Below are positions 1 to 64,000 of a stretch of DNA of 64,000 nt, piece by piece. The DNA comes from Paenacidovorax caeni. Its GTDB lineage: Bacteria > Pseudomonadota > Gammaproteobacteria > Burkholderiales > Burkholderiaceae_C. How positions within the stretch are numbered: position 1 is the stretch's first letter; each line of letters starts with the position of its first letter. The DNA lies in assembly GCF_001298675.1 (NCBI RefSeq), contig NZ_CYIG01000015.1, positions 1-64,000 on the forward strand, written 5' to 3'. The notes under the pieces are model-generated. The model worked only from the letters and a program-made list of their open reading frames with translations. It was not told the DNA's origin and ran no database searches. A program made the translations under genes and the position numbers.

Positions 1-51
1 CTGGCACTGATGCACCACGCTCTCAAGGACGTTGTTGACCGAAAGCTCTGA
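1..51 (+). CDS. IS3-family transposase OrfA, C-terminal fragment
   Basis: Frame 1 reads [16 protein letters not shown] and then TGA. This is the usual end of the OrfA helix-turn-helix/leucine-zipper protein of IS3-family elements. The rest lies left of the window. The tetramer A-AAG at 42-45, just before the stop, is a plausible -1 frameshift site. Slipping there continues translation into the orfB frame as ...[11 protein letters not shown], giving the OrfAB transposase. The fragment is too short to show the DNA-binding domain itself. Confidence 0.7.
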
Positions 52-68
52 CCCCGGAGCGTCGCGAG

Positions 69-881
69 ATGGTTGTCCAAGGTCTTATGGTCGAGCACGG
101 CATGAGCCAGCGCCGCGCCTGCCAGGCCAGCGGCATTGCCCGCTCCACGCTGCGCTACCGACCCATTGCACGCGACGCCTGCGGGGTCATCACCTTCATC
201 CAGGCCTACATGGCGCTCAACCCGCGCCACGGCTTCGGGTTGCTGTACGACAGTGCCCGCCACCAGGGCAAGCCATGGGGTAAGACGGTGCTCTGGCGCG
301 TGTACTGCGAGCTGCGGCTGAACCTGCCACGTCGTGGCAAGAAACGGCTGCCAGCGCGCATCAAGCAGCCCCTGCACGCGGCAGCTCAGCCCAACCAGGG
401 CTGGAGCTGCGACTTCATGGCCGATGCCTTGTGGTCTGGCCGGCGCTTCAGGACCTTCAACGTCATCGACGAGTTCAACCGCGAGGGCCTGCGCATCGAG
501 GTCGACACAAGCCTACCGGCTACTCGCGTCATCCGGGCCCTAAACGAACTGGTGGAGGTGCGTGGTGCGCCACTGTCGATTCGCCTGGACAACGGCCCCG
601 AGTTCATCGCCCATGCCCTGTCCGAATGGGCGAAGTCCAAGGGCATTGCCCTTAACCATATCCAGCCTGGCAAGCCCACGCAGAACGCCTATGTCGAACG
701 ATTCAACAAGACCTACCGTACCGAGGTGCTCGATTGCTACGTCTTTGACAACCTGCAGGAGGTGCGTGACATGACGGCCGACTGGCTGCACCGATACAAC
801 CACCATCGCCCCCATGAAGCCCTCGGCCGCATCCCACCGGTTGAGTACCGTGTCAAACTGTTCCCCAACCTCTACTTCTGA
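69..881 (+). CDS. IS3-family transposase OrfB (DDE integrase-fold)
   Basis: This is the catalytic half of the transposase. The first ~60 residues form the HTH_21-type region ([19 protein letters not shown]). The rve/DDE domain follows from about residue 115. The three acidic residues are visible in [16 protein letters not shown] and NAYVERFN. The C-terminal signature [11 protein letters not shown] is typical of the family. The frame is open from position 39 without an ATG before 69, so the natural product is probably an OrfAB fusion made by -1 frameshifting at the A-AAG at 42-45. The reading frame is intact, so the element could be active if its left end is complete. Confidence 0.9.
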
Positions 882-896
882 TTGGCTCAGAAATTC

Positions 897-908
897 GAGG
901 GGACTTCA
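897..908 (+). repeat. Probable right terminal inverted repeat of the IS element
   Basis: GAGGGGACTTCA lies 16 bases after the orfB stop. Read from the outside it is TGAAGTCCCCTC, which has the TG...CA termini expected for IS3-family ends. The partner repeat is outside the window, so this cannot be confirmed here. Confidence 0.5.
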
Positions 909-950
909 AAATGCCGAAAAGAAGACGCTCCACACTTTTTCTTGCACACA

Positions 951-983
951 AAGACAAAGAGCCCTTGAAGGGCTCTTTGTCTT
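951..983 (-). terminator. Strong hairpin terminator downstream of the phosphoribosyltransferase gene
   Basis: AAGACAAAGAGCCCTT (951-966) pairs with AAGGGCTCTTTGTCTT (968-983), a near-perfect 16-bp stem. On the minus strand it follows the stop at 1003 and ends in a T-rich run. It would close the long minus-strand gene block and may work in both directions, shielding it from the IS element. Confidence 0.75.
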
Positions 984-1002
984 GATGACACGTAGGGAAG
1001 CG

Positions 1003-1527
1003 TCAGACCTTCCACTTCTCTAGGAGCTTGTCCGGGTGCATGTTGTCATAGCCCTCAAAAGGCTGATGGATCCAAGGGTTGGTCGGCAAAAACTCCACCG
1101 AATAGTCGGGCGTGAAGGTCGACACCCCTTTGGTCCAGATGACGGCACTGCGCAATTCGGTGATCGGTGCGTAGCTGGTCTTGAGCATCTTGATGACCGC
1201 ATTGAGCGTGTGTCCCGAGTCAGCCAAATCGTCGACCAACAGCACGCGCCCCGCAATCTCGCCCTTGGGGGTGGTGATGAAACGCGCAATGTCTAGGTGC
1301 CCCTGCACCGTGCCAGCCTCGGCACGGTACGAACTCGTCGACATGATGGCCAGGGGCTTATTGAAAATACGACTCAGGATGTCGCCTGGGCGCAGGCCTC
1401 CGCGCGCCAGGCACAGGATGGTGTCAAACTCCCATCCGGACTGATACACCTTGAGCGCGAGCTTCTCAATCAGGTTGTGGTACTCGTCGTAGCTTACGTA
1501 CAGATGCTTGCCGTCTTCGGTCAACAT
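1003..1527 (-). CDS. Phosphoribosyltransferase (xanthine/hypoxanthine-guanine PRT-like)
   Basis: A type I PRTase-fold protein of 174 residues, expected to transfer phosphoribose from PRPP to a purine base (salvage). The PRPP-binding loop is seen as VLLVDDLADSGHTL near residues 95-108, and the pyrophosphate-loop region as CLARGGLRPGDIL near residues 39-51. The gene starts 19 bases after the purA stop and is last in the minus-strand block, before a strong terminator. Its position behind adenylosuccinate synthetase supports a purine role. The exact base specificity (xanthine, guanine or hypoxanthine) cannot be read from the sequence. Confidence 0.85.
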   Translation of the reverse strand: MLTEDGKHLYVSYDEYHNLIEKLALKVYQSGWEFDTILCLARGGLRPGDILSRIFNKPLAIMSTSSYRAEAGTVQGHLDIARFITTPKGEIAGRVLLVDDLADSGHTLNAVIKMLKTSYAPITELRSAVIWTKGVSTFTPDYSVEFLPTNPWIHQPFEGYDNMHPDKLLEKWKV

Positions 1528-1546
1528 GAAAGGCTCCTGAGTCTGA

Positions 1547-4101
<2,555 letters not shown>

Positions 4102-4183
4102 GGGAGGAGGAGAGGCTGTTAAAAACGCGATTCTACCGGCTGGGGTTCAGGCGACCTTGGTCAGGGGAGACAAACCAAGACCC

Positions 4184-4372
4184 TCAAGCCCAAACCAGCA
4201 TCAAAAGGCCGGCGAGGATGCTGCACAGCGCAAAGAAGCGAATCTGCCCATCGCGCATCTGCGCGATCTGCAAGAACGTCCTGCGCCACAGCGACGGCGC
4301 GACAAAGGGCATGAAACCCTCCAGCACGAGCACCAAGGCGCAGGCAAGCCAAAGGCTGTCGCTCCACTCCAT
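4184..4372 (-). CDS. DUF2065 small inner-membrane protein (YjeT-like)
   Basis: A 62-residue protein with two predicted transmembrane helices (about residues 6-24 and 43-61) separated by a short basic loop WRRTFLQIAQMRDGQ. It matches the DUF2065/YjeT family, which commonly sits directly behind hflC. It starts 20 bases after the hflC stop. The function of the family is unknown, and co-occurrence with the HflKC complex is the only hint. Confidence 0.85.
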   Translation of the reverse strand: MEWSDSLWLACALVLVLEGFMPFVAPSLWRRTFLQIAQMRDGQIRFFALCSILAGLLMLVWA

Positions 4373-4392
4373 GACAGGTAGCGCGCCGCTGA

Positions 4393-5304
4393 CTACTTGC
4401 GCGGCGCTGCTGGGGCAGTCGCTGCACTGCCGCCATTGCGCATGGCTTTGAAGAACTCCGAAGAGGACGGATCAACCACCATCACATCGCTTTTCTTATT
4501 GAAACTCGCCTTGTACGCATCAAGGCTGCGATAGAACTGGGCGAATTGCGGATCTTTGCCAAACGCCTCGGCATACACCCGTGCGGCTTCGGCATCGCCT
4601 TCGCCCTTGATCTTCTGCGCGTCACGGTAGGCGTTTGCGACTGTGATCTCACGCTGGCGGTCCGCATCGGCCCGGATTTTTTCGCCTTCCGCAGCACCGG
4701 TCGAGCGCAGTTCATTGGCAACCCGCTTGCGCTCTGCCTCCATGCGGCGATACACCGATTCTGTAATCGCTTCGACGTAGTCCACGCGGGTGATCCGCAC
4801 ATCCACCACATCCACGCCCCAGGGCTTGGCGCCACGCACCGCTTCAAGCACTTCCTTCTTCACATCCGCCATCAAGGCTTCGCGCTTGGTGGAGAGCAGC
4901 TCACGCACCGTACGACGGTTGATTTCTTCCTGGAAGGCGTTGCGCACCACCCGGTTGAGTTGCAGTGCACCGGCATTCTCATCCATACCTACGTTACGGA
5001 TGTACTCCGACGGCTCGGAAATGCGCCACCGAACGTACCAGTCGATCACCACCCGCTGCTTCTCTGCCGTGAGCATGGGCTCGGTGTCAGAGCTGTCGAG
5101 GGTCAGCAAGCGCTTGTCGATGTAGGCCACCGTCTGAAACGGCGGCGGCAGCTTGATGTTCAGCCCTGGTTCGGTGATGACTTCCTTAATCTGCCCCAGT
5201 GCATACACCACACCGAACTGGCGCTGGTCCACCACGAAGAGCATGGAACTGGCCATTGCCAGTGCCAGCAGAATAGTCGTAACAAAAAAACCGACTCGGT
5301 TCAC
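4393..5304 (-). CDS. hflC: HflC, membrane subunit of the FtsH-modulating HflKC complex
   Basis: A 303-residue SPFH/prohibitin-family protein. An N-terminal signal anchor (residues 5-24) is followed by the SPFH domain, beginning around the typical VVDQRQFGVVYALGQIK. A long charged helical region follows (EAERKRVANELRSTGAAEGE) and then KIKGEGDAEAARVYAEAFG, both hallmarks of HflC. With HflK it forms large periplasmic cages around the FtsH protease. It starts 9 bases behind the hflK stop. The Ala/Pro-rich tail is variable among homologues. Confidence 0.95.
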   Translation of the reverse strand: MNRVGFFVTTILLALAMASSMLFVVDQRQFGVVYALGQIKEVITEPGLNIKLPPPFQTVAYIDKRLLTLDSSDTEPMLTAEKQRVVIDWYVRWRISEPSEYIRNVGMDENAGALQLNRVVRNAFQEEINRRTVRELLSTKREALMADVKKEVLEAVRGAKPWGVDVVDVRITRVDYVEAITESVYRRMEAERKRVANELRSTGAAEGEKIRADADRQREITVANAYRDAQKIKGEGDAEAARVYAEAFGKDPQFAQFYRSLDAYKASFNKKSDVMVVDPSSSEFFKAMRNGGSAATAPAAPRK

Positions 5305-5313
5305 AAGGCTCTC

Positions 5314-6594
5314 CTAGCGCAGCTCGCGGTCACGCGAGCGGCTGTTGTCACGGGTACGGGAATCATTGCCAAACCCCGATGGGGCGGCAGCAGGCGCAGA
5401 GCTGGGGCCTGCGGGCGGACCGTCGACCGCAGCCACGGACGGCTGTTGGGCCACGCCTTGCATGATCTTGTCCAGCGGCAAGTACAGCAGGTTCGAGCCT
5501 TGGCGCGACTCCACCAGCACCTTGGTTACATTGCCATAGATTTGCTGCATGGCTTCGAGATACAGGCGGTCACGTGTGACCTGGGGCGCTTTCTGGTACT
5601 CGGCCAGCAAGGCACTGAAGCGCTGCCCGTCACCCTGGGCCTGGGCAACGATACGCGCCTTGTAGGCTGCTGCCTCTTCGCCAAGGCGAGATGCTGTACC
5701 CACTGCACGGGGCACCACATCATTGGCATAGGCCTGCGCCTCGTTCTTGGCGCGTTCGCGCTCTTGCCCTGCCTTGAGCACATCGTCAAACGCCGCCTGC
5801 ACCTGTTCGGGAGGACGAACACCACCTTGCTGCAGATTGATGCCCACAACTTCGACACCGATCTTGTAGCGATCCAGGATGGTCTGCATCAGCTGGCGCA
5901 CGCGTGGGGCGATCTGGTCGCGCTCCTCAGCCAGTGCCGTATCCATCCGCATCTTGCCCACGACCTCGCGCACCGCTGTTTCTGCAGCCTGCACCACGGC
6001 ATCGGCCGGGTTCTTGCTCTCGAACAACCATGCTCGCGCGTCGTTCAAACGGTACTGCACCGCAAACTTGATTTCGACGATGTTTTCGTCTTCCGTCAAC
6101 ATCGCGGAATCACGCAGCCCCGTGCTTTTGATCACGCTGTCTCGCCCTACGTCAGCAGAGCGGATCTGTGTCACGAAAACGAGCTCATGCCTTTGGATCG
6201 GATAGGGCAGCCGCCAGTTGATACCTGCCCCCACAGTGGCCTTGTACTTGCCAAACTGGGTGATCACTGCCTGCTGGCCTTCCTGGACGATGAAAATACC
6301 GGTTCCCATCCAGATGACAAAGGCGATACCTGCGATCAGCCCTGCCCCGATGCCCGCATTGCGCATGTCTGGCTGAAAGCCGCCCCCATTGCCGCCACGC
6401 CCGCCCCCACTGCCACCGCCGAACAGGCCTGACAGCTTGCGGTTAAGGTCGCGCCAGAGCTCATCCAGATCAGGGGGCTGGCCTCCCGGCCCAGGATTAC
6501 GCCGCCCCTGAGGGGGACGGTCGTCCGGCCGATGGGCATCGTCCGCCGGCTTGTCATCACCACGGCCCCAACGCGGATCGTTCAAATTGAACAT
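5314..6594 (-). CDS. hflK: HflK, partner subunit of the HflKC complex
   Basis: The product has 426 residues, starting at MFNLNDPRWG, the usual HflK N-terminus. The frame remains open upstream to 6732, but that extension is not conserved-looking. The cytosolic N-terminus is rich in Asp, Arg and Gly, with a Gly run near residues 63-77. The transmembrane helix (about 88-108) precedes the SPFH domain with FIVQEGQQAVITQFGKY. The conserved PPEQVQAAFDDVLKAGQERER segment marks HflK. The C-terminus is low-complexity Pro/Ala. The Shine-Dalgarno is weak (CGGGGA). It is co-transcribed with hflC. Confidence 0.93.
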   Translation of the reverse strand: MFNLNDPRWGRGDDKPADDAHRPDDRPPQGRRNPGPGGQPPDLDELWRDLNRKLSGLFGGGSGGGRGGNGGGFQPDMRNAGIGAGLIAGIAFVIWMGTGIFIVQEGQQAVITQFGKYKATVGAGINWRLPYPIQRHELVFVTQIRSADVGRDSVIKSTGLRDSAMLTEDENIVEIKFAVQYRLNDARAWLFESKNPADAVVQAAETAVREVVGKMRMDTALAEERDQIAPRVRQLMQTILDRYKIGVEVVGINLQQGGVRPPEQVQAAFDDVLKAGQERERAKNEAQAYANDVVPRAVGTASRLGEEAAAYKARIVAQAQGDGQRFSALLAEYQKAPQVTRDRLYLEAMQQIYGNVTKVLVESRQGSNLLYLPLDKIMQGVAQQPSVAAVDGPPAGPSSAPAAAPSGFGNDSRTRDNSRSRDRELR

Positions 6595-6700
6595 TCCCCG
6601 GATACGCTGCGGCAGCATCGCCCAACGCGGGGCGCAAATTGGAAAAATCATGCAATGTCTCAGAATTGTTGGATGCAGGGCAATCGGGCATTCTGCCCAA

Positions 6701-7903
6701 TCAGACCAGATCCTCCGGTAATTCAGGAGCAATGCCAGGGGTCATGCCCCGGCCCCGCTCAGCGATCACGGTCGCGGTCAATTGCTGGCGCAGCGCCTGC
6801 AGCCCTTCTCCTGTACGCGCACTCAGGAATACGCGCGGCACAGGTCGACCATCCATCTCATAGCTATCTTGCAACTGTAGGGGCCGCTGCTCCGGCGCGA
6901 GCGCATCGAGCTTGTTGAACACCAGCAACTGGGGGATATCCACGGCATCGATTTCAGCCAGCACCTTTTGTACCTGCTGAATTTGTTCCGGGAAATGCGG
7001 ATTGGCAGCATCCACCACATGCAGAAGAAGATCCGCATCCACGGCCTCCTGCAAGGTGGCCTGGAATGCATCGACCAGACCGTGAGGCAAATCGCGGATG
7101 AAACCCACCGTATCCGACAACGACACCGACCGACCCGCATCAACCAAGTACAACTGCCGCGTGGTCGTATCCAAGGTGGCAAAAAGTTGGTCAGCGGCAT
7201 AGGCGCGCGCCTTGACCAGTGCGTTGAACAACGTCGACTTGCCTGCGTTCGTATACCCCACCAGGGAGATGTTGAAGGTGTCACGGCGCTCACGCTGGCG
7301 GCGCTGCGTCGAGCGTTGGCGCTTGACTTTGAGCAAACGTTCCCGGGTACGCTTGATCGCGTCCCCAATCATGCGCTTGTCCAACTCGATCTGCGTCTCT
7401 CCAGGACCGCCTCGCATGCCGATGCCGCCCTGCTGTCGCTCAAGGTGCGACCAGCGGCGCACAAGGCGCGTACTCAGGTACTGCAGCCGCGCCAACTCAA
7501 CCTGAAGTTTGCCTTCATGGCTGCGCGCGCGCTGGGCAAAAATTTCCAGAATGAGCAGGGTGCGGTCATAGACAGGAACTTCCAGGTGGCGCTCCAGGTT
7601 GCGCTGCTGGGCCGGGCTCAGCGCCTGATCGAAAAGCACCTCCACCGCGCCATGCATTTGCACCAGCAGACGAATTTCATCCGCTTTGCCACTGCCCACA
7701 AAAAGAGCAGCATCGGGCGCTTTGCGCTTGCAAGTCAACCGGGCCACGGGATCCAGACCAGCGGTTTGTGCCAGCAAACCCAGCTCTTCGAGTTCGGCAT
7801 CGAAGTGGGGCAAACCGAAATCTACCCCGACCAAAACTACCGCAGCGCCTTTGTGCTGCGCCGAAGCATCAGAACCCACGAAAGCCCTCCTCTGGGCCAG
7901 CAT
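6701..7903 (-). CDS. hflX: GTPase HflX (ribosome-associated)
   Basis: A 400-residue Obg-like GTPase that binds the 50S subunit and splits stalled or stressed ribosomes. The HflX N-terminal domain is followed by the Gly-rich linker GGIGMRGGPGETQIE (about residues 159-173). The G domain has G1 GYTNAGKST (216-224), G3 DTVGF and G4 NKLD. It lies between hfq and hflK, the conserved order. About 106 bases separate it from hflK, so hflKC may have an extra promoter there, but I cannot define one. Confidence 0.95.
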   Translation of the reverse strand: MLAQRRAFVGSDASAQHKGAAVVLVGVDFGLPHFDAELEELGLLAQTAGLDPVARLTCKRKAPDAALFVGSGKADEIRLLVQMHGAVEVLFDQALSPAQQRNLERHLEVPVYDRTLLILEIFAQRARSHEGKLQVELARLQYLSTRLVRRWSHLERQQGGIGMRGGPGETQIELDKRMIGDAIKRTRERLLKVKRQRSTQRRQRERRDTFNISLVGYTNAGKSTLFNALVKARAYAADQLFATLDTTTRQLYLVDAGRSVSLSDTVGFIRDLPHGLVDAFQATLQEAVDADLLLHVVDAANPHFPEQIQQVQKVLAEIDAVDIPQLLVFNKLDALAPEQRPLQLQDSYEMDGRPVPRVFLSARTGEGLQALRQQLTATVIAERGRGMTPGIAPELPEDLV

Positions 7904-7939
7904 CCCCGCACGTACGGGGGGCGGTAGTAGAGCGCAAAC

Positions 7940-8194
7940 TCAGGAAACGCTGGCGTCGCCGTCCGCATTGTCCGCCGTGGAGAAATTCACAGCCCGGCCC
8001 GGAACAATGGTGGAGATAGCGTGCTTGTAGACCATTTGCGTCACGGTGTTGCGCAGCAGCACAACGTACTGGTCAAAGGATTCGATCTGTCCCTGCAGTT
8101 TGATGCCGTTGACCAGATAGATGGAGACCGGCACGTGCTCGCGGCGCAGCGCGTTCAGGAACGGGTCTTGGAGGAGTTGGCCTTTGTTGCTCAC
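7940..8194 (-). CDS. hfq: RNA chaperone Hfq (GTG start)
   Basis: An Sm-like hexameric RNA chaperone of 84 residues that mediates sRNA-mRNA pairing. The Sm1 motif is visible ([19 protein letters not shown]), as is Sm2 with the YKHAIST segment. The correct start is a GTG at 8194, preceded by GGAG six bases upstream, giving [13 protein letters not shown] as in homologues. An upstream in-frame ATG would add 16 non-conserved residues. It lies between der and hflX. A GTG start may hold expression down, in keeping with Hfq autoregulation in other bacteria. Confidence 0.95.
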
Positions 8195-8279
8195 GATATT
8201 CTCCGTGTTCAAGAATGTTGTTGTAATACGCCACCTTACCACAGCGCATCGCTTATTCGGGACTCAAGGGCTTTCGCCG

Positions 8280-9620
8280 CTACTCCTTGTCCACGAACGG
8301 ATTGTGCGAGGTCTTCATCTCAATGCGCAGCGGCGTGCCCACAAGGTTGAACTCCTTGCGGAACCGGCCTTCGAGGAAGCGCTTGTACGCATCGGTGACC
8401 AGTTCCAGCGAATTGCCGTGAATGACGATCAACGGCGGATTCATTCCGCCCTGGTGCGCATAGCGCATCTTGGGCCGGTAGCCCCCCACACGCTTAGGTG
8501 TTTGGAACTGCACGGACTCCAGCAGCAGCCGGGTCAAAATGGGTGTCGGCATCTTGCAAGTGGCTGCCTTGTGGGCCTGTACGATCGAAGTCCACACCGG
8601 GCCCAGCCCCTGGCGTTTTTGTGCCGAGATGAAATGTAGGTTGGCGAACTTCAGGAACGACAGCCGCGTCTCGATCGAACGCTCCAGCATCTGGCGCTGG
8701 TAGTCGTCTACCGCATCCCATTTATTCACCGCAATGACCACGGCACGGCCACTTTCGAGGATGTAGCCGGCAATGTGTGCGTCCTGATCCGTCACACCCT
8801 GGGTGGCATCGAGCAGCAGCAGCACGACGTTGGCAGACTCAATCGCCTGCAGGGTCTTCACTACCGAGAACTTTTCGATAGCTTCGAACACCCGCCCCTT
8901 GCGCCGCAAGCCAGCCGTATCAATCAGCTCAAACTTCTGTCCTTGCCGCTCGAACGGAACGGAGATGGCATCGCGCGTCGTGCCCGGCATATCGAATGCC
9001 ACCAAGCGCTCCTCGCCCAGCCAGGTGTTGATCAAGGTGGATTTGCCAACGTTGGGACGCCCCGCAACGGCCAGCTTGACCGGGCCGCTCCCTTCCTGCG
9101 GCCCACCATCGTCTTCAGGCTCAGGCAGGTTCAGCGGCTCCAGAGCCTGCTCCACCAGACCACGAACGCCCTGGCCATGTGCTGCCGAGACGGGGTAGAC
9201 CTCGCCCAGCCCCAGCTCGTAAAACTCGGACAGCTGCACGCCCGATTGCATGCCCTCAGCCTTATTGGCTACCAGCAGGCATGGCTTGCCCAGTCGCCGA
9301 AGATAGTTGGCAATGTCATGGTCCTGCGCCGATACGCCTGCGCGGGCGTCAACTACGAAAACCACCACATCCGACTCGGCCACAGCCTGTTGGGTCTGCT
9401 TGGCCATCTCGCGGAATATGCCGCTTGATGCATCTGGCTCAAAGCCGCCTGTATCAATGACGATGTACTCGTACTTGCCCTGGCGGCCATTACCGTAATG
9501 CCGGTCGCGCGTGAGACCGGCAAAGTCAGCCACGATGGCGTCACGTGACTTGGTCAGGCGGTTAAACAACGTGGATTTACCGACGTTGGGGCGCCCAACG
9601 AGCGCAATAACAGGTTTCAT
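8280..9620 (-). CDS. der: Ribosome assembly GTPase Der (EngA)
   Basis: A 446-residue essential GTPase with two tandem G domains and a C-terminal KH-like domain, acting in 50S subunit maturation. The first G1 (GRPNVGKST, near residues 8-16) and the second ([10 protein letters not shown], near 186) are both intact, with DTGGFE / DTAGLR switch II motifs and NKAEG / NKWD G4 motifs. The conserved KH-like C-terminus contains [10 protein letters not shown]. The start at MKPVIALVG has AGGG just upstream and lies 19 bases after the bamB stop. Confidence 0.97.
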
Positions 9621-9639
9621 GCCCTGTGACTCCCGCACA

Positions 9640-10797
9640 TCAATCGGGCCGGAAGCCGTAGACCGCGCCATTGCGCGTCACGACGACCAGCGTGTTGGCC
9701 GCAACCACTGGCGTGGCGGCAATGCCGGAGTTGTCGGTGCCGAAGCGATTGAGCGGCTGCCCGTCGTCACGCGAGAGCAAATGCACCCAGCCGGCATCAT
9801 CACCCACCACCACCGAGCGGCCCAGCAGCAACGGTGCCGTGAGCTTGCGGTACTGCAGACGATCGTACGACCAGGCGCGTGCGCCATCGGCACGGCGCCA
9901 GGCCTGCACAAAGCCATTACTTTCCGTGCCAAACAGCAACGTGCCATCACCGTCAATGCCCGTAGCACCGTTGGCAACCTGGCTCCACTGGGTCGCGGCG
10001 CGGGCCGTGTTCACGCAGCCAACGGCTGCCTGAAAAGCGCGCACACAGACACTGTCGTCCACCCGGCTCACCGGGGCGACGAGCTCGACCAAGCGCTCCA
10101 CATCGTTCGTGCCGCGCGGCGTGGCAACAGGCGCCTCCCAGCGCACCGTGCCATTGTCGGGATTGAAGCCCACCATACGCCCCGCCATGCCAGCCACCAG
10201 GGTGTCGCCGACCGCCATGAGGACACCGGGCTGGCGCAGCACCAGAGGCTCACCCTGGCGCTGCTGGCGCCACAGGCGCTGGCCCGTGGCCGCGTCGTAA
10301 GCTGCCAGCGAACGGTCAGCGGCCAGGACAAAAACGCGCTCCCCGGCGACCAGCGGCGCCGTGTAGGCCTGTGCCGTTAGCGGTCGGCGCCAGACTTCGC
10401 GGCCATCGGCCACCACGATGAGTTCATTGCTGTCCGAAACCACGGCCGCACGCTGCCCATCGCTACCAACCCCTGCGATCAGCGGCTGCCCCAGCTGGGT
10501 GCGCCACACATCGCCCCCTGTGCGGGCATCGATCGCCGCCACCGCACCCGTGTCAGAGGCGACGGTCACCACCGAGCCGTTGACATGGACAGCCAGCGCC
10601 AGGCGATCAACCGGACCGACTTTGGCCAGCCAGGCCTGGCGCACGGCCAGCACCGGCTCCATGGCGCCCAGCTCCAGTGGCTTCGGCTTGTTCGAGCCGC
10701 CACCCCACAGCGAACAACCGGACAGCAGCACGGCGGACGCCAACGCCAGCATCCCCAGCGGACGCGCCAAGCGCGCGTGCAAAACGCTGTGCATCAT
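9640..10797 (-). CDS. bamB: Outer-membrane assembly lipoprotein BamB
   Basis: A beta-propeller lipoprotein (385 residues) of the BAM complex that inserts beta-barrel proteins into the outer membrane. The signal peptide ends in the lipobox LLSGC (Cys28). Repeating PQQ-like blades follow, with motifs such as [24 protein letters not shown] and [11 protein letters not shown]. Its ATG overlaps the yfgM stop by four bases (ATGA). The order yfgM-bamB-der is widely conserved in proteobacteria, so envelope assembly and ribosome assembly are co-transcribed here. Confidence 0.95.
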
Positions 10798-11468
10798 TTC
10801 GCCCCCCCTTGGGCTGGCGCCCCTGCAGCCGGATCGACACCAAGTGCGTTGAGTTTCACCTCTACGATACGGCGATACTCCTGGCCCTCGTCAAAACGCC
10901 GATAGGCTTTGGTGTATTCCTCGATGGCTTCGGCCTTCTTGCCCTGCAGGGCATAAATATCCCCCCGACGATCGGCTGCGGCGGCATCAAACTCCGGAGG
11001 AATTCCAGACGACAGCTGCTTGAGCGCCTCATCGTAGGCCTGCTGCTGCGTCAGCACGCTGGCCAGACGCAGGCGTGCCAGCGCCTGGTGGCCAGGATCG
11101 GCTGCCTTATCGGCGACCCAGGTGAGTGCGGCCTTGGCGCCGTCCAAGTTACCCGCATCGGCCTGCGCTTTGCCCAGCTGCAGCCCGGCAAGACCGGCCT
11201 GCACCGTGCCCGCATAGCGCTCGCGCAAATCAGCGAAGGCCTGCTCCATACGGCCCTGGTCCTTGGCGGCAACGGCGGCATCCACGGCATCCATCAGCGC
11301 CGAGGCCTGGAATGCCTGGCGGCTTTGCCAGTACTGGTAGCCATTCCAGGCGGCCAGGGCGCCAAACACCACCAACAGCACCGAACTGATCAGCGTGCCC
11401 CAGGCGTTCCAGAAATGCTTGAGTCGGTCAAGCTGCTCTTGTTCTTCGAGGTCGAGGTGATGTGCCAT
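10794..11468 (-). CDS. yfgM: YfgM-type TPR membrane protein
   Basis: A 224-residue protein with a short cytosolic N-terminus (MAHHLDLEEQEQLDRLKHFW), one transmembrane helix (about 23-43) and a periplasmic tetratricopeptide domain (TPR_21 type). In E. coli YfgM associates with the SecYEG translocon and periplasmic chaperones. The start at MAHHLDLEEQ matches homologues. The frame extends 16 codons further upstream without support. The tail is Ala/Gly-rich. It sits 17 bases after hisS and overlaps bamB. Confidence 0.9.
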   Translation of the reverse strand: MAHHLDLEEQEQLDRLKHFWNAWGTLISSVLLVVFGALAAWNGYQYWQSRQAFQASALMDAVDAAVAAKDQGRMEQAFADLRERYAGTVQAGLAGLQLGKAQADAGNLDGAKAALTWVADKAADPGHQALARLRLASVLTQQQAYDEALKQLSSGIPPEFDAAAADRRGDIYALQGKKAEAIEEYTKAYRRFDEGQEYRRIVEVKLNALGVDPAAGAPAQGGAK

Positions 11469-11485
11469 GGAATGCGTTGCAAAAT

Positions 11486-12841
11486 TTAAGCGTTGGATTG
11501 TAGAGTGGCTGCCCACTGCGCCACGTCAGCCAGCGAGCGCTCCACCTGGGCGCCACTGCCGTCGCGCAGCGCTTTGACGAGGACCTGACCACGCGCCAGC
11601 TCCTCGCTGCCGAACACCAGGGCATGGCGCGCGCCGCTGGCATCGGCCTTCTTGAACTGCGACTTCATGCTGCCCACACCATCGGCACTGCCTGCATGCT
11701 GGATCACACGCACGCCCTGGGCGCGCAAGGCCTCCAGCGTAGCCACCACAGGAGCCAGAGGTGTGCCGGGCGGCACGACGGCATACGCATCGGCAGCGCT
11801 GGACGGCATGGGCAGGTCGAGCTCCTGCGCCAGCAGGAGCAGGCGCTCGATGCCCAGACCAAAGCCCACGGCAGGCGCGCTCTTGCCACCCAGCTGGGCG
11901 ATCAGGCCGTCGTAGCGGCCGCCTCCGCACACCGTACCTTGCGAGCCAAGCTGGTCGGTCACCCACTCGAACACGGTGAGGTTGTAGTAGTCCATGCCAC
12001 GCACCAGGCGCGGGTTGATGCGGTACGCCAGGCCCACGGCATCGAGTGCGGCACGCACGGCATCAAAATGGGCGCGCGACTCAGCGCCGAGGAAGTCCAT
12101 CAACTGCGGCGCGGCCTCGATCAGCGCCTGCATCGCAGGGTTCTTGCTGTCGAGGATGCGCAGCGGGTTGCTGTGCAGGCGTCGGCGCGCGTCTTCGTCC
12201 AGCGCGTCGGCGTGGTCCTCGAAGTAGCGCACCAGGGCATCCCGGTGCGCGCGGCGCTCGGCGCTCTGGCCCAGGCTGTTGATTTCCAGGCGCACATGCT
12301 GGCCTTCGACCAGCCCCAACTCACGCCACAGCGCGCGCGCCACGAGGATCATTTCAGCATCCACGTCCGGCCCCGCGAAGCCCAGCGCCTCTACGTCAAG
12401 CTGGTGGAACTGACGGTAACGGCCCTTCTGAGGCCGCTCGTGGCGAAACATGGGACCGGCGGTCCACAAGCGCAGCGGGCCGTTGTAGAGCGCGTTGTGC
12501 TCGATCATGGCCCGCACCACACCCGCGGTGCCCTCGGGGCGCAGCGTGAGCTGGTCGCCGTTCATGGCATCGGTGAAGGAGTACATCTCCTTTTCGACGA
12601 TGTCCGTCACCTCGCCCAGGCCGCGCACGAACAGGGCCGTGGGCTCGACCACAGGTGTCAGCAGGTACTGGTAGCCATAGCGCGCCAGCACCTTGCGCAC
12701 GGCGGATTCGAACCACTGCCAGCGCTCGGAGCTGGGCAGCTTCTCTGTGCGCGGCACGGCGGCCGGCAGGATGTCGTTCATGCCTTTAACGGCGCTGAGC
12801 TTTTGCGCTTTGCTCGGCGCGGAGGATGGGGTGACGCTCAC
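11486..12841 (-). CDS. hisS: Histidyl-tRNA synthetase
   Basis: A class II aminoacyl-tRNA synthetase of 451 residues. Motif 2 is seen as [19 protein letters not shown] (flipping loop). The histidine-binding loop [15 protein letters not shown] and motif 3 [13 protein letters not shown] are also present, with a C-terminal anticodon-binding domain. The first ~15 residues ([14 protein letters not shown]) are a Ser/Ala-rich extension before the usual [12 protein letters not shown] repeat hairpin separates it from ispG upstream, so hisS could have its own transcript level. Confidence 0.97.
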
Positions 12842-12880
12842 GGCAAGGGGTTCCCGAAGAAATATAAATACAAAGAAAAT

Positions 12881-12935
12881 TGGCCTCTAGCGCTTATGCA
12901 GCAAGCGCTAGAAGCTCATTAAATGATAGCAACCA
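12881..12935. repeat. Interspersed palindromic repeat copy between ispG and hisS
   Basis: CTAGCGCTT (12887-12895) and AAGCGCTAG (12903-12911) form a perfect 9-bp stem around ATGCAGC. They are followed by AAGCTCATTAAATGATAGC. This is one of about eight related copies in the window, and it fills much of the ispG-hisS gap. Confidence 0.75.
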
Positions 12936-12939
12936 AAGG

Positions 12940-14208
12940 TCAGCGCACACCGTAGCGGCGCTGCACGTACTGCTCGACGATGTCGTGAAATTCTCGGGCG
13001 ATGTTGTCGCCGCGCAGGGTCATGGCCTTCTCGCCATCAATAAACACTGGCGCTGCCGGCGCTTCACCGGTGCCGGGCAGGCTGATGCCGATGTCGGCAT
13101 GCTTGCTCTCGCCAGGGCCGTTAACGATGCAGCCCATCACGGCGACCTTCATGGCTTCAACCCCGGGATAGCGCCCGCGCCACACCGGCATCTGTGCGCG
13201 CAGGTAGTCGTCGATCTGCTTGGCCAGCTCCTGGAACGTGGTGCTGGTGGTGCGCCCGCAGCCCGGGCACGCCGTGACGCTGGGCACGAACACGCGCAGG
13301 CCCAGGGCCTGCAGGATTTCCGAAGCCACGACCACCTCTTGCGTGCGCGCCTCGCCGGGCTGCGGCGTGAGCGAAACGCGAATGGTGTCGCCAATGCCCT
13401 CCTGCAACAAGATCGACAGGGCCGTCGCCGACGCCACCGTGCCCTTGGTACCCATGCCCGCTTCGGTCAGGCCCAGGTGCAGCGCGTAGTCGCAGCGGCG
13501 CGACAGTTCACGGTAGACCGCGATCAGGTCCTGCACACCACTGACCTTGCACGACAAGATGATCTGGCTGCCGTCGAGCCCCAGGGCCTCGGCCTGCCGG
13601 GCGGACTCGATGGCCGAGGTGATCAGCGCCTCGTACATCACTTGGCGCCCCTCCCACGGCTGGGCACGGCGGCTGTTGGCGTCCATCAGCTGCGCCAGCA
13701 GCTCTTGGTCCAGGCTGCCCCAGTTGACACCGATGCGCACGGCCTTGTCCCAGCGGATCGCGGCCTCAATCATCTGGGCAAACTGCTTGTCCTTCTTGTC
13801 GCCCTTGCCGACATTCCCGGGATTGATACGGTACTTGGACAGGGCTTCGGCACAGGCCGGAAAGTCCGTCAGCAGGCGATGGCCGTTGTAATGGAAGTCC
13901 CCCACCAGCGGCACATCCTGGCCCATGCGATCGAGCTGTTCGCGGATGTAGGGCACGGCCTGCGCAGCCTCCGGCGTGTTCACCGTGATGCGGACGAACT
14001 CGGAGCCTGCCTGGGCCAGCTCCTTGACTTGGATGGCCGTACCGATGGCATCCACCGTGTCGGTGTTGGTCATCGATTGCACGCGTACGGGGGCGTCGCC
14101 GCCCACGGTGACCACGCGGCTCCCCCACGCAACCCGTGCCTGGCGCGTACGACGCGCCCGGGGCTCGGCCACCGCGATCGGCTGCTCCTCGCTGTTCATT
14201 GCTTGCAC
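12940..14208 (-). CDS. ispG: 4-hydroxy-3-methylbut-2-enyl diphosphate synthase (IspG/GcpE)
   Basis: Catalyses the [4Fe-4S]-dependent reductive ring opening of methylerythritol cyclodiphosphate in the MEP isoprenoid pathway. It has 422 residues. The TIM-barrel domain includes QSMTNTDT and INPGNVG. The cluster-binding C-terminal domain includes [11 protein letters not shown] and [10 protein letters not shown]. The GTG start at 14208 overlaps the rodZ stop (TAGTG) and is well placed behind GAGGTG. An ATG three codons later (14199) is an alternative. The variable Arg-rich N-terminus is usual in Burkholderiales. Confidence 0.95.
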
Positions 14209-15101
14209 TATTTCACCTCAAAGCGCGCAACGTTCTCGCGCGCGACTGCGGACAGGTCGAACGGTGCGCCGCGCACCATCACTTCGGTGGCATTGACCTT
14301 GCCCACCACCACAGACAAGGGCGGCTTGCCCGGCGCCTGGGCCGACTCGCCGGCCTTCAGGGTGCGCTCGAACACCACTGCACCCGCAGCATCGCGCACC
14401 TGCACCCAGGATTCCGCCGTGGCACGGAACTCCAGCAGTGCTGAAGCAACGACCGTACCGGCAGCGGACGCCACGCTGGCGGCCACCATGGGCACCGCTG
14501 CAGCGGGCACCGCAGCCGTTGGCGCTGCAGCAGGCACGTCGCTGGCTGGCGATTGCGCCGACACAGCCGACTCCGCGCCTGGCACCGGCTCAGAGACAGA
14601 GCCATTCTCCTGGGAAGCCTCAACCACAGCCTGTGCCGGTGCGGGCACAGGAGCACGCGCCAGATCGAACTCCAACATGCCGCTGGGCAAGAAATACACC
14701 GCAGCCGCAGCGGCCAACAGCACCAGCACCGTCAGGCTCACGCCGCGCGAGGCCACCGGCAGACGCAAAGGCGGTGCTTTGTCCTGCGGATCCTTGAACT
14801 TTGCGTTCAACCCATCCTTATCGCCCACCAGGCGTGGCGCCTGTCCCTGGGGCAACTGCCCCAACACAGGCGCCGGATCGACCTTGAGCGTGCGACACAC
14901 GCTGGACGCCAGGGCACGCGCGAACACCGCGTCTGGCAACACGGTAAAGTCGTCGTTCTCTAGCGCTTGGAGCTTGCTCACCGGCACCTTCAGCGCACTG
15001 GCCAGTACCGCGATGTCCATGCCCGCAGACTGGCGCGCCTGGCGCAGCAGCGCCCCAGCGCTGGCGCCCGCCTGACTTTCGTGGGTCATGGTGTCATTCA
15101 T
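14208..15101 (-). CDS. rodZ: RodZ-like cell-shape protein (HTH plus DUF4115)
   Basis: A 297-residue bitopic membrane protein. A cytosolic HTH_25 domain (about residues 14-80, [20 protein letters not shown]) precedes a basic juxtamembrane stretch and one transmembrane helix (about 118-136). A periplasmic Ala/Pro-rich linker then leads to the C-terminal DUF4115 domain with [14 protein letters not shown]. In E. coli RodZ tethers MreB. The start at 15101 overlaps the pilW stop by eight bases, with GGAGG six bases upstream. Confidence 0.88.
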
Positions 15102-15918
15102 CGAACGCCCTCCGCTTGTAGGCGCCGAGTTCGCGCGATTCCGGGAATCGCTTTTGCAGCTGCTCGCCCAGTTGGCGCATGGCCACGTCGCTGCCCAGGG
15201 CGCGCTCGATTTTGATCCCCAGCCAGAGCGACTGGGCATTCGCCAGCTCGCTGTTGTTCAGGCGCCGAATGTAGAACTGCGCACGCGTCAAATCGCCCCG
15301 GCGCTGCAGCAGCAAGGCCAGGTTGTAGGCGACCACCGGGTTGCCAGGGTCGAGTTCATAGGATTTCAGCAGCGCCTGCTCGGCCTGACTGGCCTGGCCT
15401 GCGGCGTCATGGCACAGCCCCTGCGCCATGTAGGTTTTGCTACGTGCCGTGTAGTTGCGCTGGGCCAGGGCGCGCTCGAAGTGCTGATCAGCCTCCGCGA
15501 ACTTCTTCTGCTGGCACAGCAACCAGCCATAGTTATGCGCCACATCAGGATCGGAGGGACGTAGCGCCATCGCGCGCCGGAAACTTTCCTCCGCCAGACC
15601 GTAGTCGTCCATGCGCATAAAAACCAGGCCACGCAGGTTGAAGGCATCGGCATAGTTGGGCTCGATGGCCAGGGCACGCTTGATCTCGTCCAACGCCACC
15701 GTAAGCTGACCACGCTCGTAGTAGCTTGCGGCCAACTCGAGTCGGATGCGGGCGCGGCGGTGGGTTTCCGTTTCATCGGAGGCCGTCACGATGTCAGAAC
15801 CGTCGCTCGACGTGGTGCCTCCAGGCGTTGCACAGCCGCCCAGCACCGCCAGCGCCATGCCACCGGCCACCAAGCCCCAGCGGCCCCGCTGCAGCCAATC
15901 CACAACCGTTCCCATCAT
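15094..15918 (-). CDS. pilW: Type IV pilus biogenesis lipoprotein PilW/PilF
   Basis: A 274-residue outer-membrane lipoprotein made of TPR repeats that helps the PilQ secretin assemble. The lipobox is LGGC (Cys29). Six or so TPR units follow, including YYERGQLTVALDEIKRALAI, NYGWLLCQQKKFAEADQHFE and NLALLLQRRGDLTRAQFYIR. The position between rlmN and rodZ-ispG is conserved for pilF. The nomenclature (PilF in Pseudomonas, PilW in Neisseria) differs between species. Confidence 0.9.
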   Translation of the reverse strand: MMGTVVDWLQRGRWGLVAGGMALAVLGGCATPGGTTSSDGSDIVTASDETETHRRARIRLELAASYYERGQLTVALDEIKRALAIEPNYADAFNLRGLVFMRMDDYGLAEESFRRAMALRPSDPDVAHNYGWLLCQQKKFAEADQHFERALAQRNYTARSKTYMAQGLCHDAAGQASQAEQALLKSYELDPGNPVVAYNLALLLQRRGDLTRAQFYIRRLNNSELANAQSLWLGIKIERALGSDVAMRQLGEQLQKRFPESRELGAYKRRAFDE

Positions 15919-15951
15919 GCAGAGCCTCCTCGATAACTGCGGTACGAACCG

Positions 15952-17070
15952 CTAAACCGGCTTGATTTCAATGGTGCGCCGCCGCGCCATGCGCTCGGCG
16001 GCACGTGTCCTGTCCTTCACATCCCCTGCCAACTGGCCACAGGCCGCGTCGATGTCATCGCCGCGCGTCTTGCGCACCGTGGTGACAATCCCCGCATCAC
16101 TGAGCAGCTTGGCAAACTCAGACACCCGCTGAAGCGGTGAGCGCAGCAGGCCAGACTCTGGGAAGGGATTGAAAGGAATCAGGTTGAACTTGCACCACAC
16201 CTTGCCCTGGGCATGGCTGCGCACAAGCCGGATCAACTGCTGTGCATGCTCGGGTTGATCGTTGACGCCATCGAGCATGCAGTATTCAAAGGTGATGAAG
16301 TCGCGCGGCGCGTGGTCCAGGTAGCGAATGCAGGTCTGGAGCAACTCTTCCAGTGGGTACTTGCGGTTGAGCGGCACCAAATGGTCGCGCAGCGCATCGT
16401 TAGGGGCATGCAGCGACACCGCCAGTGCCACCGGGCAGTCGAGCGCCAGCCGATCCATCATCGGCACCACGCCGGAAGTGGATACCGTCACGCGGCGGCG
16501 GGACAAACCATAGCCGTGGTCGTCCAGCATCACCCGCAATGCAGGCACCAGAGCACCGTAGTTCTGCAACGGTTCCCCCATGCCCATCATGACGACGTTG
16601 GAGATCACGCGGTCACTGCGGCCCAGACGCTGGCGCAGGTGGTGTTCGGCATACCAAAGCTGGGCCAGGATTTCGCCAGTAGTGAGGTTACGGCTGAACC
16701 CCTGGTGGCCCGTCGAGCAAAAGCGGCAACCCACAGCGCAGCCCGCCTGTGAAGACACGCACAGCGTGCCTCGGTCGTCTTCAGGAATAAAGACCGCCTC
16801 GACGGCATTGCCACCGCCGACGTCGAACAGCCACTTGACCGTACCGTCCGCCGACGCCTGCTCCGTCAGCACGGGCAAGCCGGTGATGCAGGCACGATCC
16901 TTGAGTTTTTCGCGCAACGACTTGGCCAAATCGCTCATCTGGCCAAAATCGTGCGCGCCACGCTGGTGAATCCAGCGGAAAAGCTGCGTGGCACGAAAAC
17001 GCTTCTCCCCTAGCCCCTCGCAAAAGGCGGCCAGTCCGTCGAGGTCGAAATCGAGAAGATTGGTCGTCAT
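15952..17070 (-). CDS. rlmN: Dual-specificity RNA methyltransferase RlmN
   Basis: A radical-SAM enzyme that methylates C2 of A2503 in 23S rRNA and A37 in some tRNAs. It has 372 residues. The CxxxCxxC cluster motif is CAVGCRFC (Cys111, 115, 118), and the SAM-binding GMGEPLQN follows. The second catalytic cysteine is in [13 protein letters not shown] near the C-terminus. It is preceded by ndk and followed by pilW, the common betaproteobacterial order. Confidence 0.96.
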
Positions 17071-17111
17071 GCCCAGTCATGCACCCGTGCCAGACGGCAC
17101 GGGAAGCACAC

Positions 17112-17537
17112 TCAACGCGAGTAGATGTTCAGGCCAGGGAAGAAGAAGGCCACTTCCACGGCAGCCGTTTCAGCCGCATCGGAACCATGCACGGCATTGG
17201 CGTCGATGCTGTCGGCGAAATCTGCACGGATCGTTCCGGGTTCAGCCTTCTTGGGGTCGGTAGCGCCCATCAGCTCGCGGTTCTTCAGGATGGCGTTCTC
17301 GCCTTCCAGGGCCTGCACCATCACCGGACCGGAGATCATGAAGTCCACCAGGTCCTTGAAGAAGGGACGCTCTTTGTGCACGCCGTAGAACTGCTCAGCC
17401 TCCAGGCGCGACAGGTGCACCATGCGGGCGGCCACGACTTTCAGGCCTGCAGCCTCGAAGCGAGCGTAGATTTGGCCGATCACGTTCTTGGCGACAGCGT
17501 CAGGCTTGATGATGGAGAGGGTACGTTCGATAGCCAT
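17112..17537 (-). CDS. ndk: Nucleoside diphosphate kinase
   Basis: Transfers the gamma phosphate between nucleoside di- and triphosphates through a phosphohistidine. It has 141 residues. The catalytic His117 is in NAVHGSD, and the N-terminal [12 protein letters not shown] is diagnostic. The start at 17537 has AGGA upstream. The upstream in-frame codons are not conserved. It heads the long minus-strand block, and the 100-bp gap to rluB probably carries its promoter. Confidence 0.97.
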
Positions 17538-17637
17538 TTTCAAATTCCTAAAAGTTTCGATTTTTTTGTCCAACAGACAAAACCTTCAATTCTAGCGGGC
17601 GCGTTGGTGTCCAGCCCGTTAACCCGGACATGCCAGA

Positions 17638-18846
17638 TCAGCGCCCACTTTTGCGGGAGGCGCTACGCTTCTGTCCAAGGCGCTGGCGCGAAAGACTGTC
17701 TGCACCAATATACCCAAGCGATGTCTTCATGGGATCGGGCTGCGCACTCGCACCAGCGCCCCGACCACGCTGCGGCGCATTCTGCGATGCACCTTGCCCC
17801 TTGCGCCCCCCCGCGGCGCCTCCTGCACCGCGTGGAGCAGCTCCAGTGCGCCGACCACGACCTGCACCCTGCCCCTGCACGGCACGTGGCCGCTCCTGCA
17901 TACCAGCCGCTGCCATAAGCGCACGGATATCCTGCTCATCGAGCTCCATCCACGCTCCGCGCTTGAGGCCGCGCGGCAGCAGCATGGCGCCGTAGCGAAT
18001 ACGAATGAGCCGGCTCACCGCATGGCCCAAAGCCTCGAAGAGACGACGCACCTCCCGGTTACGCCCCTCAGAAATCGTGACGCGATACCAGCGGTTGGCA
18101 CCCTCGCCCCCACCGTCCTCGATGGAGCCGAACGCGGCAGGGCCGTCTTCGAGCTGTACACCGTCGAGCAGCGTCTGGCGCTCCTCATCGCTCAAGGCAC
18201 CGAGAACGCGCACTGCGTACTCACGCTCCAAGCCGAAGCGTGGGTGCATCAGCTTGTTGGCCAGATCACCGGAGCTGGTGAGCAACAGCAAGCCCTCGGT
18301 ATTGAGGTCCAACCGCCCCACCGACTGCCATTTGCCCTGCGCCAGGCGTGGCAACCTGCGAAACACCGTGGGGCGGTTCTGCGGATCGTCGTGCGTCACA
18401 ACCTCCCCCACCGGCTTGTGGTACGCGATCACACGCACGGGCGGTGGCTCAATGCGGAAACGGATGGGTTTGCCGTTGACCTTGACCTGGTCACCATACT
18501 GCACGCGCTGGCCGACATGGGCGGGTTCATTGTTTACCGAGATGCGCCCTTCCAGGATCATTTGCTCCATCTCGATGCGCGAACCCAGTCCGGCCTGGGC
18601 CAACACCTTGTGCAACTTTGGTGTTTCGGGCTGCGGCAAAAGTACCCGCTTGGGCACTGGCACATCGGCCCGCGCCTCGTCCTCATCGAAGGCCCCAGAA
18701 ATCACATCGGCAAACCGGTAGCCTTCGGTCTCGGCTACAGCCGCAGGTCGTGGCGCCTTTTTGCGCGGGGCCTGCTGCGCATTAGCCTTGGCTGGCTCGG
18801 TCGGCCCGCCCGTCTCTACAGCGTCGGAGGGAGTGTTGTCATTCAT
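17638..18846 (-). CDS. rluB: 23S rRNA pseudouridine synthase RluB family
   Basis: A 402-residue RsuA/RluB-type pseudouridine synthase, expected to modify U2605 of 23S rRNA. An S4 domain (about residues 77-130, [14 protein letters not shown]) precedes the catalytic domain with the Asp-containing [16 protein letters not shown]. It also carries a long N-terminal Ala/Pro/Lys extension and a basic Gly/Arg/Gln-rich tail (about 330-402), both disordered and probably RNA-binding. The start at 18846 overlaps the scpB stop by eight bases. Confidence 0.9.
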
Positions 18847-19477
18847 GGCTGAGTGCTGTGCCACCCGAGGGGGCACCCTGTTCGTTCAAAGATGTTTCAA
18901 AAAGCTCGCCCACCACAGGCGCTTCCTCAAGCGCGCCAAGTGACTGCATTACCCCGGCTTGCGCACGCGTGTCGTCCAGCATGGGCAACTGGTTGAGCGA
19001 CTGCAGCCCCAGGTCATCCAGAAACTGGCGGGTAGTGGCGAACAACGCAGGCCGCCCCACCGTTTCACGGTGGCCGATGACCTCGACCCACCCGCGATCT
19101 TCCAGCTGTTTGATGATGAGGCTGTTCACTGTCACACCGCGAATATCCTCAATGTCGCCCCGTGTTACCGGCTGGCGGTAGGCGATGATGGCCAACGTCT
19201 CGAGCGTGGCGCGCGTATAGCGCGGAGGCTTTTCGGGATGCAACCGGTCAAGGTACTCGCGCATCTCCGGCCTGCTCTGAAAACGCCAGCCACTGGCCAC
19301 GCACACCAGCTCCACCCCTTTCTGCATCCAGTCCTGCTGCAGCTCTTGCAGAAGCGCCTTGATACTGTCGGCACCCAGCATATCGTTGAACAGCATGCGC
19401 AGATCCCGCACGCTCACAGGCTGCGAGGCACAAATCAACGCGGTCTCAAGGATCCTCTTGGCATCCACCGAGTTCAT
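18839..19477 (-). CDS. scpB: Segregation and condensation protein ScpB
   Basis: A kleisin-associated winged-helix protein (212 residues) of the SMC-ScpAB chromosome condensation complex. Visible family motifs are [24 protein letters not shown] and [18 protein letters not shown], the two wHTH units. ScpA is not in the window. The coupling to rluB by overlap is a common arrangement (scpB-rluB). Confidence 0.93.
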
Positions 19478-19625
19478 GGTTCAGAGGCTTCCGGGGAAGT
19501 GGCACGTTGCACCGAAAGTGCAACGCCAAGAATCAAAAAGAAGGATTCGGTATGTCAGCGCTCCGCAAGGCAATGAGGCGGTGCTGAAAGCCAGGTTACC
19601 GGCAACGAGGGAAGAGCAGTACGCA
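19478..19625. other. Gap between rluD and scpB with a small hairpin
   Basis: No gene is visible. GTTGCAC (19506-19512) and GTGCAAC (19518-19524) form a perfect 7-bp stem with a CGAAA loop, 18 bases beyond the scpB start. It has no U-run, so it may be part of the rluD 3' end or a weak attenuator. Confidence 0.4.
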
Positions 19626-20636
19626 TCAAGCGGCTGCGGCGCCATTGTAGCGCAGGGCCCATTGCAGCACGGCCTCTTGCATATCCTCGGGCAAGGGGGC
19701 ATGAAACTCCAGCGCTTGCCCCGTCACCGGATGGACGAAGGCCAAGCGATAAGCGTGCAGCGCCTGGCGGGCCATGCCAGCGGCAATGCCACCACCATAG
19801 AGCCCATCCGCCACCAGGGGGTGCCCGATGGACGCCATATGCACGCGAATCTGGTGCGTGCGCCCGGTGTGCAGCGTGCAACGCACAAGGCAGCCGAGAT
19901 CATTCCCGGCCAAACACTCGAAATCGGTGCGCGCAGGCTTGCCCGCATGCTGCGCCAAGTCGACGACTGCCATGCGCAGGCGATTGCGCGGATCACGCCC
20001 TACCGCCGCATCGACGGTGCGCAAGGTACTCCCGTGCCACGCGCGATGCCCCAACGCAAGGTACTGGCGACTGACCTGACGCTGCGCGATCAAGCGCACC
20101 AGGGCATCCATCGTGGCACGCTCACGCGCCACCACCATCAGGCCACTGGTGTCTTTGTCCAGCCGGTGCACGATACCTGCGCGCGGCAAGAGCATGGCTT
20201 TCGGATCGCGCCCCATAAGGCCATTGAGCAGCGTACCGCTCCAGTTACCTGGCGCTGGATGGACCACCAGCCCAGCAGGCTTGTTGACCACCAGCAGGTG
20301 GTCATCTTCGAACACCACGGGCACGGGCACCGCTTCAGGCTTGAATGCCTGGCTTTGCTGCGTGGGTCGAATTTCAACCGCCAGGGCATCACCCGCCTTG
20401 GCCTTGTGTGCAGGCTTGAGAGATGCCACGCCATTGAGGCGAACCAAACCGAGACCCAGCAACTGCTGCAGGTAACTGCGAGACAGTTCCGGCACCAGTT
20501 CGGCCAGCGCCTTATCCAGACGCACACCATGCTGGGTGACTCCAACAACCAGGCTGCGAACCTCGACCTCGGAGGACTCTAGGGCCTGCTCATCCTCCTC
20601 GGGCTCTTGCCAGCCAGCAGGCTGGACGACAACCAT
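19626..20636 (-). CDS. rluD: 23S rRNA pseudouridine synthase RluD
   Basis: A 336-residue RluA-family enzyme forming pseudouridines at 1911, 1915 and 1917 of helix 69. The S4 domain (about residues 36-95, GVRLDKALAELVPELSRSYL) is followed by the catalytic motif IVHRLDKDTSGLMVVA, whose Asp is the nucleophile. GRTHQIRVHMASIGHPLVAD follows. It lies 11 bases after the nlpD stop, taking the place where rpoS stands in many proteobacteria. Confidence 0.93.
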   Translation of the reverse strand: MVVVQPAGWQEPEEDEQALESSEVEVRSLVVGVTQHGVRLDKALAELVPELSRSYLQQLLGLGLVRLNGVASLKPAHKAKAGDALAVEIRPTQQSQAFKPEAVPVPVVFEDDHLLVVNKPAGLVVHPAPGNWSGTLLNGLMGRDPKAMLLPRAGIVHRLDKDTSGLMVVARERATMDALVRLIAQRQVSRQYLALGHRAWHGSTLRTVDAAVGRDPRNRLRMAVVDLAQHAGKPARTDFECLAGNDLGCLVRCTLHTGRTHQIRVHMASIGHPLVADGLYGGGIAAGMARQALHAYRLAFVHPVTGQALEFHAPLPEDMQEAVLQWALRYNGAAAA

Positions 20637-20647
20637 GTCGGCGCGTC

Positions 20648-21523
20648 TCAGCGGGACGGCAGGTAGCGCGACGGATCGACCGGCTTGCCCTGGCGGCGGA
20701 TCTCAAAGTGGAGCTTCACGCGGTCCGCATCGGTGCTACCCATTTCGGCAATTTTCTGCCCCTTGCGCACCGACTGGTCTTCCTTAACGAGTAACGTCTG
20801 GTTGTGAGCGTAGGCGGTCAAGTAGGTGTTGTTGTGCTTAAGGATGATCAGATTCCCGTAACCCCGCAGCCCGGCCCCCGCGTACACCACACGACCGTCC
20901 GCAGCGGCCAGCACGGGATCTCCCGCCTTACCACCAATGTCGTAGCCCTTGTTGCGCGCCTCATCGAAGCCAGCGAGCAGACTGCCAGCGGCCGGCCAGA
21001 TAAAGCCCAAGCCGTCGTCCGCCGCTGCGGCTGGTGCTGGTGCAGGTGCCGGTACTGCAGCTGGCGCCGAAGCTGCCGTGCTCGGCGCCACGCTCGACGA
21101 GGACACTGGCCGTGTCACGACCCCGGAATCCCCAACGACCGCAGGCGCCACAGGAGCCGCCGCCACCGCCGAGCCTGGTGGAACCACGCGCAAGACCTGA
21201 CCCACCTCGATCAGGTTCGGGTTCTCCAGGTTGTTCCACCGCGCAATGTCTTTCCAAGACTGGCCATTTTCCAAGCCGATACGGATCAACGTATCCCCTG
21301 GCCTGACGCTGTAGTAGCCCGGCTTACCCGCATTCTCAGCCCCGGGCAGCGGCTTCGGAGCCTCGACCACGGTGCCCGGCGTTGCGGACGGGACTGCGCC
21401 CGCGGCCGTTCCTCTGTCCTCGACAGGAGCCCTGTTGAGCGAAGTCCCGCAACCGGCCATCAGCAGACCGGCCAACACCACAGAACCCCAACCCACAAGA
21501 CCACGCGATACCAACATAAACAA
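20648..21523 (-). CDS. nlpD: NlpD-type lipoprotein with LysM and degenerate LytM domain
   Basis: A 291-residue outer-membrane lipoprotein. The lipobox is LMAGC (Cys25), the LysM domain runs from about 69 to 113 (YYSVRPGDTLIRIGLENG), and a Pro/Ala-rich linker leads to a C-terminal M23/LytM fold. The zinc ligands are not conserved: the usual HxGxD position reads NKGYD and the usual HLHFE reads KLHFE. It should therefore be a non-hydrolytic activator of cell-wall amidases, as E. coli NlpD is for AmiC. It follows pcm by six bases. Confidence 0.9.
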   Translation of the reverse strand: MFMLVSRGLVGWGSVVLAGLLMAGCGTSLNRAPVEDRGTAAGAVPSATPGTVVEAPKPLPGAENAGKPGYYSVRPGDTLIRIGLENGQSWKDIARWNNLENPNLIEVGQVLRVVPPGSAVAAAPVAPAVVGDSGVVTRPVSSSSVAPSTAASAPAAVPAPAPAPAAAADDGLGFIWPAAGSLLAGFDEARNKGYDIGGKAGDPVLAAADGRVVYAGAGLRGYGNLIILKHNNTYLTAYAHNQTLLVKEDQSVRKGQKIAEMGSTDADRVKLHFEIRRQGKPVDPSRYLPSR

Positions 21524-21529
21524 TCCTTT

Positions 21530-22300
21530 TCAGGCAACCCCCGATTTTAAAGGGACAAAGTGCACAGCCTCGAGCACGCTCTCCTTGAAGCCCTGCGGCG
21601 TCTTATCGACCACCAGCAAGGCCTGCTGGCCCCCGCCGTGCGCCATCGGTGCCACCAGACGACCGCCGACCGCCAACTGGTCATACCAGGCGCCAGGGAC
21701 AGCCTCGCCGCCCGCTGCGGCGATGATGGCGGCATAGGGCGCACCAGGACCATAGCCCGCCATGCCGTCACCAAAAATTAGGTGCACGTTTGCCAAGCGC
21801 AGGGGGCGCAGGTTCGCACGAGCACGCTCGTGCAAACCGCGCAGCCGCTCAATGGAATACACCTCGCGGGCAACGCGTCCCAAGACGGCTGCTTGGTAGC
21901 CGCACCCCGTACCAATCTCCAGCACACGCCCCAGACCAGCGGTCGCGCAAGGCGCTCCCAGGAGCAGTTGCAACATACGCGCCACCACACTGGGCTTGGA
22001 GATCGTTTGCCCCAGCCCGATAGGGAGGCTGGTGTCCTCATACGCCTGGTTTACCAAAGCGCTGTCAACAAAGCGATGGCGCTCCACATCCCGCAAAGCC
22101 TGCAAGACAGCAGGGGCCGTAATGCCACCGGCCGCCAACCGCTGCACCATGCGCGCGCGCACGGCGGCGGAGTCCAACCCCACGCCCTGGGGCGCCGGCG
22201 CCTGGGGACGCAGCGCCAACGACTGGCCTGCGGGGCGCGGCGCCGCGACGGGTGCCGATGAGGGCAGGCGTGCAGGAAAGCCCGGGCGGCGCGACTGCAT
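21530..22300 (-). CDS. pcm: Protein-L-isoaspartate O-methyltransferase
   Basis: A SAM-dependent repair enzyme for isoaspartyl residues. It has 256 residues, longer than the usual ~210 because of a Pro/Ala-rich N-terminal extension of about 40 residues. The SAM motif [15 protein letters not shown] and the upstream [18 protein letters not shown] are diagnostic. The ATG at 22300 overlaps the surE stop (TGATG), so coupling is likely. The surE-pcm-nlpD order is the classical stress-survival cluster. Confidence 0.93.
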
Positions 22301-23085
22301 CACGCGCCTGCCGCACCAGCGACCAGACGCGCCGCCGTCTGCGCCCAATAGGCCAGATGGTCATGGTCGGTGAGATCGACCTTCAGCGGTGTCATGGCTA
22401 CGTGGCCCTGCGCTGTGGCATGGAAATCAGTGCCCTCCGCCGCGTCTTTGGCGGCACCCGCCCCGCCAATCCAGTACATCACTTCGCCACGCGGACTCTC
22501 TTGCGTGATCACACGCTCCGCGGCATGGCGGCGCCCCAGGCGGCACAGCTTCAGAGGCCGCAGCGCTTCGTACGGCATGTTCGGAATATTGACATTGAGC
22601 AGCCAGGGCTGCGCTTCCGCGCCCAGCCCCACGAGCCGCTGCGACTGCATCTGCTGCACGATCTCGCGCGCCTTGCGTGCTGCGGACTCCAGCTCCCCCC
22701 AGCCCTTGTCCACTTGGGAGAAGGCAATCGACGGAATGCCGAACAGATAGCCCTCCATGGCAGCACCCACGGTGCCGGAATAGATGGTGTCGTCGCCCAT
22801 GTTGGCGCCATTGTTGATGCCTGAGACCACCAGGTCCGGCCGATAGCCCAGCAGCCCCGTGAGGGCGATATGCACGCAGTCGGCGGGCGTGCCGTTCACG
22901 TAGCGAAAACCGTTGGCGGCGCGGTGCACATACAGCGGTGAATGCAGCGTAAGGGCGTTGGATTTGGCGCTGTTGTTGTGCTCAGGCGCCACTACCTCGA
23001 CATCTGCAACGGTACGCAGCGCTTCGTAAAGCGCCGTGATGCCGGGAGCCTGGTAGCCGTCGTCATTGGAAATGAGGATCTTCAT
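22300..23085 (-). CDS. surE: 5'/3'-nucleotidase SurE
   Basis: A metal-dependent nucleotidase and exopolyphosphatase (261 residues) involved in stationary-phase survival. The N-terminal [16 protein letters not shown] carries the acidic metal ligands, followed by [14 protein letters not shown] and [19 protein letters not shown]. It is the first gene of the surE-pcm-nlpD-rluD unit and is divergent from the quinone oxidoreductase gene, with about 120 bases between them. Confidence 0.96.
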
Positions 23086-23205
23086 GGTCGCAAAACGGAT
23101 TGCGCTGATTGTAGGGTCGCGCCAGGGACAATCCCGGGCGGCTTGCGCTCCTTATCATGCGGCGCGATTTCACGCGCCCCCCATTCTCAAAAAAGGAGAC
23201 TCCCC

Positions 23206-24183
23206 ATGCACGCTTGGCTTTGCACCACCCCGACCGGCGTCGACGCCTTGGCCTGGACCGAACTGCCCACACCCGAACCCAAAGCGGGTGAGGTACTCAT
23301 CGAAATCAAGGCCGCCAGCCTGAACTTTCCCGACCTGCTGATCGTGCAGAACCAGTACCAGATCAAGCCGCCCCTGCCCTTCGTGCCGGGTGCTGAGTAC
23401 GCAGGCGTAGTGCGTGCCGTGGGCGAGGGCGTGAAACACCTGCAGCCCGGCCAGAACGTCGCCTGCCTCTCCGGCACCGGCGGCTTCGGCACGCACACGA
23501 TCGCGCAGGCTGCCCTGTGCATGCCTCTGCCGCCCGGGTTCGCGCTGGAGGACGCCGCAGCTTTCATCATGACCTACGCCACGTCGCACCACGCACTGAT
23601 CGACCGCGGCCAACTGCAGCCTGGTGAGACCGTGCTGGTGCTGGGTGCAGCCGGCGGCGTTGGCACGGCGGCCATCCAGATCGCCAAGGCGCGTGGCGCG
23701 CGCGTCATCGCCGCCGCAAGCAGCGATGACAAATGTGCACTGTGCCAAGCCCTGGGCGCCGATGCGACCATCAACTACACCCGCGAAAACCTGCGCGACG
23801 CCATCAAGGCCGCTACCGCAGGCAAGGGGCCGGACGTGGTCTACGACCCGGTTGGCGGTGATTTCGCTGAACCCGCGCTGCGCTCCATCGCCTGGCGCGG
23901 ACGCTACCTGGTGGTGGGCTTTGCCTCGGGCCCCATCCCCGCACTTCCCCTGAACCTGCCGCTGCTCAAGGGCGCCTCCATCGTGGGCGTGTTCTGGGGC
24001 GAGTTTGCCAAGCGCGAGCCCCAGGCCAACGCCACCATGATGGCCGAGCTGGCCCGCTGGTACGGCGAAGGCAAAGTCAAGCCTGTGCTCGACCGCACCC
24101 TTCCCATGTCCGCGCTGCGCGAAGCCTTCGCCCTCATGGGCTCACGCGCCGTGAAGGGCAAGCTCGTCCTCGTCAACGCCTGA
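23206..24183 (+). CDS. NADPH:quinone oxidoreductase, zinc-independent MDR family
   Basis: A 325-residue medium-chain dehydrogenase/reductase of the Qor type. The N-terminal GroES-like domain has ASLNFPDLLIVQNQYQIKP. The nucleotide-binding domain follows with LGAAGGVGTAAIQIAKARGA (about residues 145-164) and VVYDPVGG. There are no zinc-binding cysteine clusters. The start has a strong AAGGAGAC Shine-Dalgarno. It is monocistronic, with a hairpin 23 bases downstream. The substrate is unknown; enoyl-type reduction is also possible in this family. Confidence 0.88.
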   Translation: MHAWLCTTPTGVDALAWTELPTPEPKAGEVLIEIKAASLNFPDLLIVQNQYQIKPPLPFVPGAEYAGVVRAVGEGVKHLQPGQNVACLSGTGGFGTHTIAQAALCMPLPPGFALEDAAAFIMTYATSHHALIDRGQLQPGETVLVLGAAGGVGTAAIQIAKARGARVIAAASSDDKCALCQALGADATINYTRENLRDAIKAATAGKGPDVVYDPVGGDFAEPALRSIAWRGRYLVVGFASGPIPALPLNLPLLKGASIVGVFWGEFAKREPQANATMMAELARWYGEGKVKPVLDRTLPMSALREAFALMGSRAVKGKLVLVNA

Positions 24184-24206
24184 AGACTGGCAAGCGCCCC
24201 GCCAAA

Positions 24207-24231
24207 GCCCGGCATCTGGTCAATGCCGGGC
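24207..24231 (+). terminator. Hairpin downstream of the quinone oxidoreductase gene
   Basis: GCCCGGCAT (24207-24215) pairs perfectly with ATGCCGGGC (24223-24231) around CTGGTCA. There is no clear U-run after it, so it may be a weak or factor-assisted terminator. Confidence 0.5.
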
Positions 24232-24271
24232 GCCTCTGTCAAACTCCGGTCGTCCTGGCGTAAATTTGCAC

Positions 24272-25798
24272 ATGGCAGACCGAAACATATCCGACATCGC
24301 GCGCGAAACACTCCGGCAACTGGCCCTGCGCAGGCTGCCCCCCACCCCCGAAAACTACCAAGCCATCTATGCAGAAATCGAAGGCGGGCCAGTGCACGTG
24401 CCCTTCCCCGAAGCACCGCTGCGAGCCATCCTGCGCGTGCTGCCAGGCCAGACGCCAGCGCAGATCCGCCTGCTAGAGCAGTTAGGCGCAGCAATCAACC
24501 GCAAGGACTGGCAGGCACTGCAAAGCGTCATGGTAGGCTACGCCAACCTGGGACTGCACGCCACAGGCCCTGCGCTGAAGGAACCCGCCGCAGAGCCGCT
24601 CGCCGTGCTGCCCGAGGACCTTGCCGAGCAGCTCGCGCGTTTGATGGACAACATTCTCAACACGCTCAGTGAAGACGATGCCCGCGTGCACGACATGGCG
24701 GTGCAACTCGTCGACATGCTGCGCGAAGGCGCAGCGCCCTCGTCCACACTGGTGCTGCTGCTGAACAACTTCACCTACCGCCTGTCGTTCGCCACCGAAG
24801 AGCAAGGCGCCATACGCCTGGGCCTGCTGGCGCTGCTGCGCCTCGTGTTTGAGAACATCTCGGCCCTCAGCCCCAACGATGACTGGCTGCGTGGCCAAGC
24901 CGAAGCGCTGATGGCAGCTGCCACCCCTCCGCTGACACTGCGCCGCCTCGACGACGTACAGCGCCGCCTCAAGGACGTCATCTACAAGCAAACCGAGGCA
25001 CGCGCACGCAGCGCCGAAGCACAGGAGCAGATGAAGGAGCTGCTCGCCACCTTCATCGAGCGGCTGGCCAAGATCAGCTCCTCCAGTGACCGCTACCACG
25101 GCACCATGGAGCGCTGCGCCGAACTGATTGGCCGCGCCTCGCGCCTGGAAGACATCACGCCCGTGCTGCAGGAGGTCATGAGCGCCACGCGCGCCATGGC
25201 GCTGGACAGCCGGGTGGCCCACGACGAATTGGAGGCGCTACGCCAGCGCACCGAGGAAAAACACGCCGAGATCGCCAAGCTACAGGACGAACTCGACCGC
25301 GCCAGCGCCCTGGCACGCCACGACCCACTGACCGGCACCCTCAACCGCAAAGGCCTGGACGAAGTCATGGAGCGAGAGATCGCACGCTCGCGGCGCAACG
25401 GTGCGCCTCTGTGCGTAGCCCTGCTGGACGTGGACAACTTCAAGTCCATCAATGACCGTCTGGGGCACGACACAGGCGACGCGGCGCTCGTGCACCTGGC
25501 CAATGTCGCACGCTCGGCCATGCGGCCGCAGGACATGCTGGCGCGCTACGGCGGCGAGGAGTTCGTGGTTGTGCTGCCGGAAACCACCCAGGCCCAGGGG
25601 ATAGAAGCCATGACGCGGCTGCAACGCGAACTGACGACCCGGTTTTTCCTGCAAAACAACGAGAAAATCCTCATCACCTTCAGCGCCGGCGTCGCCCAAC
25701 TCGGAACGGAGGAGACCAGCACCGAAGCACTGCGCCGCGCCGACCAGGGCATGTACCTGGCAAAGCGTGCTGGTAAGAACCGCGTCGTCGCGGCATGA
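24272..25798 (+). CDS. Diguanylate cyclase (GGDEF domain)
   Basis: A 508-residue soluble protein. The N-terminal ~330 residues are largely helical, with a coiled coil near 300-340 (ALRQRTEEKHAEIAKLQDEL) and no transmembrane segments. The C-terminal GGDEF domain has DPLTGTLNRKGLDE, DVDNFKSINDRLGHDTGD and the active-site RYGGEEF. An RxxD motif (RPQD) lies five residues before GGEEF, the position of the inhibitory I-site. It should make cyclic-di-GMP and be feedback inhibited. No Shine-Dalgarno is visible. A TAAATT hexamer ends six bases before the ATG, so the mRNA may be leaderless. Its stop overlaps the next gene (ATGA). Confidence 0.9.
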   Translation: MADRNISDIARETLRQLALRRLPPTPENYQAIYAEIEGGPVHVPFPEAPLRAILRVLPGQTPAQIRLLEQLGAAINRKDWQALQSVMVGYANLGLHATGPALKEPAAEPLAVLPEDLAEQLARLMDNILNTLSEDDARVHDMAVQLVDMLREGAAPSSTLVLLLNNFTYRLSFATEEQGAIRLGLLALLRLVFENISALSPNDDWLRGQAEALMAAATPPLTLRRLDDVQRRLKDVIYKQTEARARSAEAQEQMKELLATFIERLAKISSSSDRYHGTMERCAELIGRASRLEDITPVLQEVMSATRAMALDSRVAHDELEALRQRTEEKHAEIAKLQDELDRASALARHDPLTGTLNRKGLDEVMEREIARSRRNGAPLCVALLDVDNFKSINDRLGHDTGDAALVHLANVARSAMRPQDMLARYGGEEFVVVLPETTQAQGIEAMTRLQRELTTRFFLQNNEKILITFSAGVAQLGTEETSTEALRRADQGMYLAKRAGKNRVVAA

Positions 25799-27360
25799 GC
25801 CTCTTGCGGCGCGCCCTCTTGCAGCGCGCCGCCCTGGCAGCGCTGGCCACCCAGGTGCCGCGCTGGGCGTGGAGCCAGGAACGCCTGCGCCACGACCCGT
25901 TCGCACTGGGTGTTGCCAGCGGCGACCCCACGCCCAGTGGCGTGGTCCTCTGGACCCGCCTCGTGCCGGCAGCCCACGGCGCGCCCCTGGCGCCGCTCAC
26001 GGTGCACTGGGAACTGGCGGACGACGCAGGCTTTCGCCGCATCGTGCAGCGCGGCCAGGCCCCGGCGCTGCCAGAATGGGGGCACAGTGTGCATGTGGAA
26101 CTGCAGGGCCTGGCACCCAGCCGCTGGTACCACTACCGCTTTCAGTGCGGCGACGCCGTGAGTGCCACCGGCCGCACCCGCACAGCACCAGCGCCGCAGG
26201 ATCTGCCCGCACGGCTGCGCATGGTCTTCGCCTCGTGCCAGCGCTGGGAGCACGGCCACTACGCCGCTTGGCGCCATGCAGTGGATGACGCACCCGATTT
26301 GGTGCTTTTTCTGGGCGACTACATCTACGAATACGCCAGCCCGCGGGACGCCACGGGCCTGGCCCGCGTGCACGCACTGCGCGCCGCATCCACCCTGGCG
26401 GACTACCGCGACCGCTACGCCCTGCACAAAAGCGACCCGCTGTTGCAGGCAGCGCACGCCGCCTGCCCATGGAGCGTGACCTGGGACGACCACGAAGTGC
26501 AAAACGACTACGCCGGCGTACGCGGGCGCGACGGCGACGGCGGCGGGGATACGCCAGCTTTCCCAACCATGCGCCAGGCAGGCTGGCAGGCTTTTTACGA
26601 GAACATGCCCCTGCGTGCGGCCAGCCTGGCGCGCGGGGTCGATGCGCTGCAGGTATATCGCAGCCTATCCTGGGGACGCCTGGCGCATATCCACCTGCTC
26701 GACACGCGCCAGTTCCGCGACTGGCAAGCCTGCCGCAAGGAAGGTACCAGTGGCGCAGGTGGTGTGCGCCCGGCGGATTGCGCAACCTGGAGTGCCCCAC
26801 AGCGCACGCTGCTAGGCGCCGCACAGGAGCAATGGCTCGATGCGCGCCTGGCCGAAAACCCGTCTGAGAATGCCCCCCATTGGAGCGTGATCGCACAGCA
26901 GACCTTGTTCTCGCCGCGCCACTACCCCTCGGGCGTGCGCAGCACCGACAGCTGGGACGGGTACCCCGCCGCACGCGAGCGCCTGCTGCAGTCGCTGCAG
27001 CGCCACCCACAGCGCAACACCGTGTTCCTGGGCGGCGACATCCACCAGAACTACGTATGCAACGTGCTTGCCGAGCCAGACCGTGCGCACGCTGCGGTGC
27101 TCGCGAGCGAATTCTGCGGCACCTCCATCACCTCACGCTCTGGCGCCACGCAGGCCAAGGTGGACGCCATCGCCCGGCACAACCCCCACGTGCTGCTTGC
27201 GCGCTGCGACCTGCGTGGCTATGGCCTGGCCGACGTAACACCCACACGCTGGACCACCACGCTACGCGTACTGGACGACCCACTGCGCATTGACAGCGGT
27301 GCCAGCAGCCTGGCGCGCTTCGTGGTCGAGGATGGCCATCCCGGACCGCAGCGCGCCTGA
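25795..27360 (+). CDS. PhoD-family alkaline phosphatase/phosphodiesterase
   Basis: A 521-residue PhoD-like metallophosphatase. The N-terminal export signal (LLRRALLQRAALAALAT) has a paired Arg but is a poor Tat match. The PhoD N-terminal domain has DPFALGVASGDPTPSGVVLWTRL. The catalytic domain has FASCQRWEHGHY, LFLGDYIYEY, WDDHEVQNDY and FLGGDIHQN, which provide the metal ligands. The ATG overlaps the diguanylate cyclase stop by four bases, so the two are probably made together. Substrates of the family include phosphodiesters and teichoic-acid-like polymers; here it is unknown. Confidence 0.9.
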   Translation: MSLLRRALLQRAALAALATQVPRWAWSQERLRHDPFALGVASGDPTPSGVVLWTRLVPAAHGAPLAPLTVHWELADDAGFRRIVQRGQAPALPEWGHSVHVELQGLAPSRWYHYRFQCGDAVSATGRTRTAPAPQDLPARLRMVFASCQRWEHGHYAAWRHAVDDAPDLVLFLGDYIYEYASPRDATGLARVHALRAASTLADYRDRYALHKSDPLLQAAHAACPWSVTWDDHEVQNDYAGVRGRDGDGGGDTPAFPTMRQAGWQAFYENMPLRAASLARGVDALQVYRSLSWGRLAHIHLLDTRQFRDWQACRKEGTSGAGGVRPADCATWSAPQRTLLGAAQEQWLDARLAENPSENAPHWSVIAQQTLFSPRHYPSGVRSTDSWDGYPAARERLLQSLQRHPQRNTVFLGGDIHQNYVCNVLAEPDRAHAAVLASEFCGTSITSRSGATQAKVDAIARHNPHVLLARCDLRGYGLADVTPTRWTTTLRVLDDPLRIDSGASSLARFVVEDGHPGPQRA

Positions 27361-27854
27361 ACTCGCTCCTCTTTCAATAGCTGTCAGCGCTCTACCAGCA
27401 TTGGTTTCAGACCATTTTCCTCAATACGCGCGGACACTGCGAGCGCGCCGCCCCAAAACCATCACGACACGGAAGATGCGGAAAAAACGGTTGCCGCATT
27501 TCTTGAAAAACCAAGGACATCTGGCGGCCCGCATGATCTCCACTGCCGCCAGCGTAGCCTCATGCCATCACGGTGGCAAAACCGGCTGTTCGCTAGCAGC
27601 ATGCGCACGGGCCGCAAAACAGCACCCGTGCTGAGCCTGATCTACCCGAGCAAGCCTCATGGGCTACATCCGTGCGAACTCATAGCAGCGACCGCCAGGG
27701 GAAGGGGCCGCTCCACCGCGCTACATAACCCGCTGCAAGCCGAAGTCTGGCCCACAGCACCCGCTGCATGCTAAATACTGAAGCTCGCGAGCAGAAGCTG
27801 GATTCAACAAGAAAATCCGCATTGAACCCGCTCCAATCAAGCGCCAGCCGCTAT
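27361..27854. other. Non-coding gap between phoD-like gene and acnB terminator
   Basis: No convincing gene is present in about 490 bases. The first 60 bases (27370-27420, with CAATAGCTGTCAGCGCTCTACCAGCA) look like a decayed copy of the interspersed palindromic repeat. Short imperfect hairpins occur near 27476-27499. The remainder shows nothing I can assign. Confidence 0.5.
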
Positions 27855-27892
27855 AAAAAATGCCGGCCAGCGCTTGCGCACTGGCCGGCATT
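27855..27892 (-). terminator. Rho-independent terminator of acnB
   Basis: AATGCCGGCCAG (27859-27870) pairs perfectly with CTGGCCGGCATT (27881-27892). On the minus strand the stem is followed by six T residues (27860-27855). It lies 22 bases beyond the acnB stop. Confidence 0.9.
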
Positions 27893-27913
27893 CTGGTGAC
27901 CCGCGAAGGACGG

Positions 27914-30499
27914 TCAGACCTTGGCGGCCACTTCGGCGTACTCAGCGATCTCGTTGAAGTTCATGTAGCGGTACACGCTGGCCTTGTCGGCATCGATCAC
28001 GCCCATCTCCTGGAGGTATTCCTCCTTGGTAGGCAGCTTGCCCAGACGCGAGGCAATGGCAGCCAGTTCCGCCGAGCCCAGGAACACATTGGTGTTCTTG
28101 CCCAGGCGGTTGGGGAAGTTGCGGGTGGAGGTGGAAATCACCGTCGCACCTTCACGCACTTGGGCCTGGTTGCCCATGCACAGCGAGCAGCCGGGCATCT
28201 CGGTACGCGCACCGGCGGTGCCGAAGGCGGCGTAGTGGCCTTCCTTGATCAGCTCGCTCTGGTCCATCTTGGTGGGCGGTGCCACCCACAGCTTGACGGG
28301 AATGTCGCGCTGGCCGCCCAGCAGCTTGGCTGCAGCGCGGAAGTGGCCAATGTTGGTCATGCACGAACCGATGAAGGCTTCGTCGATCTTGGTGCCGGCC
28401 ACTTCGGACAGGAACTTGGCGTCGTCCGGGTCGTTCGGGCAGCAGACGATGGGCTCTTTGATGTCGGCCAGATCGATCTCGATGACGGCGGCGTACTCGG
28501 CGTCCTTGTCGGCTTCGAGCAGGTTCGGGTTGGCCAGCCAGGCTTCGACCTTCTCGATGCGGCGCTGCAGCGTCTTCGCGTCTTGGTAGCCGTCGGCGAT
28601 CATGTTCTTCATGAGCACGACGTTGGAGCGCAGGTACTCAGCGATCGGCTCGGGGTTGAGCTTGATCGTGCAACCAGCGGCCGAGCGCTCGGCGGAAGCG
28701 TCAGACAACTCAAACGCCTGCTCCACCTTCAGGTCTGGCAGACCTTCAATTTCAAGAATCTTGCCCGAGAAGATGTTCTTCTTGCCCGCCTTGGCCACGG
28801 TGAGCAGACCGGCCTTGATGGCGTACAGCGGAATAGCATGGACCAAATCGCGCAGCGTCACGCCGGGCTGCATTTCGCCCTTGAAGCGCACCAGCACCGA
28901 TTCGGGCATGTCCAGGGGCATGACGCCGGTAGCGGCACCGAAGGCCACCAGGCCGGAACCTGCGGGGAAGGAAATGCCGATGGGGAAGCGGGTGTGCGAG
29001 TCACCGCCCGTGCCCACGGTGTCGGGCAGCAGCAGGCGGTTGAGCCAGCTGTGGATCACGCCGTCGCCGGGGCGCAGGGCCACGCCGCCGCGGTTGCTGA
29101 TGAACTGGGGCAGTTCGCGGTGGGTTTTCACATCCACGGGCTTGGGATAGGCGGCGGTGTGGCAGAACGACTGCATCACCATGTCGGCCGAGAAGCCCAG
29201 ACAGGCCAGGTCCTTCAGCTCATCGCGCGTCATCGGGCCGGTGGTGTCCTGCGAACCCACGGTGGTCATCTTCGGCTCGCAATACGTGCCGGGACGGATA
29301 CCCTGGCCTTCGGGCAGGCCGCAGGCACGACCGACCATCTTCTGCGCCAGCGTGAAGCCGGCCTTGGATTCAGCCGGGGCCTTGGGCAGGCGGAACACGG
29401 TCGATGCGGGCAGGCCCAGGGCCTCACGCGCCTTGGCGGTGAGCGAGCGGCCAATGATCAGGTTGATACGGCCACCGGCGCGCACTTCGTCCAGCAGCAC
29501 GTCGCTCTTGAGCGCGAACTCAGCCACGGTTTCGCCATTCTTGACGATCTTGCCATCGTAGGGCAGCACGTCGATCACGTCGCCCATTTCGAGCTTGGAC
29601 ACATCGACTTCGATGGGCAGCGAGCCGGAATCTTCTTGCGTGTTGAAGAAGATGGGGGCGATCTTGCCACCCAGCGTCACGCCACCGAAACGCTTGTTCG
29701 GCACGAAGGGAATGTCCTGGCCGGTGGCCCAGATCACCGAGTTGGTCGCGGACTTGCGCGAAGAACCGGTGCCCACCACGTCACCGACGTAGGCAACCAA
29801 GTGGCCCTTCTTCTTCAGGTCTTCGATGAACTGCATCGGGCCGCGCTTGCCGTCTTCCTCGGGCTTGAACGCCGCGTCAGGACGCGTGTTCTTGAGCATG
29901 GCCAGGTAGTGCAGCGGAATGTCGGGGCGGCTCCAGGCATCGGGTGCGGGCGACAGGTCGTCGGTGTTGGTTTCGCCAGGCACCTTGAACACGGTGACGG
30001 TAATCTTCTTCTCGACCTCGGGGCGGCTGGTGAACCACTCGGCGTCAGCCCAGCTCTTCATCACTTCCTGGGCCTTGGCGTTGCCGGCCTTGGCCTTGGT
30101 GGCGACGTCGTTGAAGAAGTCGAACATCAACAGCGTCTTCTTCAGCGCTTCAGCAGCCACGCCAGCGACTTCAGCGTCGTCGAGCAGCTCGATCAGGGGA
30201 TGCACGTTGTAGCCACCCACCATGGTGCCCAGCAGCTCGGTGGCCTTGGCCTTGGAGATCAGGCCCACCTGGATGTCGCCATGCGCCACGGCAGCGAGGA
30301 AAGAAGCCTTGACCTTGGCAGCGTCGTCCACGCCCGGGGGCACGCGGTGCGTGAGCAGATCGAGCAGGAATTCGGCCTCGCCTGCGGGCGGGTTCTTGAT
30401 CAGCTCGATCAGCTCGGCCACTTGGCTTGCATCAAGGGGCAGCGGCGGGATGCCCAGGGCGGCGCGCTCGGCGACGTGGTCGCGGTAGGCTTTCAACAT
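27914..30499 (-). CDS. acnB: Aconitate hydratase B
   Basis: A bifunctional aconitase/2-methylisocitrate dehydratase of the TCA cycle, 861 residues as in other AcnB proteins. The N-terminal HEAT-like domain (1-160) and the swivel domain ([13 protein letters not shown]) precede the catalytic domains. Cluster-ligand cysteines lie in the GSCMTNIGH region and in [12 protein letters not shown]. The start has GGAGAG upstream. It is the main minus-strand TCA gene here, followed by a strong terminator. I see no obvious binding site in the short upstream gap (30500-30591). Confidence 0.97.
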
Positions 30500-30591
30500 G
30501 TTTGACTCTCTCCAGTCGTTTTCAAAAAGTGGGGCTAGCTATTGGGAATCGGTCGGGCATCACGTGCCGTGCGGGGACGTGGCCGGCGCGG

Positions 30592-31197
30592 TCATTTGTC
30601 GGCGGGCTTGTCCAACAGGCTGGGCTGCGGGTTGGTCTTCAGCGCCTCGGCCACCTGCACCTGGGCCGGACTCATGCATTCGTCGGCCAGGCGCTGGCCG
30701 AGCTTTTGGTTCATGAGCATGGACTTGTTGGCAATCTGCAGCCATACAGCGCCGCGTTGCGTGTCTTCCAGGCGCACCGCGCCCGTGCTGCTGACCACCG
30801 GGGTCATGTGGTACGCAAAGCCCTTGCCGCTGATGTGGAAACGCCCTGGCGCCTTGGGGTCGGGCGTGACGTTGACCGACGCACCCAGTTCACAGGCAAT
30901 GTGGCCGGTGTGCACGCGCTCGGCCACGGCCAGCTCTTCCGGGCCAAGCTCAGCGCTGGTGGAGGCCGAAGCCACGGCGGCGGCCGCCGCAGCCGCCGCA
31001 GCCGCCGTGCCAGCAGTGGCTGCGGCGCGGTTGGAGCGCGCAGCTGCCTTGGCCACCACAACCTTCTTGGGCGCGGCCTTGGCGCTGGTCTTGCTGGACT
31101 GTGCCTTGGCGGCAGGCTTGGCAGACTTGGCGGGCGCAGCCTGGGCCAGGACCAAGGCGGGGGCCAGCAGCAATGCGGAGACGAGGAACGATTTCAT
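30592..31197 (-). CDS. Secreted Ala-rich protein of unknown function
   Basis: A 201-residue protein I do not recognise. It has a clear signal peptide (MKSFLVSALLLAPALVLAQA). A Lys/Ala/Ser-rich low-complexity region follows (about 20-85), including a run of about ten Ala encoded by GCC/GCG/GCT triplets near 30975-31010. A compact conserved-looking domain (about 88-190) contains HTGHIACELGASV, ISGKGFAYHMTPV and a second Cys in ADECMSPAQV; the two cysteines may form a disulfide. Its ATG overlaps the stop of the CitE-like gene upstream. A periplasmic role is likely. Confidence 0.75.
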   Translation of the reverse strand: MKSFLVSALLLAPALVLAQAAPAKSAKPAAKAQSSKTSAKAAPKKVVVAKAAARSNRAAATAGTAAAAAAAAAAVASASTSAELGPEELAVAERVHTGHIACELGASVNVTPDPKAPGRFHISGKGFAYHMTPVVSSTGAVRLEDTQRGAVWLQIANKSMLMNQKLGQRLADECMSPAQVQVAEALKTNPQPSLLDKPADK

Positions 31198-32219
31198 GGC
31201 GATTCCGACGAGAAAGAAGAAGGGGATCCATCATAGAACCAGCGCTGCACGGCCTCGGGCAGCGCGCGGCCGGTCTGATGGGCCCGCTCCAGCAATTGCC
31301 AGTAATAACGGTAACTGGCGCGGTCATGCAGCACCCCAGCGCTGCTGATGGGCGCCCAGTCGGCGGCTGCGGCAGCGCTGAGGATGCGCGCGGCCTGCTC
31401 GACCTCGCCCTGTGCGGGCGCGAAGGCGGCAAGAATGGGGCGAATCTGTGCGGGGTGAATGCTCCACATGCGCGTGTAGCCGAGCTCGCTGGCGGCGCGG
31501 CTGGCGGCGGCATGCATGGCGGAGGCATCGGTGAACTCGGTCACCACGCAGTGCGATGGCACCTTGCCGTGCGCATGGCAGGCGGCGGCGATCTCCAGCT
31601 TGGCGCGCACGACCAACGGATGGCTGAACTGCCCCGCCACGCCCATGGCCGACGCGGGGATGGCGCCACCGTGGGCGGAAACAAAGTCCATCAATCCGAA
31701 GCTGATGCTCTGCACGCGCGGATGGGCGGCAATGGCGAAGGCCTGCTGCACGGCGGCAGGCGACTCGATCAGCACATGCAAGGGCAAGTGGGCCGCACCG
31801 GCGCGCAGCAGGGCCTGCTCGGCGTGCAGCACGTCGTCCACCGACTCGACCTTGGGCACCATGATGTGGCACAGGTGCTGGCCGGCCTCGCCCGCAATGA
31901 CGGCCATGTCGTCCGCAAACGCCGGATGGTCGACGGCGTGCACGCGCGCTGCCACGCGGGCCCCGGGGGCTGCTTGCTGCGCCAGCTGCACGACGAGCGC
32001 GGCATGCGCGCGCTCCTGGCCGACAGGGGCACCGTCCTCGCAGTCAAGCGTGACGTCGAACATGCAGTGGCCGAATTCCGCCGTCAGCTCGGCTTGCAGC
32101 TGCAGGCTCTTGCGCATGCGCACTTCGACGCCGCTGTAGTGGTCGCACACTGGCAAGGAGCAGGCCATGGCCTGGGCGCCGAGCAGGATCTCTCTGGGGT
32201 GGGGCATGGCGGCAGTCAT
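31194..32219 (-). CDS. HpcH/HpaI aldolase / CitE-like lyase
   Basis: A 341-residue TIM-barrel protein of the citrate-lyase-beta-like superfamily (CitE, malyl-CoA/citramalyl-CoA lyases, MclA). Visible features are RMRKSLQLQAEL, the metal-binding FDVTLDCEDGAP, VPKVES, HVLIESPAA and the final MWSIHPAQIRPI. It lies between mdh and acnB among TCA genes, so it may cleave a malyl-CoA or citramalyl-CoA type substrate or act in itaconate or glyoxylate metabolism. That is inference. An alternative start is the Met at residue 5. Confidence 0.82.
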   Translation of the reverse strand: MTAAMPHPREILLGAQAMACSLPVCDHYSGVEVRMRKSLQLQAELTAEFGHCMFDVTLDCEDGAPVGQERAHAALVVQLAQQAAPGARVAARVHAVDHPAFADDMAVIAGEAGQHLCHIMVPKVESVDDVLHAEQALLRAGAAHLPLHVLIESPAAVQQAFAIAAHPRVQSISFGLMDFVSAHGGAIPASAMGVAGQFSHPLVVRAKLEIAAACHAHGKVPSHCVVTEFTDASAMHAAASRAASELGYTRMWSIHPAQIRPILAAFAPAQGEVEQAARILSAAAAADWAPISSAGVLHDRASYRYYWQLLERAHQTGRALPEAVQRWFYDGSPSSFSSESP

Positions 32220-32330
32220 CGAGGCCTGGCGGGTTGCGCTGGGGAGGTGTGACGGAAAAATGGTGTTGCCACTGCCCGCCGGCTACCTGCGCGGTGCACG
32301 CAGAGCCTGCAGCGGCAACATCATGTCTCT

Positions 32331-32424
32331 ATCAAAAAGAGAGCTGCTTGCGCTTGATTGGTAAGGATTCAAGGCTTTTAACCACCTCAAACCCTTTACC
32401 AGCAAGCGCTAGCAGCTATGCTTT
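32331..32424. repeat. Interspersed palindromic repeat, long two-arm copy, after mdh
   Basis: The left arm AGCTGCTTGCGCTTGATTGG (32342-32361) and right arm CAAGCGCTAGCAGCTAT (32403-32419) form a long imperfect hairpin. It ends directly at the mdh stop and may act as its terminator. It is the best two-arm copy of the repeat family. Confidence 0.75.
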
Positions 32425-33411
32425 TTACAGCAGATGCTTGACGCCGTCGGCTTCGCCTTGCAGCTCAGCCAGGGTCTTGTTGATGCACTCTTGCGAGAAC
32501 GCATCAATTTCCAGACCTTCGACAATCTTGTATTCGCCGTTTTCGGTGGTGACGGGGAAGCCAAACACGATGCCCTTCGGAATGCCGTATTCGCCATTGG
32601 AAGGCACGCCCATGGTGACCCACTCGCCCTTGGAGCCCAGGGCCCAGTCGCGCATGTGGTCGATGGCAGCGTTGGCAGCCGAGGCAGCCGACGACAGGCC
32701 GCGTGCGGCAATGATGGCGGCGCCGCGCTTGCCCACGGTAGGCAGGAACACTTCTGCGTTCCAGACCTGGTCGTTGATGGTTTCCTTGACCGACTTGCCA
32801 TTGACGGTGGCAAAGCGGTAGTCGGCGTACATGGTGGGCGAGTGGTTGCCCCACACGGTCAGCTTGCGGATGTCACCCACGGCGCAGCCGGTCTTGGCAG
32901 CGATTTGCGAAGCAGCGCGGTTGTGGTCCAGGCGCAGCATGGCGGTGAAGTTCTTGGCCGGCAGATCAGGGGCCGACTTCATGGCGATGTAAGCGTTGGT
33001 GTTGGCAGGGTTGCCCACCACCAGCACCTTCACGTTGCGGCTGGCAACCTTGTTCAGGGCCTTGCCTTGCACGGTGAAGATGGCGGCGTTGGCGGCCAGC
33101 AGGTCGGCACGCTCCATGCCGGGGCCACGCGGACGGGCACCCACCAGCAGGGCGTAGTCGGTGTCCTTGAAGGCTTCTTCGGGGTTGCTGTGGGCTTCGA
33201 TGCCAGCCAGCAGGGGGAAGGCGCAGTCTTCCAGCTCCATGATCACGCCCTTGAGCGCGTTCTGGGCCTTCTCGTCGGGGATTTCCAGCAGTTGCAGGAT
33301 GACGGGCTGATCCTTGCCCAGCATTTCGCCGGAGGCGATGCGGAACAACAGGGCGTAGCCGATTTGGCCAGCGGCGCCGGTAACGGCGACGCGAACGGGC
33401 TTCTTGCTCAT
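32425..33411 (-). CDS. mdh: Malate dehydrogenase
   Basis: An NAD-dependent TCA enzyme of 328 residues, the large cytosolic-like MDH type found in betaproteobacteria. The Rossmann motif [15 protein letters not shown], the substrate loop [20 protein letters not shown] and the catalytic [11 protein letters not shown] (His) are all present. The start at 33411 ([10 protein letters not shown]) has GGAG upstream. It is divergent from the GntR regulator gene, with a candidate promoter and operator between them. Confidence 0.97.
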
Positions 33412-33506
33412 GGTGAGACTCCAATCAAGGATGGAAAAAAACGGTGTGGTGCAAGGTCGCACCAGCGTCTGTCACCAGCAGCCCGCGCCCCGCAGAACAG
33501 CTCGCA

Positions 33507-33536
33507 AGTGTAGCGCCGATTCGAGGCCTGCGTCAA
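33507..33536 (-). promoter_or_regulatory. Candidate sigma-70 promoter of mdh
   Basis: On the minus strand TTGACG (33536-33531) and TACACT (33512-33507) are separated by 18 bases, a good fit to -35/-10 boxes. This predicts a leader of roughly 90 bases before the mdh ATG at 33411. Confidence 0.55.
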
Positions 33537-33544
33537 TTTGTCTT

Positions 33545-33562
33545 ATGTCTTATATAAGATAT
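33545..33562. promoter_or_regulatory. Palindromic operator candidate between mdh and gntR
   Basis: TCTTATATAAGA (33548-33559) is a perfect 12-bp palindrome, extended by AT at both outer ends. It lies just upstream of the mdh -35 box and 57 bases before the gntR ATG. Short AT-rich palindromes of this kind suit GntR-family dimers, so autoregulation and control of mdh are plausible. Confidence 0.55.
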
Positions 33563-33618
33563 GATTGGACAACCAGACGGATGCGGCGCAGCATAGCGCG
33601 CCGCCATTGCACCGCCCC

Positions 33619-34407
33619 ATGTCCAACACCACGCCCGCCGCCCCCGAAGCCCCCGCTGCCATCAGCGGTAGCGGCCAGGGCACCCCCGCCTTCAGCCCGC
33701 TGTACCAGCAGATCAAGGGCCTGATCCTGCAGAGCCTGCAGGCCGGTGAATGGAAGCCGGGCGAGGCCATCCCCAGCGAGATGGAGCTGGCTGCGCGCTT
33801 TCGCGTGAGCCAGGGCACGGTGCGCAAGGCCATCGACGAGCTGGCCGCCGACAACCTGGTGGTGCGCCGCCAGGGCAAGGGCACCTTCGTCGCAACACAT
33901 GCCGAACAGCATGTGCAGTACCGATTCTTGCGCCTGCTGCCCGATACCGGCGACGCCAGCGAAGAAGGTCCGGCGCAGCGCAGCATCATCGACTGCAAGC
34001 GCGTGCGCGCCAGCGCCGACGTCGCACGCGCCCTGCAGCTGCGCACGGGCGACGCCGTGCTGCAGGCGCGGCGTGTGCTCGCCTTCGCAGGCACCCCTAC
34101 GATTTTGGAAGACATCTGGCTGCCCGGCCAGGCCTTCAAGGGGCTGACGGCGCAGCAAATGGCCAGCTACCCCGGCCCGACCTACGCCATGTTCGAAATC
34201 GACTTCGGTGTGCGCATGGTGCGCGCCGAAGAAAAGCTGCGCGCCGTGCTACCCGACACCGCCCAGGCCCGCCTGCTCGGCGTGGACTGCGCTACGCCGC
34301 TGCTGAGCGTGGAGCGCATCGCCTACACCTACAACGATGTTCCCATGGAGTTACGCCGTGGCCTGTACCGCACCGACACGCACCACTACCGCAACGCGCT
34401 CAACTGA
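33619..34407 (+). CDS. GntR-family transcriptional regulator (HutC-like effector domain)
   Basis: A 262-residue regulator. The winged-helix domain (about 25-95) is seen as PLYQQIKGLILQSLQAGEW...GEAIPSEMELAARF and SQGTVRKAIDELAADNLV. The UTRA-type effector domain is C-terminal (VLQARRVLAFAGTPTILEDIWLP, YRTDTHHYRNALN). It lies between mdh (divergent) and sdhCDAB (same strand), so it is probably a TCA-cycle regulator that senses a small acid. The ATG at 33619 is chosen; a TTG at 33565 would add 18 unconserved residues. Confidence 0.88.
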   Translation: MSNTTPAAPEAPAAISGSGQGTPAFSPLYQQIKGLILQSLQAGEWKPGEAIPSEMELAARFRVSQGTVRKAIDELAADNLVVRRQGKGTFVATHAEQHVQYRFLRLLPDTGDASEEGPAQRSIIDCKRVRASADVARALQLRTGDAVLQARRVLAFAGTPTILEDIWLPGQAFKGLTAQQMASYPGPTYAMFEIDFGVRMVRAEEKLRAVLPDTAQARLLGVDCATPLLSVERIAYTYNDVPMELRRGLYRTDTHHYRNALN

Positions 34408-34492
34408 GCCCCTGCCGAGCTCCCGAATGGCGCGCACCACAAGGCATATCCCGCACTCATCGCAAAAACATCCCTCTTTGTAAGCCCCCGTT

Positions 34493-34507
34493 TATTGCGT
34501 TGCAATA
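34493..34507. promoter_or_regulatory. Inverted repeat in the sdh promoter region
   Basis: TATTGC and GCAATA flank GTT, a perfect 6-bp inverted repeat about 65 bases before sdhC. A TAGAAT hexamer (34506-34511) overlaps its right arm and could be the -10 box. I cannot find a matching -35. It may be an operator for sdh control. Confidence 0.45.
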
Positions 34508-34571
34508 GAATTTTGGGCTGTTCGCCTCCCGGCGATTACAACGCAGTTACATCCACGAGAAAGCACTTGCC

Positions 34572-35006
34572 ATGACCGAGCTTGCCAAGAAGCGGCCTGA
34601 GTACCGCAACATCAACATCTTCAAAGACGTGCGCACCTACCGCATGCCGATCGCAGCGGTGGTCTCCATCCTGCACCGGATCAGCGGCATGATCATGTTC
34701 CTGCTGCTGCCGTTCGTGCTGTGGATGTTCGACACCTCGCTTTCGTCCGAGATCTCGTTCGCCCAGTTCAGCGCCGCCTTCACGGCGGGCCTGGGCTTCG
34801 TGCCCGGCTGGTTCGTCAAGCTGGTGGCGCTGGCCCTGATCTGGGCCTACCTGCACCACCTGATCGCTGGTCTGCGCCACCTGTGGATGGACATCGACCA
34901 CCACATCGTCAGCAAGGAATTTGGCCGCACATCGGCCGCTGTGACGCTGGTGCTGAGCCTGGGCCTGACGCTCGTACTGGGCGCCAAGCTGTTCGGCCTG
35001 TACTGA
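34572..35006 (+). CDS. sdhC: Succinate dehydrogenase cytochrome b556 subunit
   Basis: A 144-residue membrane anchor with three transmembrane helices (about 29-50, 67-91 and 118-140). The signature RPEYRNINIF and SILHRISGMIMF are present, as is the heme-ligand region LHHLIAGLRHLWMD. With SdhD it holds heme b and the ubiquinone site of complex II. First gene of sdhCDAB-sdhE-gltA. Confidence 0.95.
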   Translation: MTELAKKRPEYRNINIFKDVRTYRMPIAAVVSILHRISGMIMFLLLPFVLWMFDTSLSSEISFAQFSAAFTAGLGFVPGWFVKLVALALIWAYLHHLIAGLRHLWMDIDHHIVSKEFGRTSAAVTLVLSLGLTLVLGAKLFGLY

Positions 35007-35036
35007 CCCCGCCCCCCGATTAGAAGGAAAAACACC

Positions 35037-35402
35037 ATGTCCGTGACCTATGGCTCCAAGCGCACCGTCGTCGGTGCCCACTACGGCGTGCGCGACTGGC
35101 TGGCCCAGCGTGGCACCGCCGCCGTGATCGTTCTGTTCACTTTCGTCCTGCTGGCGCAGGTGCTGTTCAGCAAGGGCCCTATCGGCTACGACCTGTGGGC
35201 CGGCATCTTCGCCGCCCAGTGGATGAAGGTACTGACTTTCGCCGTGATCCTGGCGCTGGTCTGGCACGCCTGGGTTGGCGTGCGCAACGTGTGGATGGAC
35301 TACGTGAAGGCCGACGGCCTGCGTTTCGCCCTCTACATCTTCACCATCGTCTGGCTGCTGGCCTGCACCGGCTGGGGCTTCCAGACCCTGTGGCGCCTCT
35401 GA
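35037..35402 (+). CDS. sdhD: Succinate dehydrogenase membrane anchor subunit
   Basis: A 121-residue, three-helix membrane protein. The N-terminus YGSKRTVVGAHYGVRDWLAQR is typical of betaproteobacterial SdhD. The heme-ligand His lies in ALVWHAWVGVRNVWMDYVK. It starts 30 bases after sdhC behind an AGAAGGAA Shine-Dalgarno. Confidence 0.94.
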   Translation: MSVTYGSKRTVVGAHYGVRDWLAQRGTAAVIVLFTFVLLAQVLFSKGPIGYDLWAGIFAAQWMKVLTFAVILALVWHAWVGVRNVWMDYVKADGLRFALYIFTIVWLLACTGWGFQTLWRL

Positions 35403-35425
35403 TTCCCCGCGATTGAAAGAAAACA

Positions 35426-37231
35426 ATGAGCTATACCAAAGCCAACATCACCAAGCGCAAGTTCGACGTGGTCATCGTGGGTGCCGGCGGCTCCGGCATG
35501 CGCGCCTCGCTCGAACTCTCCCGTGCGGGCCTGAACGTGGCCTGCCTGTCCAAGGTCTTCCCCACCCGCTCGCACACCGTGGCCGCGCAGGGCGGCGTGT
35601 CGGCATCGCTCGGCAACATGAGCGAGGACAACTGGCACTACCACTTCTACGACACCATCAAGGGCTCCGACTGGCTGGGCGACCAAGACGCCATCGAGTT
35701 CATGTGCCGCGAGGCTCCGAACGTGGTGATCGAGCTGGAACACTTCGGCATGCCGTTTGACCGTAACCCCGACGGCTCGATCTACCAGCGCCCCTTCGGC
35801 GGCCACACCGCCAACTACGGCGAAAAGCCCGTGCAACGTGCCTGCGCCGCTGCCGACCGCACCGGCCACGCCATGCTGCACACGCTGTACCAGCAGAACG
35901 TCAAGTCCAAGACCAACTTCTTCGTGGAGTGGATGGCGCTGGACCTGATCCGCAACACCCAGGGCGACGTGGTGGGTGTCACTGCGCTGGAACTCGAAAC
36001 CGGCGACCTGTATGAGCTGCACGCCAAGGCGGTGCTGCTGGCCACCGGCGGTGCAGGCCGCATTTTTGCCGCATCGACCAACGCCTTCATCAACACCGGC
36101 GACGGCCTGGGCATGGCAGCGCGCGCTGGCATCCCGCTGCAGGACATGGAGTTCTGGCAGTTCCACCCCACCGGCGTGGCCGGCGCGGGCGTGCTGCTGA
36201 CCGAAGGCTGCCGTGGCGAAGGCGCCATCCTGCTCAACAGCAACGGCGAGCGCTTCATGGAGCGCTATGCCCCGACCTTGAAGGACCTGGCACCGCGCGA
36301 CTTCGTCTCGCGCTCCATGGACCAGGAAATCAAGGAAGGTCGCGGCTGCGGTCCGAACAAGGACTACATCCTGATGAAGCTGGACCACCTGGGCGCCGAC
36401 ACCATCCGCAAGCGCCTGCCCTCGGTGGAAGAGATTGGCCACAACTTCGCCAACGTGGACATCACCAAGGAGCCGATCCCTGTGGTGCCCACCATCCACT
36501 ACCAGATGGGCGGTATCCCCACCAACATCAACGGCCAGGTGGTGGTGCACGACGGCGTGCAAAACCGCGTGGTCAATGGCCTGTACGCCGTAGGCGAATG
36601 CTCGTGCGTGTCGGTGCACGGCGCCAACCGCCTGGGCACCAACTCGCTGCTGGACCTGCTGGTCTTCGGCAAGGCCGCTGGCAAGCACATCGTGCAGTAC
36701 GTGAACGGCTATGGCGACCACCAGCCCATGCCGGCTGACGGCGCTGACCGCACCCTGGCACGCCTGAACCAGCTGCAGGAATCCAAGGAAGGCACCTACG
36801 CGCAGGACATCGCCGGAGACATCCGCGCCAGCATGCAGCAGCACGCTGGTGTGTTCCGCACGCAGAAGGGCATGGACGAAGGCGTGGTCAAGATCAACGC
36901 CATCCGCGAACGCGTGTCTTCCGTGACGCTGCAGGACAAGTCCAAGGTCTGGAACACCGCACGCATGGAAGCGCTGGAAGTGGACAACCTGATCGAAGTC
37001 GCCCAAGCCACCATGACCTCCGCTGCCGCGCGCCACGAATGCCGCGGTGCCCACACGGTGTACGACTACGAGCACCCGGCCGACCACCCCGAGTGCCCAC
37101 TGGGCCGTAACGACAAGGAGTGGATGAAGCACACGCTGTGGCACAGCGCCGACAACAGCCTGACCTACAAGCCCGTGAACCTCAAGCCACTGACGGTCGA
37201 GAGCGTTCCGCCCAAGGTCCGCACCTTCTAA
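35426..37231 (+). CDS. sdhA: Succinate dehydrogenase flavoprotein subunit
   Basis: A 601-residue FAD subunit that oxidises succinate to fumarate. The dinucleotide-binding VVIVGAGGSGMRASL and the covalent FAD-linkage region RSHTVAAQGGVSASLGN (His) are visible, along with the substrate-site segments HPTGVAGAGVLLTEG, CRGEGA, YQMGG and CSCVSVHGANRLGTNSLLD. Length and order are standard. It is preceded by sdhD and followed by sdhB at 23-base spacing. Confidence 0.97.
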   Translation: MSYTKANITKRKFDVVIVGAGGSGMRASLELSRAGLNVACLSKVFPTRSHTVAAQGGVSASLGNMSEDNWHYHFYDTIKGSDWLGDQDAIEFMCREAPNVVIELEHFGMPFDRNPDGSIYQRPFGGHTANYGEKPVQRACAAADRTGHAMLHTLYQQNVKSKTNFFVEWMALDLIRNTQGDVVGVTALELETGDLYELHAKAVLLATGGAGRIFAASTNAFINTGDGLGMAARAGIPLQDMEFWQFHPTGVAGAGVLLTEGCRGEGAILLNSNGERFMERYAPTLKDLAPRDFVSRSMDQEIKEGRGCGPNKDYILMKLDHLGADTIRKRLPSVEEIGHNFANVDITKEPIPVVPTIHYQMGGIPTNINGQVVVHDGVQNRVVNGLYAVGECSCVSVHGANRLGTNSLLDLLVFGKAAGKHIVQYVNGYGDHQPMPADGADRTLARLNQLQESKEGTYAQDIAGDIRASMQQHAGVFRTQKGMDEGVVKINAIRERVSSVTLQDKSKVWNTARMEALEVDNLIEVAQATMTSAAARHECRGAHTVYDYEHPADHPECPLGRNDKEWMKHTLWHSADNSLTYKPVNLKPLTVESVPPKVRTF

Positions 37232-37254
37232 CCGTAGCCCCACGAGAAACCAAC

Positions 37255-37959
37255 ATGAAGCGCACTTTCCAAATCTACCGCTACGACCCGGACAAGGACA
37301 GCAAGCCCTACATGCAGACCGTCGAGATCGAGCTCGACGGCCATGAGCGCATGCTGCTGGACGCCCTGGTGAAGTTGAAGAAGCAGGACCCCACCATCTC
37401 CTTCCGCCGCTCGTGCCGCGAAGGCGTATGCGGCTCCGATGCGATGAACATCAACGGCAAGAACGGCCTGGCCTGCCTGACGAACATGAACACCCTGTCG
37501 GGCACCATCGTTCTCAAGCCGCTGCCCGGTCTGCCGGTGATCCGCGACCTCATCGTGGACATGACGCAGTTCTTCAAGCAGTACCACTCGATCAAGCCTT
37601 ATCTGCAGAACGAGACCCCGGTGTCGCCGTTCAAGGAGCGCCTGCAGTCGCCCGAGGAGCGCGAGGAGCTCAACGGTCTGTACGAGTGCATTCTGTGCGC
37701 CAGCTGCTCCACCAGCTGCCCCAGCTTCTGGTGGAACCCCGACAAGTTCGTCGGCCCCGCTGGTCTGCTGCAGGCCTACCGCTTCATCGCCGACAGCCGT
37801 GACGACGCCACAGGCGACCGCCTGGACAACCTGCAGGACCCGTACCGCCTGTTCCGCTGCCACAGCATCATGAACTGCGTCGACGTGTGCCCGAAGGGCC
37901 TGAACCCCACCCGCGCGATTGGCAAAATCAAGGAATTGATGGCCCGTCGCGCCCTCTGA
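37255..37959 (+). CDS. sdhB: Succinate dehydrogenase iron-sulfur subunit
   Basis: A 234-residue electron-transfer subunit with [2Fe-2S], [4Fe-4S] and [3Fe-4S] clusters. The 2Fe-2S motif is CREGVCGSDAMN with a downstream GLAC. The third ligand position is Asp, as in E. coli SdhB, so this is not a defect. The later motifs CILCASCSTSCPSFWW and CHSIMNCVDVCPKGLNP bind the other clusters. The start at MKRTFQIYRYDP is the family start. Confidence 0.96.
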   Translation: MKRTFQIYRYDPDKDSKPYMQTVEIELDGHERMLLDALVKLKKQDPTISFRRSCREGVCGSDAMNINGKNGLACLTNMNTLSGTIVLKPLPGLPVIRDLIVDMTQFFKQYHSIKPYLQNETPVSPFKERLQSPEEREELNGLYECILCASCSTSCPSFWWNPDKFVGPAGLLQAYRFIADSRDDATGDRLDNLQDPYRLFRCHSIMNCVDVCPKGLNPTRAIGKIKELMARRAL

Positions 37960-37963
37960 AGCC

Positions 37964-38257
37964 ATGGCAGACGATCAACTGCTCGACGAACGGGAACGCG
38001 GCGTCCTGCGCTGGCGCAGCCGCCGCGGCCTGGTCGAGAACGATTTGTTCATCAAGCAATTCTTCGCGGCCCATGGAAATGGCCTGACCCGCGCGCAAGC
38101 GCAGGGTCTGGTCGCCTTGATGGATCTGGCCGACAACGACCTGCTCGACCTCCTGCTGCGGCGCAAGGAGCCCTCGGGCGACCTCGACACGCCGCAAGTC
38201 AGGCAGGTGCTGGAGCTCATGCGCCGCCCGCCCGCAGCACCGGCTCAACTGGCATAA
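37964..38257 (+). CDS. sdhE: FAD assembly factor SdhE
   Basis: A 97-residue helical protein that promotes covalent flavinylation of SdhA. The conserved RGxxE motif appears as RRGLVEND (about residues 20-27). The start is four bases after the sdhB stop, so it belongs to the sdh operon. The C-terminal 15 residues are Pro/Ala-rich and not conserved-looking. Confidence 0.9.
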
Positions 38258-38279
38258 CCCCCTAGGAAGGAAACTGGAA

Positions 38280-39575
38280 ATGAAACTGGCTGACAACAAA
38301 GCAACGCTCTCGTTCAGCAACGGCAGCCCGAGCATCGATCTGCCCATGTACCACGGCAGCATCGGCCCGGACGTTATCGACATCCGCAAGCTGTACGGTC
38401 AAACGGGCATGTTCACCTACGACCCCGGCTTCCTCTCGACGGCGTCCTGCCAGTCGTCCATCACCTACATCGACGGTGACAAGGGCGAGCTGCTGTACCG
38501 CGGCTATCCGATCGAGGAACTCGCCACCAAGTGCGACTACCTCGATACCTGCTACCTGCTGCTCAATGGCGACCTGCCGAACGAAAAGCAGCGCACGGAC
38601 TTCCACAAGCTCGTGCTCGACCACACCATGGTGCACGAGCAGATGCAGTTCTTCCTGCGTGGCTTCCGCCGCGACGCCCACCCCATGGCCGTGCTGACCG
38701 GCCTGGTGGGCGCGATGTCGGCCTTCTACCACGACAGCACCGACATCAATAACCCCGAGCACCGCCACATCGCGGCGATCCGCCTGATCTCCAAGATGCC
38801 CACGCTGGTGGCCATGGCCTACAAATACGGCAAGGGCGAGCCCTACATGTACCCGCGCAACGACCTGTCGTACGCCGGTAACTTCCTGCGCATGATGTTC
38901 GGCACCCCGTGCGAGGATTACAAGGTGAACCCGGTCATTGAGAAGGCCATGGATCGCATCTTCATCCTGCACGCTGACCACGAGCAGAATGCCTCCACCT
39001 CCACCGTGCGCCTGTGCGGCTCTTCGGGCACCAACCCGTTTGCGGCCATCGCCGCCGGCGTGGCCTGCCTGTGGGGCCCTGCCCACGGCGGCGCCAACGA
39101 GGCTTGCCTGAACATGCTGGAAGAAATCCAGGCCATGGGCGGCGTGGCCAAGGTCGGCGAGTTCATGGAGAAGGTCAAGGACAAGAACTCCGGCGTCAAG
39201 CTGATGGGCTTTGGCCACCGCGTGTACAAGAACTACGACCCGCGCGCCAAGCTCATGCAGGAAACCTGCAATGAAGTGCTGGCCGAGCTGGGCCTGGAAA
39301 AGGATCCCCTGTTCGCCCTGGCCAAGCAGCTGGAGAAGATTGCCCTGGAAGACGACTACTTCGTACAGCGCAAGCTCTACCCGAACGTGGACTTCTACTC
39401 CGGCATCGTGCAGCGCGCCATCGGCATCCCAGTGAACCTGTTCACCGGCATCTTCGCGCTGGCCCGCACCGTGGGCTGGATCGCCCAGCTCAACGAAATG
39501 ATCAGCGACCCCGAGTACAAGATCGGCCGCCCACGCCAGCTCTTCACGGGCTCGCCGCGCCGCGACGTCAAGTAA
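38280..39575 (+). CDS. gltA: Citrate synthase
   Basis: A type II citrate synthase of 431 residues. The N-terminal beta domain ([19 protein letters not shown]) is followed by the catalytic regions: [17 protein letters not shown] and [15 protein letters not shown] hold the two catalytic His residues, and [14 protein letters not shown] follows. A Shine-Dalgarno AGGAAGG precedes the start. It is the last gene of the sdh operon and ends at a strong terminator. NADH allostery is usual for this hexameric type. Confidence 0.97.
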
Positions 39576-39593
39576 GCGCCGCTGCCCACCCGA

Positions 39594-39625
39594 AAGCCCG
39601 CAGGCTCACGCCTGCGGGCTTTTTT
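39594..39625 (+). terminator. Rho-independent terminator of the sdh-gltA operon
   Basis: AAGCCCGCAGGC (39594-39605) pairs perfectly with GCCTGCGGGCTT (39610-39621) around TCAC, followed by a run of six T (39620-39625). Confidence 0.95.
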
Positions 39626-39650
39626 ATCGGCACACGTCCACGTGTCGTAT

Positions 39651-39748
39651 GAAAAAGTGAGCAGCACGCGCTTGCTGTGTGAGATTTTTTGCTTGTTTCC
39701 ACTGAAAGATTCTTTTACAACCAGCGCCTGCAGCTATCGTTTTCAAAG
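39651..39748. repeat. Diverged copy of the interspersed palindromic repeat
   Basis: GAGCAGCACGCGCTTGCTG (39659-39677) and CAGCGCCTGCAGCTATCG (39722-39739) are mismatched versions of the two arms seen near 32342 and 32403, with a T-rich middle. The copy fills the gap between the gltA terminator and the next gene. Confidence 0.55.
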
Positions 39749-39756
39749 CATCCGCC

Positions 39757-40593
39757 ATGCACAGACCCCTCGAATTCGTGGCCTCGCATGCCTGCTTCGG
39801 AGGCGTGCAACGCTATTACCGCCATGCGTCCCGAGAAACCGGGCTGCACATGCCGTTCGGCATCTACCTGCCGCCGCGTGCGCTACACCGCGCGCCCGTG
39901 CCCGCGCTGCTGTGTCTGGGAGACGTGGATGCCAGCGAGGACACCTTCGCCAGCCTCGCTGGTGCCCAACGCCTGGCTTCCGAAATGGGCCTGGCCCTGA
40001 TCACCCCTGACACGCGCCCGCGCGCAGTGCACCTGCCCGAAGCGGCCAACAGCTTCTACCTCGACGCCACGCAAGCGCCCTGGTCACGCCACTGGCGCAT
40101 GGAAAGCTACCTGGTGCGCGAACTTCTGCCCCTGGTAGCTGCCGAGTTGCCCATCGATGGCCTGCGCCTGGGCATCCTGGGGCATGGCATGGGCGGGCAC
40201 GGTGCACTCATGCTGGCGCTGCGCCACCCCGGCCTTTTCAGGAGCCTATCGGCCTTTGCACCCATTGCCAGCGCAGCCAGCAGCTCCTGCGGCCAACTGG
40301 CCCTCGGCAACTGCCTAGGGCCTGACCGCGAGGCCTGGCAGACCTACGACGCCTGTACGCTGATGGCGGCCCAGGCCCGCCCGCCGTACCCGCGCGGCAT
40401 CCTGGTCGACCAGGGACTGGCCGATACCTGGCTGGCGGCGCAGCAACTGCAGCCCGAGGCCCTGGTCGCCGCATGCGCCCAGGTGGGACAGCCCCTCACC
40501 CTGCGCCGCCACGCGCGCCATGACCACGGCTACCACTTCATCCAGAGCTTCATCGACGACCACCTGCATCACCACGCGGCTGCGCTGGGCTGA
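39757..40593 (+). CDS. S-formylglutathione-hydrolase/esterase-D homologue lacking the serine nucleophile
   Basis: A 278-residue alpha/beta-hydrolase clearly of the S-formylglutathione hydrolase family. Family segments CFGGVQRYYRHASRETG, FYLDATQAPW, ILVDQGLADTWL and DHGYHFIQSFIDDHL are present. The nucleophile elbow, normally GHSMGGHGAL, reads GHGMGGHGAL: residue 144 is Gly (GGC at 40186-40188). The usual oxyanion loop LSGLTCT is replaced by LGDVDAS. The Asp and His of the triad seem to remain. It is probably catalytically dead or has a new role. No adh partner is adjacent. Confidence 0.85.
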   Translation: MHRPLEFVASHACFGGVQRYYRHASRETGLHMPFGIYLPPRALHRAPVPALLCLGDVDASEDTFASLAGAQRLASEMGLALITPDTRPRAVHLPEAANSFYLDATQAPWSRHWRMESYLVRELLPLVAAELPIDGLRLGILGHGMGGHGALMLALRHPGLFRSLSAFAPIASAASSSCGQLALGNCLGPDREAWQTYDACTLMAAQARPPYPRGILVDQGLADTWLAAQQLQPEALVAACAQVGQPLTLRRHARHDHGYHFIQSFIDDHLHHHAAALG

Positions 40594-40618
40594 ACCTGCT
40601 GCCTACAATCGCGCACCT

Positions 40619-42307
40619 ATGTCCGCCTTTCTGCAGCGGCTGCGCCGTGCCCGCGCCGCGTCCTCGCCCCTTCCTCCAGCCTCCAGCGCCTCGCACCCCG
40701 CCACCCTGGTGGTTTTGGTGAGCCTTTGGCTGGCCAGCGTGTGCAACCTGCCTCTGTGGCGCGCCGTAGCCGCGCTGCCGGGCACCGAAGGCCTACGCGG
40801 CTGGGGTTTCGCCCTGGCCTTCATGGTGCTGGTAGCAGCGGGTAACGCGGCCGTGATCGGCCTGCTGGCCTGGGGCCGCGCGCTCAAGCCCGTGCTGGGG
40901 GTGATGCTGCTGGCAGGCGCCGCCGGGGTGTACTTCATGTGGAGCTACGGCATCGTCATCGACACCACCATGCTGGTGAACGTGCTGCAAACCGACCCGC
41001 GCGAGGCCGTCGACCTGCTCAACTGGCGCATGGCGGCCGCCCTGCTGCTGCTGGCCGCACCGCCTCTGGTGTGGCTACTGCGGCGCCCCGTGCGCCGCCT
41101 GGGCTGGTGGCGCCAGCTGTGGCACGGTGTGCTGCTGATCCTGGCGGCGGTGCTGGTGGGCGTGGGCAGCCTGCTGCTGGTGTTCCAGGACTTTGCCGCC
41201 ACCATGCGCAACCACACCCAGCTGCGCTACCTCATCAACCCGCTCAACAGCCTGTATGCGGTGGCCGACCTCACCACCCGGCCGCTGCGCATGGACACGC
41301 GCACGCTCGCGCCACTGGGGCGTGACGCCCAATTGGGCACTAGCTACGCCACGCAGGCCCAGCCCCCGCTGCTCGTCCTCGTGGTGGGCGAAACGGCGCG
41401 CGCCGCCAACTTCACGCTCAATGGCTACGAACGCCCCACCACCCCCTTGCTGTCAGCCCGCCAAGACCTGGCCAATGCGCCCGACGCCTGGGCCTGCGGC
41501 ACCAGCACAGCGGCCTCGCTGCCATGCATGTTCTCGCACCTGGGGCGCGCCGAATTCGGCAAGCGCAAGACCGATGCCGAAGGCCTGCTCGACGTACTGC
41601 AGCACGCCGGCCTGGGCGTGGTCTGGATCGACAACCAGTCGGGCTGCAAGGGCGTGTGCGACCGCGTGACCGAGATCGGCACCGCGCGCCTGGCCGATGC
41701 GCAGTTGTGCCCTGGCGGCGACTGCCAGGACACCATCATGCTGCGCGACCTGGACGCGCACATTGCGGCCTTGCCGCCCGAGCGGCGCGCACGTGGCGTG
41801 GTCGTGGTGCTGCACCAGATGGGCAGCCACGGCCCGGCCTACGCCAAGCGCTCACTGCCCGCGCACAAGCGCTTCACCCCGGAGTGCCAGACCAACGCAC
41901 TGCAGCAGTGCTCGCGCGAACAGGTCGTCAACGCCTACGACAACAGCATCGTCGCCACGGACTTCTTTCTGAACGCCACCATCGAGTGGCTGCAGGCGCG
42001 CGCCCACCAGGCGCAGACGGCGCTGCTGTACGTTTCGGACCACGGCGAATCGCTGGGCGAGAACAACCTGTACCTGCACGGCCTGCCGTACGCCATCGCG
42101 CCCGACGTGCAAAAGCACGTGCCCTGGATCGCCTGGCTGTCCCCCGCGCTGCAGGCGCGCAGCGGCGTGACGACCGCCTGTCTGCAACGCGAGTGGGCGC
42201 ACCAGCGCCTCTCGCACGACAATTACTTCCACTCCGTGCTGGGCCTGCTGGACGTGCACACCAGCGTGTACCAGGACAGCCTGGACGCCTTCGCGCCCTG
42301 CCGCTAA
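40619..42307 (+). CDS. Phosphoethanolamine-lipid A transferase (EptA/MCR-type)
   Basis: A 562-residue inner-membrane sulfatase-fold enzyme. Five hydrophobic helices occupy about residues 1-195 and a periplasmic catalytic domain follows. The catalytic Thr is in ACGTSTAASLPCMF. Metal ligands are in VVGETARAANFTLNGYERPTT (Glu) and SDHGESLGENNLYLHG (Asp/His). Paired cysteines (ACGTST/LPCMF, GCKGVC, LCPGGDC, ECQTNALQQCS) match the disulfide pattern of EptA/MCR. It should add phosphoethanolamine to lipid A and lower polymyxin sensitivity. No two-component system is adjacent. A TACAAT hexamer 10 bases before the ATG and no Shine-Dalgarno suggest a very short leader. Confidence 0.92.
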   Translation: MSAFLQRLRRARAASSPLPPASSASHPATLVVLVSLWLASVCNLPLWRAVAALPGTEGLRGWGFALAFMVLVAAGNAAVIGLLAWGRALKPVLGVMLLAGAAGVYFMWSYGIVIDTTMLVNVLQTDPREAVDLLNWRMAAALLLLAAPPLVWLLRRPVRRLGWWRQLWHGVLLILAAVLVGVGSLLLVFQDFAATMRNHTQLRYLINPLNSLYAVADLTTRPLRMDTRTLAPLGRDAQLGTSYATQAQPPLLVLVVGETARAANFTLNGYERPTTPLLSARQDLANAPDAWACGTSTAASLPCMFSHLGRAEFGKRKTDAEGLLDVLQHAGLGVVWIDNQSGCKGVCDRVTEIGTARLADAQLCPGGDCQDTIMLRDLDAHIAALPPERRARGVVVVLHQMGSHGPAYAKRSLPAHKRFTPECQTNALQQCSREQVVNAYDNSIVATDFFLNATIEWLQARAHQAQTALLYVSDHGESLGENNLYLHGLPYAIAPDVQKHVPWIAWLSPALQARSGVTTACLQREWAHQRLSHDNYFHSVLGLLDVHTSVYQDSLDAFAPCR

Positions 42308-42386
42308 CCCCTGCGCGGCAGTGCGGGATGGGCGTTTCGCTACAGTCCCGGGCAACGCTCTCATCTCCACGGAAAGAACACACGCC

Positions 42387-42800
42387 ATGTCACGCAAGCC
42401 GCAAATCATTCTGTCCTCGCTCGATCTGGACCGCATCGAAGCCCTGCTCGCCGCCATCCCGGCCAGTGCCTTTCCCGGCAAGGCCGATCTGCAGGCAGAA
42501 CTGGATCGCGCCGACGTACTGGCGCCAGAGGAAATGCCGCCCACCGTGGTCACGATGAACTCGACGGTGCAGTTCACCATCGTCGAGACAGGCAAGTCGT
42601 TCTGCCTGACCCTGGTCTACCCGCGCGACATGGATGGCAGCGCCGACCGGGTCTCCATCTTCGCCCCCGTGGGCAGCGCACTGCTCGGTATGTCGGTAGG
42701 CGACGAACTGGCCTGGCCTGGCCCTGGCGGCAAGGCCATGACGGTGCGCGTCAAGGAAGTGGTGTACCAGCCCGAAGCCGCGGGCGAACTGCACCGCTGA
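42387..42800 (+). CDS. rnk: Rnk-type regulator of nucleoside diphosphate kinase (GreA/GreB C-terminal domain)
   Basis: A 137-residue protein with a short N-terminal helical part (SSLDLDRIEALLAAIP) and a GreA/GreB-like C-terminal FKBP-type domain (VTMNSTVQFTI, VSIFAPVGSALLGMSVGDE). It lacks the long Gre coiled coil, as Rnk does. Rnk binds RNA polymerase near the secondary channel. The start at MSRKPQIILS is behind GGAAAG. It appears monocistronic. Confidence 0.88.
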   Translation: MSRKPQIILSSLDLDRIEALLAAIPASAFPGKADLQAELDRADVLAPEEMPPTVVTMNSTVQFTIVETGKSFCLTLVYPRDMDGSADRVSIFAPVGSALLGMSVGDELAWPGPGGKAMTVRVKEVVYQPEAAGELHR

Positions 42801-42810
42801 ACACTGATAA

Positions 42811-42860
42811 AAAAGGGCTCTAGCCCTTTACCAGCAAGCGCTAGCAGCTACGAAATAAAG
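42811..42860. repeat. Interspersed palindromic repeat copy between rnk and the acyltransferase gene
   Basis: AAAGGGCT (42812-42819) and AGCCCTTT (42822-42829) form a hairpin, followed by ACCAGCAAGCGCTAGCAGCT (42830-42849) and ACGAAATAAAG. The copy lies between two convergent genes and may terminate transcription from both sides. Confidence 0.75.
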
Positions 42861-42865
42861 AGCAT

Positions 42866-43960
42866 TCAAAACCGGCTGCTGGCCAGCGCCACCAGCATGC
42901 CCGTGCCCACCATGCCGGCCTGCCAGCGCAGCGCGACGCTCCAGGAAGGCACGTGGCGCTCCACGCGCAGGTACAGCAGGCGTCCGGCAGCGATCGACAG
43001 CCCGAAAGCCAGCACCATGCCCAGCAAGTTCGGCCACGGCGCGTCGGGCCACAAATGGTTCACCACGGCGTTCACCAGCAGGCACACCGAGAAGTGCACC
43101 AGGAACACCGAGTACGACATCTGGCCCAGGCGCGGCAACCAATCGGCCCCGCGCCACGCCACACCGTGGCGCTTCACGGCCATCAGCAACAAGGCCGCCA
43201 CCAGTGCCACGGCAATGCGTGCGCGGAACTCCAGCCACAACGCCAGCAGCCCCACCGCCGCCATGCCAAGCCCCCAGGCCCAGGCCCGGGGTGCACGCGC
43301 GGCCCAGAAGGCGCACATGCCCAGGCTGTACGAGCCCCAGAAGTACCAGGCCCACATGTCCTGATCGGGCATGCGGTTGAACACCAGCAGCGACAGCGCA
43401 CCACCAGCCGCCACCATGCCAGGCGCCCAGCGCTGCACCCGCGCTGGTGCATGGCGCAGCGCAGCCAGCAGCAGCACCGCGCAGGCAAACAGCTGAAAGT
43501 CGATGGCCACATACCAGACACCGGCGGAGAGCGCTTCCTCGCCCACGATGTCCTGTAGCAGCAGCGCGTTGGCCAGCAGCTGGTGCAGTTCGGGCTCACC
43601 CGGAACGGACGGGTGCTCCAAGAATGGGCGCACCAGCGCCGCCGCCAGCACGGCCACCAGCAGTGCCACAGCGTAAGGCACGATCAGGCGCACAAAGCGC
43701 CGCCCGATGTGCTGCGCCGCTGGCCCCTCCCGCAGCACCCCGTCGGGCGCCAGGCTGGCGGCAGCCAAATAGCCGCCCAAAACCAGGAACACCTGCACTG
43801 CCATGCGGCCGTATTCGGAGAGCACATCGACCACGGAGGGAATGAGGTCGTGGGCGGAGTCCGACATGGGGCCGTAGAAGGCCAGGTGGTGGGCAACGAT
43901 GGTGGCGCAAGCCAGGCCCTTGACCGAGTCGATCAGGGCATTGCGTGACGGGGATGGCAT
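42866..43960 (-). CDS. Acyltransferase 3 family membrane protein (OafA-like)
   Basis: A protein of about 364 residues with around ten transmembrane helices. The family N-terminus is seen (NALIDSVKGLACATIVAHHL, containing the acyl-transfer His), then RMAVQVFLVLGGYL and RRFVRLIVPYAVALLV. The late segment MSYSVFLVHFSVCLLV is typical. Members O-acetylate lipopolysaccharide, peptidoglycan or exopolysaccharide. The target here is unknown. The start is uncertain: ATG at 43960 or GTG at 43987, neither with a clear Shine-Dalgarno. The gene stands alone. Confidence 0.8.
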   Translation of the reverse strand: MPSPSRNALIDSVKGLACATIVAHHLAFYGPMSDSAHDLIPSVVDVLSEYGRMAVQVFLVLGGYLAAASLAPDGVLREGPAAQHIGRRFVRLIVPYAVALLVAVLAAALVRPFLEHPSVPGEPELHQLLANALLLQDIVGEEALSAGVWYVAIDFQLFACAVLLLAALRHAPARVQRWAPGMVAAGGALSLLVFNRMPDQDMWAWYFWGSYSLGMCAFWAARAPRAWAWGLGMAAVGLLALWLEFRARIAVALVAALLLMAVKRHGVAWRGADWLPRLGQMSYSVFLVHFSVCLLVNAVVNHLWPDAPWPNLLGMVLAFGLSIAAGRLLYLRVERHVPSWSVALRWQAGMVGTGMLVALASSRF

Positions 43961-44095
43961 GGGAGGATGGGGTGTGTCAGGCAGCACTGCAGGCGCAAAA
44001 AAGGCCGGTGCTGCGCAGGAATGCCCGTATTGTGCGCCGATTGGCCCGATCGTGCAGGCTGCCGCAGGGCCGCATCAGCGCCCCCCAGCATGCTG

Positions 44096-46477
44096 CTAGT
44101 AGCGTCGTTGCAGCGTGCGCTCGCACTGCATCTGCTGTGGCCGGGCCGAATCCCAGCGTGCTGCACCGCACGCGCTCGAGTCCACGACCTCGGTGCCCGC
44201 CACACGGTAGCGCTGTACCACCTCGGGCGCAGGATGACCGTAGCGGTTGCGGTAGCCGGCCTGTACCAGGGCCCAGCGCGGCCCCACGGCCTCGATGAAG
44301 GCGGCGCCCGACGATGTTTTGCTGCCGTGGTGCGGCACCAACAACAGCGTGGCGGCCAGCGGCGCACCCCGTGCCAGCAGGGCCTGCTCCTGCGGCTGCT
44401 CGATGTCCCCAGCCAGCACGGCCGCCACGCCCTGGGCGCTGCGAATACGCAGCACGCAACTCTGGGCATTCGGGCGCCGCGCATCCAACAGCGGTGGCGG
44501 GTGCAGCAGCTCAAACACCACACCATCCCACTCCCAGCGCTGGCCCGCCGTGCAGGGCCGGGGCGCAGCGGTGGTGCCCTCCACCGCCACACCCCACAGC
44601 GCGGCCCCAGGCTGCGCGGCGAGCACGGCCGGGGCGCCACCCGCGTGGTCGCTGTCGCTGTGGCTCACCATCAGCGCGTCCAGGCGCACCCCCAGGCTGC
44701 GCAGCAAGGGCACCAGCACGCGCTCACCCGCATTGCTGTGAAGACCGAAGCGCGGCCCCGCGTCGTACAGCAGTGCATGCCCCGCCGTGCGCACCAGCAC
44801 GGCGTTGCCCTGCCCCACGTCGGCCGCGATCAGGTCGAATTGCCCGATGGCAGGGCGTGCCGGCTGCCAGCACAGCGCGGGCACCAGCAGCGGCAGGCCC
44901 AGCACGCGCAGGCGCCAGGGCCAGCGCAGCGCCAGACATAGGCCCCCCAGCACCGCGCCCCCGGCAGCCCACAGGGGCGCCGCCGGCAAGGCCAGCACCG
45001 CCCCGGGCCACGCGGCCAAGGCCTGCAACAGCGCTACCAGAGGCTCCAGGCTGACCGCCGCCGCCTGCCACAGCGGGGGCCACAACATGCCCAGCAGCGC
45101 CAGTGGCGTCACCACCAGCGTGACCCAGGGAATGGCCACCAGGTTAGCCAATGCCCCCACCACCGACACCTGGCCGAACAACAGCAGCGACAGGGGCGTG
45201 AGCGCCAGCGTCACCACCCACTGCTCACGCAGGAACTTGCGCACATGGCCTAAAAGGCCTCCAGCGCTCGCCCCATAAGCGCTACCAGCTACGAAATCAG
45301 AAGCAAAAAGCACCCCCACAGCGACAAAGCTGAGCCAGAAGCCGGGCTGCAACAAGGCCCATGGGTCGGCCAGCACCACGGTGGCACACGCCAGCAGCCA
45401 CACCTGCTGCCAGGGCCAGCGCCGCCCGGCCAGGCGCAGCAGCGCCATCGCCGCCAACATCAGCACCGTGCGCTGCGCCGGCACGCCCCAGCCGCTGAAT
45501 AGCGCGTAGCCCGCCGCCAGCAGCACGCCGCCCAGCAGCGCAGCGTGCTGCGCGGGCCAGCGCAGGCACAGCCGCTGCGAGCGCCGCCACAGCCAGCCCA
45601 CGGCGGCCATGGCAATCCAGGCGAACAGGGTGATATGCAAACCCGAAATGCTCATGAGGTGGGCCACACCAGTGGCGCGGAACAGGTCCCAGTCGGCGCG
45701 GTCAATGGCGCGCTGGTCGCCGGTCACCAGGGCAGCCACCACGCCAGCGGCGCGTGCCGCGCGCTCGCGCTGCGCGGCTTCGGCCTGGGGCTGCACCAAG
45801 CGCAGCACGATGGCATCACGCACCTGCTGGCGCCATTGCTCCACCGGGTGGTGCCACCCCTCGGACAGCAGCCGGGGCGCGGCGTCCCTGCGGCCCGCGC
45901 GCACGTAGCCCATGGCCTGCACGCCCTGCTCCCACAGCCACAGTTCGTAGTCGAAGCCGTGCGGGTTGCGCGCGCCGTGTGGCGCCTTCAGGCGGACGGT
46001 GGCCTCCCAGCGCTGGCCCGCGCGCAGGGCCGGCAGCGGGCGCTGTGGCTCGTCCGGCGCATCGGCGCCCTGCCAGCCGCTGGCGTACCAGCCCAGCTCA
46101 ACCATGGGCGGCAGGCGCACGGCCTGCCCATCGAGCCACGCGGACTCCACTGCGAAGCGAAAGCGCAATCCGGCATCGCCGCGCTGCGGCATGGCCGCCA
46201 CCATGCCTTGCACGCGCAGGTCGCGCCCTTCCAGCCGAGGGTCAAGCGCCTGGGCCTGGAAGGCCACGGCGCGCAGGCCGCACAGAGCGAACATGGCCAG
46301 CGCAGCGCACGCCATCACGCCCACACGCTGACGGCTCCAGGGCAGCATGGCCAGCAAAACCGCAGCCGCCATGCCCACGGCGTACGCACTGCCCGGCCAC
46401 AGCTGTGGCTGCACCAGTTGCAAGGCCGCCCCGGCAAGCAAACCGGCCAGCAGCCAGGGCAGGCGCCAGGCATTCAT
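44096..46477 (-). CDS. comEC: DNA internalisation protein ComEC/Rec2
   Basis: A 793-residue inner-membrane channel for single-stranded DNA uptake. An N-terminal DUF4131 region is followed by the Competence domain with many helices (AHLMSISGLHITLFAW, GWGVPAQRTVLML). The C-terminal metallo-beta-lactamase domain has VGQGNAVLVRTA, MVSHSDSDHAGG and LLVPHHGSKTSSG, so catalytic residues look intact. The coding region holds an in-frame copy of the interspersed repeat (about 45252-45312), translating as FVAGSAYGASAGGLLG. With pilW nearby in the chromosome, natural competence is possible. Confidence 0.92.
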   Translation of the reverse strand: MNAWRLPWLLAGLLAGAALQLVQPQLWPGSAYAVGMAAAVLLAMLPWSRQRVGVMACAALAMFALCGLRAVAFQAQALDPRLEGRDLRVQGMVAAMPQRGDAGLRFRFAVESAWLDGQAVRLPPMVELGWYASGWQGADAPDEPQRPLPALRAGQRWEATVRLKAPHGARNPHGFDYELWLWEQGVQAMGYVRAGRRDAAPRLLSEGWHHPVEQWRQQVRDAIVLRLVQPQAEAAQRERAARAAGVVAALVTGDQRAIDRADWDLFRATGVAHLMSISGLHITLFAWIAMAAVGWLWRRSQRLCLRWPAQHAALLGGVLLAAGYALFSGWGVPAQRTVLMLAAMALLRLAGRRWPWQQVWLLACATVVLADPWALLQPGFWLSFVAVGVLFASDFVAGSAYGASAGGLLGHVRKFLREQWVVTLALTPLSLLLFGQVSVVGALANLVAIPWVTLVVTPLALLGMLWPPLWQAAAVSLEPLVALLQALAAWPGAVLALPAAPLWAAGGAVLGGLCLALRWPWRLRVLGLPLLVPALCWQPARPAIGQFDLIAADVGQGNAVLVRTAGHALLYDAGPRFGLHSNAGERVLVPLLRSLGVRLDALMVSHSDSDHAGGAPAVLAAQPGAALWGVAVEGTTAAPRPCTAGQRWEWDGVVFELLHPPPLLDARRPNAQSCVLRIRSAQGVAAVLAGDIEQPQEQALLARGAPLAATLLLVPHHGSKTSSGAAFIEAVGPRWALVQAGYRNRYGHPAPEVVQRYRVAGTEVVDSSACGAARWDSARPQQMQCERTLQRRY
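45252..45312. repeat. Interspersed palindromic repeat copy inside comEC
   Basis: AAAAGGCCTCCAGCGCTC (45252-45269), then AAGCGCTACCAGCTACGAAA (45277-45296), aligns with the intergenic copy at 42811-42860. It keeps the comEC frame open. Confidence 0.65.
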
Positions 46478-46536
46478 GTAGCCACGCTCCCGGGTACCAT
46501 GTGTCCCTTTATTCGCCGACTGAAACGAGCCAGACC

Positions 46537-46998
46537 ATGAGCGTTTACGACCAATTGAAAGCCTTGAACATCACCCTGCCCCCCGTGGCTGTGCCTGCCG
46601 CAGCTTACGTGCCCTACGTGCAAACGGGCAACCTCGTTTTCCTCAGCGGCCACATCGCGCGCAAGGATGGCAAGCCGTGGGTGGGCCAACTGGGCCGCGA
46701 CGTGACCACGGAACAAGGCCAGGCCGCCGCACGAGCCGTAGCGATCGATCTGATGGGCACGCTGCACGCCGCCACCGGTGGCGACCTGAACCGGGTGCAG
46801 CGCATCGTGAAGCTGATGAGCCTGGTCAACTCCACCGGCGACTTCACCGAGCAGCACCTGGTGACCAACGGTGCCAGCGAACTGCTGGGCCAGGTCTTCG
46901 GCGCCGAGAAGGGCGCGCATGCACGCAGCGCCTTCGGCGTGGCACAGATCCCGCTGGGCGCATGTGTGGAGATTGAGCTGATCGCCGAGCTGGGCTGA
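46537..46998 (+). CDS. RidA/YjgF family protein
   Basis: A 153-residue RidA-superfamily protein, of the slightly longer subgroup. Trimers in this family hydrolyse reactive enamine/imine intermediates. The signature GNLVFLSGHIARKDG opens the fold. The late ARSAFGVAQIPLGACVEIEL carries the Arg usually needed for substrate carboxylate binding. It is divergent from comEC, with 59 bases between the starts. Enzymatic activity is not certain because several RidA subfamilies are inactive as deaminases. Confidence 0.88.
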   Translation: MSVYDQLKALNITLPPVAVPAAAYVPYVQTGNLVFLSGHIARKDGKPWVGQLGRDVTTEQGQAAARAVAIDLMGTLHAATGGDLNRVQRIVKLMSLVNSTGDFTEQHLVTNGASELLGQVFGAEKGAHARSAFGVAQIPLGACVEIELIAELG

Positions 46999-47033
46999 CG
47001 GGCGCACTCGCGGGCAGGATGCACTGCCCGCAC

Positions 47034-47060
47034 AAAAAAAGCGGGCCCAGCCCGCTTTTT
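47034..47060. terminator. Bidirectional terminator between ridA-like gene and chemoreceptor
   Basis: GCGGGC (47041-47046) pairs with GCCCGC (47050-47055). It is flanked by seven A on the left and five T on the right, so it can serve the converging genes on both strands. A second hairpin (GCGGGCAG with CTGCCCGC) lies just before it at about 47010-47031. Confidence 0.85.
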
Positions 47061-47066
47061 CAATGT

Positions 47067-48872
47067 TCAGAAGCTTTCCCACTCGCCGTCGTCAGGCACC
47101 GCCTTCTTGGGCGCAGTGGCGATACGTGGCGCCGCAGCGGGCGGGTTGGGCGCAGGCTGGGCTGCCGGTTTGGGCACGGGTTTGGGCGCGGCCACCTGGG
47201 GCGCGGGGGCTGCCGCCTTGCCGGTCGCTTTGCTTGGCACCGCGCGCGGCTTGGCCGGCGCCGGCATGGCCGGTGCGGGTCGGGGCGCCGCCGTACGCGG
47301 CGCCTGGTAGGCAGGCACCTGCCCAGTGGCCATGCCTGCCACCTTGAACGCCGAAACGGCCTGGGCCAACTGCTGGGCCTGTTCGCGCAAGCTGTGCGCG
47401 GCGGCTGCGCTCTGCTCCACCAGCGCAGCGTTCTGCTGCGTCATCTGATCAAGTTGGCCCACCGCCTGGTTGACCTGCGCCACGCCCGCACTCTGTTCCT
47501 GCGAAGCCGCGGTGATTTCGCCAATCATGTCGGTCACGCGCTGCACGGCCTGCACCACTTCCTGCATGGTGCTGCCCGCGCCTTCCACCAGGCGCGAGCC
47601 GGTTTCCACGCGCTCCACGCTGGCCGTGATGAGTCCTTTGATTTCCTTGGCCGCATCGGCGCTGCGCTGCGCCAGACTGCGCACTTCACCAGCCACCACG
47701 GCAAAGCCTCGGCCCTGCTCACCAGCGCGCGCCGCTTCCACGGCGGCATTCAAGGCAAGGATATTGGTCTGGAAGGCAATGCCATCGATAACACCGATGA
47801 TGTCGGCGATCTTCTGGCTGCTGTGGTGGATGTCCTGCATGGTCGAGACCACTTGCTCGACCACTTCGCCGCCACGGCGGGCCACACCGGAGGCCCCTGC
47901 GGCCAGGCTGCTGGCCTGTTGCGCGCTGCCCGCGCTTTGCTGCAGCGTGCTGGTGAACTGCTCCATGGCTGCCGCCGTCTGCTGCAGGTTGCTGGAGGTC
48001 TGCTCCGTGCGCGCGGACAGGTCCTGGTTGCCCAGCGCGATCTCCGCGCTGGCGGTGGAGATACTGTCCGTGCTCTGGCGCACCTGCAGCACCATGCGCG
48101 ACAGTGCCTCGCTCATGGCGTACAGCGAGCGCAGCAGATCGCCGAATTCGTCGCCCCGCGTCACCGCCTCGCGTGCGCTCAGGTCACCGCTGGCAATGCA
48201 ATCCGCCAAGTGGCGCGCTTGGGCCAACGGGCGCTGAATGCTGCCAATGAGGAAATAGGCGCCGACGACGATGGACAGAATGAGCAAGCCCACCACCACA
48301 GCCGCGATTTTCACGGTGAGCAAGCGGTTGCTGGCGATGTCCGCCTGGCTGGCCTGCGCTTGCTGCCGCTGCAGCTCCACGAAGTCGTGCAGGGTCTTCA
48401 GGTAGGCCGCCACCGCTGGGTTATAGGACTGCTTGACCAGCGCCACCGCTGTATCGTTTTGCCCTTCTGCCTTGAGCTTCAGCGCCTGGCCACGCAGGTC
48501 GATCATGGCCTTGCGCGCAGCAGCGATCTTGGCCATCTGAGCCTTGTCGGCCTCGCCGGTAGCCAGGGCTTCAAGCTTTTTTTGCACCTCGGAAATTTGC
48601 GCCGAGGTTGCGGGGATGATGGCCTTGAACTCCGCCTCCACCGCCGGATCGCTGCTCACCACCAGGGCCTGGGTGCGCGCGGCGTTGGTTTCCGTCAACC
48701 CCGCCCAGCGCAAGGCTGATTCCACGCGCGTACTCATCTCGCGCGATGTGGCATCTGCCTGGGCCTGGGCCTGGGACGTTCGGTAGCCGGAGAACCCGAA
48801 CACAGCCGCCAGCGCCACGACGATGGCAATGACAGCCGACCACAGTTTATGGGCCATGCGAAGTTGCGGCAT
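47067..48872 (-). CDS. Methyl-accepting chemotaxis protein with C-terminal EWESF tether
   Basis: A 601-residue receptor. It has an N-terminal transmembrane helix (about 10-30), a periplasmic four-helix-bundle sensor (30-185), a second transmembrane helix (about 187-212), HAMP (212-265) and the MA signalling domain with [21 protein letters not shown] Pro/Ala/Lys-rich linker (about 510-595) ends in EWESF, the xWxxF-type pentapeptide used to dock CheR/CheB. The start is backed by AGGAGG. The ligand is unknown. Confidence 0.93.
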   Translation of the reverse strand: MPQLRMAHKLWSAVIAIVVALAAVFGFSGYRTSQAQAQADATSREMSTRVESALRWAGLTETNAARTQALVVSSDPAVEAEFKAIIPATSAQISEVQKKLEALATGEADKAQMAKIAAARKAMIDLRGQALKLKAEGQNDTAVALVKQSYNPAVAAYLKTLHDFVELQRQQAQASQADIASNRLLTVKIAAVVVGLLILSIVVGAYFLIGSIQRPLAQARHLADCIASGDLSAREAVTRGDEFGDLLRSLYAMSEALSRMVLQVRQSTDSISTASAEIALGNQDLSARTEQTSSNLQQTAAAMEQFTSTLQQSAGSAQQASSLAAGASGVARRGGEVVEQVVSTMQDIHHSSQKIADIIGVIDGIAFQTNILALNAAVEAARAGEQGRGFAVVAGEVRSLAQRSADAAKEIKGLITASVERVETGSRLVEGAGSTMQEVVQAVQRVTDMIGEITAASQEQSAGVAQVNQAVGQLDQMTQQNAALVEQSAAAAHSLREQAQQLAQAVSAFKVAGMATGQVPAYQAPRTAAPRPAPAMPAPAKPRAVPSKATGKAAAPAPQVAAPKPVPKPAAQPAPNPPAAAPRIATAPKKAVPDDGEWESF

Positions 48873-49000
48873 TTGTTCCTCCTGGTGCCTTGTCTCTCGT
48901 TGCTGCGCCGCGTCTATTGCGGGCAGGCGCTGCTTGGAATTTACCTATCTTTACAACAGAGCGTAGCACCAATTTTGGCCGCACTGCACCCCGATAAACA
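48873..49000. other. Gap between chemoreceptor and parC
   Basis: About 128 bases hold the chemoreceptor Shine-Dalgarno and its probable promoter on the minus strand. I see no clear sigma-28 box, repeat or gene. Confidence 0.4.
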
Positions 49001-51343
49001 TCACTCCACGCGTGTCACCCGCTGGGGTTTGAAGCCCAAGTCTGCAGCCTTGCCCTTGCGCGCACGCGCGGCACGGGCGTTGTTCAGGCTGCGGATTTCG
49101 AGCTGTTCCTCGCGCTCCTTGCCGCCGCGCCCCAAGCCCTCGATGCGCACGCTGCGCGTGTACGCGGCTGCACCTGCCAGGCTGTCCTTGTCCTCCAAGT
49201 CGATCAGCATCAGGCCGCGCCCGCCGTTGGCCATGGCTTTCAGCTCGCTGATTTCGAACGTCAGGATGCGCCCGCCCGCCGAGGCACAGGCCACGTGCGT
49301 GGCAGGCAGCAGCGGCTGGCTGCCGCTGCTGCCTGCCGCGTGCGAGGGCGCGCACAGCGTCTCGCCCTCGCCCAGGGTGACGAAAGCCTTGCCGCCCTTC
49401 TGGCGCGACACCAGGTTCTCCACCTGCGCGAGAAAGCCGTAGCCGCCCGAGCTGGCGAGCAGCAGCTGGGCCTGCGGCGGCCCGGCGAAGTAGTGCAGCA
49501 GCTGGGTGCCCGCCTCCAGCTCGATCAGCGTGGTCACGGGCTGGCCATCGCCGCGCCCGCCGGGCAGGCTGGCCACGGGCACGGAGTACACCCGGCCATT
49601 GCTGCCGAAGACGATGAGCTGGTCGACCGTGCGGCACTCGAAGGTGCCATAAAGCCCGTCGCCCGCCTTGAAGGCAAAACTGCCCGCCTCGTGCCCGTGT
49701 CCTTGGCGCGTGCGCACCCAGCCCTTCTGCGACACCACCACGGTGACGGGTTCATCGAGCACCTTGACCTCGGCCACGGCCTTTTTCTCGGCCTGGATGA
49801 GGGTACGGCGCGCGTCGGCAAACTGTTTGGCGTCAGCCTCGATTTCCTTGACCATCAGACGGCGCAGCGAAGCGGGGTTGGCCAGAATGTCCTCCAGCCG
49901 TCCCTGTTCCTCGCGCAGTGCCGACAGCTCCTGCTCGATCTTGATGGCCTCCAGGCGCGCAAGCTGGCGCAGCCGGATTTCCAGAATGTCCTCGGCCTGG
50001 CGCTCTGACAGGTTGAAGCGCGCCATCAGCGCTGCCTTGGGCTCCTCGGCCGCACGGATGATGGCAATCACCTCGTCGATGTTGAGCAGCACTAGCTGCC
50101 GCCCTTCGAGGATGTGAATGCGCTCCAGCACCTTGGCCAGGCGGTGCTGGCTGCGCCGCGTGATGGTGCCCTGGCGGAAGTCCACCCACTCGGCCAGCAT
50201 CTGGCGCAGCGACTTTTGCGTGGGCCGACCGTCCAGCCCCACCATGGTGAGGTTGATGGGGGCCGAGGTTTCCAGGCTGGTGTGCGCCAGCAGTGCGGTG
50301 ATCAGCTCCTGCTGCGGCACCTTGCCGGTCTTGGGCTCGAACACGATGCGCACCGGCGCGTCTTTGCTCGACTCGTCGCGCACACCGTCGAGCACGGCCA
50401 GCATGCTGGCCTTGAGCTGGGTCTGCTCCTGCGTCAGGGCCTTTTTGCCCGCCTTGACCTTGGGGTTGGTGATGTCCTCAATTTCTTCCAGCACCTTTTG
50501 CGCCGAGACGCCGGGCGGCAGCTCGGTCACCACCAGCTGCCACTGGCCACGCGCCAGGTCTTCAATCTTCCAGCGCGCGCGCACCTTGAGACTGCCGCGC
50601 CCACTGCGGTAGGCGTCCTGGATATCGGCCGCGCTGCTGATGATCTGCCCGCCCCCCGGGTAGTCAGGGCCGGGCACCAGGGCAAAGAGTTCGTCCTCGG
50701 TGAGCTGTGGATTCTTGACCAGCGCCACGCAGGCGTCGGCCACCTCGCGCAGGTTGTGGCTGGGGATTTCCGTGGCCAGGCCCACGGCAATACCGCTGGC
50801 ACCGTTGAGCAGCGCAAACGGCAAACGCGCAGGCAGCTGGCGCGGCTCCTCGGTACTGCCGTCGTAGTTGGGCACGAATTGCACGGTGCCCTGGTCGATC
50901 TCGTCGAGCAGCAGGCCGGCAATCTTGGTCAGGCGCGCTTCGGTGTAGCGCATGGCGGCGGCGCCGTCGCCGTCGCGGCTGCCGAAGTTGCCCTGCCCGT
51001 CGATCAGCGGGTAGCGCTGGTTGAAGTCCTGTGCCAGGCGCACCAGCGCGTCGTAGGCCGACTGGTCGCCGTGCGGGTGAAAACGGCCGAGCACATCGCC
51101 CACCACGCGCGCGCTCTTGACGGGCTTGGCCGGGGCGTTGCCGCTGTAGGACAGGCCCATGCGGTCCATGGCGTAGAGAATGCGCCGCTGCACGGGCTTG
51201 AGGCCGTCGCACACATCGGGCAGCGCGCGGCCTTTGACGACCGACAGCGCGTATTCCAAATAGGCACGCTGGGCGTAGCCGCCCAAGTCGAGCGCGTCAC
51301 CCGCTTCGGGAGCGGGGGGAAGGAGGAGAGAAGAGTCGCTCAT
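49001..51343 (-). CDS. parC: DNA topoisomerase IV subunit A
   Basis: The 780-residue cleavage subunit of topoisomerase IV, which unlinks daughter chromosomes. The catalytic Tyr133 is in [10 protein letters not shown]. The winged-helix and tower regions (ILVDQG-equivalent [17 protein letters not shown]) precede the coiled-coil with its GYRA-box-like C-terminal propeller. The quinolone-resistance region reads [16 protein letters not shown]: the position of E. coli Ser80 is Gln94 and that of Glu84 is Asp98. It is downstream of parE in the same unit, with a repeat copy between. Confidence 0.95.
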
Positions 51344-51348
51344 GCTTC

Positions 51349-51395
51349 AAAAATAGGAGCTGCTAGCGCTTGATGGATAAGCCCTAGCGGCCAAA
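51349..51395. repeat. Interspersed palindromic repeat copy between parE and parC
   Basis: AGGAGCTGCTAGCGCTTGAT (51355-51374), then GGATAAGCCCTAGCGGCC, forms the imperfect hairpin of the family. It separates two genes of a stoichiometric complex and could modulate the parE:parC ratio. Confidence 0.75.
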
Positions 51396-51399
51396 AACA

Positions 51400-53376
<1,977 letters not shown>

Positions 53377-53476
53377 GGGCGCGGATTGTAGTGCGGCAGG
53401 CGCCGCCTCACTGGATGAAAAAACAGGTTGTCAAGGGCGCGCTGCAGAGTTTTCCCGGATTGGCTACATTCGCACG

Positions 53477-54694
53477 ATGCATAAACAAAATCAAAAACTG
53501 TCTATAGGCCAAGTGCTGGCCTGCGGGGGACTCATCGTTACGCTGTCCATGGGCATTCGCCACGGCTTTGGCCTGTGGCTGCAGCCCATGACGCAAGCAA
53601 TGGACTGGACACGCCAGGACTTCGCCCTGGCCATCGCCGTGCAAAACCTGGTGTGGGGTTTCACGGGCATTTTCGCGGGCATGCTGGCCGACCGCTTCGG
53701 CGCTTTCAAGGTCATCGTCGGCTGTGCGGTTCTTTATGCGCTGGGACTGGTGGGCATGGCGTATTCGGCCACGCCGCTGGTGTTTGCCATCACGGCCGGG
53801 GTACTGATCGGCATGGCCCAGTCGGGCACCACCTACGCGGTCATCTACGGTGTGATCGGCCGCAACGTTGATGGCTCGCGCCGCTCCTGGGCCATGGGCA
53901 TCGCTGCGGCGGCGGGCTCATTCGGGCAGTTTTTGATGGTGCCGACCGAAGGCTGGCTCATCAGCCAGTTTGGCTGGCAGCAGGCGCTGGTGCTGCTGGG
54001 CATGGCGGCGCTGCTCATCGTGCCGCTGGCGCGTGGCCTGCGCGAGCCCGGTTTTGCTGGCGGTGCCCTGCTGAAACGCGAGCAAACCATTGGCCAAGCG
54101 TTGCGCGAGGCGTTCAGCTACCCCAGCTTCCAGCTGCTGATGGCGGGCTACTTCGTCTGTGGTTTTCAGGTGGTGTTCATCGGCGTGCACCTGCCCAGCT
54201 ACCTGAAGGACCAGGGCCTGTCGCCCCAGGTGGCCAGCTATGCGCTGGCGCTGGTGGGCCTGTTCAACGTCATTGGCACGTATGCCGCCGGCTCGCTGGG
54301 CCAGCGCCTGCCCAAGAAGAACATCCTGGCCTTCATCTACTTTGCGCGCTCGGTGGTCATCACGGTGTTCCTGCTGGCGCCGCTGTCGCCGATGAGCGTG
54401 TACCTGTTTTCCGCCGTGATGGGCATGCTGTGGCTGTCCACCGTGCCGCCAACCACGGCCGTGGTGGCGCAGATTTTTGGCGTGGCCCACCTGTCGATGC
54501 TGGGCGGATTCGTCTTCTTCAGCCACCAGATCGGCAGCTTCATGGGCGTATGGCTGGGTGGCTACCTGTACGACCGCCTGGGTAGCTACGACATTGTGTG
54601 GCTGCTGACCATCGCACTGGGCGTGCTCGCGGGCCTGGTGAACTTGCCTGTGCGCGAAAACGCCATCCAACGCGCAGCCCCCCAAGGCGCCTGA
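53477..54694 (+). CDS. Major facilitator superfamily transporter (monocarboxylate/oxalate-like)
   Basis: A 405-residue membrane protein with twelve predicted helices. The loop 2-3 motif AGMLADRFGAFKVI and the duplicated SLGQRLPKKNILAF fit the MFS. The N-terminal QVLACGGLIVTLSMGIRHGFGLW is like OxlT/monocarboxylate porter members. The substrate is unknown. The start lies 98 bases from the divergent parE. There is no Shine-Dalgarno, and TACATT ends six bases before the ATG, so a leaderless start is possible. It is followed after two bases by a small membrane-peptide gene. Confidence 0.85.
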   Translation: MHKQNQKLSIGQVLACGGLIVTLSMGIRHGFGLWLQPMTQAMDWTRQDFALAIAVQNLVWGFTGIFAGMLADRFGAFKVIVGCAVLYALGLVGMAYSATPLVFAITAGVLIGMAQSGTTYAVIYGVIGRNVDGSRRSWAMGIAAAAGSFGQFLMVPTEGWLISQFGWQQALVLLGMAALLIVPLARGLREPGFAGGALLKREQTIGQALREAFSYPSFQLLMAGYFVCGFQVVFIGVHLPSYLKDQGLSPQVASYALALVGLFNVIGTYAAGSLGQRLPKKNILAFIYFARSVVITVFLLAPLSPMSVYLFSAVMGMLWLSTVPPTTAVVAQIFGVAHLSMLGGFVFFSHQIGSFMGVWLGGYLYDRLGSYDIVWLLTIALGVLAGLVNLPVRENAIQRAAPQGA

Positions 54695-54696
54695 CC

Positions 54697-54822
54697 ATGC
54701 CCAGCAAGCGCCAGGCCCTCGCCTACGCTGCAGCCCTGGTGGCGTTGCTGGCGGTGTTCGGGCTGTACACGCAGCCCGAGTTCCTGATCACCCTGGCGGA
54801 CCAGCTCTGGGCGTGCTTCTAG
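54697..54822 (+). CDS. 41-residue single-pass membrane peptide
   Basis: ATG two bases after the MFS stop opens a 41-codon frame. The peptide has a basic start (MPSKRQ), one hydrophobic helix (ALAYAAALVALLAVFGLY) and a polar tail TQPEFLITLADQLWACF. The close coupling and clean membrane-anchor design suggest a real gene, perhaps a small partner of the transporter. I do not know a name for it. Confidence 0.55.
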   Translation: MPSKRQALAYAAALVALLAVFGLYTQPEFLITLADQLWACF

Positions 54823-54891
54823 CGTGAATCGCTCCCGGCTTGTGCGAACGCCCGCTCTGTGAACCCAGGTATCGCCTAGCGCCAGCGAGCA

Positions 54892-55389
54892 TCAGGGCAC
54901 AGGGCCACGCGAATCCTTGGCGTTGGCAGTGGCGGAAGCTGATTTGCGCAGCCAGCGCATCAGTCCGCCCAGTAAGGGAAATTTTTCGTACAGCTCCTCG
55001 GCGGCATCCCAGTAGTCGCGGTGCAACGTCACACGCCCCTGCGCATCGAAGCGCACCAGGGTGGCCCCGTGGATGCATTGCACCACCTGCGGCCGCCAGC
55101 GGCGCATGCGAAAACGGAACTCCCAGCCCAGAAAAGCCTGGTCGCCTTGCTCGATATGCTGGGTCACGGTGAAGCGCGGCTCGTCCAGCGTGGCGAACAT
55201 GTGGGCAAAAATCTGTGCGATGGCTGGCACGCCGCGCACGTCGTTGAAGGGGTCCTTGAAGCGTGCGTCAGGCGCGTAATAGGTGTCCAGCGCGGCCAGA
55301 TGGGTCGGCGACAGCTGCTCGTAAAACGCGATCAACCGCTGTGCAGCGGATGGCGTATCGGCGCTGGCGATGGGAGGCAACGTGTCCAT
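54892..55389 (-). CDS. SnoaL-like/NTF2-fold protein
   Basis: A 165-residue NTF2-like protein. The start MDTLPPIASADTP is two bases after the SDR stop. The fold is suggested by LIAFYEQLSPTHLAALDTYYAPDARFKDPFNDVRG, the alternating strands with FLGWEFRFRMRRW, and the closing VTLHRDYWDAAEELYEKFP. Members are small-molecule isomerases, cyclases or binding proteins. It is the last gene of the chalcone-isomerase-like / MFS / DUF3833 / SDR operon, so it probably handles the same lipid or lipid-like intermediate. The frame is open far upstream but only this part looks coding. Confidence 0.8.
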   Translation of the reverse strand: MDTLPPIASADTPSAAQRLIAFYEQLSPTHLAALDTYYAPDARFKDPFNDVRGVPAIAQIFAHMFATLDEPRFTVTQHIEQGDQAFLGWEFRFRMRRWRPQVVQCIHGATLVRFDAQGRVTLHRDYWDAAEELYEKFPLLGGLMRWLRKSASATANAKDSRGPVP

Positions 55390-55391
55390 GT

Positions 55392-56174
55392 TCAAAGCCC
55401 GGTGATACGGTGCACGAGGGGGAAATACCAGCGGTAGGGCAGGCAGCGCATGAGCTTGAGTACGCCCGTGAAGCGCTTGGGAAAGTGCATTTCGAACTGC
55501 CCCCGCTCCCAGCCGCGCACGATGGCCTGCGCTGCCTGCTCGGGCGTGAGGAGCGCCGGCATGGAAAATTGGTTTTGCGCCGTCAGCGGGGTATCGACGA
55601 AGCCAGGGTTGACCAGGCTGACACCCACCCCCTGGGGGCGCAGGTCCAGAAACAGGTTTTCCGCCAGATTGATCAGCGCCGCTTTGGTGGGGCCGTACGC
55701 CAGGCTTTGCGGCAGGCCACGCCAGCCGGCCACGCTGGCCACCAGGCTCAGGTGCGGCGTACGCCCCGCCGCTGCCGCCTGAACCAGCGCGGGCACCACG
55801 GCCGCCAGTACCTGCAGCACCCCAGTGACGTTGACGCGCTGGTGCCGAAGCAGTTCGGCCAGATCCAGTGCGTTGGCCGACATCGGGCGGTAGTGGCCGG
55901 CGCAGTAGCACACCAGATCCAGCGGTGCCGCCGCGAGCAGTTGCTGCGCCGCACTGGCGACGGCCTGCGCATCGGTCACATCCAGCACCAGCGCCTGGCT
56001 GCCAGGATGCTCGCGCACGAAGGCGTCGAGCAAGCCTTGCTGGCGCGCCGACACACACACCTGCGCGCCACGCGCATGCAGCAGCGCAGCCACGGCACGC
56101 CCAATGCCGCTGGACGCGCCGATCAGCCACACACGTCGGCCCCGCCAGTCGGTGATGGGAGGGTTGAGGGGCAT
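55392..56174 (-). CDS. Short-chain dehydrogenase/reductase
   Basis: A 260-residue classical SDR. The cofactor motif VWLIGASSGIG is near residues 15-25 (TGxxxGxG type). The catalytic Ser lies in LVASVAGW and the Tyr/Lys pair in YGPTKAA. The C-terminal PKRFTGVLKLMRCLPYRWYF is basic and hydrophobic and may touch the membrane. It sits between a DUF3833 lipoprotein gene and a SnoaL-like gene. NAD(P)-dependent oxidation or reduction of a lipid-derived alcohol/ketone is a reasonable guess. Confidence 0.87.
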   Translation of the reverse strand: MPLNPPITDWRGRRVWLIGASSGIGRAVAALLHARGAQVCVSARQQGLLDAFVREHPGSQALVLDVTDAQAVASAAQQLLAAAPLDLVCYCAGHYRPMSANALDLAELLRHQRVNVTGVLQVLAAVVPALVQAAAAGRTPHLSLVASVAGWRGLPQSLAYGPTKAALINLAENLFLDLRPQGVGVSLVNPGFVDTPLTAQNQFSMPALLTPEQAAQAIVRGWERGQFEMHFPKRFTGVLKLMRCLPYRWYFPLVHRITGL

Positions 56175-56178
56175 GGCG

Positions 56179-56715
56179 CTACTCCTTGGAGAAAGACAGC
56201 AGCACCTCGCCCAGCGTGACGCCAAACTTGCTCATGGTGGCGCGGTTGAGCATCACACGCTCGTCAACCAGGAACATCCAGTCGTCAAACTGCACTTCAT
56301 ATTCCTTGCCGTCCACCGGCAGGCGCAGCGTGTAGCTCCAGCGGAAGGCATTGCCGGACGCCTGCCCCTGCGCCTCGCCCACCACGTCGTCGGCACGGCC
56401 GGTGTAGCGCCCGTTCTCGTGCTTGGTCAGACGCCACACGCGGCGCTGGGTGCTGCCGTCGGAATAGCTGAAGGCTTCGTCCAGCACGCCCTGGTTGCCT
56501 TGCCAATGGCAGTCCATCACCACCGTGAAGCGGCGCACCACCTCGCCACCGCGCTTCTGAAAAATGCCATGCGCATGGATACGGCCGTTGAAATAGCGGT
56601 CCAGCTCCAGGCTGGGCCGCTCCTGGGCATAGTCGCTCACCTGGGGGCTGGCGCACCCCGCCAGCACGGCCGAGCCCGCCAGCACGGTGAATAAGACACG
56701 GCGGCGTGTGTTCAT
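56179..56715 (-). CDS. DUF3833 lipoprotein
   Basis: A 178-residue lipoprotein. The signal peptide MNTRRRVLFTVLAGSAVLAGC gives the lipobox LAGC. The mature part, with LELDRYFNGRIHAHGIFQKR, FTVVMDCHW, EAFSYSDGSTQRRVWRL and YEVQFDDWMFL, matches DUF3833, a beta-rich domain of unknown function. Its ATG overlaps the stop of the MFS gene (ATGA). DUF3833 genes commonly sit in clusters with cfa-like, DUF1365 and SDR genes, as here. Confidence 0.85.
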   Translation of the reverse strand: MNTRRRVLFTVLAGSAVLAGCASPQVSDYAQERPSLELDRYFNGRIHAHGIFQKRGGEVVRRFTVVMDCHWQGNQGVLDEAFSYSDGSTQRRVWRLTKHENGRYTGRADDVVGEAQGQASGNAFRWSYTLRLPVDGKEYEVQFDDWMFLVDERVMLNRATMSKFGVTLGEVLLSFSKE

Positions 56716-58013
56716 GGTGTCACTCCTTGGGTACGGTGAGGGAAAGCGATCAACAGCCGATACAGCAGATAGGCGGCCATGAGCTTGAGCGCGCACGGCA
56801 GCAGCGCATAAATCCATGCCAGGCGTTGCAGCGCCAGCGGGTCTTGGCTGCCGGGCTGGTAGCCCAGCCATTGCAAAAGGGGCAGCGTCAGCCCTGCGGC
56901 CAATGCCAAGTTGAGCTTGGTGGCCAAGTTCCACCAGCCCAGGTAGGCGCCGTCGTGCACGCCTTGGGCGCCGTGGCGCTCGATCAGCAGGGCCAGCAGC
57001 GCACCCGGCACGGCCAGGTCAGCGCCCAGCGCCGCCCCCGACAGCACGCAAATCAGCCCAAAGGCCACCACCTGGCCGCTGCCCAAGCCAGCCGCCCAGC
57101 CAAAGCAGGCCACAGCCACCAGCATGCCGGCAAGCCACGCCCACTCCAGCCCGAGGCGACGCACGACACGCACCCAGAGGGGCATGGACAACGCCCCGCT
57201 GACGAAATAGAGCACCAGAAACAGCGCGATGTGCGCCTGCGTAGCCAGTAACCGGTCCTGAGCGAAGAACAGCATCAACGCGGCCGGTATGGCGCTGGCG
57301 ATGCCATTGCACAGGAACACCGCCAACAGCCGCCGGAAGGCGGGCTCGGCCAGCGGCTGCCACAGCCGCGCCTCGGGCGCTTGCCAGGCCCCTGCGGCAA
57401 ACCGTGGACGCGGCGCACGCCACAGCGCCCACCAGCCGGCTACCAGTGCCAGCGTGAACACGGCCAGCATGGTGCCCGCCCCCCACGCCACAGACAGCGC
57501 GCTGGCCGTGACCACGCCCACCAGCCCGGCCCCTTCGCGCCAGGCCACGATGCGGCTGCGCTGTGCGGCATCGCCCCCCAAGCGCACGCCCCAGGCCTGG
57601 TGGGTAATCACCAGCAAACTGTGCGCAAGGCAGGTGAATAAAAGCCCTGCCACCATCCACGCCGCCAGCGCGGCAGGCCCTTGCACGCGCGGGAAAAACA
57701 GGCCGGCCATGCCCACCCCCAGCAGCAGCACCAAGAGCCCCGCCATCCACAGCACGGCATGCACGGTACGGTGGTAGACCCGGTCGCTCAACCGCCCCAG
57801 CAGCGGTTCGGCCCCCGCATCGATCAGGCGCACCAGCATCAGCAACGCGCCTACCGTGGCCAGCGACAGGCCACGGTCACTGGCGTAATAGTGCGGCAGC
57901 ACCACATACAGCGGCAGTGCGGCAAAGGCCAGGGGCAAGCCCAGCAGCCCATAGGCCAGGCCCGCGCGCCAGGGCAACACTTGCGAGGCGTTCCATGGCA
58001 AGGCACGGGTCAT
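56712..58013 (-). CDS. MFS transporter of the light-regulator-type cluster
   Basis: A 433-residue, twelve-helix transporter resembling the GPH/melibiose-type and PucC-like MFS groups. The sequence LLMLVRLIDAGAEPLLGRLSDR carries the GPH-like Asp-containing motif of helices 2-3. The start MTRALPWNAS overlaps the stop of the chalcone-isomerase-like gene. It may export or flip the lipid product of the pathway. No direct evidence identifies its substrate. Confidence 0.8.
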   Translation of the reverse strand: MTRALPWNASQVLPWRAGLAYGLLGLPLAFAALPLYVVLPHYYASDRGLSLATVGALLMLVRLIDAGAEPLLGRLSDRVYHRTVHAVLWMAGLLVLLLGVGMAGLFFPRVQGPAALAAWMVAGLLFTCLAHSLLVITHQAWGVRLGGDAAQRSRIVAWREGAGLVGVVTASALSVAWGAGTMLAVFTLALVAGWWALWRAPRPRFAAGAWQAPEARLWQPLAEPAFRRLLAVFLCNGIASAIPAALMLFFAQDRLLATQAHIALFLVLYFVSGALSMPLWVRVVRRLGLEWAWLAGMLVAVACFGWAAGLGSGQVVAFGLICVLSGAALGADLAVPGALLALLIERHGAQGVHDGAYLGWWNLATKLNLALAAGLTLPLLQWLGYQPGSQDPLALQRLAWIYALLPCALKLMAAYLLYRLLIAFPHRTQGVTP

Positions 58014-58603
58014 GGCCCTGCTCCTGGTTGACGCGCCAGCAAGGCGCTGCGCAGGCCAGGTTCGGAGGTGCGGGGCGAGAGCCAAATGCCAAAGAACAAG
58101 CGGGCCAGCTCCGCGTCGCCAATAGCACCCAGCGCCTGGCTACCTCGCCACAGGCGCATGCCTTGCTGGGGCAGGTAAAGGCCGGTGAGCCGGTCACCCG
58201 GCTGGACATCGGGCAGCAGGGTCGCCAGCTGCTGCTGCCAGCGCTCGGCCTGCGCAGGGGCCAGTGCCGTCTGGCGCTGGATTTCCTCGATGGAGCGCCG
58301 CGCGATGGCCGCGCCGGTGAAGGCGCGGTGATAGGTCAGCTCCAGCGCCAGTGGGTGGGCGCCGAAGGCGTCGGCCTGAAAGCCCGGGGTCACCCACAGG
58401 CGCGCATCGTAGATACGCAGGCCGAGAAAGCGCATCTGCCCTTCGCCAGCCAGCGTGGCATCTGCCAGCGACTGGTGTACCCAGGGGGGCGCGGCATCGC
58501 TCCCAGGCCCCACTGCCGGGTTGGCTGCCGCAGCCGCCAGAGCGACGGCGGAGAGTGCCGCCAAGGCCCAGCGTTTGAGTGATGAAATTTGGCTCTGAGG
58601 CAT
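58010..58603 (-). CDS. Chalcone-isomerase-like exported protein
   Basis: A protein of about 197 residues with a signal peptide (LKRWALAALSAVALAAAAA). A chalcone-isomerase-like domain follows, recognised by RFLGLRIYDARLWVTPGF, ALELTYHRAFTGAAIARRSIEEI and LTGLYLPQQGMRLWRG. Bacterial members bind fatty acids or act in the periplasm; they rarely isomerise flavonoids. It is the first gene of the five-gene operon. The leader contains a half-copy of the interspersed repeat. The start is ATG 58603; a TTG two codons upstream is possible. Confidence 0.8.
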   Translation of the reverse strand: MPQSQISSLKRWALAALSAVALAAAAANPAVGPGSDAAPPWVHQSLADATLAGEGQMRFLGLRIYDARLWVTPGFQADAFGAHPLALELTYHRAFTGAAIARRSIEEIQRQTALAPAQAERWQQQLATLLPDVQPGDRLTGLYLPQQGMRLWRGSQALGAIGDAELARLFFGIWLSPRTSEPGLRSALLARQPGAGP

Positions 58604-58607
58604 ATGC

Positions 58608-58632
58608 AAAGCGCGCTAGCAGCTATGGTTTT
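58608..58632. repeat. Half-copy of the interspersed repeat upstream of the chalcone-isomerase-like gene
   Basis: AAGCGCGCTAGCAGCTATGG (58609-58628) with GTTTTTGATA matches one arm of the family. The other arm is missing. Confidence 0.6.
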
Positions 58633-58643
58633 TGATACACCAC

Positions 58644-60308
58644 CTAGACGGCGGCACCCGGCAAACGCAAGGCCAAGGGCGATGGCGCCAGCGACGCGGA
58701 GGATGCCCGGCGTGCAGCGGCGGCCTGTGCGCTCCCCTGCGCTGCCTGCGACAGGTGAAACACACTCACCACCTCCGCCAGTTGCGCCGCCTGCTGCTTC
58801 AAGGCTTGTGCAGCCGCCGCACTTTGCTCGACCATCGCAGCGTTTTGCTGCGTGGCGCGGTCGAGGTGGGCCACGGCATCGCCCACCTGGGCAATGCCTT
58901 CGGTCTGCTCTGCGGTGGCGTTGCTGATTTCGGCAATCAAGTCCGCCACGCGTTGCGCCTGATCGACGATATCGGTCATGGTGGTGCCCGCATCGCCCAC
59001 CAGGCGCGCGCCCTGCTCCACCTTGGCGACGCTGCTGTCGATCAGGCCCTTGATCTCCTTGGCGGCGTCCGCACTGCGCTGTGCCAGGGCGCGCACTTCG
59101 CCCGCCACGACGGCGAACCCCCTGCCCTGCTCACCGGCGCGTGCGGCCTCCACGGCGGCATTGAGCGCCAGAATGTTCGTTTGGAAGGCGATGGCATCAA
59201 TCACGCCAATGATGTCGGACATCTTGTGGCTGCTGGCGGTGATTTCATCCATGGTGCTGACCACCTGAGCCACCACGGCCCCGCCCTTGTGCGCGGCTTC
59301 GCTGGCGGAGGCCGCCACTTGCGTGGCCTGACGGGCGGACTCGGCGTTGTGGCGCACCGAGGCCGTCATCTGCTCCATGGAGGAGGCTGCCTGCTGCAGG
59401 TTGGCCGCCTGCTCTTCGGTGCGCTGCAACAGCCCGGTGTTACCGCCTGCAATCTCTTCGGAACCCGTTGTGACCGCGTTCGACGCCTGGCGCACCTGGC
59501 CCACCACGCGGGCCAGGCTGGCCTGCATGGCGCCCAACGAGGCCAACACACTGCCAGGTTGCGCCTGGGCGGCGCCGGCCACCGGCTGCAGGTCGCCCTG
59601 GGCCACATAGCTGGCGACTTCGGCCAGCGCCGTGGGTTCTGCGCCGAGTTGGCGCACGATGCTGCGTGCCACGCTCCACGCCACGACCGCACTGATAAGC
59701 AAGGCCAACGCCAGCGCCGTGAACATGACGCCCAAGAAGCTCTCGGCCTCGTCCATGGCTGCCTTGTTGGTCTTTTGAATGCGCGCTTCCTTGAAATCAA
59801 TGAGCTTGTTGATCGCCGCCAGCCACTGCACGTACTGGGGCTTGGCCTGTGTCCACAAGGTCTGGGCGGCGGCGGTATCGCCGGCCTGCACCTGGGCAAT
59901 GATGGCCTGCGTAGAGGCCACCGCCTGGGACTCGGCGCTGCGAATCTCGGCATACAACTGCCCGAGCTCGGGCGCCGCGCCGGGGCGGGTGATGAGCTTT
60001 TCCAGCGGCGCCGCGGACTGTGCGTAAAAGTCAGCCAATGCGCCGATGGTGGCGATCTCCTTGTCGCGCTCGGCAGGTGTAGGGCTTAGCACCACATCAC
60101 GCACAGCGATGGAGCGGTCATGGGCGGAGCCGCGAAAGTTGATGGCGTGGCGCTGAACCTGGGCGTGGATGTCGCTGTTGACATGCAGCGCATCCGCAAT
60201 GCGGTTGACCTTCACCACAGCGATGCCCGTGAGCACGACCAGAAGCGCCAAGATCAGCCCGAACCCCACGTACAAGCGGGTAGCAACTGCCATTCGTGAG
60301 AAAAACAT
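58644..60308 (-). CDS. Methyl-accepting chemotaxis protein
   Basis: A 554-residue receptor. The N-terminal transmembrane helix (about 11-31) is followed by a 4HB_MCP-type sensor with [20 protein letters not shown]. The second helix is near 195-215, with HAMP about 215-265. The signalling domain has [20 protein letters not shown], and a short tail follows with no xWxxF tether. AAGGA supports the start. It separates two operons that otherwise look like one pathway, and shares its signalling core closely with the receptor at 47067-48872, so the two are paralogues. Confidence 0.93.
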
Positions 60309-60386
60309 ACGGAATCCTTTAGCGGAGGAGGAAAGTCTTTGCTGTAGACAGCAAGGCTGGATAACCAAATTGCGCTTGCCTGCGCG

Positions 60387-61622
60387 TCAATCTCGCACCA
60401 GCGTGTACTGAACCACGTCGATGCTGCCGGCATCGAATGCGGCCTCGCAGTACGCCAGATAGAACTCCCAGGTCCGCTGGAAGGCTGGGTCAAACCCTTG
60501 CGCCTGCACCTGGGCACGCCGCTGGGCAAAACTGTGGTGCCACCTGCGCAGGGTTTCTGCATAGTCGGCGCCGAAGGCGAACTCCTCGACCACACGCAGC
60601 CCGGCCTGCCGGGCCGCCGCACGAAAGCGCTCAGGACTGGGCAGGCAACCGCCAGGGAAAACGTATTGCTGGATGAAATCCGTGCCCCGCACATAGCGCT
60701 CGAACAGCCTGTCGTCGATGACGATGCTTTGAATGCAGGCGCGCCCACCGGGTTTGAGCAAACGCGCCACGGTGCCAAAGTAGCTGGGCCAGAAGGCCTG
60801 GCCAACCGCCTCGACCATCTCGATGGAGCAAATGGCGTCGAACGGTGCATCCTGGATATCGCGGTAGTCCTGCAGGCGCAGCTCCGCCTGGGCGGACAGC
60901 CCGGCCTCGTGCAAGCGCTGGCGACCAAACGCCAGCTGCTCGGTGGAAAGCGTCACGCCGGTCACATGGGCCTGGAACTCCCCCGCTGCCATCTCGGCCA
61001 GCGCGCCCCAGCCGCAGCCAATCTCCAGCACGCGGTCGCCCGGCTGCACGCCGGCGCTGCGCAAGGCGCGGCGCACCTTGGCGTGCTGGGCAGCCGTCAA
61101 ATCGCCCGCCAGATCGCCCTGGAACCAGGCAGACGAGTAATTCATGCTCGGGTCCAACCACAGCGTGTAGAACGCGTTGCCCAGGTCGTAATGGGCGTGG
61201 ATGTTGCGCCTGCTGCCGGTGCGCGTGTTGCGGTTGAGCAGGTGGCGCAGCCGGTAGGCCAGCCGCCCCCACCAGGCGCCATAGACCAGCGACTCCAGCG
61301 CATCGCGGTTGGCCATCAGCAAGCGCAGCAGGTCGGCCAGGTGCGGCGTGCTCCAGTGCTGGTCGATATAGCCCTGCGCCAGACCAATGTCGCCCGAACG
61401 CAGCACCGCGCCGAACACCTGCCAGTCGTGCAGGCGCAGGCTGGCGTGCGGGTGCCCTCCCGGGCCAAATAGCAGGGCGGTGCCATCGGGCAGCTCCAGG
61501 TGCAACGTGCCGTGCTGCAGCCGCTGCAAGTGACGCAGGGCATGTCGGGCCGTACTGGGCAAGTCGGCTGGCAACGACAACGGCAAGGGCAACGAGATCG
61601 GTGTCGAGGTGGTGGTGTTCAT
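60387..61622 (-). CDS. Cyclopropane-fatty-acid synthase-like SAM methyltransferase
   Basis: A 411-residue class I methyltransferase of the Cfa/Cfa-like family, expected to transfer a methyl or methylene group from SAM to a double bond of membrane phospholipid acyl chains. The SAM motif VLEIGCGWGALAEMA is near residue 200. IHAHYDLGNAFYTLWLDPSM, the family block with MNYSSAWF, and IEMVEAVGQAFWPSYF are diagnostic. The N-terminal lipid-binding region contains LHDWQVFGAVLRSGDIGLAQ. It follows DUF1365 by two bases. Because it sits in this cluster it may make a branched or furan-type precursor rather than a cyclopropane. Confidence 0.9.
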   Translation of the reverse strand: MNTTTSTPISLPLPLSLPADLPSTARHALRHLQRLQHGTLHLELPDGTALLFGPGGHPHASLRLHDWQVFGAVLRSGDIGLAQGYIDQHWSTPHLADLLRLLMANRDALESLVYGAWWGRLAYRLRHLLNRNTRTGSRRNIHAHYDLGNAFYTLWLDPSMNYSSAWFQGDLAGDLTAAQHAKVRRALRSAGVQPGDRVLEIGCGWGALAEMAAGEFQAHVTGVTLSTEQLAFGRQRLHEAGLSAQAELRLQDYRDIQDAPFDAICSIEMVEAVGQAFWPSYFGTVARLLKPGGRACIQSIVIDDRLFERYVRGTDFIQQYVFPGGCLPSPERFRAAARQAGLRVVEEFAFGADYAETLRRWHHSFAQRRAQVQAQGFDPAFQRTWEFYLAYCEAAFDAGSIDVVQYTLVRD

Positions 61623-61624
61623 GG

Positions 61625-62449
61625 TCAGCGGTCGGTTGCAGATGAACGGGTCACAGGCAGCACGGGCGCCTGCGGCTTGGCGTAAAACGGAACCTGCTTA
61701 AGCCACAGCAGCAATGCATTCCAGAGGATTCGGGCCGTTACGCCCAAGGTGAGCAGTGGGTAGCGCCACAGGGCACGCCGACGGCTGGCAGCATTGAGCG
61801 GCTCCAGCCGCCCGGCCATACCGGTGAGCAGCAACGGCCCCTCGGCATCGTGGTAGTCGATGCGCACCCGTGCGGATTGCAATCCCTCGGCGCCGCTGCG
61901 GCGAAATTCAAAGCGGTAGCCGCCCTCCACGGTGCAAAAGGGCGAAACATGAAATGCTTTGCGTGCCTGCAGTTCCTGCCCATAACGCGGGTGGTCCAGC
62001 AGGTAGGCGTGGCGCTCGCCAAAGGTGTTGTTCACTTCGGCCACGATGGCGCGCAGGCTGCCGTCCGTACGGTGGCAGTACCAAAAGCTCACCGGCTTGA
62101 AGCTGTAGCCCAGTACGCGCGGGTAGCACTGCAGCCAGATTTCACCCTGCGCGTCGGTAACGCCCTCGGCTTGCAGCAGTGCCTCCAGCCAGGCCAGTGC
62201 GCCGCCCTGCTGCGGGCCTTGCCCGGCGCCATGGTCGGCATCCCGAAACGCAAGCCATCCGGGCCGGTTGAGTGCCAGCACGCCTGCGGCATCGGGCTGC
62301 TCGCGCAGCGTGCGCATGGGCAGCAGCAAAAAGAAGGTGGGCACGATGAAACGGTGGCGGCGCGGGCGCAGCCGGGTGTGCCACACGTGGCCGAAGCCGA
62401 TGTGCGGCACATTGCGCCGCACGCCAGCACGGGGCGCGGGAGTGTTCAT
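61625..62449 (-). CDS. DUF1365 protein
   Basis: A 274-residue protein of the DUF1365 family. Signatures are HVWHTRLRPRRHRF near the start, YPRVLGYSFKPVSFWYCHR, AEVNNTFGERHAYLLD and KAFHVSPF. A short hydrophobic stretch near the C-terminus (LLTLGVTARILWNALLLWL) suggests membrane association. Family function is unknown. It consistently lies between an FAD oxidoreductase and a cfa-like gene, as here, with its ATG overlapping the upstream stop (ATGA). Confidence 0.9.
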   Translation of the reverse strand: MNTPAPRAGVRRNVPHIGFGHVWHTRLRPRRHRFIVPTFFLLLPMRTLREQPDAAGVLALNRPGWLAFRDADHGAGQGPQQGGALAWLEALLQAEGVTDAQGEIWLQCYPRVLGYSFKPVSFWYCHRTDGSLRAIVAEVNNTFGERHAYLLDHPRYGQELQARKAFHVSPFCTVEGGYRFEFRRSGAEGLQSARVRIDYHDAEGPLLLTGMAGRLEPLNAASRRRALWRYPLLTLGVTARILWNALLLWLKQVPFYAKPQAPVLPVTRSSATDR

Positions 62450-63756
62450 GCGGCCTCCCGGTAGCGCATGCGCATTTGTGCCAGCAGTGCATCGGCCGCG
62501 CGGTAACCCGATTGCAGGCCGTCCTCATGGAAACCGTAGCCTGTCCATGCGCCGGCGAACCAGGTCCGCTGCACACCTTGCAGCTCGGCCACCTGCTTTT
62601 GCGCGGACCAGGCACTCAGGTCGAAGACAGGGTGGTCGTAATCGAACTCGCCCAGGATCTTGGCCGGGTCGATAGGGCTCACGGGATTGAGCGAAACCAG
62701 CACCGGCTGCGCAAAAGGCAGGGGCTGCAGGCGATTGAGCCAGTAGTGCAAGCAAACCTGGGCCGACTCCTGGGCACCATCGGCAGCGCGCTCGTAATTC
62801 CAGGCGGCCCAGGCGGCCCGGCGCCGCGGCATCACACGGGTGTCGGTGTGCAGCACAGCCCGGTTGGGCTGGTAGCGTATGGCCCCGAGCACACGCCGCT
62901 CGGCAGCGCTGGGCTGCGCCAACAGGCGCAAGGCCTGGTCGCTGTGCACCGCCAGCACCACGGCGTCGAAAGGCTCGGTGACCCCAGCCGCTCGCACGGA
63001 CACGCCGGCCATGGTGCGCTCAATGTGCGTTACCGGCGTGGCCAGGCGCGCATCCAGCCCTTGCAGGATGGCGTGGACGTACTGGCGTGCACCGCCCGCC
63101 ACGGTGTGCCACTGCGGCCGGTTCTGCACCTGGATAAGGCCGTGGTTGTGGCAAAAGCGCACCATGGTGGCCACCGGGAAACGCAGCATCTGGTCGGTCG
63201 GACAGCTCCAGATGCAACCCAGCATGGGCAGGAAATACCAGTGGCGAAAAGCCGCGCCAAAGCCATGCTGGTCGAGGAAATCGCCCAGTGGCTGAACAAG
63301 CGCTTGTTCCTGCCCACTTTCGGCCAAGTCCGTACACAGGCGGTTGAAGCGCAACAGCTCGGAGAGCATGCCCCAGAACCGCGGGCGCAGCAGATTGCGC
63401 CGCTGGGCAAACACGGTTGCCAGGTTGGAGCCGCTCCACTCCAGTGCCCGGGCACCCAGTACGCCCGCGCCTGGCACCTGGACTGAGAACGACATGTCCG
63501 ATGGCGCCGTAGGCACCTGCAGCTCGGCCAGCAATGCAATCAGACCGGGATAGGTGCGCTCGTTGAACACCAGAAAGCCCGTATCCACCCCATGCGTCAC
63601 GGTGTGCCCATGGCGGTCAGGGAAAGACACATCAACCGTGTGCGTATGCCCACCGAAATAGTTGCCAGCCTCAAACAGCGTCACCCGCGCGTGCCCGCGC
63701 AGCCGGTGCGCAGCCGCCAAGCCCGAAATGCCCGATCCGATGACTGCGACTTTCAT
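62446..63756 (-). CDS. FAD-dependent oxidoreductase (amine-oxidase/desaturase-like)
   Basis: A 436-residue flavoprotein with an N-terminal Rossmann motif VAVIGSGISGLAAAHRL and FEAGNYFGGHTHTVDV. The middle contains HWYFLPMLGCIWSCPTDQML. The C-terminal FAD-binding signature is TWFAGAWTGYGFHEDGLQSG. The family is annotated NAD(P)-binding or amine oxidase, and relatives are phytoene-desaturase-like. In this operon it probably dehydrogenates a methylated acyl chain. It is the first gene, 63 bases from the palindrome that separates it from the MerR-type gene. Confidence 0.88.
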   Translation of the reverse strand: MKVAVIGSGISGLAAAHRLRGHARVTLFEAGNYFGGHTHTVDVSFPDRHGHTVTHGVDTGFLVFNERTYPGLIALLAELQVPTAPSDMSFSVQVPGAGVLGARALEWSGSNLATVFAQRRNLLRPRFWGMLSELLRFNRLCTDLAESGQEQALVQPLGDFLDQHGFGAAFRHWYFLPMLGCIWSCPTDQMLRFPVATMVRFCHNHGLIQVQNRPQWHTVAGGARQYVHAILQGLDARLATPVTHIERTMAGVSVRAAGVTEPFDAVVLAVHSDQALRLLAQPSAAERRVLGAIRYQPNRAVLHTDTRVMPRRRAAWAAWNYERAADGAQESAQVCLHYWLNRLQPLPFAQPVLVSLNPVSPIDPAKILGEFDYDHPVFDLSAWSAQKQVAELQGVQRTWFAGAWTGYGFHEDGLQSGYRAADALLAQMRMRYREAA

Positions 63757-63819
63757 GGGTTTTTGCTCCGTTGTGGTTGATGGTTCAGCACGATTGCGCT
63801 TTTCATGTGGCGTAATGTA

Positions 63820-63852
63820 CTAGACAAAACAAATTTTGTCCTAGACAATTAA
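63820..63852. promoter_or_regulatory. Palindrome and overlapping divergent promoter candidates
   Basis: GACAAAA (63823-63829) and TTTTGTC (63834-63840) form a perfect inverted repeat with CAAA between, and CTAG flanks both sides. CTAGACAA occurs twice (63820 and 63841), 21 bases apart. On the plus strand TAGACA / 17 / GACAAT fits -35/-10 boxes for the MerR-type gene. On the minus strand AGGACA / 17 / TACATT could serve the flavoprotein operon. A regulator bound here would cover both promoters. Confidence 0.6.
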
Positions 63853-63871
63853 TCCAACAAATCAATCAACC

Positions 63872-64000
63872 ATGAACTCTCCGACACCCCCCAGCGCCCT
63901 GTCGACGCCTGCATCCAGCGACGACGGCTTGCCGATTGCCGCCGTCGAACGCGAGACTGGGCTGGGCAAGGACACACTGCGTGTGTGGGAGCGGCGCTAC
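63872..64000 (+). CDS. MerR-type regulator, N-terminal part (cut by window edge)
   Basis: The first 43 codons of a protein running off the window. After an unconserved 18-residue leader, GLPIAAVERETGLGKDTLRVWERRY is a MerR helix-turn-helix of the kind found in regulators with a C-terminal B12-binding domain (CarH, LitR and related). The C-terminal domain is not visible, so the B12 link is inferred from this sequence type and from the neighbouring genes. It is divergent from the flavoprotein operon, and a palindrome in the 115-base gap suggests autoregulation. Confidence 0.75.
   Translation, partial: MNSPTPPSALSTPASSDDGLPIAAVERETGLGKDTLRVWERRY

Follow-up and report, generated by a model that had tools for sequence, protein, structure and literature searches.

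What does a run of nine minus-strand genes beside a MerR-type regulator make in Paenacidovorax caeni, a relative of Acidovorax, and what switches it on? The run lies in a 64,000-bp stretch of DNA (assembly GCF_001298675.1, contig NZ_CYIG01000015.1, positions 1–64,000), referred to here as the window. Judged by sequence, its first three genes match known enzymes for furan lipids of membranes, and we consider it likely that the whole locus is a light-controlled furan fatty acid operon under AdoB12-LitR, with photolyases co-regulated. What is new is the arrangement; defence against light stress is itself already known, and the locus does not amount to a new kind of system. The eight minus-strand genes listed in an earlier note are all present, tightly packed and matched by Pfam (best E-values 7e-10 to 2e-82), and the MerR gene is indeed divergent from the FAD/DUF1365/Cfa-like set, starting at 63872 and ending beyond the window.

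The three genes nearest the regulator encode, on the minus strand, a UfaD-like acyl desaturase of FAD/amine-oxidase type (62446–63756, 436 aa; Amino_oxidase 1.2e-19, and synteny), a UfaO-like DUF1365 protein (61625–62449, 274 aa; PF07103, 5e-78) and a UfaM-like SAM methyltransferase of the CMAS family (60387–61622, 411 aa; PF02353, 2e-82), with intergenic gaps of -4 and +2 bp. The closest solved-structure relative of the first is LkcE (2e-40). In the furan pathway UfaM, UfaD and UfaO are RSP2144, RSP1091 and RSP1090 of R. sphaeroides and RPA2569, RPA2571 and RPA2570 of R. palustris; the R. palustris genes RPA2571-2570-2569, in the order found here, are reported to have been enough for a triple mutant of R. 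sphaeroides to form 9M5-FuFA (PMC7380195). The same report gives DUF1365 as the UfaO domain; a methyl-furan fatty acid is accordingly the product to expect. Orthology to the RSP and RPA proteins, argued from domain, order and residues, is putative, and the furan product and light induction are predictions for this locus. The acyl methylation and dehydrogenation of a phospholipid foreseen in the earlier note fit the UfaM and UfaD protein types.

It is very improbable that the Cfa-like enzyme instead makes a cyclopropane or plain methyl-branched chain and that the FAD and DUF1365 proteins serve another function. The named models that match it best are cyclopropane synthases, though all fall below cut-off, and the light-induced Cfa-like VC1122 of V. 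cholerae was interpreted as a CFA synthase in the report that describes it (PMC5241685). However, the protein carries Ser and Gln at the CFA-synthase Cys and His positions (alignment to 6bqc), and these residues are replaced in all family rows read, the Cys position being Ser or Ala in 40/40 and the His position Gln in 39/39 readable rows. We take the Cys and His to be those of the CFA synthase bicarbonate site, C139 and H266 in E. coli, and on their replacement by Ser and Gln rejected the assignment as a cyclopropane fatty acid synthase. Moreover, the UfaD, UfaO and UfaM types are adjacent in one run here and in every one of the 39 family loci judged (40 were fetched; L040, which ends at a contig edge, was left out).

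The remaining genes were described in the earlier note as a separate operon, a picture that overlooked a methyl-accepting chemotaxis protein (MCP) gene between the halves (58644–60308, minus strand, 554 aa; MCPsignal 1.7e-52, 4HB_MCP_1 2.3e-9), separated from ufaM by 78 bp and from the next gene by 40 bp. In 38 of the 39 judged relatives the MCP gene is absent at this junction and the halves form one contiguous run; an MCP gene occurs at the same place also in L034 and in Acidovorax delafieldii (L215). Beyond it, again on the minus strand, lie genes for an exported chalcone-isomerase-fold protein (58010–58603, 197 aa; Chalcone_3 7e-10), an MFS_2 (GPH/MelB type) transporter (56712–58013, 433 aa; PF13347, 4e-37), a DUF3833 lipoprotein (56179–56715, 178 aa; PF12915, 3e-72), a short-chain dehydrogenase/reductase (SDR; 55392–56174, 260 aa; adh_short 1.9e-30) and a SnoaL_2-type small protein (54892–55389, 165 aa; SnoaL_2 5.6e-18), separated by -4, -4, +4 and +2 bp. 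The grouping of the eight genes is not chance, because their order and direction are identical in 37 of the 39 judged loci, the two exceptions lacking an MFS match (L055) or a SnoaL match (L058).

The earlier note held that the five genes may be undescribed, a view that the MFS, lipoprotein and SDR types contradict, corresponding as they do to the R. sphaeroides sigma-E operon genes RSP1089-1087. SnoaL and SDR types, for their part, stand in Pseudomonas loci whose gene order resembles that of the light-induced pmlR1 cluster. Deletion of RSP1087, 1088 or 1089 is reported to have left the fatty acids of R. sphaeroides unchanged (PMC7380195), which makes the last five genes probably dispensable for synthesis. 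They probably handle furan lipids or products of their oxidation, perhaps by transport or clearance. A set for unrelated lipid or solute transport, with only the promoter in common, is a credible if somewhat unlikely alternative, with which the unchanged fatty acid profile of those three deletions agrees, as does the finding that among 40 distant DUF3833 loci ufaD is nearby in only 16 and the chalcone-isomerase-fold gene in 12. Against it stand the 37 of 39 family loci that keep the eight genes together and the recurrence of the operon partners, in other orders, at Pseudomonas, Vibrio and Rhodobacterales loci. In addition, a 4-bp overlap of ufaM with the chalcone-isomerase-fold gene occurs in 6 of the 15 loci with a computed gap, gene starts being uncertain in others.

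The AlphaFold model of the 58010–58603 product (pLDDT 89.8) has a chalcone-isomerase fold, with matches to CHI (Z 16.8) and AtFAP1 (Z 14.7) and, across plant CHI, CHIL and FAP entries, Z 14.5–16.8 at an rmsd of mostly 2.6–3.2. The DUF3833 protein has an N-terminus of lipoprotein type, and its model (pLDDT 95.8, ten strands) matches BFA1 (Z 16.7, rmsd 2.5 over 133 residues), a designed membrane barrel (Z 15.6), nitrobindins (about 14) and FABPs (about 10); it is predicted to be a calycin-like barrel, taken here as an antiparallel barrel of about 8–10 strands. The transporter matched MelB at E 0.012 only. A tentative and rather unlikely elaboration makes the five genes a dedicated handling and repair system in a light-switched cycle of scavenging and recycling in the membrane. 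In this scheme, attack by singlet oxygen would leave the furan ring opened as a reactive ene-dione. The calycin-like lipoprotein and the exported chalcone-isomerase-fold protein would capture the damaged lipid and the MFS_2 protein would carry it over the inner membrane, after which the SDR, together with the SnoaL protein, would reduce it for reuse.

The regulator gene, litR, occupies 63872–64000 of the window on the plus strand (43 codons) and continues to contig position 64846. The earlier note had pointed to the sequence right of 64000 as the place to look for a B12-binding domain, and both such domains are found there: the full-length protein (324 aa) contains a MerR HTH (MerR_1, 1e-12), B12-binding_2 (7e-6) and B12-binding (2e-11), all over the Pfam cut-offs, and aligns to Thermus CarH 5c8d over HTH and B12 domains (3.5e-29). 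The absence of a B12-binding domain, which the earlier note had listed among the grounds for refutation, thus did not materialise. It carries the B12-contact motifs W-x9-EH and E-x-H-x2-G (W166, E176, H177 and H215, positions from the CarH alignment). The W and H of the former and the His of the latter are each present in 21 of 22 family rows; anywhere in frame, the motifs occur in 16 and 17, respectively, of 18 named high-scoring homologues. In Thermus CarH the His that follows the Trp is the light-state second ligand; compared with that protein, LitR lacks this His and has Val, and the residue is M, A, V or L in all those family rows where it was read (20 of 22). LitR scores 124.8 bits against the NCBIfam CarH equivalog NF052513, far below the cut-off of 400, and we therefore term it LitR/CarH-type, not CarH itself. 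Two further B12-binding proteins in the genome exceed their cut-offs, and the bacterium therefore has B12 enzymes.

These departures from CarH would suit a regulator that senses B12 status or uses a partner, the pathway being right and the control not AdoB12 light. Class II LitR of Pseudomonas, which keeps one of the two B12-binding domains and works with a short LOV protein, is described as independent of B12 (PMC9758184). We consider such control quite improbable here, where both B12 domains are recognised, the contact motifs are kept and the operator core is common to the ufa and photolyase loci, features that uphold the light-type MerR control proposed in the earlier note. Assignment of LitR to class II (PplR/PmlR) was rejected on its two B12 domains and a site with a TTGTC-N3-GACAA core.

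The predicted LitR operator (63816–63848) reads TGTACTAGACAA-N9-TGTCCTAGACAA inside the 115-bp litR–ufaD divergent promoter. Its 13-bp core, TTGTCTAGGACAA (minus strand, 63836–63848), has only two exact copies in the 4.19 Mb genome, the second preceding two photolyase-family genes (PF03441/PF00875 and PF04244), and 27 of the 33 operator bases are identical in the photolyase-side copy. With one mismatch allowed there were 4 matches, against 1 for the reversed control and about 5 predicted from base composition, which leaves the exact pair as the one notable result. TTGTC-N3-GACA precedes ufaD at 8 of 20 LitR-adjacent loci (own included; absent at the other 12) versus 0 of 17 others (p 0.004), and in a named set at 6 of 18 versus 0 of 62 (p 6e-5), the two sets having at least one contig in common. 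An exact core search of eight relatives found the ufa-side copy alone in three, neither copy in five and the photolyase-side copy in none; of the five without a copy, four show a near match upstream of ufaD and one lacks DUF3833. Photolyase, lipocalin and litR genes are adjacent in the close relatives L039 and L047. As a separate observation on the region before ufaD, a strongly covarying, single-copy RNA lies there in roughly 40 of the 150 family genomes, though not in that of P. caeni; it has no Rfam match at gathering score.

Since litR is not adjacent in 18 of the 39 family loci, other control is possible. Sigma-E/ChrR is known to control RSP1091-1087 of R. sphaeroides (PMC3818230, PMC6852236) and shapes the V. 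cholerae blue-light response (PMC5241685), and would make litR a bystander. This is extremely improbable in P. caeni, where no ChrR anti-sigma exceeded the cut-off: the best ChrR match in the 152-contig assembly scored 14.2 bits, within a 1356-aa frame, against a cut-off of 124.5 that 1 of 14 control genomes exceeded.

The best reading is that AdoB12-LitR represses a photo-stress regulon of furan lipids and photolyases in the dark. With reactions, B12 binding, light response and repression modelled on homologues, the AdoB12-bound repressor would occupy the litR–ufaD operator and the second copy before the photolyase locus; in light the Co-C bond would break, LitR would leave the DNA and both sets would be made. 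UfaM would methylate a cis-vaccenoyl phospholipid, UfaD would then desaturate it, and UfaO would add O2 to close the methyl-furan ring. The furan lipid would absorb singlet oxygen while photolyases repair DNA, and the last five genes would act after synthesis, most likely by carrying furan lipids or their oxidation products over the envelope and reducing them.

Two ways of controlling furan-lipid genes are known, sigma-E/ChrR and class II LitR, and a LitR with both B12 domains is likely a third; its predicted regulon, two exact operator sites, is testable. RSP_1089-1087 were restricted to Rhodobacteraceae in one published comparison (PMC3818230). The MFS, DUF3833 and SDR companions occur well outside that family, which suggests looking for their role in the aftermath of singlet-oxygen damage and not in synthesis.

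Compared with the UfaM/UfaD/UfaO pathway, the locus has the same three protein types in the R. palustris gene order, but adds five accessory genes in one run and an inserted MCP gene, and adjoins LitR in place of sigma-E/ChrR. It shares with RSP1091-1087 the order UfaD, UfaO, GPH symporter (MFS), hypothetical protein or lipoprotein, and SDR; RSP1088 is inferred to be a DUF3833 protein from this order and a lipoprotein-annotated P. syringae match. Similar orders are seen at a Marivita locus (L290), which reads UfaD-UfaO-MFS-DUF3833-SDR, and at a Rhodobacterales locus (L283) without a DUF3833 match. The RSP operon differs in lacking ufaM, the chalcone-isomerase-fold gene and SnoaL, and in its control. 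The Pseudomonas pplR1/pmlR1 cluster is described as comprising LitR, phrB, an SDR, an FAD oxidoreductase, ufaM and further genes with no assigned function, with class II LitR, a LOV partner and TGTACA-N12-TGTACA sites (PMC9758184), and several named Pseudomonas loci read LitR-PHR-SnoaL-SDR-UfaD-UfaO-UfaM; here, in contrast, LitR has both B12 domains and the site contains TGTAC and a TTGTC-N3-GACAA core. In V. cholerae blue light strongly raises expression of the Cfa-like VC1122 (PMC5241685), likened here by gene type, and sigma-E/ChrR and another MerR protein act there. A Vibrio locus (L278) reads SnoaL-SDR-UfaD-UfaO-UfaM-gap-CHI-DUF3833, without MFS, and in two loci of this order a DUF2878 membrane protein fills the gap. 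Finally, class I CarH/LitR of Thermus, Bacillus and Myxococcus share the HTH, both B12-binding domains and the W-x9-EH and E-x-H-x2-G motifs with the present protein; theirs is mainly described for carotenoid production (PMC9758184), whereas the one studied here would govern furan lipids and photolyases.

A domain search of the window places nine genes on the minus strand, spanning 63756 to 54892, in the order FAD amine-oxidase type (ufaD), DUF1365 (ufaO), CMAS/Cfa type (ufaM), methyl-accepting chemotaxis protein (MCP), Chalcone_3, MFS_2, DUF3833 lipoprotein, SDR and SnoaL, with successive intergenic gaps of -4, +2, +78, +40, -4, -4, +4 and +2. The eight enzyme and companion genes listed in the earlier note are present; the chemoreceptor between its two halves had gone unlisted. 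The window takes 64000 bases from the start of a 78994-base contig, and reading to the right of position 64000, where a B12-binding domain had been suspected, indeed gave a 324-aa MerR protein with MerR, B12-binding_2 and B12-binding domains. Its gene, litR, is divergent to the run, starts 115 bp off, and is directly followed by a lipocalin gene (L001:1166-1795) that is retained in the related loci L034, L039, L047 and L215. A short repeat of the TAGCTGCTAGCGC type occurs in the window at 32406, 42838, 51358 (its last 12 bases) and 58613, the last of these inside the 40-bp gap between the MCP gene and the chalcone-isomerase-fold gene.

The first three genes very probably encode the furan fatty acid pathway, in which UfaM, UfaD and UfaO convert a cis-vaccenoyl phospholipid to a methyl-furan fatty acid, DUF1365 being the domain of UfaO (Lemke et al., 2020; PMC7380195). 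The order UfaD-UfaO-UfaM is identical to that of R. palustris RPA2571 (UfaD), RPA2570 (UfaO) and RPA2569 (UfaM), as assigned in the same paper. The closest solved relative of UfaD by sequence is LkcE. Compared with E. coli CFA synthase (6bqc), the methyltransferase has Ser for the aligned Cys and Gln for the aligned His; in the family alignment the first position is Ser in 37 of 40 rows and Ala in three, and the second is Gln in all 39 readable rows (one row is gapped). We take the bicarbonate site of CFA synthase to comprise this Cys and this His. CFA synthase activity of the UfaM-like protein was set aside because both residues are replaced. Furan fatty acids reportedly have a scavenging role, to judge from the title of a 2014 paper by Lemke et al., and they are described as being destroyed by singlet oxygen (PMC6852236).

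LitR aligns to Thermus CarH over the HTH and B12 domains (3.5e-29) and scores below the curated CarH cut-off (124.8 of 400). The Trp and His of the W-x9-EH motif are retained in 21 of 22 LitR rows, as is the His of E-x-H-x2-G; among the best 80 of 329 relatives in named genomes, the two patterns occur in at least 16 and 17, respectively, of 18 high-scoring homologues. Thermus CarH has His directly after the Trp, whereas LitR has Val there. The divergent litR-ufaD promoter contains a candidate operator core, TTGTCTAGGACAA, at 63836-63848. The exact core occurs twice in 4.19 Mb, where by our own estimate a random 13-mer would turn up about 0.1 times. Allowing one mismatch gives four genome matches versus one for a reversed control; as the same rough estimate predicts about five, the number of such matches has little meaning. 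The second exact copy (contig 4, position 67397) lies before photolyase (PF00875, PF03441), photolyase-related (PF04244) and SDR genes, and the extended operator is identical to that of the window at 27 of 33 bases. On contig 4, the exact copy is followed about 200 bp on by a one-mismatch copy (67397-67610; L199:4898-5111), both ahead of these genes, and a 153-aa frame that matches no Pfam family lies between. Another one-mismatch core is found inside the litR coding sequence (L001:485-497; contig 15, 64184-64196) and has similarly distant counterparts in L200 and L201; an auxiliary site or coding conservation are both possible.

The motif TTGTC-N3-GACA is found upstream of ufaD in eight of 20 family loci with LitR, our own included, versus none of 17 others (of 40 loci, three were left out with an unsettable start and one with ufaD missing), and in at least six of 18 versus none of 62 among the best 80 of 329 relatives in named genomes, counts that are lower bounds. 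Counting against the operator are the eight relatives searched for the exact core: three have it on the ufa side only and five lack it, four of these having a near match before ufaD and the fifth, the single further genome from this genus, being without DUF3833. Photolyase-type genes occur in the fetched stretch of seven of 21 LitR loci versus one of 19 others (p 0.046), some of the matches being weak (27% in L033). Beside lipocalin and litR, L039 has a photolyase gene and L047 has photolyase, photolyase-related and SDR genes, as if the present genome had moved its photolyase genes while keeping the operator. It is likely that LitR controls both predicted sites, and light probably acts through AdoB12. 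In the dark, AdoB12-LitR would repress; in the light, photolysis would release LitR and allow expression of the furan-lipid enzymes and the photolyases. Control by sigma-E and its anti-sigma partner ChrR was set aside for this genome, in which no ChrR match exceeds the cut-off.

The gene run is widely conserved in the family. DUF3833 is present in 84 of 150 family genomes (E 0.001), our own included, with 83 above cut-off. Forty of these loci were fetched, picked non-randomly by rank and flank length, and 39 were long enough to judge. All 39 have the UfaD, UfaO, UfaM, chalcone-isomerase, DUF3833 and SDR types, and MFS and SnoaL are each present in 38; the eight genes keep a common order and direction in 37, and a divergent LitR is found in 21. 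In a scan of the phylum, DUF3833 occurs in 113 of 398 genomes, and 40 loci chosen for breadth have as neighbours ufaD (16), ufaM (16), ufaO (16), the chalcone-isomerase type (12) and MFS (11). UfaD was also used to scan named genomes; among the best 80 of 329 relatives, which were the ones considered, the top match is Acidovorax delafieldii L215 (81% in UfaD), with lipocalin, LitR and all nine genes including MCP in unchanged order. Several Pseudomonas loci in this set have the order LitR-PHR-SnoaL-SDR-UfaD-UfaO-UfaM, Marivita L290 has UfaD-UfaO-MFS-DUF3833-SDR, and Vibrio L278 and Veronia L263 have SnoaL-SDR-UfaD-UfaO-UfaM-gap-CHI-DUF3833. In two loci ordered like the latter, L109 and L115, the gap separating ufaM from the chalcone-isomerase-fold gene is taken by a DUF2878 membrane protein (L109:10841-11401 and L115:10753-11253), and MFS was not found in either cluster, which suggests an exchange of membrane partners. 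Counts from the named loci are lower bounds, since the HMM gene calls drop overlapping frames (four genes in L216 versus eight by tblastn in L068, taken as the same contig from its length of 249687), and the named and family sets overlap.

The chemoreceptor gene (58644-60308, minus strand) interrupts the run, with ufaM on one side and the chalcone-isomerase-fold gene (58010-58603) on the other, as it also does in L215 and in one of the 39 judged family loci, L034; it is absent in L039 and L047. By tblastn identity, L039 is closer than L034 to our LitR, UfaD (88 vs 79), UfaO, UfaM, MFS, DUF3833, SDR and SnoaL, but the chalcone-isomerase-fold gene behind MCP is closer to L034 (78%) than to L039 (69%). 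This pattern of identities would fit a joint transfer of the two genes between related species.

A structured RNA element of about 100 nt is found upstream of ufaD in 21 of 37 scored loci (e.g., L036, L041, L043 and L050); our own locus is without it. In loci lacking litR (e.g., L042, L043 and L054), a gene that by eye resembles glutathione peroxidase lies upstream of RNA and ufaD. The alignment of 21 sequences has two-sided changes in 15 of 21 pairs with 94.6% of cells paired; none of 500 shuffles equalled this, and shifting the partner lowered pairing to 50% or less. One hairpin loop is polypyrimidine and anti-Shine-Dalgarno-like, with a run like TTCTCCTCCTCCCTCCCTCCCTCC. In model searches with stricter filters for both family and class, single copies were found in 109 of 150 family genomes and in three of 274 class genomes, all three from the family. 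In 40 of 58 genomes with both features the RNA lies 5.3-6.2 kb from DUF3833, the distance of the ufaD start. A role as leader of the ufa operon was rejected since our own copy is on contig 5 (85179-85272; L171:5180-5273) and presence is independent of DUF3833 (58 genomes with both, 25 with DUF3833 only, 51 with RNA only and 16 with neither; p 0.46). The downstream neighbour of our copy is a GST gene on the opposite strand, so the element resembles a small RNA that stands on its own. In eight family loci Rfam yielded nothing at gathering score, nor did window positions 53000-64000 have any match up to E 1. Up to E 5, five RNA loci gave 11 matches, all far below gathering: nine to eukaryotic or viral families and two bacterial ones at L140:1567-1641, overlapping the RNA 3´ end (STnc50, E 4.3; Thr_leader, E 1.7; 23 bits each vs 55). 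The literature searched had no match for a CU-rich RNA in Comamonadaceae. CU-rich small RNAs covering ribosome-binding sites are reported from Burkholderia and Bordetella (NcS27, S17; PMC5688073, PMC11722255); those of Burkholderia are described there as double hairpins, whereas the family element is shaped otherwise.

A role after furan lipid synthesis is probable for the last five genes. The predicted DUF3833 structure (63 sequences, pLDDT 95.8) is a ten-stranded barrel that best matches chloroplast BFA1 (Z 16.7, rmsd 2.5, 133 residues), followed by a DUF3598 protein (15.6), spirocyclase OssO (14.7), nitrobindins (about 14) and fatty-acid-binding proteins (about 10); because a designed transmembrane barrel also scores 15.6, the fold alone is weak functional evidence. 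For the chalcone-isomerase-like protein (51 sequences, pLDDT 89.8), structures similar to the model include plant chalcone isomerases (Z 16.8, rmsd 2.7, 162 residues) and two fatty-acid-binding proteins of plants, AtFAP1 (14.7) and AtFAP3 (14.5); a profile search of PDB sequences with the alignment of this protein gave zero matches up to E 1. Two modelled lipid-capable folds beside a membrane transporter suggest lipid handling, for which we see an even chance. A full recycling model, in which these proteins would bind, move and reduce singlet-oxygen-damaged furan lipid for reuse, is tentative and rather unlikely. The openly licensed literature, in the portions searched, gives no function for any of the five genes, and DUF3833 goes unmentioned among the matches listed for DUF3833 or chalcone isomerase-like proteins.

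The suggestion that this five-gene half may be undescribed is not supported, as its MFS, lipoprotein and SDR types match the companion set RSP_1089-1087 of R. sphaeroides. Published annotations give RSP_1089 as a symporter of the GPH family and RSP_1087 as an SDR (PMC7074977), the P. syringae match of RSP_1088 is a lipoprotein (PMC5507510), and from gene order RSP_1088 is taken as the DUF3833 type. Single deletions of RSP1087, 1088 or 1089 are reported to leave fatty acids unchanged (PMC7380195), consistent with a step after synthesis. In P. mendocina, the pmlR1 region is described with phrB, SDR, FAD oxidoreductase, ufaM and hypothetical genes, and light induces expression near pmlR1 and pmlR2 (PMC9758184). 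RSP_1089-1087 were confined to Rhodobacteraceae in the comparison of PMC3818230; to the extent that domain and order allow their recognition, the MFS, DUF3833 and SDR types are now traced beyond that family.
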